A DNA stretch of 64,000 nt from Oryzias latipes (Eukaryota; Chordata; Actinopteri; Beloniformes; Adrianichthyidae). Numbering within the stretch: the stretch's first letter is position 1; the number at the start of each line of letters is the position of its first letter. A model generated the notes under the pieces. It made no database searches and was not told the DNA's origin. It saw only the letters and a program-made list of their open reading frames with translations. The stretch covers positions 25,448,299 through 25,512,298 of the forward strand of contig NC_019875.2 in assembly GCF_002234675.1 (NCBI RefSeq), in the 5' to 3' direction. A program made the position numbers and the translations under genes. Positions 1 to 64,000 of the stretch are shown here, one piece after another.

Positions 1-2753
1 AGGAGAATTCAAAATGAGGAAATCTTGTTAACCTCAGCTTTGCTGCCTGTCGGGAGCACTCCACTGTTTTCTGGAAAAAGAAGTTTACATATGCATGAAG
101 GTGTTTTTTCTTTTTACAATTTAATTCAGGGTTTTACTGCATTTGCAAAATGTAAAAGTGGAGACGCTCTGACCTGAGAGCTGAAGGAAAACCTCCTGTC
201 ACAAAAACTCCAGGATTTCTCAGAGATGTCTTAAATACTCTCCTCTCCAATAACTAGATTGTTACACAGCATCTGTCTTAAGTTCTTAAGTTCAAACAGT
301 CAGATCAGTTCTGTTTTTCCTGCTTTCAGAAGCTGTCGCATCCACACTCTCCTCCTGTTCTCCATCATAACACGAGCTTTAGATCTCACCCATGGAGAGA
401 GTGCTTTGCAAAACACAGACGTGCCTGGCTGTAAGCTGCTGAGCTCTGAGCCCTGAAGCCTTTTATCTCCTCCTGGCATTCTGCCCTGAGGATATTTGAG
501 AGCAGGGATGGACAACTGCATCCACTGGAGGAGTCAGCTTGGAGAATCTTCTTCAGGCTGAAGGAAATCTGAGCTGATTCATCTTTTTTATTTATTTTTT
601 GCGTTTTGAAGTCCGTGAAATCAGATGATGGATTATTTGGAAGATAATAATTTCCTGCCTTTTTTGTTGCTGTAGTTGCACATATTGAGAATAGTGTAGT
701 GTGTGCTTTGGAGCCACAAGGGGACACTGTTAGACACAATTTAAGAGCCTCCCCTCCTCACTGAATATCTTCATTCAGTAGAGGGATTAATAATTTCTGA
801 GATGTGCAATTTATAACCCCTTTTGTGGGAAATGGATAGATTTGAGCAGGAAGTTTTTAAGGAAGTAAAGTTGGTTTAAAATGCGGGGTGTGCAGATCTG
901 ATGGACTTCCTAATGAAGGGTAAAACCGGACCAGGCCTCCTCCTGGTAATCTGCTTTGATCTCTCAATCTCCCTTGTGATCTCCAGCGCTGGGAAAGCCT
1001 CTTCTACACCTTGTATCCCCAAAAGTAAAGGAGGGAAAGAAAGCCCCCCCCCCCCCATCACTGCCCATCTTCCTGACTTCACACCCACACTGGACTCTCT
1101 TTTGAAAGTGCAGGACTTGATTTAAAATTCCTCTTCAGAGCATGTCACGCATTTTATATGCACGGTGAGCGGGGAGATATGGGGGAGGGATTGGGGGTGG
1201 GAGGTGGGGGCCTTCAGTCCAAATGAACTTCCCCTCACTGTTGGCCTCCTCGGGGATGTAGCTGCACACCACAAGCCCGCTCCTCACTCCTCAATTTCTT
1301 GCACCCACTCAGCTCCTCCAACATTAGTTTTACTGCATCATGCCTTGTGCAAATTCCACGGAGCAGCGAGAGGGCTGCAGCCTTTGAAGACTAGTGTGAT
1401 CAGAGAAAAAGGCAGGGGGTGTACAAAACCTGGCCGCAGGGCATTTGGGGTTTTTTTTTTTTCTTTGCACTTGTGTTTAGCAGCGAGGCTGACAAGTGCG
1501 GCGTTTGGGGACAGGCTTTGAAGTCTGGTGGGGCGCGGCTCGTGCCTGTGCACCACCATCCTTCACGAGAAGACTGTCACTTTGACACACAATCAGGCTC
1601 ACACAAGTGTGATGGATAACATATAATCAAAGGAACACAGTTGATCCCCTCCTCATCACCTAAACATCTGCTATTCTCTTTCAGCCTCGCTCTCAAGGAG
1701 GAAAAACACAACAGAAAGAGCACACAGCATCAACTTGTATCTGATTAGCTCAAGAAGTCTGGTTTATTAGGAACAAATATGATCCTGCTAGCTTATTGGC
1801 AGTAAACAACATAACACAGTACACTTTTTTAAGTGCTACGGGGTTTGCGATTATGGACATAAAAACAGTAGGCTACAGCAACAAGAGTGCTACATTCACA
1901 TATGCACAGAGAATATATCAAAATTACAGTATATTGCTGTTAAGCTGTTCCTATTCCTGCCTCTGCTTTTTCACACACATCACTACACTCCAAGAGCTGT
2001 TTTCTTATAAGAATTGTGTTTATAGTGAGGATTGAGACGAGTCTGACAGCTTTTTACAAAGACCAAAGTGAATGTGATATAGTAGGACAACACAAACACA
2101 AAACAACCTCTCCAAGCTTGAAGTGTTTTTCATGAAGCTACTGCTAAATTACAGATCGGTTTACTTTGGTTTCCAGCTTTCTATAGGTCTGTACTGTGAA
2201 GTCGTGGCAGTTGAAGCTGTGGGTTAAATTGACAGTATAGCAGCCATAAGCCAATATTAACACAAAACACAAAAATTTATTATCTCAACATCGCTACTAT
2301 AGCAGCCAGGAAATAACCGAGTTACAGTGTGATTTAATAGATAAAAAAGAACGAGAAAATTAAAAAGGCTGAATTTAATGAAAGCACTGTTAAATCTCTG
2401 TGATCTTGGTACCTCGTAATAAATAGGAAAGTCAGCTTTATTGATGTTACTTTTTCCTCTTCTAGTCTGTTATAAATATGAGTATATGCTGTGAATGTCT
2501 GTTGCATTTTAAACTGTCTTCCATCCATGCAGCAAAAAAAAAAAAAAAAAAAACAAAGTTTGAGAGTTTCTTAGAAATAAAGTCAGCTCTACATAGACAA
2601 CTAACTTTTACAATGAAATATTTTGGAGCATGTACGTGCTTCCAAATTTTTCCATCAGCCTGTAACACAAGACAAACATCAATAAAACAGGATGGGAGGA
2701 ACAAATCAATGGCTGGATGCATCTGCAGACAGGGGAGGAGAGTGTACACTCGC

Positions 2754-3127
2754 ACACTCTTCAAGGATGATCTGTGGAGAAAACGCCGAAGCTGCATGTT
2801 TTACATGAGGAAACGCAGACATCTCAGGTTCCAGCGCGCCGGACTCTACCTTCAGTCCTGCTTCTGTGCAGTCCGCTCGGTCACATCCGCCCACGTCTGG
2901 TTCTCCACTGAGTCTTTGTGGGGCCAGGCCAACACATGTTGGCAGGGTAACCCCTAGAACCTGAATGAACCCAATCAATCTGACCACAAATGGACTCACG
3001 AAGAAGCAAAGAAGATGCAACAGGCTCGTTTTTTTCTTTTTTTAGCTCTGTGATTGTTAGACTTTTATATAAATTACCAATGTGGGTGGTCTGCTTTGCA
3101 TTTCATTGCCTGTGGAATGCACTCTTA
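2754..3127. repeat. Copy A of local 374-bp duplication
   Basis: Matches 3298-3671 at a constant offset of 544 bases; both copies carry the same long minus-strand open frame. Copy A lacks the 166-bp left part that adjoins copy B and recurs at 5714. It lies beyond the bcl2 stop codon. Confidence 0.9.
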
Positions 3128-3297
3128 GACTCTCAGAGTAAAAAGAAAAAAAACAACCCAGAAGGAAACACAGGGATCAGCAAAAAGAAATTTTTTATTC
3201 TTCACATGTGGTTGAGCAGGACAGACCCAGATATAAATATATTGATGCGACTGGGAGGCTGGCAGAGGGCCTCCGAGTGTGAAGAGTGTGCGAGTGT

Positions 3298-3671
3298 ACA
3301 CTCTTCAAGGATGATCTGTGGAGAAAACGCCGAAGCTGCATGTTTTACATGAGGAAACGCAGACATCTCAGGTTCCAGCGCGCCGGACTCTACCTTCAGT
3401 CCTGCTTCTGTGCAGTCCGCTCGGTCACATCCGCCCACGTCTGGTTCTCCACTGAGTCTTTGTGGGGCCAGGCCAACACATGTTGGCAGGGTAACCCCTA
3501 GAACCTGAATGAACCCAATCAATCTGACCACAAATGGACTCACGAAGAAGCAAAGAAGATGCAACAGGCTCGTTTTTTTCTTTTTTTAGCTCTGTGATTG
3601 TTAGACTTTTATATAAATTACCAATGTGGGTGGTCTGCTTTGCATTTCATTGCCTGTGGAATGCACTCTTA
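3298..3671. repeat. Copy B of local 374-bp duplication
   Basis: Same sequence as 2754-3127. Together with the preceding 166 bases (3132-3297) it forms the longest version of the unit, so 3132-3671 is the likely source of both copy A and the partial copy at 5714-5950. Confidence 0.9.
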
Positions 3672-4530
3672 AAATTGTGCGGTTATACTGTAAAAGCCTC
3701 AGAATACAAAATGTGCTGGTTATTGTGCTTCCTCCTTTCCTCCTTTTCTGTGTGTGCTGCAGTCCCTATTCCTCTCAGAATGACGTTTTCATCAACTTAA
3801 AACCTTCCTGAAGTAAAAAAAAGACGACGTAAAAGTGGAGGAGCTTTCAAAAGTCTGTAAAGGAGAAGCTGTTTGCATCCACCATCACAGGCTGGGAGAG
3901 TCTAATGGTGCTTCACTGAGGAGTGAGAACAGCAGACACACCGCACTAGCAACAGCAAACCGTTTCCATCACACATTCGGAGCAGCTGTTCCGCAGAGGA
4001 AGTGCTTTGAAGGTAAACTGGAGTCCACAGTTCAAACCAGGTCCTTCACCCTGACAAGAACTGACATAGTTGCACTCTCTTCTTCGTCTTCTCCGGAGTC
4101 ATCATCTTTGCATCCGTTTGCCTTTAAGCCCCCCAAACTGCAATCCCACACATGCAAAGTCTACTCTAACACGTAACGTTCATGCTGTCACGGATACTAA
4201 AGCAGGCAGACCAAAAAAAGGAAACATGAAAAAATAGACGTGCGTTCCTTGTTTCTCTTGAACTTGTCTTAGTGTGATTACATCTCAGGTGCATCTTTTC
4301 AACATCTCCTCTGCCTTGTGGGCCGTGCCTCTGGTTCCCTCTCCTGTTTTGATTTGTGTCTGTTTTGACATGAAGGGGCTAGAGGGGGGGACTTTTCTGA
4401 GGGAGCCTTTGAAGCAAACCAGATTCAGTCTGAAGCGTGTCTCAGAGGGGTCAGGAGTGTCTCAGGAAAGGAGAGAAAGGAAAAGAAAAACAAAAGAGGC
4501 ACAAAGTTGAGCAGATGGGAACGAGGTGGT

Positions 4531-4668
4531 TCACTTTTGTGCAAGGTATGCTCCAATGGTCAGGCTCGCCGCCCCGAGAGCAGCCAGGCCGAAGACAGTC
4601 TTGATGGACGGCCAGTAGCATGTGAAGACGGTTTCCTTCTGTCTGTCATACAGCTCCACAAAGGCATC
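4531..4668 (-). CDS. bcl2: bcl2 last coding exon (end of BH2 and membrane anchor)
   Basis: A pyrimidine-rich acceptor (complement of 4669-4685, reading ...TTTGTCTTTCAG on the minus strand) precedes GATGCCTTTGTGGAG, coding DAFVEL. The exon codes 45 residues ending in a hydrophobic helix (TVFGLAALGAASLTIGAYL) and QK, then a stop. It completes BH2 and supplies the tail anchor for outer mitochondrial and ER membranes. Confidence 0.93.
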   Translation of the reverse strand, partial: DAFVELYDRQKETVFTCYWPSIKTVFGLAALGAASLTIGAYLAQK

Positions 4669-7600
4669 CTGAAAGACAAACAGGAAGAACAAGAACTTCA
4701 TGAATATCAGTTCAGATTTTTTTAAATAAAAAGTGTAAAAACACACATTTGCACATTCTAGTCACTTTTCTCTAAAAAAAAAAGTGATTTTAAATTGTTA
4801 GCTCAATTTGCTGTAACTCAGTGGGGGGTAGATCAAAGCGGCAGCACCTATTTTAACCCTTGTGCTGTCTCAGATGACCCCACCCTTACATTGAGGTGTT
4901 CTCCCTACCATGACAAAGGATAAAGGTGAAGAGGATTTCATGTAATCCATGGACACCAGTAAAGATCACAAATCATTGAAGAAAAAAGGTTCTTGTGACT
5001 CAACTCCCAATGTTAAAGTGCCTAGGATAACACAAGGGTTAATGACAAAAGAGACATTTTCTTACTGACCAAAACTTAGCAAGAACCACCAATTTTATTA
5101 ATGTTTCTGTGGACATTTAGACGTTTATTTTTTTAAACGTAGCTTCTAAATATTTACAATAATTCAATTATACCAATGTGAAATTTTTCTATATATAATT
5201 GTTTTTTTTACTTTTAACTGTTACGCATAAAAGTTCCCTTCAAAATAAAATGCATCCTTTGTCAAGATCCTCCAGGAAAAGATTTACTTCAATTACAAAT
5301 GAAAGAAATCCAAGTCAAACCTGAAATTTTGTATAAGTTGGACTTAGTGTGCTGTCATCCTTTTTCTCCTTTTACTATGGATTGCAAACATGGCATCATC
5401 ATGTTTTTAATAAATCTATACCGATAAATGCCATTGTATACTTTAGGAACTGTGCTTTTGAAGCCAACTCTCCTATCTAAAGCTGCTAAAAACCTAACCT
5501 TTGAGTCGTTTTCTGAAGGATTTACTTTATCATGTATTTCATGGTTAAGGTTACAGATCTTCTCTCTCAAAGGCCGTCTGTTCATGTGAAATGATGCTTT
5601 GAAATGCAAACCTGCTGCAGAATATGGGTGGAAATAGAGTGTTATTACACCCATGCCGTAGAGGGATCCATTACTGCTCATCCCACCCTCCCACACCTCA
5701 GACATTCTTCCCGCTCAGAGTAAAAAGAAAAAAAACAACCCAGAAGGAAACACAGGGATCAGCAAAAAGAAATTTTTTATTCTTCACATGTGGTTGAGCA
5801 GGACAGACCCAGATATAAATATATTGATGCGACTGGGAGGCTGGCAGAGGGCCTCCGAGTGTGAAGAGTGTGCGAGTGTACACTCTTCAAGGATGATCTG
5901 TGGAGAAAACGCCGAAGCTGCATGTTTTACATGAGGAAACGCAGACATCTGCTCAGAACAGGAGACAGCAGGAACAGCTGGACAGGAAGTGATGGTGCCG
6001 AGCTCTCTGCTGTCCCGCCCCCACAAAGACAGTGAAAAGTTGGAGTTGAATCCCACTACAATAGACAGTTAAAAAAAAAAAAAAGTTCAAGGAAGGAAAC
6101 ACCAGCAGGTTTTAAGGTGGACCACGATAGCTGATGTGCAGTGAAGCTGTACATCTGAGCTGCTTTGATGTTAAAAGCTGGTGTTTGACCTTCCATTGAG
6201 TGTTGCGTTTGATTCACTGCAGCGTTCGTGCACCACTTCTTTCCACGAGGATCTGCTCAAATCTGTCTGGCTTTGACACGATACTTTACTGTTCTTAGTC
6301 AATTTTTGGGGTCATGTGTTTTTATTTGACCCTAATGGTGTTCATACAATTTTCTTCACAAGTATATTTTCTTTCAAAAATTAATAATGAAAAAAAACAA
6401 CAACAGAGGATAAAAAAGAGGAGACTGAAGTGCTGTGGAGAGACAAAAGCATTTCCTGTTTCTCTTCCTGTACTGTGGCATTCCTGAGGCTGGGGGCTGA
6501 TGACACCAGAGAAGAAGAATCAGCAGATTCTTCAAACTCAGGCCCTCTGGTGTCAAAATACACTTCATTTTCAAATCAGGCCAGAAACATTTTCCCTTTC
6601 TTTTGCAGATACATGTTTTTAATCATCTGGAGCCATGCTACACACAATAAGCATGCTAATCTGTAATGGATAATTCCAAATGGTTCAAAATGAGTAACAT
6701 CTAAAATCTAGAAGAATAAAATGATGTAAAGGTTCTGGTAAAAAAAAAAAGCTTTTGTCCCAAACAAAAGGATCCCAGCAATCAGAGGAAATGCTAGTCA
6801 GTCAACTTATACACACAAAGTTAGTATACATAACAAGGTGGATGGTATGGAGCCCTGGACATGACATTGAAAGAAATGTTTCCACAAAATAATAATTTGC
6901 GCCCACAAATTAGTAGTAGGAATTGAAGATACTAAAATACTAATTTGTGCACTCAAAATGCCAATTTTTGTGGCCGCAAAGTATTAATTTGAGAGAACAA
7001 GTTTTTTTTCTGAATATCATGTTCATTGCTCCGTAGAATGGGGGCACTTTTCAGGAATGTTATACACTGTGATTGCATTTTATAAAGTGTTTATTGTTAA
7101 TATTAATATATGGTGTAAAAAAAAAGTGAAGATTACCCGGAAGTGCGAAAGACAGTACTCTGCCACTCCTTAGGGGGCACTTGTGAGCAAAAAGATGCTT
7201 GTTTCTGCAGTCAATGAAAATCCTTTTTTTGGTGTTTTTAAAATGTTCTTGTGGCATTTTTCTGATAATGGAGAATATGTATTAAGAATATTAAGCATAA
7301 AACTGCGATAAAAAATTCCATTTCAAAAATAGAGCTTGTTTGTGACACAAAAAATATGCTGGGAGGGCCAGAAGCTCCGTGCTGCGCTCCATTCTGATGC
7401 ACCCATTGAGCAGTGTGAGTTACTGCAACTACATAAAGGCGTTATTCCGTGTTTGCATGTGCCGGTCCCAGGTCCGGATGAATGCAGAGGGTTTAGGACA
7501 GGAAGAGCATCGGTGTTAACTCTTCAACCGTTGACAACATTAAACCTTGTGCTATCCTATGACCCCACCCCTACATTGACGTGTTCTCCCTCCCATGATG

Positions 7601-10600
7601 AAGGTGGATAAAGGTGAATAGAATTTCATGTAATCCATGGACACCAGTGAAGTTCACAAATCATTGAAGAAAATAAGGTTCAGCGCACTGTCTAGTGGGT
7701 CTAGATGACCCAACTCCCAATGTTAAAGTGCCTAGGATACCACAAGGGTTACTCATGAAATGAAGAAAAGCACAGCCAAAATGAAAAGCAGCTCTTCTCT
7801 CTGTGTCAGAATCAGCTGATTCTCACTGATCATGTAAACGGTGGAAGATGTCGAAAGCGTGAGATGTTTAGCGACAGATCCTGTTTCAAGGGTTAGAGCT
7901 GAATCTAGAGGTCAGATTCCCTGTGGCGACTCCTGAAGGGAGCAGCCACAAAACAGGCAAAGATCCCTCTTTAACACTAAAGTAAAATTATTTTTAACCC
8001 TTGTGCTATCCTAGGCACTTTAACATTGGGAGTTGGGTCATCTAGACCCACTAGACAGTGCGCTAAACCTTTTTTCTTCAATGATTTGTGATCTTCACTG
8101 GTGTCCATGGATTACATGAAATCTTTCCACCTTTATCCACCTTTGTCATGGTAGGGAGAACACGTCAGTGTAAGGGTGGGGTCATCTAAGATAACACAAG
8201 GGTTAAAGCAAAAAGAGTCACATCTTTCTTGCCATTAAGTAAATGGAGGTTAAAGCATGAAATATGGAGGCATCGTTCAGACTTTTTAGCGTCTATCAAA
8301 CTGGAGTAAAGGTCAGATGAAGCCATCATTGGATGCTGGCAGAACGGAAAGCAACATTCCCGTACAATTTTCCAGCGTTTACACAGGTCATTCCAGCTGT
8401 GAATGTCACTCCCTTCTGTGTTTTCCATGAATTTAAAGACGACTAGTATTCAGTCTGAGGTCCAGCTGAAAGGGAACATACGGTCATCTTTTTCCTACTT
8501 ACTCCTGGAAAAAAGAGTTTGCTGAGGTCAATACTTGAATCAGCAACAAGTGCATGTGACTGCCAGCATGGTTGGACAAAACAGCAAACTCATGATGCGT
8601 GTCCCAGACAGCTTCCATAGATAATTGTTTATTTTAGTCCTAAACTCAAGAGGACAAATTACAGGAAGAGGCTCAAAAGAGACGTGATGGGTGTTTAAAA
8701 GAGTCTCACAAGGGCAGGGATGGTAACAACTCCAGGCTGACTCAGTTAGGAAGCAGGGGAAGAAACGGAGGGGAGGGGTGTCAGGTGGATATCATGAGAC
8801 CGAGGCATGCTCCGCTTCAGCTCCTGGAACTTTTTGACCCACACGTTAGCAAGCAGTGTTGCCACAACCATGTGAGTGGGGAGCAAAACAAACTATTACA
8901 CTCCTACTTTTTCCTGTCCTTCTACGCTACTGTCCCTGTTTTTGCTCCCACTTTTAAAAGGCAGCGACGAAGAGCTGAAGATGGGGTAGACACAGAGAGA
9001 ATACATGAAAGTGCATCCAAAATACTCAATTTTTGGGGCAACAGCTTTAAAAAGGCCACAATAAAATAGTACATTCTCTCCTCATTTGAATGTCCCGCAG
9101 TGAATCTGTCAGCGGTATATGCAGACATAACAGCAAGGACACGTCGCAATCCCATTCTCAGCCAGAGGTTTGGCATAGTTGCCCGCTTCCCATGGTTACG
9201 CTGACGGGAAGCTTCACCCATGATTTGCTTTTCCCACCAGCGGGACAGAGCCCATCCTCAATTTTGCTCTGTTTTTCACATCGTTGAAAACCTCTGGGTT
9301 TCGCTCGGCGTCTTTCTCCTTGACTCTCCCATGTTCCCATCTTTCTTGGATGCTTTATCTAATTGGCAGCTGGACATGGCAAATGTTCCTTTGTACTTTT
9401 GGGAGTGATCCCACAGGCTGTGTGGAAGATAATGAGTCATCTTGTGTGTTTGACCAGCTTTGTTCAAACTCCCAGCAGCCTTTGCCAAAACAGTGGAATG
9501 ATTAGGCAGCCATCCTGTTTTTTGGGAGGCTTCTGTGGGACAAGGGGATGTGGGTTAAAGTTCAATTTGTAATTAAAGCGCCTGTTATGGCTTTTTTCAC
9601 CTCTGAACCACACGTCTGCTCCAGCTCTGTTTATTTCCAAAGCAATCACACAGCAGCACACGTAGTAATTCTCATGTGATCACTGTTGCCCCATGTTCTT
9701 TCAGAAAAGTCAAACAAAACAACCAGTTTTTAAGCTAAGGTCCAGCTGATACACATAAAGCAATTTTTGTCCTTCAAATTGATCTTTCTATTTAGGTTAA
9801 ATGGTAAAATCTCTTGTCATTCCGGTTCAAAGATATGTAGGAGGTTAGAATAAAAAATTAAAAAAAACTCCCCTAACAGTGAAGAAGTGGAAGGACAGCA
9901 GACGGTTGCCAAACAAGGTCAGGTTCCATCATGTCCCTGAGGAGCCAGTTGGCCAAATCAAACACAAAAAAGAGATGACAAAAAGGGTTTTACTGCGATG
10001 CTCATTATCTGCTGAATACCACTGTGTCAGCAGCAGCAGCAGCAGCAGCAGCAGCTCAGAGCTGAGGACACTGAGCCCTTCAATGACCTGTAAAAATGCT
10101 GCAGCCCAAAAATGGCAAACGGAGCGGACTTCTGCACCAAAATAGATTCCAAATTTACCTTTTGGAGCTGAAATTTTAATCAGGGACATCTATTATTCAT
10201 TTAAAAGAACCACCCAAAACTCTAATGGGTTTTTCCATCACTAAGAATTCAAGGAGATGCTGGTTCAAACCTCAACTGGGACATCGTTGTGTCGATAGAT
10301 AGAACAGACTCGAGCTGACCCCGAAATTCCGATGAAGAAATGTAATGTTTGTTTTTGCTGTTTAAACTGGTCAAATTGTTAAAAAAATCTCTGGGTAAAT
10401 GAAAAAAGAAATCCATGCAAACATAGATACTTTTTATTTATTTCAAAAATAAATAGCTTTTCTAACTTTGCAAACATTGAAACTTTTTCATCCCAGTTAA
10501 ATAGACGCATTTGATTTATTTGCTCCCATTTTTTGGATGCCAGGCAAAAAGAAAAGCCTCTAATAGCCTCATTTGTTGTGTTTGTAGAACTGGTTTTAAG

Positions 10601-13600
10601 GTATTTTAGTTTCTCTTTTACTACATATGAAACTATACCAAACAAATGCGTGTTCCTTTCATTCATCGTGGTGCTAAACAGCCAGATGACCTGACCCATG
10701 ACTGGCACAGATTCATTTCTGATTAACCTGAACATTTTTAGAGTCCCGACCAGGTTTTGAAACGACATCTTATAGCTCAAGGAGCTTCATTCTCTCTGCA
10801 CGCCTCTGAAACATCCTTTATTGGGAATGTCCTCCACAAGGATGTATGCCCCCTCAAACGTGACAGTAAAGACAATAAAAAGGTCAAATATTAGTCTAAA
10901 AAAACATTGTGACCTGGAACAAAGAAAATGGAAACCTTGCTGCTTTGTTTCCACTTGAGTTTCACTGCAAACTCCAGTTTCATAAAAAGAAAAAGAGAAG
11001 CTATCTTGACGTTGGATGCACCCTTAAAGGTTCATAAATATTCAAATTTGCGTCAGCAGCAGCGGCGGCAGCATTTGTGTGTTTACAAAACAGCTCGCGC
11101 TCCCGTGGGAGTGAGCTTCCACTGCTGGAACATGAAACACGATCGCCAGTAAATCACCCACACTCCACATGACACTCTGCTCTTTTTTATTGTCTCCATT
11201 ATTCATTGTCCAAAGTTGCCAGATAAAGAAAGGAGGACCTGAACTTTACCCACGAGACTATGGTTTCTGTGGAAATATAAAACAATAGTAATCCTGTTGT
11301 TTATGCTGTCAAGGATGTGAGTTTAATGCTCCAGTTAGTCTGGGAAAAGAAGACGAATGTTGAGAGAGTTTGGGGGGGGACGACCTCAACTGGAAAACAT
11401 TTCTCATGTGCAAGACTGGAATTCACCAGAACAGCGTGGATTGAAGGACTGAGAGCGTGCATGACAGGAGGAATATTGTGGACGGTGTTGGCCCTCCTTT
11501 CACTTTCTTTTCTGCTGCGGTTATCTATACACTTTCCCAGAGCTCAGAGTGTACATGATAAGCCGCCTTTAAAGCAAAGACCGATCAAAGCAAAGGGGCA
11601 AACCGCAAAGACACAATCCTGTTTCATTCACAAAAGAACCGCTCCAGCTCGGTCACTATTTTTTATTTCAGCCTGAATAGTTGATCCGAAATCCTTTACA
11701 GTCGTCAAAAGAAGTGACAATGTCTCCCTGAAAAGGTGGCTGTGCTCCCTCTCCCTGGATGTTGGCTCTAAGCCCAGCCTTCCTCCAGCAGAGGAGAAAG
11801 GAACAGGGTCCTGCCACACAAGTGGGAAACTGCTGTGCTGCTATAAATATCAAGGCTTCGTCCCAGCCTCTGCTTCAGAGCGTCACAATCTAATAAAGCA
11901 AGGCTCGCCTTGCCGTTCTGTCCGTTTATAAGGACGTGGGTGACGTACAAGAGCAGGGGGAGAGGGCTAAAGGGCAGCTGAGTCATCATCCGAGCGATGC
12001 GGCTGCTGAGCTCGGAGTGCATTAAACCTGACTTGAGTGGCTTTCCACTGCAGACAGGAAGTCTGCCACTTGAAGGTCTGAGAGCTCCATGGCTTCTCCA
12101 AGGAAGAAAGACGCCGAAATTATATAAACGCAGAAAAAGCTAAGATTTTTGTTATCCTCTTTCCCAGCCAAAGGGCGAGGGTTTCAAGACCCACTCTGAT
12201 CATCTTTTAATCTATTTTCAAAGCGTTCCCAGAGGTTTTTTACGTATAAAGATGCTCTTTTTTTTTAGCGAAAATCAAAACATCTGTGTCGTTTTCTTGA
12301 ACATAGTTTCTGCAGAGTGGCAGTAGATCAAATTCACCTTTGAGTTCTGGACAGGACCGTTGACTCGGAGCAACCCCGCCCCCTCTTCCTGCTACTCGTA
12401 ACATTAGAGCAACCTCTTAACACTCTCTCCTGCTAGCTTACAGCCCCTCGCCCCTCCAACTTAACAGCATCAGGCAACAAAAATGGCTAGAAATATTGGA
12501 GCCATCCAACCGTCCAGCTTTGAGCCAGATGGCAGCTGTGGATGTGGAAAACAAAGACGGACATGGATCTGAACGGAGCGGAGCAGGGAGCTTGTGGCGC
12601 CCAGTGAATTTTCTTTGGCACAAATACGCTCTTTTCAAACTAAGTTTTTTCAATCTGCTCCTGATTCATAATTTAAATAAAGAAAAACTCACAAATGCAC
12701 TTTTAACCTTAATTTTCTTTATAAATGTTCTCCATCATCAGAAAATTGCCACAAGAACATGTTAAAAATACTGCAAACCAAAGTAAAACTTACTTTTCTG
12801 CCATCAGCTTTCTTTGTCACAGACAACAGAATGCTTGTTACGTCAAAATAGTGCCAGCGTTCCTAAAGCTCTCCTTGATTGAGGCCACGGGAACCAGCTG
12901 ATTCCCAGGTGGCCTGTTGCTTCTCCTCTGACCGACACGGTCCATAGAGGAGAGGCTCATTTCCTGAGATGGGGCGGCACACTGCTTCCAGCCTCAAAAG
13001 TCAAATGGAATGACCCTTTAAGAGCACACAACCACACCAGAACAGGCGGCTCTCGAAATAGACCAGAGTCCAAAACCAGCTACTGGGCATGAAGTAATGA
13101 CAGGGATGTGTGGGAACCCCATCTACATGGAGGCCGCATGGCTCCAAGAACTTCACTGAAATGACACGTCAACGCTTTCTGCTGCCTGTAGTTGTGTCTC
13201 GTTTTTTTTTAAAAGCCCTGATGTAATGAGATTACACAATCTTTGCATCCAGAAAGGAGCTTTGCATTTGAACAGCGAAGTCTTAGAGAAGAATCTCAAC
13301 AGTCCAGTTAGTGTGAAGTCACTTCCTGTGCCAGATGCGGCTAGAATGACATCATTGTCTGGTTTGAGACTGTAGCTTCTCTGTGGCAGGGCCAAGTATG
13401 GTCAGATCAGAGGCTATGTGCGTAACAAGGGAAAGTCTAGAAGCATGCCAAACATGAAGTCATACTAATACCATGGAGAAAGGGAGGAGAGCAGCAGAGG
13501 AGAGCTACCATTGGTTAAGCTCTGTAGCTAGGAGCCTTTGTTTTGTTTAAAGTGATTCAAGTTTGAGAAAACTCCAGGTTCATAAAAATCTCAAGTCCCC

Positions 13601-16600
13601 TCAGTAATTTAGGAGGCACAGCCAAACAAATACAACATCATGTAGTAGAGAATAAAACAACAGAGGAGAAAGTATCCGCACATCAAAGGTGAACTCCTCT
13701 TTCATACAGGAGACATCTTGACAAGCCAGGGACTAAATGAAAGAATGTCAGATTTGGAAACAAGATATTGGAGCGGTTTACGTGATTGCACTACATGAGG
13801 GGCAGGTTTCATCGCTAGCGGTCTTCTCCTCATACCCATGTAAATGAGAGACGGGGCACAGTTTGGGACGGGGCGTGCTGGGAGCACAGACAAGACTGAG
13901 GATCTCAGATGTCCGATAATGTCGAGGAAGAAGAAAAAAAAAACAATCATCTCTTTGAGGTGCAGCTCCCTCAGGACCACCTTTGAAGTGGAGAGAAAAC
14001 GGAGCAGGAGCACACGGAACCATTACCACAAAGTCACAGAGAAGGTGGAAAGCAGCCTGAGCAGAACATTAGATCTGCAAAGACTTGTCAGTAATCTGTA
14101 TTAAATTATTTAGACATACAATAATCCTAAAAGGAATTTTTGCTGTGCTTCCCAAACGTTTGTACTGCAGTCAAATGCTGAGAAAAAGGTTGTTGTTGTG
14201 CAAACAACAATCCTGAGAAATGAAGCCACTTTTTCAACGTGACGCCACAAAGGTCACACTGAGGTTATGTTTTGTTACCTAGAAAACTGTGTATTTTCAG
14301 CTTCTGCCATCCACTACAACTTCCACTTTAATACATAACAGATTTATTTTCCAACCAGATATGAAAGACAAAGCAACTTCATGAACCGTGGAGGATCGAT
14401 TTTTTATTTATTCAGAAGCTTCTGTTCAAACTCTTATCTTCAGGATTCAGTCATTGGCTTCACATAAGGGCCCAGGGATGGACTGGCAAACCATCCAGGG
14501 TAAACCCCGCCTTCACCCAACAGTGGCTGGGATAGGCTCCAGCAACCCTGTGACCCCCACAAGTTTGGAAAATGGATGGATGACCTTCCATAAAAGGCTG
14601 AGTCCAGTTAATCCACCTGGGTGGGAAATACATTTTGGGAAAAAAGAAAGAGGTTCACCCCTTTTAGCCAGTTAAAGTTCCCAGTCTGATCATCATTTGG
14701 TCTTTTAATTAGGATTACTGGTATGCTGTTTTCAGCCAAAATAAAAACAAAACAGTGTTGGTTTCTTTTTTAGGACAAAGTTCCTGCAGAGCGGCAGGAG
14801 TTCACTTGAAAAGTGTGGTTGGGACTGTTGGCATTCACGCACCCCTCTGCTGGCTTACAGCCCCTCACACCCACAATCTAACATTACTGGTGCAACAAAA
14901 ATGGCGAGCATCCTGCCGTGTAGTTTTGAGCAAGATGCCAGTTCAAATGAGGAACATTAAGAGGTACATGGATCTATTTGTCTTCAAGGGGAATGGAGCA
15001 CAATGGAGCAGGACAGGGAGTAAAACGCTCCTAAAGACGCTCTTTTTTAAACAGCATTTTTTTCATCTACTCCTGATTCACAACAGTTTGAATAAATCAA
15101 AAATCAAAAATGCAGTTTTCGGCAGAAAAAGGCCACAAGAGCATGCTTAAGAACACCAAAAACACTATTTTCATTGGAGCGGGTTATTTAAGAAGCACTA
15201 ATCCTGATAATGCTTGAGTATATTAGCTACACCAAGAGAGCCTAACATCCTCCTGTGACTAACAGGATCAGCATGAACCTTATACTGAAATATCTGAGCA
15301 AGATCAGCCCATTGCTAAAACCACATTGCAAACTCATGACTTCAGATTTCTGGAACAGTTTTTTCTATGAGTTTTCCTTCTGGGTTTCGTCTGCTCCTTC
15401 TTCATAGTCTCTACTACATCTGACTGTGGAGATTGCAGCAACGTCATTACAATTACACAAGAGTGAGCTGAAATCTCCAATGTCAAACTCTCAAAAACAA
15501 AGAGAGGGCTACAACATTCCTGTCACGCTATAGCCAAACTCCTGGGAACCCGAAGCTTGTCCAAGATTCTTCTCATTCCTGTGATAAAACTCACTTAGGT
15601 GGTGTTCAAAGCAAACAGTGCTCCTGTAACCTCACTCAGTTTGGTTCTACTGGAGGTTTTTTCATGTTCTTGTGTTTGGATGAAGTTCTCCTCTCCTGTG
15701 TTGTCTTTTATTTGCTCAGAAAGGGAATTTCTCCAAAAAAAACATTGAGGTAATCTGTCGGTAAAATGATTCATATGATGATCTGGATTGAACTGGATCA
15801 TAATTTAGCTTTCCTTTTTGCCAGTTCTGCACTCACTAAAGAAACTGAACTGAAGTAGAACATTGTCCCATTTTGGCTGCTCAGGCTGTGTCTGGTTGAA
15901 CTTCACATGCAGGCCACTGAGGGCGAGGCGTCTGAGAGCTTTAATGGAATTTATTTCATTCCTGCAATAATCTTGTTAACATGTTTCAGTTGTGCTCCGG
16001 CTTCCATCACACCTCAAACCTTCTGCCTTCAGAGAGTTGACAAAAACAGTCCGAGAACTTCCAGTCACTAAAACTCCCCAACAATGATACCGCGCTGATA
16101 AATTATCGTCCTTTTTGAATTGCGGTTTGAATCATCGTTTCTTCTTGTAGCTTCTTTTTAATGAAAACTGTATCTAAACAGAGTTATTATGTGATTCCTC
16201 CACATTGTCGTGTGCCAAATGCATACAGGGGCTAAAAAGACACTATGTGGGAAGACAAAGCAGAACTCAGTGTGGTTGGAGAATCGGCTTTCCCACAAGC
16301 TGAAGTTGTGAAATGCATTACAAACCTTTTTCCCTAACATGAAACATGAGATCATATTGAAAAAAGGAGAAGAATGAGGAAAATATTCTAAGCTATATTT
16401 GACTTTTTGCTAAGAATAATCTCTTCTGAAGGCAGTGAGTCATGGGGAGACCCTCTTTAAGACCAACTCCAATGAAAATGCTGTTTTTGATGTTTTGAAG
16501 ATGTTCTTATGGCACTTTTCAGATGATGGAGGACATATATTAAGTACATTTTGCTCACAACTCCATTACTGAGTATTACTTTACTCAAAGCAGGTCAAGC

Positions 16601-19600
16601 TTCCTGTTCCGCTCCATTCTGATGAATCCAGTTGTAGACGACTAGATCCATGTACGTCTCCATTTTCATCGTCTAAGCTGGCTCAAAGTTGTTTGGTTGG
16701 ATGGCTCCAATATTGCTAATCATTTTTGTTGCAATGGTGATGTTAGGTTGGTGGTGCGAGGGGCTGCAAGTTAGCAGGAGAGCGAGTAAACACAGAGCTC
16801 TCAGCTATGGGTGATGGGAAAAGGGGGGCATGGTTGCTCCGTGTAAACAGAAAGCTCTTAGTAACGGGAAAAGGAAGGGGGCAGAGTTGGAATGGTTCCG
16901 CCCACAACTCAGAGCCGAATTTCTGATGAAGAAACAATGTCCTAAAAAACGACAAAGGTTTTTGGATTTTGGCTAAAAACGCCATCATCTGGAAATGCTT
17001 TTATAATAGACCAAAAGATGATCAGAGTGCGTCTTTAAGAAGAGGAATGCTGGGGGGAAAAGTTCAACGACCTCTCAGGCAACCAGCTGATTTTCCATGC
17101 AGGCCTGGAGCAGAGGAATGTTAGGAATGCATTGATGTGTGGAGACAAAAAGCTTCAGTGTGTGCGCCCGAGAAGCCTGTTCTGAGAAGGAAGGGCCTGG
17201 GATAACAGCAAGAAAGTCAGCTCCAGAACACGCGCCTTGTGTAACAAAATCATTACAAAAAATAATTGAATCACAGGAACATTAGACCCACAGGCTCACC
17301 ACAGACAAGAATAATATTTCTTCCTTTTTCCATCTTTCTTTTTTTTCGGTCTGCCTCACATTTTAGACCATTGTTGACCAGCAGGTTTTAGCATAAAAGA
17401 ACCAATTGTTTGAGGTCTCTGAAGAAAACTGTGTGACCTTCAGCACAGCAGACCTGAAGGATGCTAATTACTTTGTCTGTTGTGACAGTTTTTGTTCTTC
17501 AGGGAAAATGTAAGAAAAACAAAAAAGGGGCACGCACACGCTTTAAAAAAAGAAGGTTTCTCTTTAAAGGGACAATTTCAGATTGTATGTAGCTGTGACC
17601 AACAGCCTCAAACTACAAATTAAAATCACTGAGATGACGACGATCATTCATTACTTTTGGGATTCCCTATTGTTGTATTTAAGTACTTTACTGATGGATC
17701 AGCTGATAATCAGCTGACTGTTGAGGTGGAAAACTTTCAGCAACAAATTCCTCAGTTTTATTCCTCTGCACCAACTTTCATTAAATCTCAACTGAGAACA
17801 TTGGTACATTTTTGTTTGGGAAGAAAGGGGGGCTTCTAACACTGCAACCTTTACTCTCAACCATCCTTTTCTCAGCAAAGAAAAATCTTTCAATCTTGAT
17901 CTACCATGCAGCAGTGGAGCACAGGATCCCCTGCTTATAACTTAATAAGCCTCTTCTTATTGCTTGCCCTTCTGGCTCTTATCCTCCCCTTCTATAACCT
18001 TGCGAGCTGCTGATCAAAGAAGTCTTCAGATGTCATTTCATCCAGGATTTTTTAACATTTTTTTTTTTACATTACATGTTCCCATGAGTGCTGGAACATG
18101 CTCTCATTTTAATTCAAATCTAGATTCCTTGAAGGTCAGGGGGCCTGAGCGCGGGTGCTCATCGAAAATGAGTTAACATAGGTGGCTGATAATTTGCAAA
18201 GTGACGCACAGAGGTGTGGTTTTTACATCCGTGTCCAAAAATAAGATGCTGGAATCTTTTGGTGAGCCAGCTTTTCAGCCGAAAAACCTTCAGAAAACAT
18301 AAAAAATAAATGAACTTCTTATTTTTTGGGTCAATTTGCAGGGGTAATTAAAATTGCAGTTGTTAGAGTTGCAGACAGAACTCTTGTCCAAAAAAAAAAA
18401 AAAAAAAAAAAACCTGCACTGCAAAGCAGAACGCTGCCTGAGAAAACTGAATGCAAGCAAGATTAGCTCTGACATGAGTCTGAGATCACGGCATCTCTGA
18501 AAGAAACATAAACGTAAGTCACGGTAATGTCAGAGGGAAAGAAAACAAAGAAGAAGAAAAGGAATCACTGTCAGCTCTTTTCTTTTTTGAAATCAATATT
18601 TGCTTTGAAGTAGCTGCCATTACTTGAGCTTGTAATGACAGCCAAACAACCAATTAAAAGGTTTGTTCTTCAGATCAAATTCAGCAAAACTGCTACAATA
18701 GTTTTTAAACAAAGAGGACTGGCAGCATCAGGTTTTCCTCCTGCAAGGTAAAAGGGTTTTTGTCAGCTCCAAGTATTTGCAATACTCTGAAAACTGGATG
18801 GTTTTCTGTGAGACCAACATGGCTGTAGATTTTTTTAATTATTATTATGCTGTTTTTAGACAACATCCAAAAATCTGTCTTTTTTTAGGACCTAGTTTCT
18901 GCAGAGCAGCGGGAGTACATTAGAACTGTTCCTCTGAGTTGTGGGCAGGACTGTTGGTGGGGAGTAAACCTGCGCTCATTTCCCATGAGCGATATTGGAG
19001 CTATCCAGCCGCACAATTTTGAGCTAGTTGCAACTTGGACGATGGAAAACGAAGATGCACATGGATCTATTTGTCTACATGTGGATGCATCAAAATGGAG
19101 CAGAGCAGGAAGCTTGTGGCCTGCAGATTGTAGATGTACATAACTACAAGTTTATTCATACAGCATTTTTTGTCATTATTGGAATAAAGAAATACTCGGA
19201 AATATAAAAATATTCTTAATATATGTTCTCCATCATGAGAAAAATGCTACAAGAACATTAAAAACACCAATTTTCATTGGAGTGGGTCTTGAAAGTTTGG
19301 GATTGTGTGTGGATGATGGGCCCGAAACAAAGCTTTTATCTTCTAATCGACTCTGCCATTTGGCTTTTCTCTGAACTTCAAACTAAATCAGTCACCATCA
19401 AAGGTCCCAGCCAGCAGCTCGGCGCTTTGTGAGCATGTGTCAAGGTCTTTTTCTCACTTTTTAACTTCAAAAACGAATCTTTGTGCAATGCACACGGCAA
19501 CAGCCACAGCGTCACCCTGTTAATTGAGTCCTTGCTCAGGCATACTGACAGAAATCATCGGAAATGCTCGGTCAATACAGTCCAAATGATATCGGAGCAG

Positions 19601-22600
19601 CGGCTGACCTTACTCAGACGGAGTGAAACGGATCCGATTTCCTGTGGGTTGTTACCTCTACGCCCTGAATTAACATCGGGAAGGGGGTGTGGAGAATTAT
19701 TTACTCCTGACCTACACTGGAGGAAGAAAAATGTTTTTACCAACATCCACCTCTTGTTTTTTTATTTATTTCAGTAGGGTTTCTAAAAAAAAAAGAGCTA
19801 ATAAAGGCAGTGGTTAATGGCCACTGCTGTGGTTAGCTGCAGTGGGTAATCCCAGTGGACATGTGAATGTGTGTGTGTGTGTGCGCACGCCAAGGCCGAA
19901 TGGCACAGTTAACAGGAAGCTGGGCACCCTGGGGCCATCTGCTCCCTGCCATGGCTCACATGTCACCCTGTGACAACACAGCATTATTGATTCACACCAG
20001 CACATCAGCTTCTGTGTGTACACGCCGAATGTGTGTATGCAAATGCACGTGAGTGCGCACAAGGCTATTTTGTGGACGGCAAATAATTGATTTGCACTTG
20101 AACATCCGCTTCTGTGTTTGCCTGTGTGCGTGTGTTTATATAATCTTTATCAAGCCTAAAGGGTCATTTCACACAAATCATAGTAGATTTTTTCAAACTT
20201 CTCCACAACAGTATATATATATGTCAATATATGTGCATGCAGAATAAATTGAGGATGAACATTTTGGTTTTACGATGGTGTTTTTTACACCTTCAGATCT
20301 AAATTTGATGAATAATACTTTGAATATTTAAACTGGTCCACGGATCTGTGCTGGTAAGCTACCAACACCGTCTTTAAAAGTTTGAACAATAAATGCCTTA
20401 AGCTTCTTTTGCTTTTTCTGAAAACTCCTCACACGCATAAAAAATGTTCAAACACACTGTCCATTTTCCTTAAATGTGTGAATTTGCTCTTTTTTGTTCG
20501 ATATGAGAAAAACTTGGACTGTGCGATATTACTGATCAGAATTATGATGACGATATGACATGTGATACAAGGACAAAAAGCAAAACTACGGTGGCCCAGA
20601 AGTGATGTTTTAAATTTTTATTTTTGCATTTTTATTGTAATATTTTAAAAGGTTTTCGCGTCGATTGATTTGTTGATGTGATTTGCACTTCTGGGCCACC
20701 GTACAAACCAACTAATACATAATTTCACTGCAACAGTTTATTTGAATAAAAGTTAACATAACATAAATTATACGTCAAATGACAAACGTCTAAGAACGTA
20801 AAAGGTTCTTAATTCGATTGGTCAACCACGTTAAGGGTACCATCCGATTGGTTAAATGTGTAAATGGATCTATTTGTGTTCGTTAAACACTGAGATTGTT
20901 TCAGTGTAAACATTTAAGGAAACTATTTATTTGCGGTTTATGCCGTCTATTGCGATACACGCACTGCACAGGTTGATATCGTGATAACAATTTATTGTGC
21001 AGGTCTACATAAAACCCTCTATTTTCTTAGTTTATTCACTCAAAAAAATTCTTCAAAAATAAATGTTGAGTTGTCTTCTTTTTTTTTTTTTAACAAAACT
21101 GATTGGCAAACCAAACACAAAAATAACCATCATCATTGCAAATTTGAGTATTTTGCTTAGCTGGGATTCTTAAATGTCCTCCGAAACCTTTTGGGTGCTC
21201 CGTCCCCCCAAACACCAACAGTAGCCAGACAATGGGAGGAACTGTCTAACCTTGCCAGTTATTGATATGCGCTGCAGCACAAGTGCGTGCCTTGTGGCAA
21301 AGTCAACTAACGTCTCCTCAGGCTTCTCATTATCCAGCTAACAACATGACAGGAAAGGTGGAAAACCTTTTTTAATCTTTGATCTCAAAGGCCTCCCTGG
21401 AACACTTTTCCATCCAGATGGGCTGAAAGATTTCAAGTGGACTGAAAACTGAAGCAAAAACGTAGCAGAGATTTACCGGCAGAAAGACAATTAAAAGGCC
21501 CACGCAGGCACGGTGATGGTAACCCTTCTAAATTTAGAGGCTTCTTACATGTCCCTGCATTTTTTAGGGACCTGGGGTGTCACGTGGCGCCGAAGTCTGG
21601 TCTCCGGGTGTAAGTGAGTCTTTGGGAACTGATGGAGCATGTAATGTATTAGATTTAAAGGTGATGTGGTCAGGAGGGAGGATGGAAAGAAAAAAAAAAG
21701 TCTCAACTTGAGCCCTGGCAGCCTTTAGAGTTCTTGCATTAAGTGTCTGAGTTTCTCCATTCCATATATTATTTATAAAGATGTTCTCTGAGTGAAATAG
21801 CAGGCTTTTAAATAGCCTAGGCACGTGTCCTTCAGACTAATCTGATCACTTATTTGTGTAAAATTACAGAAGAGAATTTAGCATCAATTCTCTGGCTACA
21901 GGCTCACATTTAACACTTTTTTTGCAAGACATAATAGAAATAAAAGCCGCTCACGTCAGTACATGTTCTTGGAGGAAGCACACTACCGGGATTATCCAAC
22001 AAAGGAACAGAAATTGTCCACACCCTTCACCGGTCTGCTCAGGAAAGGAAAGCCCTGGTCGTCTCCATTATTTATTTACAGTTACTGTTCCCCGGCACAT
22101 TCCTGCAGCCCTCCTGAGGAGGCCCAGAAATAATCACACAGGATGGGGTGGAGGGTCTCAGGGGGAAAGGAGAGGTCGCGGAAAGAAGCACAGGCACCAT
22201 TATACCACTGCATCTGTGACAGAACAGGGTTTGTGTGCTAATCGGGTTGGTTTTCCATGCACAGCAGAGGTTTCACGTGTTTGGGGGAACATCCGTGAAA
22301 TGTTGGGCAGGTGTGGAACAATGAAGACAGAGTAAACACTCCATGGAGCTAGGGAATGTCATTTACCCAAGTGTTCCAGTCTGCAGCAAACTGATTTAAA
22401 TGTTAGCGAGACTGCATTTTTGGGTATTGCTGTCTCTAAAAAACAAGACAGGAAAAATATTTTAAACATAAAAAAATGTTGTTTTGAAAAGATATTTTTG
22501 GGGAAATACTTTATGCCTGAAGTTGTAACTAACATCACTGTCACTACCGAGCAGCAGCTTTTATTAGCAGGATAAGTAATTTTTTTTTAACAGTCTGAAA

Positions 22601-25600
22601 TACTTCAATTAGTTAAAAATTATGTGTTTTCCAGTAAACAAAAGAAGAAGTAATGCTTTGATTTGTGAAGATTTAAGATAAGATGTTAAAGTACTCTAAG
22701 AGATCTGAGCTCTCATGAAATCTCTTAATACAGCTTTGGGTCTTAATGAGCTTGTTGGAGTTGTTGGCCGTTTCTCCATCATTGCCAGGAAACTCCAGGT
22801 GATGCAAATGAGGTTCAACCCGCCTGCAGCGTAATTTAAAAAAAACAAGGCAACAGTCCTTATTCCAGATAGTTTAAATCTTGACGAGTCAGCAAAGTCT
22901 GGACTGGAGATACTATTTATTTATTTGCCTCGTGTGATGTTTAAAGTTGTTTTTTTAATGTTTTCCTCTACAAGTTAAAGTTCTGCATCCAAATTTGAAA
23001 AAAGAACCCATTTTGGAAATCCTTCACTTCTGATGATTTTGGAAAATCCCCCTTTCAATCTGGAAGGACTAATAATGTGTTGTAGCGAGAAGAACAAATA
23101 AACACCAGCTTAATTTAGAGGAAACAATCCAGTAATTTGTCAGAAATAAAGAAAAATATTTCAAAAGACTAAAATAACCCAACGGAAATCTTTGGTTTTC
23201 CTTTTTAAAGGAGCAGTTTCCTGTAATGAGATCAAGCTAGGATGTTAAAAGTGGATGTAAGTAAGTGCTGACAATGCAAAATGTTTTGGTTTTTCGTGAA
23301 TAAAATATTAAATGCACTTAAAAAAACAACACTTTTTTTCAAGTTGATGTCCTCAAAGCTCTTTGTGCATCTCATTTCTAAGGACCGGTTTCTGGAAGAC
23401 GCTGTCTGAATCAGAGAGTTTGAGCCCAGAGCCTCAGTAAGAAATGTTTCTGAGATTACGGCGGCCGGGCTGATGGGTGTAAACACTGTGGCAGATGGTG
23501 AACCACTGCGCAGCAAAAGGGGTTCGGCGGAGGGGCAAATCTTGGCTCCTTCCTCCCACACTAAGCTCTTTGGTGGCGTAGCATCTTCATCACAGAGCTG
23601 AGTCAACATCAAGAGACAAAACTCTTGTCAAACTGTCCAACTGCAGCTTTTGTTGCTCAATGTTTGTTTTGATTCTACTGCTGGGACTCTACAGTTGGGT
23701 GGGATGAGGGGAAAGCCCTGAACCATATTTGCATGAGAAGTCATTTCTTTCGCATCTCGATGGCTCGAAACAAGAAAGCAACGATCATCCCACACTAAGA
23801 GACTCACAAAATGACTGTGGCAGAGAAGATCTGAAGCTTAGATTCGATGAATTAGTCACATCTTTAAGAGGTCATCACAAATGCAAAACACAAATCGTAA
23901 GACAACAATCCTTTGGGCTGTTCAAAGCAAAAGCAGATGCAGCGTCCAACGCTCTTTCGCTCTCCTCTCCATGACTGCATACATTCCCACTGGGATTTGC
24001 AGCTTTGGAGGATTTTTGTCTCTCCTTGTCCAGGAAATCAGCCGTGATGCATGAAGATAAATGACATTTTTCTGCTCTGCGGGAGCTACACGCCATTTCC
24101 AACAAACCGCAAGCAGATTGTGCTCAGTGAATCCTCTAAAGGACTGACCCCACCCAAATCGCTACCGACTTCCCCTAACACAAACACCTGCCACAAAAAA
24201 AAAACACCTGGCTTTCCACTGACACCTGATCTCTCCGTTTAGGGGGGAAATACAAAGAATACTCGAGAGGAATGGAAACGCAGGTTGGGCTCCCACTTCA
24301 GCTGTGCTTTAGAGGATGATCCTCCACGAAGATCTACATGAGATAAATCATTTGGCCTTTTTTATGATAACTAATTTTCTAATTAGTAGACCTTCCGAAC
24401 ATGTGATAAGAAGCTAAAAACAACTCTAAAGGTTTAAAAAAAACAGTCATCTTTCAACACAAACATTGGGAAATTCCCCTCAAGTTTTTGTTATCATTTT
24501 TCTGTTTTTGAGCTCTTCTCTTAACTGTAGCTTGGTAACTTGCTGTTTTTTTTTTTCTTGGAGAACCTTTTGCTGTGTGCCACCCCCACAGCCAGTCAAA
24601 ACATCTCAGGTCAAGCATGTAATTTAATATCTCAGACACTTGGCTGTGTCTTTCTGCAATCACACTGTATTTAGTGCCAGTGAGTGTAAACAAACACAGG
24701 TATGGGTGAGGCTGCTCAGCTGAACGGACGGCTGCTGCTTCTGTTAGGGTTTGACGGCAGTATTGGGGCCAATGAGCAGAGAGGTAATCAGAGCAAAGAT
24801 GAAATCATTTCATCCTCAGCTGGGGTTTGCATTCACAACAGGAGCTTTGTGACTTCCAGAGAGCAGGTTTTGTGTAACTGAATGTCTACTTGAGTCACCC
24901 ATGATGTGTAGACTCAACAGCAATTAGTGGGTGAAGCTATTCTGGGCTCAAATTGTCTTAAAAAACAACAGGAAGTGGAGACTGAAGAAATGATAGAGAT
25001 CTGTTATCAAATACATCAGTGATACCTTGATTAGTACCCACCGGTGTTTTGTATTGTGGAAAAGCCAACACTCAGCTGAGTCACACAATAACACCATGGA
25101 CAGTGTAAGTGACCATAAGTACCACCTGTCAAAAGAGAACATTAAACCTCGTTTACAGAGTTTCTCTACTGTTGGTCAGAAGGGTGATCTAAAAAAAGGG
25201 AAAGCAACCAAAACACCTTGAAAATGGGTTTCCACCATTGACTGTTTATTAGAAGTGGACTAAGTGGCCCAAACAGGAAGTACCCACCGCCTCCAAGAAG
25301 CCAAAGTCCCATAGACTTCTATAAAGAAATAAACAGCTATACTTCATTATACTATATTTGTTAGAATAACTAATCTTCCTCTGGTGCTTTTTGTTCTTGA
25401 TAATCATGATTCTTTTCAGGTTGTTTTTTTTTCGTAGTGCAATTTATTCAAGTTATAAACTGACCAATGAAATGCCTCAATAGAAGCATGTCGTCTCACA
25501 TCAAACGTTTGAAGTGTTTGATTGACAGATTCTCCAGAGCCCGCTTCTAAGAAGTGGGGTTGTGGATCTCCAGCAAGCTCACTTCTGATTGGTAAGAGTG

Positions 25601-28600
25601 ATTGCCATAGAATTGTCGACTTTGACCAATCACTGCTTACGGACTTACTGACATTATCTGGCTCCAACATGGTGGCATCCATATCATGAAAAGTGGCGAC
25701 TGAATTGACTTAATTTCATTGAAGCTGGAAATAAGACATTTTCGTTCCAGTTCCATGTACAGTCAATGACCCCCCCCCCCCCCCCATAAATGGACATGCT
25801 CAGCCAATCCCACCTTTAGATTAGCTGTAAGCACATAAGCTTGGCCACTACCCTCTCAAAGCTTTTACATTAAAACAGATTGGATTCCAGATTATTTCCG
25901 TGCACTGAGGTCACAAACTTTAAAATCAGGCCAAAAACTGCATCATGGGAAGAGCTGTGAGCTCAAGTTATTGAAGAGGTGTGTTGCAATGTCCATCAGT
26001 GACAGACGGTAACACAACTACCTTTTGTTTAATGATCTATTTTGAGGAACATTTTATATGTTTTCTGAAATTGAAATTGATGGGTTTTTGAGACAAAAGG
26101 TCAAATAGATAAGACTGAAGGCACTGAAACTAACAATTTCCTGGATAAGGAAACCCAATCTGATTAACCAAGAAATGGGTAAAATGAAGATAAATAATAG
26201 TTTAAGTATATGTTATAACTAATCTCAGATGAGGGTCCAAACCGACATGTTAACAACAGCCATTGTAAGAGAAAGCTAACAAGAGGAAAGTTAAGTCAGT
26301 TTCATTCTGCATGGTCAGGTTTTCACTGGTGAAATATTTTGTTTAGTAAAGATTTTCCTTCAAGCATACAATTAATCAAAGAGACTGTATCTAAGGTAAA
26401 TAGAAAATATTGCTTTTAGTGAACTTTTTTTGACTGAATCAGAGAAAACTCAAATTCTAGTATTGACAAAAACGTGATTTGGTATTCCACAGCTCAGGGG
26501 GGAATCTGACCGAGATCGACCATTCACGCAAAGTTCACAGTGTAACACCCCCCCCCCCCACACACACACACACACCCCTGAGAAAACTACCGTTCAAGCA
26601 ACTTTGATTCAAATTCAAAAATTAGACTAGGTTAACAAAAACAAATCCATAGCGGTGTCTCAGTTATTAAACGTCGTGTAATGACGGAAACCAGCTCATC
26701 GGGGGAACTCCCTTCCCGACAACTATTCAAATGAATTAATATCAACATCTTCGCTGAAAATAGTTTTTGTTTTTTGGTTCCTCCAGAGCAGAAATCCATC
26801 AAACATTCACCCTTATGCAAACCCCCAAAATGATCATTTGTATACCAGGCCTGTGCTTTCCCCTTTTTATTCTCTCCAGTGGATGCAGAGATGCAGTCAT
26901 CTCCACCCAGCTGTAAAACACAGACTATGATGACCTACATTGTAGCACACTGGCCACAGGCTCCAGGGAGCTTGTTCCAGCATCTATGCAGCCCAGTCTC
27001 CTCCAAGCTTTAAAACACAAGTCTGCAAAATCAGACGCAGAATTCGAGCCTGCATGCTCAACAGATGACTGCATGTTAACCACAGTGGCTCTAGATTAGC
27101 ACTCTGTGTTCCTGCAGGGCCCTCCCTTTGTTGCTTCCCTTTGATATGTGGCACGAGCTGCCAACTCTGGGGGCAAGTCAGACTCAAGGGGAATGCTAAA
27201 CGGTCCTATCCTTTGAGATGAAGGATTCCATATGAATCATTGATGTCCCTCCTACCTCTCCAAACATGCACGCACATCCCATTATGACACCTTCCAGCTA
27301 AGATGCTGCATAAATGTAATGAGAACCCTCTGCTGATTAAAGGCTAATTTATGGGCCGACATCTTCTGCACTCACATTAAATGTAAAATAGAGCTCAGGA
27401 CAAGTATTTAAAAGTAAAGAATTATACATTTCAACTCATGCTGGGGCGTCCATTCATCTTTAGGACCCATTGAATCCCTCTTTGGGGTCACAACACTGCT
27501 GTTAGTGACCCTGAACAGCTCGCCAGTATTTTGCAGGGCCACATACATACTTACATGCACACCTAAGGGCAATTTAGAGCCAGCAATTAAACTATGAATG
27601 GATTATGTGCCCAGAGAAAACCCTTGCATGCATGAGGAGAACCTACAACGTACAGCAATGTCCCAGTTGGGATTCAAACCTCCTTGCTGTGAGGCCAAAG
27701 TGCTAACCACAGCACCACCGTGCAAGAAGATATTTATATCTGATGCTAAATATTTTAACTATAAATCAAATGTATTTAAAATGGTACTCAGGCTTTGAGT
27801 TTCTTTCTTCTTCTTACTTGAATGAATGTTTCAATAATACCTTTTACTTCTACTTGGGTGTTGTTATTTAGAATTGAAGCAACTTAAATGAAGTTTTTGG
27901 ATATTCAAACCTATAAACTGCTCTTTTTTTGCCAAATAATCCTAATCTGCACATCAAAAAAAGCAGTTTTAAACATATTTCCAGCAAAAAGATCTATTTT
28001 AAAAGAAAAGAGTGCGATATTCTGTCTGTTTTCTAGCAAATGTTTTGATAATATCTTCGACTTTACTAAAGTGAAGTGTTTAAGGGGGCACTTCCAATAC
28101 ATCTGTCTGCCTCCACATTTCTGCTCTGCTAACAGGGCGGGACTTTTAATCAGAGCGCGGAGGTGTGACACAACACCTGTGCTCCGATTGGACACATGAC
28201 TTTAACAGCCAACGCCTTCGTCCAATCGGAGCGGCTCACCGGGGGGGTTGTCCATCCTGAAAGCTTGCGCAGTCGTGCGTCACTTTGAGCACATCCAGAG
28301 CAGATTTTTCCAAGACTTCACGTGTATTTTTTCATTGCAGAAAGACAAATCAGAGCCCAGCATTGGTGATTAGTCAAATATGAAGGTTGTGTGTCATGAA
28401 ATCAACACTTTACATCAATGGAGTTGGGTCCAAAGAGGACCTTTGCCCCCCCCCATGGCGCACAGCTGCAAAGCGCGGAGTCGAACCTACCCATCCCCCG
28501 TTTTCTTCAATCCAGCTGTTGAGAGGTCCGTTTAAATACTCCGTCATCCACTCGGCGATGCTGGCCACCTGCGTGCTCATCTCCTCGTTGGACGCGCACT

Positions 28601-29039
28601 CCACGCACACCGTGCCCCCGAACTCGAAGAACGCGATAATCCGGCCCCAGTTCACGCCGTCCCGGAACAGTTCGTCAATCACCTCGGCGAACCTCGTCTT
28701 CGCCGTGGTGGAGGTGAGGTACAGCTGCCGCGACATCTCCGTGAAGTCCCGCTGGTACAGCCGCTCCAGCTCGTCTCCCGCCTCGCGCAGGACCCTGTGG
28801 ATGTCCGCGAGCGGGTCCGCCCGGGAGAGCGCTCTGATGAGGCGGGGGCTGCTCTCCTCGTCAGGCCCCGTTCCTGCGTCGCAGCGGCGGCGGACCGGAG
28901 TCGGGGAATGGTCCCCAACCGAGCCGTTATTGGCAGCATTCTCGCGCTGGCCGCCGTTCAGCCCACACACGTAGCCCCTCTTGGAGAGTTTGTGGCAGAT
29001 GTACTTTTCTACAATACTGCGATTAGACACGTTCGCCAT
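4531..29039 (-). CDS. bcl2: Bcl-2 apoptosis regulator, two coding exons
   Basis: Anti-apoptotic Bcl-2 family protein of the mitochondrial outer membrane and ER; the family binds BH3 proteins and BAX/BAK to block cytochrome c release. Coding exons are 28491-29039 (183 codons) and 4531-4668 (45 codons plus stop), joined in phase 0, giving 228 aa (human BCL2 is 239). Visible domains: BH4 near residues 5-25 (SNRSIVEKYICHKLSKRGYV), a short flexible loop about 26-80, BH3 about 83-99 (LREAGDELERLYQRDF), BH1 about 123-142 (ELFRDGVNWGRIIAFFEFGG), BH2 about 176-190 (WIEENGGWDAFVELY, split by the intron after NGGW), and a C-terminal hydrophobic anchor about 204-225 ending AYLAQK. The intron position within BH2 is the one known for vertebrate BCL2. 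The start is the ATG opening MANVSNRS, which matches the BH4 start of homologues. BCL-xL or MCL1 are less likely given the BH4 and tail and the kdsr/vps4b neighbours. Confidence 0.95.
4853..5042 (-). mobile_element. TTAA-flanked short inverted-repeat element, copy 1
   Basis: Begins TTAACCCTTGTG and ends CACAAGGGTTAA, so both ends carry the TTAA that piggyBac-type transposons duplicate, with terminal inverted repeats starting CCCTTGTG. No coding capacity (190 bp), so a non-autonomous MITE. Orientation is opposite to the copies at 7994, 60354 and 63480. Confidence 0.8.
5714..5950. repeat. Dispersed partial copy C of the same unit, in bcl2 intron
   Basis: Matches 3132-3368 at a constant offset of 2582 bases over 237 bases, starting at CTCAGAGTAAAAAG and ending at GCAGACATCT. 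It sits on the other side of the bcl2 last exon, in the intron. No terminal inverted repeats are seen, so it looks like a segmental copy rather than a transposon. Confidence 0.88.
7203..7420 (+). mobile_element. AGTCCCAC-family element, 5' part
   Basis: Shares the family's diagnostic stretch (CAATGAAAAT, then TGTTCTTGTGGCATTTTTCTG, then ATTAAG, then GCTCCATTCTGATGCA). Only the left half is present. Boundaries are approximate. Confidence 0.55.
7540..7752 (-). mobile_element. TTAA-flanked short inverted-repeat element, copy 2
   Basis: Same family and orientation as 4853-5042. The left end reads TTAAACCTTGTG and the right end CACAAGGGTTAC, each with one change from the consensus, suggesting an older insertion. 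Lies about 240 bases from copy 3, which is inverted relative to it. Confidence 0.78.
7994..8206 (+). mobile_element. TTAA-flanked short inverted-repeat element, copy 3
   Basis: 213 bp from TTAACCCTTGTG to CACAAGGGTTAA with intact TTAA at both ends. By eye only one base differs from the copy at 60354-60566. Confidence 0.85.
10028..10054. repeat. (CAG)9 microsatellite in bcl2 intron
   Basis: Nine uninterrupted CAG units; transcribed as CUG in the bcl2 pre-mRNA because the gene is on the minus strand. No coding role is indicated. Confidence 0.95.
12183..12775 (-). mobile_element. AGTCCCAC-family element, inverted copy
   Basis: Begins TTTCAAGACCCACTCTGATCATC, the complement of the family's right end, and ends near the complement of the TGTTCTTGTGGCA motif. 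The interior shares GTTTCTGCAGAG and ATTGGAGCCATCCAACC with other copies. The far end looks eroded. Confidence 0.68.
14468..14582. repeat. L2-type LINE 3' fragment
   Basis: Contains GGGATGGACTGGCAAACCATC, then CCAGGGTAAACCCCGCC, then GGGATAGGCTCCAGCAACCC, the well-known tail of fish L2/Maui-type LINEs and SINEs that borrow their ends. A short fragment. Confidence 0.7.
14672..15191 (-). mobile_element. AGTCCCAC-family element, inverted copy
   Basis: Flanked by TTAA at both ends. The left end reads TTAAAGTTCCCAGTCTGATCATC and the right end CATTGGAGCGGGTTATTTAA. The interior carries the family markers TTCCTGCAGAGCGGCAGG and GGCGAGCATCCTGCCG. Confidence 0.72.
16457..17038 (+). mobile_element. 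AGTCCCAC-family element, near full length
   Basis: 582 bp from TTAAGACCAACTCCAATGAAAA to GATCAGAGTGCGTCTTTAA, with TTAA at both ends and inverted termini. Open frames inside are short, so it is non-autonomous. One of the longest copies in the window. Confidence 0.78.
18835..19291 (-). mobile_element. AGTCCCAC-family element, inverted copy
   Basis: The right end reads CATTGGAGTGGGTCTTGAAAG, the complement of the family's left end. The interior has the shared CTGCAGAGCAGCGGGAG and ATTGGAGCTATCCAGCC stretches. The left boundary is approximate. Confidence 0.65.
20515..21003. mobile_element. Possible hAT-like element with CGATAT ends
   Basis: The left edge reads GACTGTGCGATATTAC and the right edge ATCGTGATAACAATTTATTG followed by TGCAG, with an inner TATTGCGATACACGCACTGCAC, resembling the common fish repeat that begins GGCTGCACGATATATCG. 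Strongly decayed. It contains the intact small element at 20587-20703. Confidence 0.4.
20587..20703. mobile_element. 117-bp MITE with perfect 18-bp terminal inverted repeats
   Basis: Starts TACGGTGGCCCAGAAGTG and ends with its exact complement CACTTCTGGGCCACCGTA. The outermost TA could be a target duplication. The centre is AT-rich and non-coding. Superfamily not assigned. Confidence 0.75.
25236..25768. mobile_element. TIR element around the CATTGACTGT ends
   Basis: CATTGACTGT at the left is matched by ACAGTCAATG at the right. Inside is CCAAAGTCCCATAGACTTCT, a stretch found in an abundant fish DNA repeat. Non-coding. Exact ends and family uncertain. Confidence 0.5.
26547..26574. repeat. Poly-C followed by (CA)n
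   Basis: A C run directly followed by CA dinucleotides in the bcl2 intron; a low-complexity tract. Confidence 0.85.
27440..27722. repeat. L2-type LINE 3' region
   Basis: Carries the ordered blocks GCAGGGCCACATACATAC, CACCTAAGGGCAATTTAGAG, CCCAGAGAAAACCC, GGGATTCAAACCTCCTTGC and GCTAACCACAGCACCACCGT. This is the typical fish L2-like LINE tail, in the same orientation as the copy at 48995-49285. Confidence 0.75.
28181..28232. promoter_or_regulatory. Inverted pair of CCAAT boxes next to bcl2 exon
   Basis: GCTCCGATTGGA at 28181-28192 and its exact complement TCCAATCGGAGC at 28221-28232 form a 12-bp inverted repeat with a 28-bp spacer. Each arm holds an NF-Y type CCAAT (ATTGG on the other strand). 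It lies 250-300 bases inside the intron after the main bcl2 exon. Confidence 0.5.
28491..29039 (-). CDS. bcl2: bcl2 main coding exon (BH4, loop, BH3, BH1, half of BH2)
   Basis: Starts at the ATG complement at 29037-29039 and ends with the NGGW codons, followed on the minus strand by the donor GTAGGT. It is much more GC-rich than the flanks, with many CpG. The loop holds the proline-directed motif HSPTPVRR, a possible phosphorylation stretch, and is shorter than in human BCL2. A GTG codon 18 bases upstream is in frame but is not a credible start. Confidence 0.95.
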
Positions 29040-29640
29040 TCCTGCGTAATTTGGCACAGTGGACAGTCACTGATCCCACTAAATAATCTGCATTTTCATC
29101 CACATCGTGCCGCTCATGACGCACAGAACAAGCGTCTCCCCCCCCCCAAAATAAAAAAAAACTAGGTTGAGATCTGCAACTAATTATCCCACGCAGCGCA
29201 AATACTTGGTAAACGGTGGAAACCCCCTGAACGGAACTGCGCAGACGCGCTAGTGGAAGTCAGAGAAATCCCGGGTCCGAATCAGCAGCAATCTTCATCT
29301 TTTTTCGAACCTTTGCAGGGGAAAACTGTCGAAATTTTCTTTCCAAATAAATCCAAAAACGCGGAAGAGGCAGTAATGTTGTTCCAATTCCGCGCGCATC
29401 CCCGTGCGTGGCGAAAAAAAATGAATGAAAGGCAAACTTCTGCGCGCCAAAACGAAACCGCTGGTTTCGCAGAGCCACGGAACAAGTAAGTCGGACAAGG
29501 TCCGATCACGACTGCTCCCGAAATCCGCCTCCTCCTCCTCTTCCTCCTCACGCGCAGCGCAGCGCAGCCAGGCTCTGCTGGTGAGGTATCCCTGACGTCA
29601 GTGAACCCGTGGTTCCGCTCAGATCCTCAGAGCGCGCTAA
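29040..29640 (-). promoter_or_regulatory. bcl2 5' UTR and promoter region
   Basis: CpG-rich DNA immediately upstream of the bcl2 ATG, with a pyrimidine-rich tract (CCTCCTCCTCCTCTTCCTCC, from 29527) and GCGCAGCGCAGCGCAG. No TATA box is evident. Whether a non-coding first exon exists, as in mammals, cannot be told from sequence. Confidence 0.55.
29593..29600. promoter_or_regulatory. Consensus CRE palindrome upstream of bcl2
   Basis: TGACGTCA, the full CREB/ATF site, 554 bases upstream of the bcl2 start codon. Mammalian BCL2 is known to be CREB-responsive, so a conserved function is plausible but inferred. Confidence 0.6.
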
Positions 29641-30980
29641 AACTAACGCACCTCATCAATCACAGGCGCCTATTCTCACGGATATTTTTTTAAAGGTCTT
29701 TGTGGTCCAACTAAAACATAAATCATCTAATCGTAAAAGACGTAGGGAGAAACCTCCTGCTAGTTGTCCATGAGGTTCAATCACCCCCTTGTGGAGGAAA
29801 ATCCAACAGAGCAGAACAAATGACAAAAAGTCAGGACATTTGTGTTTATATCAATTGTAAAATTGACTTTTAATTCATTCCCTATATTTAATTTATCAAA
29901 AACTGCAGAAATATGTTCTTTTTGGAAACATTTCTTTTGAAAAAAACAAAAAAAAAATGCTTGTTTCTCAAAAATGTGGCAACATTTAAATGGGACAGGC
30001 TTTCAAACTCTTTATAACTGTTGCAAAGATTCATGTATCAATGCAGACTTACTTTTTGTGCTTTGCTGGATTCCTGACATTTCCTTTGGTTCCATCTATA
30101 ATCTGCTTTTCTTATCAATTTTCTTAAAGTTTTGGGAAAAGCTTTTTTGCCATCATTCCCAAAATCTCCTTAAATCAGGGGTGTCCAAACTTTAACATTA
30201 AATCCAATGAACAATTTAAAGAAAACAATGGGATTAACCATTTCTTCACTTATTAAAGAAATAAATCTAAATACATTTCAACCCAAATTACTGTGAAATT
30301 CATATTTGAAGACCAGACATAAAAGAAAGTGTCTGTATGAAAAATACATTATTAAACCTGTTGTTTATATGTTTCATATTGTTCATGATGCTGACTAAAC
30401 TTTTACATTTAAATGACCTGAACAGGAAAATAACAAATAGTTATATAGTTATACTTTTCAGAAGTACAAACCATTGTGGTTTGGATGACAGAAACAAACT
30501 GTTCCTCACGTCTGGCCCTTAAGCCTCTGAAGGTCAAGTAGCCACAGGTTGTTGCTTCTTATGACCTAATTTAACCAATCACAATCAAGAAATCATACAC
30601 GGCGTTCTTAGAAAGTGGTGGAGGTCGCATAATATTGATTTGGCACTGGTGGAAATTTGACATGTACAGGCTGAGAACGGAGGAGAACGTCACTTTTAAC
30701 TGCACCTGTTTTACATAAGCTGTTATTTTTTTATTAATTTTATGTTTTAAATGTTTATATTTTTATTGTAAATGTAACTTTTTGTTTCCTCCTAGCCAGG
30801 ACTCCCTTGAAAAAGAGATTCTTAATCTCAATGGGACATTTCCTGGTTAAATAAAGGTGAAATAAAAAAAAGAATAAATAAATGTCCAAAGTCATAGTCC
30901 GGACTTTGGACATGCCTGCCTTAGGGAGACACACAAACACCCCAAATTCTTTGTTTTTGACAAAAACTCGTCCAAAACAA
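29641..30980. other. Intergenic DNA between bcl2 promoter and kdsr 3' end
   Basis: AT-rich, with no gene seen. The right half holds probable transposon remains: CAGGGGTGTCCAAACT at 30178, a retroelement-like tail near 30780-30880 and a hairpin at 30882-30913. Confidence 0.5.
30178..30918. mobile_element. Probable hAT-type element with nested retroelement tail
   Basis: The left end CAGGGGTGTCCAAACT resembles hAT/Charlie termini, and the right end ACTTTGGACATGCCTG is its imperfect complement. Flanks CCTTAAAT and CCTTAGGG share CCTTA, a possible decayed 8-bp duplication. Inside, CTTAATCTCAATGGGACATT with CCTGGTTAAATAAAGG looks like a fish non-LTR retroelement 3' end. Confidence 0.4.
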
Positions 30981-32953
30981 AATATTTTTCTTACAGGTGT
31001 TTATTGTTTTTCTCATGTAAGAAAATATGACAAAACATCTCACATTTCAAATATTCTTTGAATGGCACAGAAGGTGAAGGTGGCATTTTTTTAGGCAGAA
31101 TTATTTAAAAAAAAAAAAGTAAGGAATCAAACAAATGAGTGCAATGGGATGTTCAACCTTTTTAAAACTTTCTAGGAATGAATCCAAAACACAAAACGGG
31201 GAAAACGATAGAACGGCTGCAGAAGGGTTTTTCTTTTTCTTTCCCCAAAGCTAATTCTAAGCTAAAGTTGCATAGCTTAAAGGTGCTCAAACCAAAACAG
31301 CTTTTCTTTCCATGAGCTACATCTTTAAACTGTTGGCTGCTACTTCAAACCTGAAAACAAATGAACCATGAACAATGATCAAGCGCAGAAACGATTGGCC
31401 TTCACCAATATCAAATGAGAACATCATCAAAACACGAGTCATTCATTCTCACTCTCATTTCTTGGAATTAAGGAAGGATCACGTCGCCATACAAATAAAA
31501 TACATCGAATTTCACATGAAAAAAATCCACGTCAGCTGGCACTGTTCTGTTAACAGTTTCACACCCAAAGCTTTTGTGAGTTTAAGGCTTAGAATGTGAC
31601 CTGCTCCACCATCTTTAAGGACTTTGAACGAAGAAGAAATGGCATCCAGAAGTCTTAGGTTAAATGCATTTTTTTCTCCTGACATCTTCAAGATTTTGAA
31701 TTTTCAAACATTAGTGTTTTCGAAAAAATACTATTTCTGTGTGGTGTGCTTTGCATTCAAGTACATTCTCTCAGTTTTACTAAACCAAAGGGAGACTTGC
31801 GAGAGTCGTTTTTACTGATTCTAACTGGAAATGAAAAACTGTAGACAGATTTCATGGTAAATAAAAAAGGAATTGTTTAAGGAATTTTCAAATTTCCTGC
31901 TACTTTTGACAGCAGCTCAAAACCTTCAGAGAAGAAGACCACATAGATTGATCCCAGTGACATTTTGGTCTCAATGTAAAGCTCATCTCTAGCGCCCTCA
32001 GTAGACCAGACTAAGAAAAACAAGACTTGAACCTGCAAGTCTAAACCATTTCTGAATGGAATTTCTTATCAAAGTGTGTGAATTTGTAAATCAACCCAGC
32101 TGATTTAAAAGCTCATTTTCTGGTTTTATAAATGGACAGAAAAGGAACTAAACTTGTGCAGTTAAAACACAGTTATGCTGGGTTTTTCTCCTCATTCGGT
32201 GATGTCAGCTCAAAGAACCCGCTTTCCTTTAAAGCTGCGATAAAGAGGAAAAAAAACAAAAAGTTTGGTGATTTGTTGTTTGTTTTTTACCAGATTTTGA
32301 CGGAATGGCTTCTCTCTTCCTCTGGGATTTGTTCGGTTACAGAAAAGCAAACACATCCTTTCACTGCATGTGAAATGTCAGAATATTACATCTTAAATTG
32401 AAATATAACTTTTTAAATCAGTAAAAAAAAAAACTGAAAGCCATGTCCTTCTCTGATAATAATCGAACATGCTTTGCCTGCAAAGACTTGTGGAAGGAAC
32501 GTTAAGACAACGACGAGCTCGTTTAGCAGAAAGTGTCGCCTTTCAGACAAAATTGCAAATACATACAACGACATGGCTGAGAGTGTGTTACTACTTTTTG
32601 CTGCTCTCCCTGGTGAGACACAACTTTGCTGCTCCTCCTCCGCATGGGGGAGGAATACATCCTTTAAAACTGTTTTGTCTGTCCTCACCCCCCCCCCCCT
32701 GAGTGAGGCAGCTCTCACAGGAGAAGCAGGAGGACACTTTAAACCAAACAGAAGCATCAAAACAGATGATGGTTTTAGGGGTTAAACTGCATTCCTGGAC
32801 CGGTGAAAAGTAAACAAACTCTTCTTTTTTAGTGTGTGTGGACATCAAATGCACTTGTTCTTTTTTATCCCCTCCATCTGTGGCTGTGTACTTGTATAGC
32901 TGGAGGGTGGGGGTGTGTGTGTTTGTGGGGGGGTTGTACTCTTATGGTTGCTG
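30981..32953 (-). other. Probable kdsr 3' UTR
   Basis: About 1.95 kb with no coding gene between the kdsr stop and a minus-strand AATAAA at 31000-31005. A C run near 32690 and small open frames are unremarkable. The end point is a candidate only. Confidence 0.5.
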
Positions 32954-35900
32954 TTACTCTGTCTTGTCAGCTGTTTTCGACTGCTCCCTCTGAATCATGC
33001 AGCGGCGCACGATGCTGTCGAAACTCCCCAGGTAGAATAGAGCAATGGTGCGAAACAGCCCCATGGTGACGATCTGGGCGGGAATTCAAAACGGAGCATT
33101 AGCGCTGAAACGTGAGGGACGACGGGGAAGGGAGGGGGGGATCGGAGCCGTACCTGCTGAAGACCTTCTGTGATGGAGGTGACAGGTGACATTCCACAGG
33201 TAAGAGCTGACAGCATATAACCATCAGGACCCACAGAACTGTTGAAATTTCCTTGCTGTAAAGCGGTAAACAACAGAAAGGTTGACGTAAAGCTGTCCTC
33301 CTTCATAGAACCCTTTCTTTCCCTCCCACAGGTAAACAGTCAGAGCTTCCTACCACTGCGTCCTTGACGAAGACTTTGGCCACCTGGTCTGGCTGCCAGA
33401 CTCCAGAGGTTTCAGAGATCAACTTGGTCTCTAAAGGCTGAGTGAGAAGGAAAACGTGAAGAAATCTCATCTACTGTGAGAAAATCCAAAAGAAACACGT
33501 TTTATTCACCTTTGACTTGTTTTCTTCAGCCAGCAGGGGCGTGTCCGTGTCAGGGGGGAATGCAACGGTCACATAGATGTTGTACGGCTTCATCTGAGGA
33601 GGGAAAGAAACTATCAATGTCGACCATCTGACCAGGGCGACCATGAACTAAAGTTATTGCATAAAACCGGTTTGAGACCCACTCCCATGAAAAGTTGTCT
33701 TTCTGGGGTTTTTAACAACTTCCTGTGTTATTTTTCTCATGACGGAGGACATATATGAAGAAAATTAAGATTAAAACTACGCTTGAGTCGTTCTTTAAAT
33801 TGTGGTGAAACAGGTGAAAAAAGGTATGGCTGGATGGCTCTGATGGGGTGTGAAAGGGCTGGAAAGCTAGCAGGAGAGTGCGTCAAGAGATGGATGATGG
33901 GATGTGGGGGGCGGGCTTGGTCCGTGCCAACTGTCCCGCCCTCAAATTTCTACTGAATTACTGCCGCTCTGCAGAAACTATGTCCTAGAAAATGAACAGG
34001 TTTTCTGATTTTGGATAAAAATGACATCATCATAATTAAAAGAGCAGTGGAAACGCTTTAAAAAAGGATCAGAAGAGGGTCGGAGTGGGACTTTGAGAGT
34101 GTTCACTGCTCTGTCAGTCACAGATATTTACAAGCTAATCTTCAAACAGGGAATAATTATTTCAAGCCCACTTAGTTTGATTGATGTAAAAAAAAATTTG
34201 ACAGGATGACGTCAGACCTCCATTTGCAATGATTCTGCCAATCCACGCAGAGCGAACTTTGAAGGCGAGTAGGCCGTGTATCCGAAAAGACCGATCTGGC
34301 CCGCCTGGGACGACACGAACACGATTCGACCCATTCTTCGCTCCTTCATGGTGGTTATGACGGCTCGTGTTGGGTAGACGCTGCCCAGGTAATTCAGCTC
34401 CATTAACTCCTACGGCAAACAATGTCATGGTTAAAATATCACCACGTTCCCTGATTAATTGCATGGAATTTTTTAAAAATAACCTGAAATAGGTGAAATC
34501 TGCAAAACTGGATTCTAGAGGTTTCAAAGCTGTAAAACTCCTCATTACACACTTGATTCATTTTTCTCAGACAGGCGCGAACTTTTTCACGTTTTTTTCT
34601 CTTGTTTAAATAATCAAAGTTCAAACCTTCTAATTAAAATAAGTCAAAAATTATAGAATGAAACCACAGATCTACTCGTGATCAGAGATTTGTGTAGATT
34701 TATTAAACTGAACACATTCAGTCCATCAAACAAGGCATGGAAGAGATTGATTAACAATATCTACAGCTGATCAGGTCACAGAATACAGCATGCTGTAAAT
34801 AAAAAAAAGCAGCACGTTTTTGTTGCACTGAAAAAATTAGCGAGACTGCAAAAGGTAAACAGTGATAGGGACCACTGTACAACCACCTGGATGCAGAATA
34901 AAATGTTGGATTCAGCTTTAGACATGTTGCCATGGTGACACAGCTTAGAGAGATGCAAACCTAAAACGATATTAGAACTGGCTTTGGTTCAACCTTTTAG
35001 GTAACTTATTATTTATTACTACAGCGACTTTATGGGATGTCCGAGCCTGTGGAGGGTCGTAGACAGGAGCGCAGTGGTGTTATCCCGTTCCCTTGAGGCT
35101 CTAATGCCCCCTCAAGGGATGTCGTGAAAAAGGAACGTACCATTGTCATGCATGTGGTAAGTGTATCCTGAAGTATTTGCAAGAATAATGCAAATTGCAC
35201 GCACTTCTGACCTACAGGTAATGCTGTCGTACGGTGCCCGTAAGCTGCACCCGAGTCGTTTTAAAGATGCACATACTCGCTCCTTACTGACCGCGCCCAA
35301 ATGCTGCATGCATGGTGTATGCAGGTGATGTCTGTGAAAACTACGCTCTGATTTTCTGATTTCCTCACATTCAACAGTCAGGAGTTCACATGTATCACTT
35401 GAACCGCACCAACAGGCTCCTTGCGCAGGATTTCAGGGTTAAAAACATTAAAAATCCGAACTGGGTGCCTGTGTCTTTACCCCTTTACCCCTATGTGATG
35501 TACAAGTGTTTGCTTTGACCCGACGCACGCAAAAAAATGTGCATGAACATTTTCGCCCAGCGAGGTCACTGAGCGGTCTGTGACCTTGATATTTTGAGCG
35601 GGCCATCTGTGGACCTCCAACAGGTCTGTCCAGTTATTGTCTGCAGAAAGCCCACATCTACCCGTAAGGGCAGTTGTGACGAAGAATTCAGGAGCTTCAA
35701 AAACCTTTGATGTTTTTCGTTTTTTAAACTCTATAGGATTTCTTTCCCATCTGTTCACATAACTGTTTTTTCTTTGCTCTGTGGTTTATGATTGAGCAAA
35801 GTTACAGAAGAGGTCATCGTGATGACGTTCGCCTCACTATTTACAGCGATTCTGTAAGATAACTGCAAATCTGTTATCATTTTCTGTGTTGATAGATTCC

Positions 35901-38225
35901 CTCAGTGAATCTATTCAAACTGCAGATTTTTTTTTACATTTTAAAACAAAAGCATAGTCTATTCTAGACATGAATAGAAAATAGAAATAGAAAATTCTTT
36001 TACATAGGCCAAATCCGAATTGCTTCCCTGGCTCCTCCCTTTTGCTCCAATTGTAAGGAGATTTGAAGCTGTAGTGGTGTCTGAAAGTGTTTTTTAAGGC
36101 GGATCAGCCTACGACTTAGGGCTGGCTATTCCTCCACCCGTAGGCTGATCTGCGTTGCGCTTTAGGCGCGGAGGAGAAATGCATTTCTTCACATGGGTGT
36201 GATCTGAAGCACATACGTTTACACTTAAATGCAAGCATTGACTTTTTATAGTTCTATAACCGATGTTATGTATTTTCCCATTTTCCAGGTGCTGGGAGCT
36301 ACGAGCTAACTTAGATAAACGGCGACTATTGAGGACGTCATCAATTGGTAGTAACGTCCGAATTTGAAGACAATTTTTTCTGTATCTCCATAAATGTAGG
36401 GATAGGGATAAGCTGTTGCGGTAGGGAAGCTACTCGGATTCATCCACAGTCTCTTTCAATGAGGAATGAGTGTGTGTGTAGCAAATACTTTGTGCCTCTA
36501 TGACGTCTGCATCGTCTTCCCTCTACGGATATACATATAAAGGGTTTGCAGGAACTTACTTTGAAACGTTCCACTTCCATCTCCTCGAACTTCCCAGCGA
36601 CGGCTGTTCCAGCGCAGTTCACCAGCATGTCCACCGGTCCAAGCTTCTCCTGAGCCTGCATGACAGAGAACAGTCCCGTCAGCACTACAGAAACCAATGA
36701 TCCGGTAAAGACCACCTTTAAAGAAACGCTGATGTTATTCACACATATTTTAAGTGCCAACTAGCACAAACGCTGATGGGATTTCATAACGGCCACATGT
36801 AATACGTGCGGCCAAGATGTGACATTGCTGCATTTTAAGTGCATCCAATGCTAAATGTTGCTGTTGCTTGAAGTGGCCTTTGTACTTTTACAGGGTAATT
36901 GTAAAAGCAGGAATGGTTATCAAGTGGCACAGCAAATATTTTTAAGTGCAGGTTTATCAAGCCACGTATTTCCAGCATTCAAAATAAGTGCGGCCAAGAA
37001 AAAGGTATTTTAGAAATAAATACGAATAGTCACTTCCTTAAAGAAAAGGTAACAGTATACCTGCTTTATCACATTTTCCACTTGAGTGTAATCACTGGAG
37101 ACGTCGACCGATACACAGAGCACCACCTTGAATTAAAATAAAAAAAGGTTACATCAAACGTTACAGCAGAAAGAGATATTTTCCTGAAACATCAATTGTA
37201 TACCTGTTTGTCATTGATGGCAAATTTTTCCACCTCTTTCTTTGCTCGGAGTAACTTATCCTAAAGAAAAAACAGCAGGTTTACTAAATAATAAACGCAC
37301 GTGTTAATAATTCAAATGTCACGAGCCCCCAAAGATTTTTAAAAAGCCAGATCTTAAGATTCAATTGAAAGTGTTTGTAACATAATGCCCCAATAGGGAC
37401 AAACTGTTTTACTTTAGCCGTGTTTATATGAAAAAGAGTGGAATATAATAACATAGAGGCTGTGACGAAATGGAAATTCAGATGTTTGTTTACCTCATCA
37501 CGAGCTACCAGAGTGATAAAGGCTCCTTGTCTGTAGCATTCGATTGCAATGCATTTCCCAATTCCACCTGAGCCTCCGGTCACCTGAACAATGAAAGTTA
37601 CATCACAGGAGAAAATGAAAACCAGAAAATAAAATGACAGATTCGAACTTTGACCTAAATTTAATCAAAGCCTCACAAAGTCAGTTACTTGAATAAGAGC
37701 AATAAATGAATATAAAATGCTATGGGGGGAAAAAAAAGAAGATAAAAATTTAATTTACATTCTTTATGAATGACGTGCAGTATTTAAAACAACCATTTTC
37801 TACTAGTTATACGTATTATCAAAAAGTAGCCCTAATTAATTTACACGTAAACCTAAATAGTTGAGCAAATATGAGTTTGTGACCCTAATTTTTCATGTTT
37901 TTGATATAAGGTTATAACGTAAAAAACAAACACATGAAAGATTTAATTTAGCTCTTATTTAAAGGAATTAAAAAAAAAATACATGAAATTACCAAAATAA
38001 AGTCACGACAACCAGACGTCAACAAGAACAACTTACCACGACGTGGGCCCCGTTTAATTTCAGAGGCTTCGGACTGATGAGCGGCGATATCATGTAAAGC
38101 AGCAACACAAAGGCAACGATGAAGGCGACCACTATAAGGAGCATAATAAAAGGAAGCAGGATCCACCAGGAATTGATAAAAAGCCAATCGGTGACAGCTG
38201 AACTGAAGCTTTCTGTAGAGGACAT
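32954..38225 (-). CDS. kdsr: 3-ketodihydrosphingosine reductase, ten coding exons
   Basis: NADPH-dependent reduction of 3-ketodihydrosphingosine to dihydrosphingosine, step two of sphingolipid synthesis, on the cytosolic face of the ER. Exons: 38037-38225, 37494-37583, 37204-37260, 37061-37126, 36560-36655, 34218-34409, 33510-33593, 33354-33437, 33154-33255, 32954-33073; all junctions are phase 0, total 359 aa. Short-chain dehydrogenase hallmarks: hydrophobic N-terminus, cofactor loop TGGSGGIG at 65-72, NCAG in exon 5, catalytic Ser200 in FVSSQAG, Tyr213 and Lys217 in TAYSPSK, PPDTDTP in exon 7, and a C-terminal hydrophobic stretch. Human KDSR (332 aa) aligns throughout; the extra 27 residues are at the N-terminus. 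Starting at Met28 (codon 38142-38144) would match the human start exactly. Neighbours bcl2 and vps4b agree with human synteny. Confidence 0.95.
33671..34096 (+). mobile_element. AGTCCCAC-family element in a kdsr intron
   Basis: Runs from TTTGAGACCCACTCCCATGAAAA to GGTCGGAGTGGGACTTTGAGA between the kdsr exons at 33510-33593 and 34218-34409. It contains the shared ACGGAGGACATATATGAAG and CTGCCGCTCTGCAGAAACTA stretches. The TTAA ends have decayed to TTGA. Confidence 0.7.
34218..34409 (-). CDS. kdsr: kdsr catalytic exon
   Basis: 64 codons from [10 protein letters not shown] to LQME, containing the catalytic serine (VFVSSQAG) and the YxxxK pair ([12 protein letters not shown]) of the short-chain dehydrogenase fold. 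The acceptor is GTAG before GAG. The donor GTCTGA is a poor match to GTRAGT, and reading past it meets a stop at once. The next exon starts ATGAAGCCG, giving Met where human has Val. Confidence 0.93.
34410..36559 (-). other. kdsr intron 5, repeat-rich
   Basis: 2.15 kb between the exons at 34218-34409 and 36560-36655. It holds a TIR element at 36011-36441 and a CpG-rich stretch near 35030-35760 that looks like another repeat but could not be assigned. Confidence 0.6.
36011..36441. mobile_element. MITE with CCGAATTGCTTCCCT-type ends
   Basis: Left AAATCCGAATTGCTTCCCT and right GGGAAGCTACTCGGATTC are imperfect inverted termini. Inside, GATCAGCCTACG (36102) and its exact complement CGTAGGCTGATC (36139) form a hairpin. 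About 430 bp, non-coding. Confidence 0.55.
38037..38225 (-). CDS. kdsr: kdsr first coding exon (membrane segment)
   Basis: 63 codons ending ...LNGAHVV, donor GTAAGT. The first 27 residues (with [15 protein letters not shown]) precede a second Met that opens [18 protein letters not shown], the part aligned to the human N-terminus. Both segments are hydrophobic, so two membrane-associated helices are possible if the upstream ATG is used. Confidence 0.9.
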
Positions 38226-39060
38226 AGGGGAAAGCTTAGCCTACTTGCTAACTAGCAGGCTAGTACACGGGTTCAACAATAAAACTAAACAACAGGGCTG
38301 ACAGCGGCCTCGAGAGGGGAGAGGGCAAAAAACACGAGCTCCGGGGAAATGAACTTTGCTCCGGGGGGGGGGTTGGCAGTTAATCAAACGCGTATAACGT
38401 TCATTTAGCATGCCGCGGGGGTGTCTGTCGTCTCGTAACAAAGCGCCATCACTGCTCTAAATACTAAAACAAACTGAACTGTGTACTTTCAGTGGACGAT
38501 GAGTTAGCTGGTACTTGTAGTTCGTAGTTCCGAACGCCTCCCTGGGACTTAAACTAAGAAAATAAGCACATGACTACGACTCCCCAAATGCAACGCGCGA
38601 ACTGTTCATGCTTGACGTTTGTTTGGATAAGCTCCACACCCAATTTTAAATAAACCGTAATGGTGGGGAAAAAACAAACTATGTTGACGTACATATGATT
38701 TTTCCACAGTATGGTCTACAGAGCAAACATAACGAAAGTTAATTTTTTAAATAATGCATTTTTTCAAAATTGATACACGGCTTGGTTTTATTTTTAAAAA
38801 TTAACTGAGCATTAGTTTATTACTTAAGTTTCAACTACAAAACCATTTTTGTTCAGTTATAATAAACTGTCTTTAGACAACTACTGATTTAAAGTGAACA
38901 AAAGTTAATCTTTCATTAAAAAAAAAAAAAAAAAAAACTTAACTTCGTACATTAAAAGTGACCGGAAAAAAAAAGTGATATGAAGTGATTTTCTTAAAAT
39001 CATTTCATATTAGATTTGATCCTTCAATGTCATCAATAAGCATCATCTTGTGATATAGCG
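38226..39060. other. kdsr promoter side and intergenic DNA up to vps4b 3' end
   Basis: The first 400 bases upstream of kdsr are fairly CpG-rich with no TATA box and hold a ZNF143-like motif. Beyond 38620 the DNA is AT-rich with an A run near 38920-38938. No gene seen. Confidence 0.5.
38573..38595 (+). promoter_or_regulatory. ZNF143/SBS-like promoter motif upstream of kdsr
   Basis: ACTACGACTCCC followed by CAAATGCAACG matches the ZNF143 (Staf) consensus ACTACAATTCCC...ATGC at most positions. It lies about 350 bases upstream of the first kdsr ATG; a further TTGTAGTTCG near 38513 is a second partial match on the other strand. Confidence 0.5.
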
Positions 39061-40343
39061 TTAACTTTTATTTACATAGAGGAAGTGAAAAACAGAAAAC
39101 TAAATGCATAAGTTGCCTCTTCTTAAAGCAAAAGGTTTAAGAGTTGGCTACATACATGTGTAGACATACAATAAAATGAAACATTGCCCTTAAAAATTTT
39201 GCAGGAGACATGTTTATACAGCCAAAGACCAGAAGTACAGCTAAATACAGTCTAGAGTTAACAAGAAATGTACAAGTACAGTACATTCCTTAGTTGTAGT
39301 GACAAAGCACTTGATTTTTTGATTAATTTAAAAATAAACCAAAACCACACAGCTTTTCTAGAAGGCACATGGTGCACAAAGTCATATTTGTCTACTTAAA
39401 TTATTAAAGTTGCATGCTGTTGTTAATGTCTTGCAGCCTGAACCATTTAGATTCAAACCATGACAATACTATTTTAACCAAATTCACAATTTAACTATAT
39501 TTAAATGGAAGGCTTAGATGTTTTTTGTTTTTTTTGCCGTTTAATCATGTAAACAGCAAAGCCTTTAGACATGAGAAAAAAAAGGTAGGTTGTGGAAAAC
39601 AAAAATAAAGCCAAAACAATATAAGTATTTATGTCCCTGTGAAATGGGAACATAACGCTGGTCGGCGACCACCAATAACCCCGTTATAAGGGCTGTGTTT
39701 TTATGGAGAAAAAGTAAACACATCAACTTTCATTGGTTTGGAAGGTGGATAAAGATTTCAAAGTCTGTACAAACACTCATCCTGAGTATGTCTGAAGGTT
39801 CTGTCCAAGTTGGAGACAAATTTACTGAAGTCACGTTATTTCTCACACATTTCTCAAATGTATAGGCATTTCTTCCTTTGAGTATATTCTATAAATTGCT
39901 TGTTTTATCCTCATAAAAATAGATAATATGCTGAGATGGTTATTGACCTGGTGGGAAGTACAGACAAGTTGAAGAATAAAGACAACCTTCTTGCATTACT
40001 TGTGTATATCAATACATCTCTAAGATGATTTGTTGCTAAATCAAATAAATAACTAACATTTAGCGCTCAAGGTGGACAGAGGTTTCTGATGTGATGCTAA
40101 ACCTTTAACCAAATCATAAATATGCAATGTTGTCCTTTTCTTTGGACAGTAGGGACTACACAATAAAACTATGACTCCCATCCTTGGTGTGGTTATCAAA
40201 TAGCCAAAACCAGGAACAAATTTTGTCTATTTGGATAATCTATGAGGCTGAGAAAATGGCTAAAATGAGACAGAGTAAAGGAGGACAAGCACAGTAAAGA
40301 GACAAAACGATTTCTTTGCTTTGGTTTGGCTTCGTTAGTCAGT
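39061..40343 (-). other. Probable vps4b 3' UTR
   Basis: About 1.28 kb after the vps4b stop with a minus-strand AATAAA at 39067-39072. No coding gene. AT-rich. The end point is a candidate only. Confidence 0.5.
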
Positions 40344-48375
<8,032 letters not shown>

Positions 48376-48640
48376 AACAGGGCAAGTCACTTGACCCAAA
48401 ACCGTAACAAATGTAACCCCGCCGTGAATAAACTACTTATAAACACCACTATTTAGAAATTGGCTCCGAAATACAACGGTCAATCGCCGTCGTTAGCGAA
48501 CTTGTTTTCTTTCTTTAGGTCGCTGTTCTAGGAAGCAACTTCCGCATTGAAAAGTCGACACTTACGTGAGGGGAATGTTGTGACGTAACGACGTCGCTCG
48601 CTCGAGCTCAAAACAACAAACTGGCTTGATTTCAAAATAA
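48376..48640 (-). promoter_or_regulatory. vps4b promoter region
   Basis: CpG-containing DNA upstream of the ATG with no TATA box. It includes an ETS-like AACTTCCGC near 48537 and a CRE-like TGACGTAA at 48581-48588, close to CGACGTCG. A housekeeping-type promoter is inferred. Confidence 0.45.
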
Positions 48641-48994
48641 AACGCTTGTTTCACATAATTTTGGTTTTTCTTCTCAAAAGTAATTTCTAAAACATTTTAA
48701 CTACACGGACTGTTTTAAAAAACAAGATTATAACTTCACGATCATTTTATTTTGGATTTCAATTAAAAATAAATACGTTTTAAATTAGCATGCTTGGTAA
48801 CGTCAATTTAATTATTTTATAGGCCATAAAAGTGTGTTGGGCCCTAATTTTTTTTCCATTTGCCTTTAAATGTTAGAAAAAAAATAAATGTAGATGCTAA
48901 AATATTTATGTTGCTACTACTTATCACAGGTAAAAACGTTCAAAGTTTTAGAGCAAGTATTCTATCCATCTTCAGAACCAGCTGTACCCCTTTT

Positions 48995-49285
48995 GGGGTC
49001 ATGGGGTTGCTGGAGCCTTTCCCACATAACCGTTGGACAAAGGCGAGGTACAACCTGGACTAGTGTGTTACAGGGCCACACACTCACACACACACACAAT
49101 CTCACCTAAGGGGGCAAGTTAGAGACACTAATTAACATTCAAGGCATGTGTTTGGACTGTGGGGGGAAGACAGAGTGCCCAGAGAAAACCCATGAACACA
49201 CGTGGAGAACATGCAAACCCCACACAGAAAGAACCAAACTGGAATTTGAACCAGGAGCCTTTTCACTGAGGCGAAAGCGCTAAAT
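48995..49285. repeat. L2-type LINE 3' region abutting the vps4-like fragment
   Basis: Ordered blocks GGGGTTGCTGGAGCC, GGGCCACACACTCACACA, CACCTAAGGGGGCAAGTTAG, TTTGGACTGTGGGGGG, GAGAAAACCC, GAACATGCAAACCCCACACAG and TTTGAACCAGGAGCC match the fish L2/Maui-type tail. It ends within about 60 bases of the third vps4-like exon. Confidence 0.78.
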
Positions 49286-49343
49286 CACCATACATAACAT
49301 GTTGAGAGTATGATCTCAATGACCAAATGTAATTTGTAGTGAC

Positions 49344-49444
49344 CTCTTTATTTGCCATGTACTCTTGTAGTTCCTCCACTCTGTCCAAATACAGTTTACA
49401 TTTATCTCTAATCTTCTGATTTCCATCTTTCCCTTGAGGTTCAC
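49344..49444 (-). CDS. vps4-like exon 3 (third MIT helix)
   Basis: 101 bases coding EPQGKDGNQKIRDKCKLYLD, then RVEELQEYMANKE, after the acceptor TGTTTTAG. Shorter than vps4b exon 3 (151 bp), lacking the basic linker. It is followed by GTCACT, a possible donor in phase 0. If not spliced, the frame goes on for 26 codons to a stop at 49263. An AATAAA lies inside the exon (49347-49352). Confidence 0.75.
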
Positions 49445-49641
49445 CTAAAACAGACAAACAGCAGGTCACTCATGGTAGGTCAAATGTTTGAGGTCAACAT
49501 TCAATACAGGTTTCTAAATAAACTCTTGCACATACAGGCAGGTCTCAGAGAAAGAATTAACAAATTATTATAAACTCCATAAGAAAATGATAGTGTGACA
49601 TTATTGTGAGCTTCATTCCATCTCCCACCACAGAGACGCAC

Positions 49642-49753
49642 GTTTCAATATATGGAGAAAATACTTGACGGCATGCTGGTAGGATCGAATGGCTTCCTCA
49701 TAATTTCCAGCCTGATCCTCTTCTGAAGCTTTCTGAGCAACAGCAATGGCCTT
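49642..49753 (-). CDS. vps4-like exon 2 (first two MIT helices)
   Basis: 112 bases coding [14 protein letters not shown], then [20 protein letters not shown] and ILK plus one base, between TTTTAG and GTGCGT. Same length and exit phase as vps4b exon 2. The stretch AGNYEEA..YQHAV.YFLH resembles VPS4B of other vertebrates closely. Confidence 0.8.
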
Positions 49754-50084
49754 CTAAAATGAAAAAAAAAGAAGAAATATATTGACTAAAATTTGTCAAA
49801 ACTCTACTATTTAAGCATCTTATTACACAACTTTATTAAAGGATTTCAAAATATAAGTCACTAAAGTGTTAAGCTACTTTATTACCACCATTTTTGTCTG
49901 TCACTAATATTTTTTGGCATAATTACTTTCTCAAATAACAGGATTGGTGTCTAACATCTGTTTGGTGGCAACATATTTGGAATCAGTTACAATTTTGACT
50001 ACCGGTAAATTTAGGTGATGTGACTTTATGAGGACAAACTTTCAATCAATTCTAAATTATTTAATTCTAGTAAATGTATCTTTA

Positions 50085-50160
50085 ATATATATATATATAT
50101 ATATATATAACATATAGATATATAGATATAGAGATATATAGGCATATATTATATATCTCT
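50085..50160. repeat. (TA)n / (GATA)-like microsatellite
   Basis: An uninterrupted TA run followed by TAGATATA-type variants. Confidence 0.9.
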
Positions 50161-50504
50161 TACAATACGCCATAATTCTGTGCAATATTTGCATTTCTAT
50201 CTTAGTGAGTTTCAACTTGTAAGATGCACAGGATTTGATTTCCAGTAACTTCACATTTTAACCTACAATGTAATAACAGACACAGGCCCCTATAAAAAAT
50301 CAGAGCAGAGAACAAAAGACAACAGTTGTACATTCGATTATAATCAGCATGTTGCTGTCAACTTTCTCTTCTTGGACTATGAATGTCTGGTAAAGTTTGA
50401 GGTTCAGTGTAGAGCTCTCCAAAGAAGTGGAAACAAAAGTCATGATTTTTTACAGTAATCTACCCAAAACAGAACAAAAAAATAAAGTAAAATTTGTAAA
50501 GTGT

Positions 50505-50566
50505 CAATTTTCCAAAAATCAGGCACCAATTTACAAATTGGTGCCTGATTTTACTTTGGAAAATTG
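50505..50566. repeat. 62-base near-perfect hairpin
   Basis: ATCAGGCACCAATTT and AAATTGGTGCCTGAT pair around a 2-base loop, and the outer arms CAATTTTCCAAA and TTTGGAAAATTG pair as well, separated only by a small bulge. A palindromic mini-element or cruciform-forming site. Confidence 0.8.
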
Positions 50567-51410
50567 TAATAACATTTTCTGATGACAATTAACATGCACT
50601 CTATTTTTGACATTTAACCTGTGATATGTACAGGTTTTTGTTTTTTTTAATTAGATAGTGTTTTCTAATCAGAAGACACAACCCAGAATGTGATAATTAT
50701 GTAAACAATAAGTAAAATAGTAAACATAAAAGGGTGGGATTTTATAACTTTGCATCCTCCCACTTTTGTCCAAGCAATTAATTAAACTATTTTGACAAAC
50801 TTTATTTTTAATGTATTCAGTGTGTCGTGTATTTTTTGTGCAGGTGCAAATATGTGTATTTATGATTAAGAGCAATGTTACTGACATTATTTACATGCAC
50901 ATGTTTGTACAGTGTCTTTTTTAATTTTTGGATTTTCCAATCAAGTCACAATTATTTATCCAGAGCTTAACATAACAATGTACTGATATGTTCATAGATC
51001 ATCAGTATATCAGGATATACCTCTTGTGTTTGTCATCCTTTGTACGTTTTGTTTTGATAGCTTGAAATAAACCAATTCCAATTCCAGTCTCCAAATACAA
51101 AATATGTTATCATTAATAAGGGTCCAGTTTTCTACTTAAGCAGTTACTTGATTTGTGAGTCAAATGCAATCAGTGCAGTGACTGAAGCAAACCTTTATTT
51201 CCTGCTTATAACCTCCTAATTATCAGAAATCAGTTGTATTCATAAACAGCTTAGTGGTACACAAAACACCTGATTATACTTCCGCTTACAAGATAACCTA
51301 ATAACCACATTTACATGAAAATGCTAAAAGAATCACAAAGGCACACCAAACAGTAAAGTCTTGCTCAGGATCCAGACTCTGATCAAGCAGCTCCCAGTAA
51401 ATCAGCCTAC

Positions 51411-51431
51411 CTGCAGATTAGTTGGCTCCAT
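51411..51431 (-). CDS. vps4-like exon 1 (MEPTNLQ)
   Basis: The minus strand reads ATGGAGCCAACTAATCTGCAG then GTAGGC. It is 21 bases long and ends NLQ in phase 0, like vps4b exon 1 (MANNNLQ). The identical length, phase and NLQ ending support it despite its small size. The base at -3 is T, a weak start context. Confidence 0.65.
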
Positions 51432-52200
51432 TCAGAGTCCTATCTGTAAGAAAAGCACACCTGACACAACCCCTGAACCTCGCAATTCTTGTTACATTTT
51501 CTGCGTTGAATGGTCACAGTACAGGTTTAGTTCCTGTTTCCTTATCTCTGTGTAGCACTGCCTAGAAACCAGCCAGTCCACTGACAGGGCTGGGATTCTG
51601 AAACCCTCCTGCCATTGAGTCATCGGCCAGTTACACAACAACTAACTATTGCAGTGCTTGTTGTAAACACCAGCTGTGATGAGTGTTTCCTGTGTTTTTT
51701 TAAGGTTAATTTAATATAGAGAATTTATTTAAAAATATTACATGTATATACAACTTTTCTACAAAGGAAGTAAACCGTAGAAAATAAAGAGTATTTATGT
51801 GTAGTCCACACTACAAAGTTGTCCACTAGAGGGCGCCACAAGCTAATTGTGAAAATTCAGTAGGTACTTCAGTAAAATACATTTTTTTAGAAAAACATAA
51901 ACTTTGAGTCAAGTTAAAGCCTTCAGCTCAATGTATATCTAAATAATATATACATTTAATCTTTAAAAAAATGTCTTTGCTTTTTTTTTTTAAATCAAAC
52001 CTGATTCCACATTTAAAATCATTTTATCAGATGATGTTGCTTTGGAAATTGATGTAAATTTGCCTCTATAGTCTACAAAAAAGTACATCTAACCGTCTGT
52101 TATGTTATCATAATCTACAAAGATTATAAGAAAAAAAGTTTTGGGTGGGATGAACGGTCAAACACAGGGTAAAGTGTGGTGGCAGACCTTTAGCCCCACT
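51432..52200. other. Gap between the vps4-like locus and the laminin promoter
   Basis: No gene seen. The notable feature is a CTCF core at 51823-51836. Otherwise AT-rich. Confidence 0.5.
51823..51836 (+). promoter_or_regulatory. CTCF core motif
   Basis: CCACTAGAGGGCGC fits the CTCF core consensus CCASYAGRKGGCRS at every position. It sits between two loci of opposite strand, a usual place for an insulator. Occupancy is not shown by sequence. Confidence 0.6.
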
Positions 52201-52493
52201 CAGTCACGGCGCATTAGAGCCACGCTCAGACCTTCAGCAGTCTGACACCTGAGAGCTCCGGGGCACGGCGCGGGCGCGCAGGACAGTTTGGAGCGCACCA
52301 ACCCAGCGCGGGTAGTTTGGTGGATATGCGGCGCACAGAAGAAGCAGAAGCAGAAGATTCTCTGAAGTTTGACCTGAGATCAGCGGAGCCAACACGTGCG
52401 TAAAACTCTTTGCGCCTTTCTGCGTTTTCCATGGAGAGCCGCACATGACAGGAGCAGCTCCCGCTCAGCAGCATCTACAGGGATCTGTGAAAC
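52200..52493 (+). promoter_or_regulatory. Laminin alpha 5' UTR / promoter
   Basis: GC-rich block (CACGGCGCGGGCGCGC near 52263) just upstream of the laminin ATG, in contrast to AT-rich flanks. The transcription start is not determined. Confidence 0.45.
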
Positions 52494-53319
52494 ATGGCGA
52501 GGGGAACCGTGGGAGCTCACTTGCTCGCGGTGTTCTTAACTTCTTGGGCGACAGTTTTAAGGGACGCAGGTGGGCAAGAACCTTTTAACGACCTGACCGG
52601 GTTCAGCCTGAACCCGCCTTACTTCAACCTCGCCGAGGGCATCAAGATTTCTGCCTCAGCAACCTGCGGCCAAGATGAGGCTGGCGCTCCGAGGCAGGAT
52701 TTATACTGTAAGCTCGTCGGAGGACCAAATTATGGACTTTCTAATCAACATATTCAGGTGAGAAATGAAGGTCATTGCAATTTGGCTGTTACGTGCATTC
52801 ATTAGTTAGTAAACAGGTGATTACCAACAGAAATCCAATGGATTCTTTTATTTTTTGTGGAAATAAAAGTACATTCGTTGAGAAAAACAAAGAAATTGTC
52901 TACAACATATGTGACTGCCAGGATATGTTTATTCTTTTGGAGTGGATTTCCACATTTTCCAAAGGAAATGTCCATCACCAGTGACCCCACTTCCTTAGGA
53001 GTCCTCATTAAGATGTTCTGGATGACTGCAACAAGTGAAAAAGCTTTCTCACACATAGATTCTTAACTAAAGATGTTGATTACCCCCCCTTCTATTATTA
53101 AAGAGTTTCCAATGCATGGAGGTGTGTTCTTTCTTTAATTTTTTTTAATGATTTGACCCCATTTAGGGTCAGTTCTGTGACCACTGCAACTCGGCTGATC
53201 CAAGCAAAGCTCACCCAGCGACCAATGCCATAGATGGGACAGAGCGGTGGTGGCAGAGCCCTCCTCTCTCCAGAGGATCGGGCTACAATGAGGTGAATGT
53301 TACCCTGGACCTTGGACAG
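52494..53319 (+). CDS. lama3: Laminin alpha chain, first two coding exons (partial gene)
   Basis: Secreted basement-membrane chain. Exons 52494-52757 (88 codons) and 53167-53319 (51 codons) join in phase 0, donors GTGAGA and GTAAGA. Residues 1 to about 25 form a signal peptide (hydrophobic [13 protein letters not shown]). The rest is the start of the laminin N-terminal (domain VI) module: [74 protein letters not shown]. GQFCDxCNS is like LAMA3, while [18 protein letters not shown] and [12 protein letters not shown] are like LAMA5. LAMA3 is favoured because human LAMA3 is also on chromosome 18, but lama5 remains possible. The gene continues past the right edge; exon 3 was not found. Confidence 0.85.
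53167..53319 (+). CDS. lama3: Laminin alpha exon 2 (domain VI)
   Basis: 51 codons from GQFCDHCNS to TLDLGQ, acceptor TTTAG. It holds the two cysteines of the domain and the WWQSPP motif, which is highly conserved among laminin and netrin N-terminal domains. Confidence 0.85.
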
Positions 53320-56300
53320 GTAAGATGCTTTACTCTGTAAAGAACAGATGTTTTCCAGTTGTTACCTGCCTTGAGTGTAATGACAGCTTGTGACAGAAAA
53401 AAAAGGAAGACCTTTAAGTAGACAGAAAGACCTCCTTTGGCCTTTGCGGTGCTGCCATGGGGAAATGACTTATTTGTGCAAGGTGGAAAAGAATGTGCAC
53501 TGGTGTTTTTTCTCTCTAATTGCTGTGTTTTCCTGTTTTATGGCAATGCCAGAGAGAAACCTCCCTGTTTTTTTTTAATCATGAATGTCCAAGAGGTGCT
53601 AGATGATTGTGTTTTCAGTGTGAACTTCATCACCTCAGCAAGCAGTAATCATGTGCTGCTCCTGGATTTTTTCCAGAACTTAGATTCATGCCTCTTTGGC
53701 CCAAGAGTATGCTTCCATCATGACCCGTGTCTTTCGCGGGAGATTGGCCGACGGCCCATAAAACTGCACATCACGTTCAGCCATCCATTGCAGGGGAAGA
53801 AAGAGGAATGCTGTGTCTGGATTTGGGATCAGAGGGATATGAAATCAGATTCAAGATGTGCAGGTGGAAGTGCACCTGCACATCTGAAGGAGGGCCAGGC
53901 TGAATGTGGCTGTCTGGCACGTGTTGCATCTTTGGCACTGCGTCACGGTGTGGCTCTGGGCTTTTCTGTCTCTGTTTTTAGACCGACTGAGCAGAGCAAA
54001 GACCCCGTGAGGCTAAATATATAGTTCACAAGCAGATGAACACACGCAGGGCCTTCGGACAAATCTGACATTAACATGAGGTAATGCTCAGTTTATGTGG
54101 AAGCAGCATTATTGTACTATGGTATGCCAAAAAGAGTGAGATGTGCAACCAACCGCACAACACCCTGATACACACCTGTCACTCAAATTTCTATTTTCAC
54201 GACACCTGTTACAGCATAATGCACACTTTTTTATTTTAAGACAATCCTGGGTTATTGCTTGACCTCCCATTTCTCCTGTAGAGTAGAAAATGCAATGATT
54301 TATGAAGACAATTGTAATTTCCTAGATATTTAGCGATTCATTTACATGAAAAGTTAAAATCTAAATGCACATACTGTTCTGTATGCTTACTTTCTTTTAG
54401 CGTGTTAGTGAAACCTCTCTTCCATTTCCCATAGTTGAGCTCCTGTAAGTCTCCTGCAGCCTAGTAGCTGTCAAAAGTGTGACTTCTCCATGTGGAGCTT
54501 TGTAGATTCTTTTGAAATCCACAGGATAAATGATGTGTTTAATGAGATATGAGGGCTAGAATGAGCTGAATGGGTGGCTGTGGTTTCTTTTAAGGCCCAT
54601 GCAGGTGGCTTAGCGACTGGTCTATGTACGGCTCTGTAGATAATGCAGCAGTTTATGTTTATGTTGAAATGCTGGGGTTCAAAAAGGAAGGGCCTTTTTT
54701 GTCTCTCTCTTTTTTTTTTTTTGCAGGGCTGTTTCCGCTCTCTCTGTTTCAAAGTAGATTGTTTGAAGCACACTCTGCAGAGTTCAAGCTCTGGCTAATC
54801 TGATCAAAAGTGAGCTCAGTAGTTTGTCAGACAGATTTGCATGCTAGCTTCAGTGATGGCATCATTGGTTTGTGATTTCCCTGAATCATCTTTGGTTGGA
54901 TTTTTCCCAAAATGAACACTTCTAATTATCCAACATGTTTTTTTTTCAACCAGATTTTCAAATAAACAAAATTCTTACTAACATTTGAAAATTTTGAAAG
55001 AAAAATTAGCCTAATAAACAAAAAAATACATTAGATGATCTTTATAGATTACCAGAGTTTAACTGGTGTAAATTTTATATTGAAATAATCTGTATTGCAG
55101 TTAAGAGTCAAATTAAACATGAAGTGTTATATCTCCAATATTATAAGACTGTGAGTTATTACTTTGGCTTGCACAACCAACTGCACAGAACGGGAGACAT
55201 CATTGTCTTTCCTTTACTTCAAGTTGCCTTTGTGCCTAACTTTAAGTCCAGAAATTTTTAAGCAACTTTTTAAAATAATTTCTTCCTTTTTCTTTATGTA
55301 CTAAAAACCTGAGTGAACACAATAGTGATGTGAGCTGCGGTGCCATTTTTCAGTCTGGAAAAGTACCTAAAAACTTCAGTATCAGCTTTAACTGTTAACT
55401 TTTACAAAGACATAATGAGAAATTGTGCAAATGCAAATATAGATCAGTATATTTAGTGTTTCTTTTGTTGTTTTGTCCATTAAAACTTTGTTTTTTTTCT
55501 AAATTATTGTCCACCCAGCCACCCAGAACTTTTTTCAATTTAATCTGCTTTTTTTCCACGCTGTTAAGCATCATAGAACACACTGTTAGGCAGCATATGT
55601 TTAGGTGTTTAAAACGTTAATAAAACAGAATGGAGACAAAGCAATAAAAAAATCTTTAATTTAAAAATTAAAGTTTATTTACGTACGCCTCCATTTGTTT
55701 TAAAGGTTAAATGATGCATATCCATTAAAATGATTATAATAACCTACAAAAAATTAGGTTGATTCTAAAATCTGTGCAACTTCATTATTTAAAAAGGAAG
55801 AAAATTTCTTTGCTCAGTTGCCGAGAGATCAAGTTAAAAGAAGAAAAATAAAAACTAAACAGCACGTTCAGCCACTGTTAGAGATCAACATGGATCCTTG
55901 AAATATTTTTTCTTCAATAGTAATCATAGAAAATTAAAAAGTGAAATTTTTTATGAATTAAATACGATTTTAGAAATATTTGCCTCAAAATCTAACAAAC
56001 AGGTTCAAGAAGGTGATTAGCTCCCTGTTTTTTGTGACTTTTGAACCGTCCTACCTGTAATCAGGAAATGGCTTTCTTGGTCCTCATTCGGATTCTGCTT
56101 GAAATAGAAAAACTGTTTCCTGTCACCGGTTGAAAAGTTTCTAGCCCAGAAAACTGGATTAGAATCTGATTACACGAGTCTGTGAGGTCACACAAAGTTT
56201 TGAAATGAAATCATTGTTAGAGGTCACAACTTTAAGGCCTTTCAACTCAGCACAGGTCATGCAAAAACACTTTAAAAGACACTTATTTTCCTTTTTACCA

Positions 56301-56524
56301 AGCTCTTTAAGTTGGGAGGTCAGTGAATGAGATATGAAGAAACTAATACCGGCTGTAAAGTCAGATTTAGTTGTGTTTGAGTCCGTGGGAGGACAAAGCA
56401 GATTGTTCAGCTTTATCCAAGCATACCAAGTGCAGTGATGAGTGACTCATTATAAAAACACAGAGTTACATCCTAGTGGCTGTTAATGGGTTCAGAAAAC
56501 AATTCAAATCCTTAAGAAGAGGAG

Positions 56525-56645
56525 AATGCCCTGCAACAAACTGGCGAACTGTCCAGGGTGTCCCCTGCCTTTGCCCACAAGTGGCCGGGATAGGCTCCAG
56601 CAGCCCCGTGACCCCGAAAGGGATAAAACGACAGAAGATGAATGA
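56525..56645. repeat. L2-type LINE 3' fragment
   Basis: GCAACAAACTGGCGAACTGTC, then CAGGGTGTCCCCTGCC, then GGGATAGGCTCCAGCAGCCC, then CGTGACCCCGAAAGGGATAA. Same segment as at 14468-14582 and better preserved. Confidence 0.72.
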
Positions 56646-57184
56646 AAGTAGTGGAGATTGAGGAATAGTTTTGTTTAATTATAAGTATTAAAGCAGATTT
56701 TGCCATTAAACAATACGTTTTAAATCAAAAAAGGATTTGGACCATTCAAGAGTTCAGTAGTTTCTTTTGTGAATAGTCAAATGTGAAGATACATGATAAC
56801 CTTTCCTAGAACATTTGCTCCACGTAACACTTTAAAGGAACCAATTGGAAGGCCATTGTTCTGCTAAACATTTACACCCCGTATCAGACTGCCCGTCGCT
56901 CCTTTTTTCTAGGGAATGTATTTTAGGAGCTGTGACCACATGTGCTTATTTGCCTGAGTAAGCCTATAGTGGACCATGTGAGGCAAATATTGCAGGGATT
57001 ATTGCTGTCGGTTCCCTGAGTTTAAACGACTACAGATTGGTTGGGAGAGACGTAACAAACTTTGAAGAGTATTGATTTGAATTTGCCTTATTGATTTATG
57101 TTACTGTGCCGGTATCTTGATGAAAAATGCATTGTTTCTAGGGGCTGTGCTGGTGGTGGATGCCAAATTTTAATTAAAATTCTG

Positions 57185-57328
57185 TTTTTAGTATTTTTAA
57201 CATGTATTTGTGGCATTTTTCTGATTATGGAGGACGCATATTAAGAGAATTAAGCTCAAAATTACATGATAAAGTCCACCGGAAATGCTTTAAAAATAAA
57301 TCAAAAGATAATCGTAGTGGGTCTTTAA
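57185..57328 (+). mobile_element. AGTCCCAC-family element, internally deleted
   Basis: About 145 bp joining the family's left segment (TTGTGGCATTTTTCTGATTATGG) directly to its right segment (GGAAATGCTTTAAAAATAAA ... GTAGTGGGTCTTTAA). In the laminin intron. Confidence 0.7.
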
Positions 57329-59532
57329 TACTTCACTGTGGAAAGAACACAAACTGTACATTTTGTTTTATTATTTTATAAATTTAAGTAGTAAAACAAT
57401 CATTTATCTGTCCAGTAAGTTGGAGAATGTTAATAGTGTGAGTTCTGTGGTTGAGGTTTTATCCAGTGTCTTTCTCACAGTTCTGCATGCACCATCAGAA
57501 AAAGCTTGCAGGAACTCAATTTTGAAGACATTCCCCGGGAACCTAATCTTTTCTTTCAGGGGTCCACCCCCCACCGAAGTTGGTTTGAATGTTTTATTTG
57601 CAGCCGTCATCCCCTTTTGTGTTTGAATCCTTCAAGGCGGCATTGTGCGACGTCCTTTCTGCGCTCTCAGACACTTTACAAAGCTTTTGCCTCGCTTAAA
57701 GCCTCGTTGAAAGTGACCTGCCCCTCTCCTTTCACAGGATAAATGGATGGAAATGGGGAGGTGGTGTAATTTGGTTGAGCGTAAGTGTTTGAACACATAA
57801 GAGTCACGACTGAAAACGTTTCTTCTTCCCCTTTCCCTCAGCCCTCTTGCAGCCATCGTTGTGAGCAGACGTTAAAGCACATGCATGGATGAGCTTGTAC
57901 AGATTCAGCGTGCGTGACTGTGCTGGCTCTTTGTTGCTCCTGCACTAAATGGTTTCAAAAATCTATTGGCTGTAATCCTAATTAAGGTGTCATGTGATTT
58001 GTATGTTGAAAAAACACAGAAGCAAAAAAAAAAAAGAATAGTTCAAATGGCCTCTTGCAGAGCTGAGATGCTTTTTTTCCCCTTGTAGAATCGTAATTAA
58101 AATGCACTTGGCTCAGTCCGACGCCACACAAAACTGTCTGTTAGACGCACTGCTGTGTGGACGGTGGAGGTGATGTAAGTGGCTGTGTTTAGCTGGACTG
58201 CCTGCGGTGCCGAGCCATCCTAACACATATTTACCGCTCCACTAACAGCCACCACGTGCTAGTTAGTATTAGCCGCTTGGCTCAGAGAGAGCATCACGTT
58301 TGACCGTTGGACTGCAGCTCCTCCTAAATCTGGAGCTGCGATGTGGAAAAGCTTGCAGGGGTTAATGTGGGATCTTGTCAAGGCCTTTACCATCAATTGG
58401 CACATGCCAGTGGCGGCTCACAGGTTTCCTGACGTAGCAATTGATGCAATGGGGAAATGCTAAAAGAGTTGCAGTTTTCCTACTCCTAACTAAAGGGCAA
58501 GCGTCAGGAACAATGGCACCAAATAAATGCTGTCAGCTGCGTCCATCGAACTAGATGCAATGAAATACTGCAACACTAAAGCAAGACACAGCTTGCTTTT
58601 TGTTAGGATCATAATATTGCAACTTTATGCATATTTTCAAGATGTAAAAAATAGAAAACATTATTGACTCGTGCTGTAGCCTGTTTGGGATTGTTGCAAA
58701 AGTGTTTGAAGGAGGAAAACATAGACAAGCAAGTTGTTAAGCAGCTGCACTTCAGGCTTTTACAATGTAAAGACTGCAAACGTGTAGAAACCTGTAAGTT
58801 ATTTATGTTTTTGTTGGCTTCTTTTCTAACATTTTAGCCAACTGTTCTTTGTTACTGTGCAACTAATTCTGTCATGGAGACAGAAGAAAATACACCAGAC
58901 AACCCCCCCCCCCATTCCACTTCTATTCCCTCCACCTGTTACAGAAAGACAAACAGTTGTACATTGCATTGTTAAAGTCTGGAGGGCAAAAGTGGCACCC
59001 CCTCTGTGAACAGCTGATCCACTCCAACAGACACCGATGGAACTGCATTTTCTAAGGGACAACAGATTAATTTGATTTTTTTCTATGCAAAGGTTCTGCT
59101 TCTTTGAGTTTTTCTTGCTTTTCTCTTAGTTGGAAAACAAGAAAGTTTTCAAATGTTTCAAATGTTTTTGAAAAGTTAATCTGGACTTAATTAAAAAAAA
59201 AGTTGAAAGAAACTTATTGAAAACTTTTTCTTCTTGGAACCATCATAGTAAGCGTCATCACAGAGAAGTAAATGAGTACATTTTTCCTTTTTTTGGGTAA
59301 AGTTGCTTAAAATAAGACATCTGAAAAGTGCAATAATGTACAGAAAATGTGATCTTCATCTGGTTAGTAGGCTAGATGTTCCCAATTCTGCAAAATAGTT
59401 CTGTGTTTTGTCTGAAAACAGCGTTTAAAGAAAATTATAAGCTACTTGAAAAAGGGTTTTAAACTAATCTAAAACTGCTCTGATCATTGTGGCATCAATC
59501 AGCACAAAGTGCTGAATCGTCACAAGTTTTGC

Positions 59533-59976
59533 TTAAAGACCCACTCCGAGGAAAATTGTGTTTTTTGTGTTTTTTTAAGCATTTTTTTGTGGCATTTTCG
59601 TGATGCTGAAGGACATATTCGTACTAAGAAAAATAATCTCAAAATTGCATTTCTCAGTATGTCTTTATTGAAATCTGTGTAAATCAAGAGCAGACAAAAA
59701 AATTATGTTTGAAAAAGCACTAATTTGTGGAGGGGCTACAAGTTAGCGGTAGAATATGTAAACAGAGAGCTCTCAGTCAAGGGTGATGGGAAAGGCAAGT
59801 GGGGTTGCACCACACCACTGGTCCCTCCCACAACTCAGAGGGGAATTTTTAATGGAATGCCGCTCTGCAGAAACTGTCACAGATTTTTTTATGGCTTAAA
59901 ATGGCACAATTATAGTTAAGATACCTCTGGGAACGCTTTTACAATAGTTTAAAAGATGATCAAAGTGGGACTTTAA
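59533..59976 (+). mobile_element. AGTCCCAC-family element with intact TTAA ends
   Basis: 444 bp from TTAAAGACCCACTCCGAGG to GATCAAAGTGGGACTTTAA. TTAA at both ends and inverted AGnCCCACT termini make this the clearest copy for defining the family. In the laminin intron. Confidence 0.8.
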
Positions 59977-60353
59977 GTTCAAAAATCACCTCTCTAAATT
60001 TGTTTGCCAGTTTAAAAGATATTGTTTCTAAACCAAATCAAAAGATTTTTCTGTCTTCCTCGTGTGTTGTTTTATCGTAAAGTTGGTTGAAGTGAAAGCA
60101 GCTTCATAAGTCATACAAATATTTTGAAAATCTCAGTTGTATCTGTTGGACTAAACGCCTTTTCTCCACATAAAATTGAAGTATCAGCATAACATGATGA
60201 CTTAGCAAGACAACACCTTGACTTTTTTTGTTTTGTCCTTTGCATATTTAATAAAAATGCATTTTTTGTTTGCTAAAGGTAGTATATGATCATATACATG
60301 GAAATTTAGAAGTTTACAGTAAAAGGCTCAAGAAAAGCATGTGGTACGCCCCT

Positions 60354-60566
60354 GTAACCCTTGTGCTATCCTAGGCACTTTAACATTGGGAGTTGGGTCA
60401 TCTAGACCCACTAGACAGTGCGCTAAACCTTTTTTCTTCAATGATTTGTGATCTTCACTGGTGTCCATGGATTACATGAAATCTTTCCACCTTTATCCAC
60501 CTTTGTCATGGTAGGGAGAACACGTCAATGTAAGGGTGGGGTCATCTAAGATAACACAAGGGTTAA
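60354..60566 (+). mobile_element. TTAA-flanked short inverted-repeat element, copy 4
   Basis: In the laminin intron. The left flank reads GTAA instead of TTAA and the right flank is TTAA. Otherwise virtually identical to copy 3, 52 kb away. Confidence 0.85.
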
Positions 60567-62766
60567 AAGTCTCTTAGGTCATTATAAAAACACCAGTGCT
60601 TTTAAAAAAAAAAGATCATTATGACTATTGTCCTATCTAAGACCCTGAACGTTGTTCTTCAGCTGAAAAGGTTGGAACAAACTGGCGTCTGCAGTGTTCA
60701 GACTTGTGCTGCACCATCTGCAGACAAAGCAGGCGATTAAATGACTGAGCAGCTGAAATCCAATATCAAGCAAAACTGGGGCAGCTTTTCAAATTTAATT
60801 TCTTTTAAACTTTTATAGTTAGTTGTTTAAAATTCATACAAATTAATACACACTAAAATGTGCAATCAACTGAAATTTTAAACATCCAATTGTGTTTTAG
60901 ACAATAATTCTGTTAAGACATTTTTTCTTGATCATTTTGAGTGTTTTGATGTATGCGATTGACGTTTTTTTGGTCCCAGATTCTAAAGTGTGAACACGTG
61001 TGAGGTGAGGGGTTCGGGATTTGTTGTGTTTTATACTCCAGGGTGTTCATTTGTCACGTTTGAGCAGCCACACATACTAACTGGGTATTAGGTTATCTGC
61101 CACGGGTCAGTAATCTGGACTTGATTCACACACAATACAAAGCTAGGTCATGGCATATTCAGGGTCAAAAGATTTAACAAAGACAATCTGTGTGCGTTTG
61201 CCAAAACTCATTTACAGACTGCTACAAGAAGAGTTAGAAAGGCACAAATGTTACTGTGTGACTGCCAAAATGGTGTTTGGTTTAGCTGCAAATTGTTGTC
61301 TCTCTTGTCTGATGTGTTAATTTGAGAGTAATAGGAGTTACTTTGCGTATAAATGAAGTGGGGATGAAACGCACGTTAAGGTGGTTGTTGTCCCTTGGGC
61401 CAAACCTGCTAAAGTGCTGCCCTGACCTTTTTGACACCCACCCAGAGTATCCCAGCTTTAACCTCCATGCGTCAAACTCCTGCCTCAACATTGGCGCTGC
61501 TGATGCGAAGAGGGGAGGAAGATGGTTCTGCTCCAGACTTGTCAGTGCATTTTAATGTCTTTTATACAAGCTGAGCCCTTTGCTCATGTGCATGGCACGC
61601 ACTCTCCGTATTTCATGCTTCTTACAAACAGTAAAAAGGCTGCTGGGTATATTTCAAAAGTGTGTTTGGGTTGGCATGACACAGAAAGACAGCATAGCCA
61701 TGCCAGAACAAACCTTCTTCTTCCAAGATTCTCAGTTCTTGCTCAAGCCTAGAATCACATCAGCACCATTACTTGTAGTGTCCACATTTTCTGTACTTAT
61801 GTTAGAAGCACCATGTAAATGGGAGGAGGTGTACATTTAAAGCTGTGGTTGGATCGTGCTTTAAAAAAACAAACAAACAAACAAAAACCTCATAAAACGT
61901 AATTCCTGTCTGATGGTTTTTTGTGACTGCAGTGGCACACTTAGGCTGACGTCTGCACACTCATCCACTTCATTTCCATCATTGTGTTTTGTTTTGTCTA
62001 AACAGTTTCTTTATTAGAAGAATACCTTGAGCACACTTTATTTAACCTTGTTTTGTTTTCTATTTTTGTGTTCAAAGTTGTAGATTGAGCTAAAACATAT
62101 GCAGTTGAAGAAAGTATAATTTAATGTCAACTTTTATAAAAGATGAACATCTTTAATGATAGGTTTACATGCAGCGCTATGATGCAGATATAAACTGTTC
62201 ATTTGGTTCTTCTTATGTTTTTTCATCTTTCAGCTACTTCTGCTGCAACAGGTTTTCAGCTGGAGTTGTTAGCCTTAGTTTTTCTGTATGGTCCAAAGAG
62301 GCAGCTAACAGTGAATCTGCTTCTTTTGCCGGGAAATGGTGGCCAGCTGTTGGTAGCACAGGATGAGGATGAACTGTGATTAAAAAAAAAAATCTTTTGA
62401 TTTAAAGTTTTTTCTTTTCAACTTGTCCTGTACAGCAGCTTTGCAAACAGATCAGAGCTGAAAGCCTTTTGTGTTGGACAGAGTTTACTGTTACAGTAGG
62501 GAGTTATGAATCTTGTGACACACAATGTGCATATTTGTATAAACCCCTTTTGTATTTGAGGCTAAACTTTTTTTATTTTAAATCTGTTTGTATACATTTC
62601 TTGTTGGACCGGACAGAAAACAGAAAACAGAAAAAAAAAGGGAGAGTGTGATTTTTCTACTTATTGTTCCTAGTTGGTTAATCTTAGTTATACCATGGTC
62701 TGGATAAATACTAATTGATTGGCTGCATGGTGTACATTAAAAAGTGGTAATAGACACCTGTAAACC

Positions 62767-63125
62767 TTTACAAAGCATAATTTCAGGGGGAAAGTACACC
62801 TCTTACCGCTTGTTTTTGTCCAAATGTTGAAGTAAAAGTTTGTTTCAAAGAAACAAAGTCCACAAGTAGTTACTTTAGAAAGAAATATCCACCAATCATT
62901 GAATGGGTATTAATAAACAATTTATCTAATTAATGAATAGTAAAATTACTGCAGGGTGTGCGTTAAAAAGTGATAATCCACAGTAAAATAGAAGTTCCGG
63001 TCACATAGCTTAAATGTTCTATATCACTGTGCTGGCTTCTTTAAAACAACCTTTTGCTTCATTATCTGGACAAAAACAAGCGGTAAGAGGTGAACTTTCT
63101 CTCTGAACTGATGCTTTATCCATCG
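62767..63125. mobile_element. Element with long inverted termini
   Basis: CACCTCTTACCGCTTGTTTTT (left, near 62798) pairs with AAAAACAAGCGGTAAGAGGTG (right, near 63072); similarity extends on both sides to about 85-100 bases per arm. The middle is AT-rich, non-coding and repeats a motif from just upstream (TTAAAAAGTGRTAAT at 62736 and 62964). Exact ends uncertain. Confidence 0.6.
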
Positions 63126-63479
63126 TGATCATCAGCGTATATACATATCGCTTTCCTCGAGGTCAGCACGTTCTCATGTTAGCTTGACAACTCGCCGCAC
63201 GACCTTCGAAGTGTGCATTATCAGAAATTAAAGTTTCGCGTTGGACGGTTCAGGCTTCTATGGTGGCTAAATTTCTAAAAATGCCCACTTCGTCGGCCAT
63301 CATCCCTTACATAATGGACGCCTTGTCGGGCGTTACCCCTTACTTATATTACACATGTGTCGTGAAGGTCTCATTTCCTTTCTTTTCAGGATTGTGTGCT
63401 CTTGTTTGATTTCCTTTTTGTGATGCATCTTGTTTCCCCGTCAGTCACTCCAGGCTCATGTTAACATCCAAAGCTGTCT

Positions 63480-63694
63480 TTAACATCCCTTGTGCTGTCC
63501 AAGGCGCTTCAACTGGAATGAATCAGTCAATCAATTAAAAGACAGTGTGCTGAATTTTTTTTCTTCACTGATTTATGATCTTCACTGGTGTCCATGGATT
63601 ACATGAAATCCTCTTCACCCTTATCCACCTTTGTCATGGTAGGGAGAACACCACTAAGTAAGGGTGGGGTCAATATAGATAGCACAAGGGTTAA
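63480..63694 (+). mobile_element. TTAA-flanked short inverted-repeat element, copy 5
   Basis: Diverged member: starts TTAACATCCCTTGTG and ends CACAAGGGTTAA. It shares the middle segment around GTCCATGGATTACATGAAAT but differs in the left third. Confidence 0.72.
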
Positions 63695-64000
63695 TTTCTG
63701 TTAAAGTGTCTGATTTTCAGCTCTTCATGGGCAGGTATTCTGCTTTTATACCCTCTTTTGTTTCTTCATGGGTTTTGTTGTGTTGAAGTTGATTAAATGT
63801 TGAGGTTTCTGCCACCAAGCCTGGTCTCCTGCATTTTGGCTCCTGGTTCCCGACACACAGTCATTTTGTGTTTGCTGTTCTGTTTAGATTCCTCTTATAT
63901 GGGCCCAACATTAGCATTTTTTGTAAATTAGATTTGTTAAAGATGACCTGTAGCTTCATGACCCGCTCAGTCTGTACTGATTAGTCATGTAATGAATGTT

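Follow-up and report, generated by a model that had tools for sequence, protein, structure and literature searches.

A VPS4-type MIT domain without an ATPase of its own, encoded at a second vps4-like locus upstream of vps4b in Oryzias latipes

Among the proteins that carry an MIT domain without an ATPase is MITD1, which has a second, C-terminal domain. Another ESCRT-related product, retroCHMP3, is reportedly a truncated ESCRT-III retrocopy of a CHMP that blocks virus budding, an activity said to have been tested. A natural Vps4 cut down to its MIT domain occurs in bean, where bc-2[Robust] is an ordinary Vps4 gene carrying a frameshift, an allele that its authors describe as non-functional (PMC8710759). 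For the VPS4 enzymes themselves, excerpts of the published reports state that their MIT domains bind the tails of CHMP1, CHMP2 and IST1 (PMC9477494), that replacement of Leu64 of VPS4A with aspartate abolishes MIM1 binding and that the role of Val13 is in MIM2 binding (PMC11218997), and that an inactive VPS4 is dominant negative (PMC10748027).

The locus described here, which we call the MIT copy, resembles VPS4B in its MIT sequence and in the lengths and phases of its first two exons, and it adjoins vps4b, but it is without the VPS4 linker, the AAA ATPase and the Vps4_C domain. It shares with MITD1 and other non-ATPase MIT proteins an MIT domain without an ATPase, but the matches are weak (E 2e-5 and 2e-4) and MITD1 belongs to a different gene family. 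Like retroCHMP3, it is a shortened copy of an ESCRT gene and retains an open frame; unlike retroCHMP3, it appears to be a spliced remnant and is known from its sequence. The bean allele provides the likeness of a Vps4 reduced to its MIT domain, but that is an allele of an ordinary Vps4 gene. Among the literature matches listed for VPS4 in fish, its paralogues, truncated forms and MIT competition, we found no published description of the locus.

Exons and position of the MIT copy

The window is the whole stretch of DNA analysed, 64 kb of C17 (C17:25448299-25512298), and the genome searched comprised 734 Mb in 25 contigs. Three minus-strand exons upstream of vps4b form the diverged vps4-like locus, which sits on the vps4b strand between the start of vps4b and that of a plus-strand gene, beginning near 52494, that carries a laminin N-terminal domain. 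The features concerned are as follows.

52150..52700, plus strand: start region, rich in CpG, of the divergently oriented laminin gene, whose ATG is near 52494
51443..51457, minus strand: sequence resembling a strong 3' splice site, tgcttttcttacag|a, located 12 nt upstream of the ATG of the MIT copy
51411..51431, minus strand: exon 1' of the MIT copy, 21 nt, MEPTNLQ, ending CAG|gtaggc
49642..49753, minus strand: exon 2' of the MIT copy, 112 nt, MIT helices 1-2
49344..49444, minus strand: part of exon 3' with homology to exon 3 of vps4b; it encodes MIT helix 3 and runs to codon 78
49263..49343, minus strand: open continuation past codon 78, 26 residues and TGA
48961..49283, minus strand: old high-copy SINE-type repeat directly past exon 3', 60 nt beyond codon 78
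40344..48375, minus strand: intact vps4b of C17, with 11 coding exons and 437 aa

A single open frame runs across the three exons to a TGA at 49263, both introns are GT-AG, and an in-frame TGA lies immediately 5' of the ATG. The initial annotation had described exons of 21 and 112 bp phased like exons 1 and 2 of vps4b, and the lengths and phases of exons 1' and 2' are indeed equal to those of their counterparts. The continuation past codon 78 is without similarity to VPS4 linkers, and its last six or so codons, with the stop, fall inside the SINE.

Homology, paralogues and age

The MIT copy is identical to vps4b at 44 of 78 residues, with differences at codon positions 1, 2 and 3 numbering 27, 17 and 50 of 78; the earlier description of exons far diverged from vps4b yet intact in frame and splice sites was thus borne out. 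The likeness extends to all three exons: 69 of 112 nt are identical in exon 2' and 58 of the first 101 nt in exon 3', levels reached by none of 5000 shuffles in either case, and 13 of 21 nt in exon 1' (shuffle p 0.0004), so that a chance resemblance was ruled out by the shuffles. The Pfam MIT domain (PF04212) was matched along its whole profile (1-66 of 66) at 81.2 bits, against a cut-off of 30 and a score of 81.8 for vps4b, and the alignment extends to residue 72. In pairwise comparisons the copy resembles VPS4B more than VPS4A: its nearest PDB matches are VPS4B MIT domains, it scores 94.9 bits to human VPS4B compared with 80.5 bits to human VPS4A, and it has Ala13, Gln48, Gly49 and Gln54 in common with human VPS4B. 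It is identical to the human VPS4B domain at 47 of 75 positions, compared with 67 of 75 for vps4b of C17. The leucine of the MIM1 groove (Leu64 of VPS4A) is retained, and alanine occupies position 13, the MIM2 site, as it does in VPS4B.

The likeness to vps4b stops at the MIT boundary, and the KP(V/F)KE linker motif present in the three working VPS4 genes is missing. The AAA domain (PF00004) was not matched among the 14 families listed, and the Vps4_C oligomerisation domain was absent by Pfam. A search of the 64-kb window with vps4b gave 18 rows – 10 from vps4b itself, two from exons of the MIT copy and six at E >= 2.9 – and hence no ATPase exons outside vps4b. Genome-wide, three of 77 rows reached the VPS4 C-terminus (about 400-437), one each in C17, C4 and C6, and the eight matches of the MIT copy at E up to 1 comprised two to itself and six in the VPS4 genes of these contigs. 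Relocation of its ATPase exons was therefore discarded, none being found in the window or elsewhere in the genome, and the proposal of MIT exons without an ATPase was upheld. The MIT copy is a second, diverged vps4-like locus encoding a full VPS4-type MIT domain without an ATPase of its own.

The genome holds three full-length VPS4 genes, on C17, C4 and C6. By sequence, the C6 gene is vps4a (74 of 78 residues identical to human VPS4A) and the C4 gene is a second vps4b, which, with that of C17, we take to be a pair of duplicates from the teleost genome duplication. The C4 gene (C4:3224000-3233999) is full-length and has a GC3 of 0.68 in exons 1-3, compared with 0.49 in C17; no relic of the MIT copy was found in the 3.4 kb examined upstream of it. 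We know of no full-length third VPS4 paralogue in other fish. In codon models, the placement of the MIT copy outside the C17/C4 pair (lnL -838.0 to -838.7) was preferred over that as sister of C17 (-841.7) or of C4 (-841.3); the placements tried spread over no more than 3.7 lnL, and those basal to the B class and with the A class are one unrooted tree, among the better ones. Because the placement outside the pair fits best, the copy is probably old and likely predates the C17/C4 split, although a fast branch could mimic such a placement. A recent duplication was rejected, because only the exons resemble vps4b, with no similarity in the linker or in six stretches taken from the 5' flank and the intron edges. 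No further copy of the unit 49284-51500 was found among the best 40 of 249 candidates, whose 47 rows represent the locus itself, the intron 1 repeats and AT-rich sequence, and collections of viral and prokaryote sequences held no relative, as expected. In rainbow trout, two VPS4A and four VPS4B genes are reported, and a third VPS4 type is unmentioned, in the excerpt of the source (PMC12603132); two vps4b genes together with the salmonid duplication would explain this count.

Splice sites, start region and selection

Splice scores were calculated from a position matrix of splice sites. The donor of exon 1' scored 9.8, a value equalled by 0.2% of GT sites, and the acceptor-like site at 51443..51457 scored 10.2, above all 10 vps4b acceptors (the highest being 10.0) and reached by 0.55% of 8049 AG sites, which suggests that a 5'UTR exon may lie further upstream. 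In contrast, the donor of exon 2' (AAC|gtgcgt) scored 4.7, below all 10 vps4b donors (6.3-12.6) and below its counterparts in the C4 gene (7.2) and the C6 gene (7.3). The initial annotation had also ended the third exon at 49344. The homology of this exon to vps4b stands, but the GT at 49344 scored 4.4, again below all 10 vps4b donors and matched by 8.8% of the 7098 GT sites on both strands of the window, and the frame continues to 49263; the position is the end of homology and no convincing exon end. A GT at 49294 (score 3.1) would make a third exon of 151 nt, as in vps4b, and such an exon is possible, but it was set aside in view of a GT at about one position in 18 and the shorter exon 3 of the C4 gene.

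The start region (-250 to +250) of the MIT copy has a CpG observed/expected ratio of 0.19, compared with 1.24, 1.00 and 1.00 for the C17, C4 and C6 genes, and the closest CpG-rich region upstream is the laminin start, 0.7-1.3 kb off. The base at -3 of the ATG, judged by the Kozak rule, is T. In order to calibrate the loss of CpG, we used the flanking SINE, for which 40 relatives were scored out of 3173 first-look candidates; besides the locus itself, two of the 40 matches listed start further upstream (49301 and 49294). The SINE of the locus differs from the family consensus by 18% at non-CpG sites (Jukes–Cantor 0.21), more than any of the 29 copies closest to it with which it was compared (30 copies in all). 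Since these 29 copies, with a mean divergence of 13%, have kept 63 of 209 CpGs, the loss of a CpG start, if one was once present, would take about 0.2 substitutions per site, as a rough clock. Two other clocks were discarded: the age of the SINE does not date the truncation, since the repeat may already have been present, within intron 3 or further downstream, when the deletion took place, and lost linker similarity is weak evidence because the working genes also match poorly there in their DNA (shuffles scoring as high: C17 vps4b with C6 vps4a, 86/1000; C4 vps4b with C6 vps4a, 172/1000; C17 with C4 vps4b, 7/1000).

The pairwise omega of the MIT copy and vps4b was 0.08, with 0.25 rejected (2dlnL 4.1), a figure to which the branches of both genes contribute. 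When the outgroups were proteins and no clock was applied, the branch of the copy was inseparable and an omega of 1 was allowed on a short copy branch; this test can shift silent change onto the vps4b branch, and the DNA of the C4 and C6 genes was added for that reason. The omega of the copy was then 0.13-0.15 against 0.05, still without a clock, and an omega of 1 was worse by 2dlnL 4.6 with the copy placed outside the pair and by 7.3 with it as sister of C17, while equality with the other branches was not rejected (1.8 and 1.9). With a clock, omega was 0.16-0.17, and both an omega of 1 (2dlnL 23) and equality with the other branches (17.6 or 10.7) were rejected. However, constraint followed by a neutral tail fitted equally well under the clock, with a best tail of 0.19-0.21 substitutions per site, and without it a tail of 0.05-0.2 had little or no cost in lnL (-839.04 and -838.93 for tails of 0.1-0.2, compared with -838.74 for a constant omega). 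The branch as a whole has thus been under purifying selection, but, because the tail models fit as well, its latest part may be unconstrained. The earlier preference for selection rather than a pseudogene is sustained in so far as selection acted during much of the history of the locus, but the preference itself does not follow, since constraint that gave way to neutral drift over as much as about 0.2 substitutions per site fits the same data.

The 27 amino acid changes of the MIT copy from the inferred ancestor have a mean BLOSUM score of 0.00, compared with -0.21 for random missense changes and 0.78-0.94 for four pairs of VPS4 MIT domains from working vertebrate genes; five of the 27 are radical, where random change would give a share of 0.28. 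This mean is not decisive as evidence against function, because three working yeast–vertebrate pairs (-0.16 to 0.03) and the four changes of C17 vps4b (average -1.00) are also low. Scored with a VPS4-specific profile, the copy gave 94.6 bits, matched by 16 of 1000 random stop-free sequences changed to the same extent. The always-hydrophobic sites (3 of 25 changed; 269 of 1000 simulations as low), the invariant sites (7 of 28 changed; 95), the BLOSUM sum (137) and the loop share (66) were not significant. Overall, the changes are only weakly better than random.

Frame survival under neutral drift was simulated in 4000 runs from the present sequence, with indels at 10% of substitutions, a share equal to that measured in the 29 SINE copies (0.10). 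The ATG, frame and GT-AG sites were intact in 0.152, 0.049, 0.024, 0.003 and 0.001 of runs at 0.05, 0.08, 0.1, 0.15 and 0.2 substitutions per site, and in 0.000 at 0.3 or more. The intact frame is the best evidence for exons in use until recently or still, although the locus was picked for its open frame, and this low survival means that the death of the copy, if it occurred, should be younger than about 0.08 substitutions per site. The CpG loss suggests that the start region has been inactive for longer than this limit. Degeneration is suggested by the type of promoter, by one of the donors and by changes of near-random quality.

Competing readings and other features of the window

We tentatively prefer the reading, with a probability of about 0.45, that the MIT copy is the leftover of a once full-length VPS4B-class paralogue, lost recently enough to retain its frame. 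The data show a set of MIT exons with an open frame, for which no ATPase was found, long constrained overall and greatly diverged; we infer the once full-length state. The ancestor would have been a full-length VPS4 in tandem with vps4b, from which one deletion, running from the interior of exon 3 to just upstream of the nearby SINE, may have removed exons 4-11 together with the linker. Its CpG promoter would likewise have disappeared, and the MIT exons would since have been drifting or nearly so, their open frame being partly luck. If still transcribed, the locus might yield a free MIT domain of 78-104 residues that would bind ESCRT-III MIM1 tails as a weak VPS4 competitor, although present-day selection on such a product is not assumed.

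This remnant reading is ranked slightly over that of a functioning gene whose product is a free VPS4-type MIT domain and which selection has maintained, its ATPase having been lost or never duplicated; we regard this as a tenable but doubtful alternative. Such a gene would use a non-CpG promoter, or the laminin CpG region spliced into the acceptor at 51443, and would tune or block VPS4 recruitment by occupying MIM1 tails. The intact frame and splice sites, with a neutral survival under 5% beyond 0.08 per site, speak for it, as do the rejection of neutrality over the whole branch, a Pfam score equal to that of vps4b, the strong acceptor ahead of the ATG, the retention of Leu64 and Ala13, and a similarity that stops at the MIT boundary; the missing CpG-rich start, the weak donor of exon 2' and the lack of a credible one for exon 3', the T at -3, the stop within the SINE, the near-random quality of the changes as a whole, and changes at core and invariant sites not clearly better than random speak against it. 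Because MIT domains bind ESCRT-III tails and inactive VPS4 is dominant negative, a free MIT domain from the copy could compete with VPS4; Leu64 is compatible with this but is not evidence of function. The wider proposition, that a vertebrate has kept by selection an MIT-only VPS4-type gene, or splices a tandem-MIT VPS4, as a competitor or retuned ESCRT-III receptor at least about as old as the teleost duplication, is a real possibility, though one that falls short of even odds.

The exons could also serve as alternative 5' exons of vps4b, joining it from 49344 (phase 0) to exon 2 for a tandem-MIT VPS4; a swapped MIT domain would result if 49294 (phase 2) were joined to exon 4, or exon 2' to exon 3. 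Their position directly upstream on the same strand and their want of 3' exons agree with this, each of the three junctions keeps an open reading frame, and read-through would be expected to skip vps4b exon 1, as it is a first exon. We nevertheless consider it improbable: all three donors are weak, an AATAAA at 48751 could terminate transcripts earlier, and the phases would fit one time in three by chance and are expected from common ancestry. Least probable by far is an old pseudogene unconstrained ever since the duplication, despite the relaxed omega, the absent CpG-rich start and the outcome of the test that used neither DNA outgroup nor clock; neutrality was rejected strongly with the clock and more weakly without it, and drift of 0.3 or more per site left no run intact. 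If the exons yield a selected protein, a vertebrate genome would contain a natural VPS4 competitor, and a medaka knockout could show whether a decoy MIT domain tunes ESCRT-III disassembly in virus budding, abscission and endosomal sorting. If the locus is instead a remnant, it is the trace of a third VPS4 gene now lost, and an example of how annotation can be misled by an intact frame.

Elsewhere in the window, the minus strand carries bcl2, recognised by its Bcl-2 domain, and a gene that we take to be kdsr from the gene order and a dehydrogenase-like frame. Open frames at 2706-3041 and 3202-3585 on the same strand have a stretch in common, pointing to a segment that may have been duplicated about 0.5 kb apart, and no tandem array was reported at a score of 200. 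Rfam and tRNA scans of 48300-53000 found nothing. Intron 1 of the MIT copy (about 50655-51086) contains a second repeat with many genomic relatives, mostly 68-81% identical. Intron 10 of vps4b (40845-42228) holds long nested inverted repeats, with arms of 155 nt that are 96% complementary and extra arms of 68, 68, 40 and 40 nt, and this element is probably a non-autonomous DNA transposon or a fold-back element.
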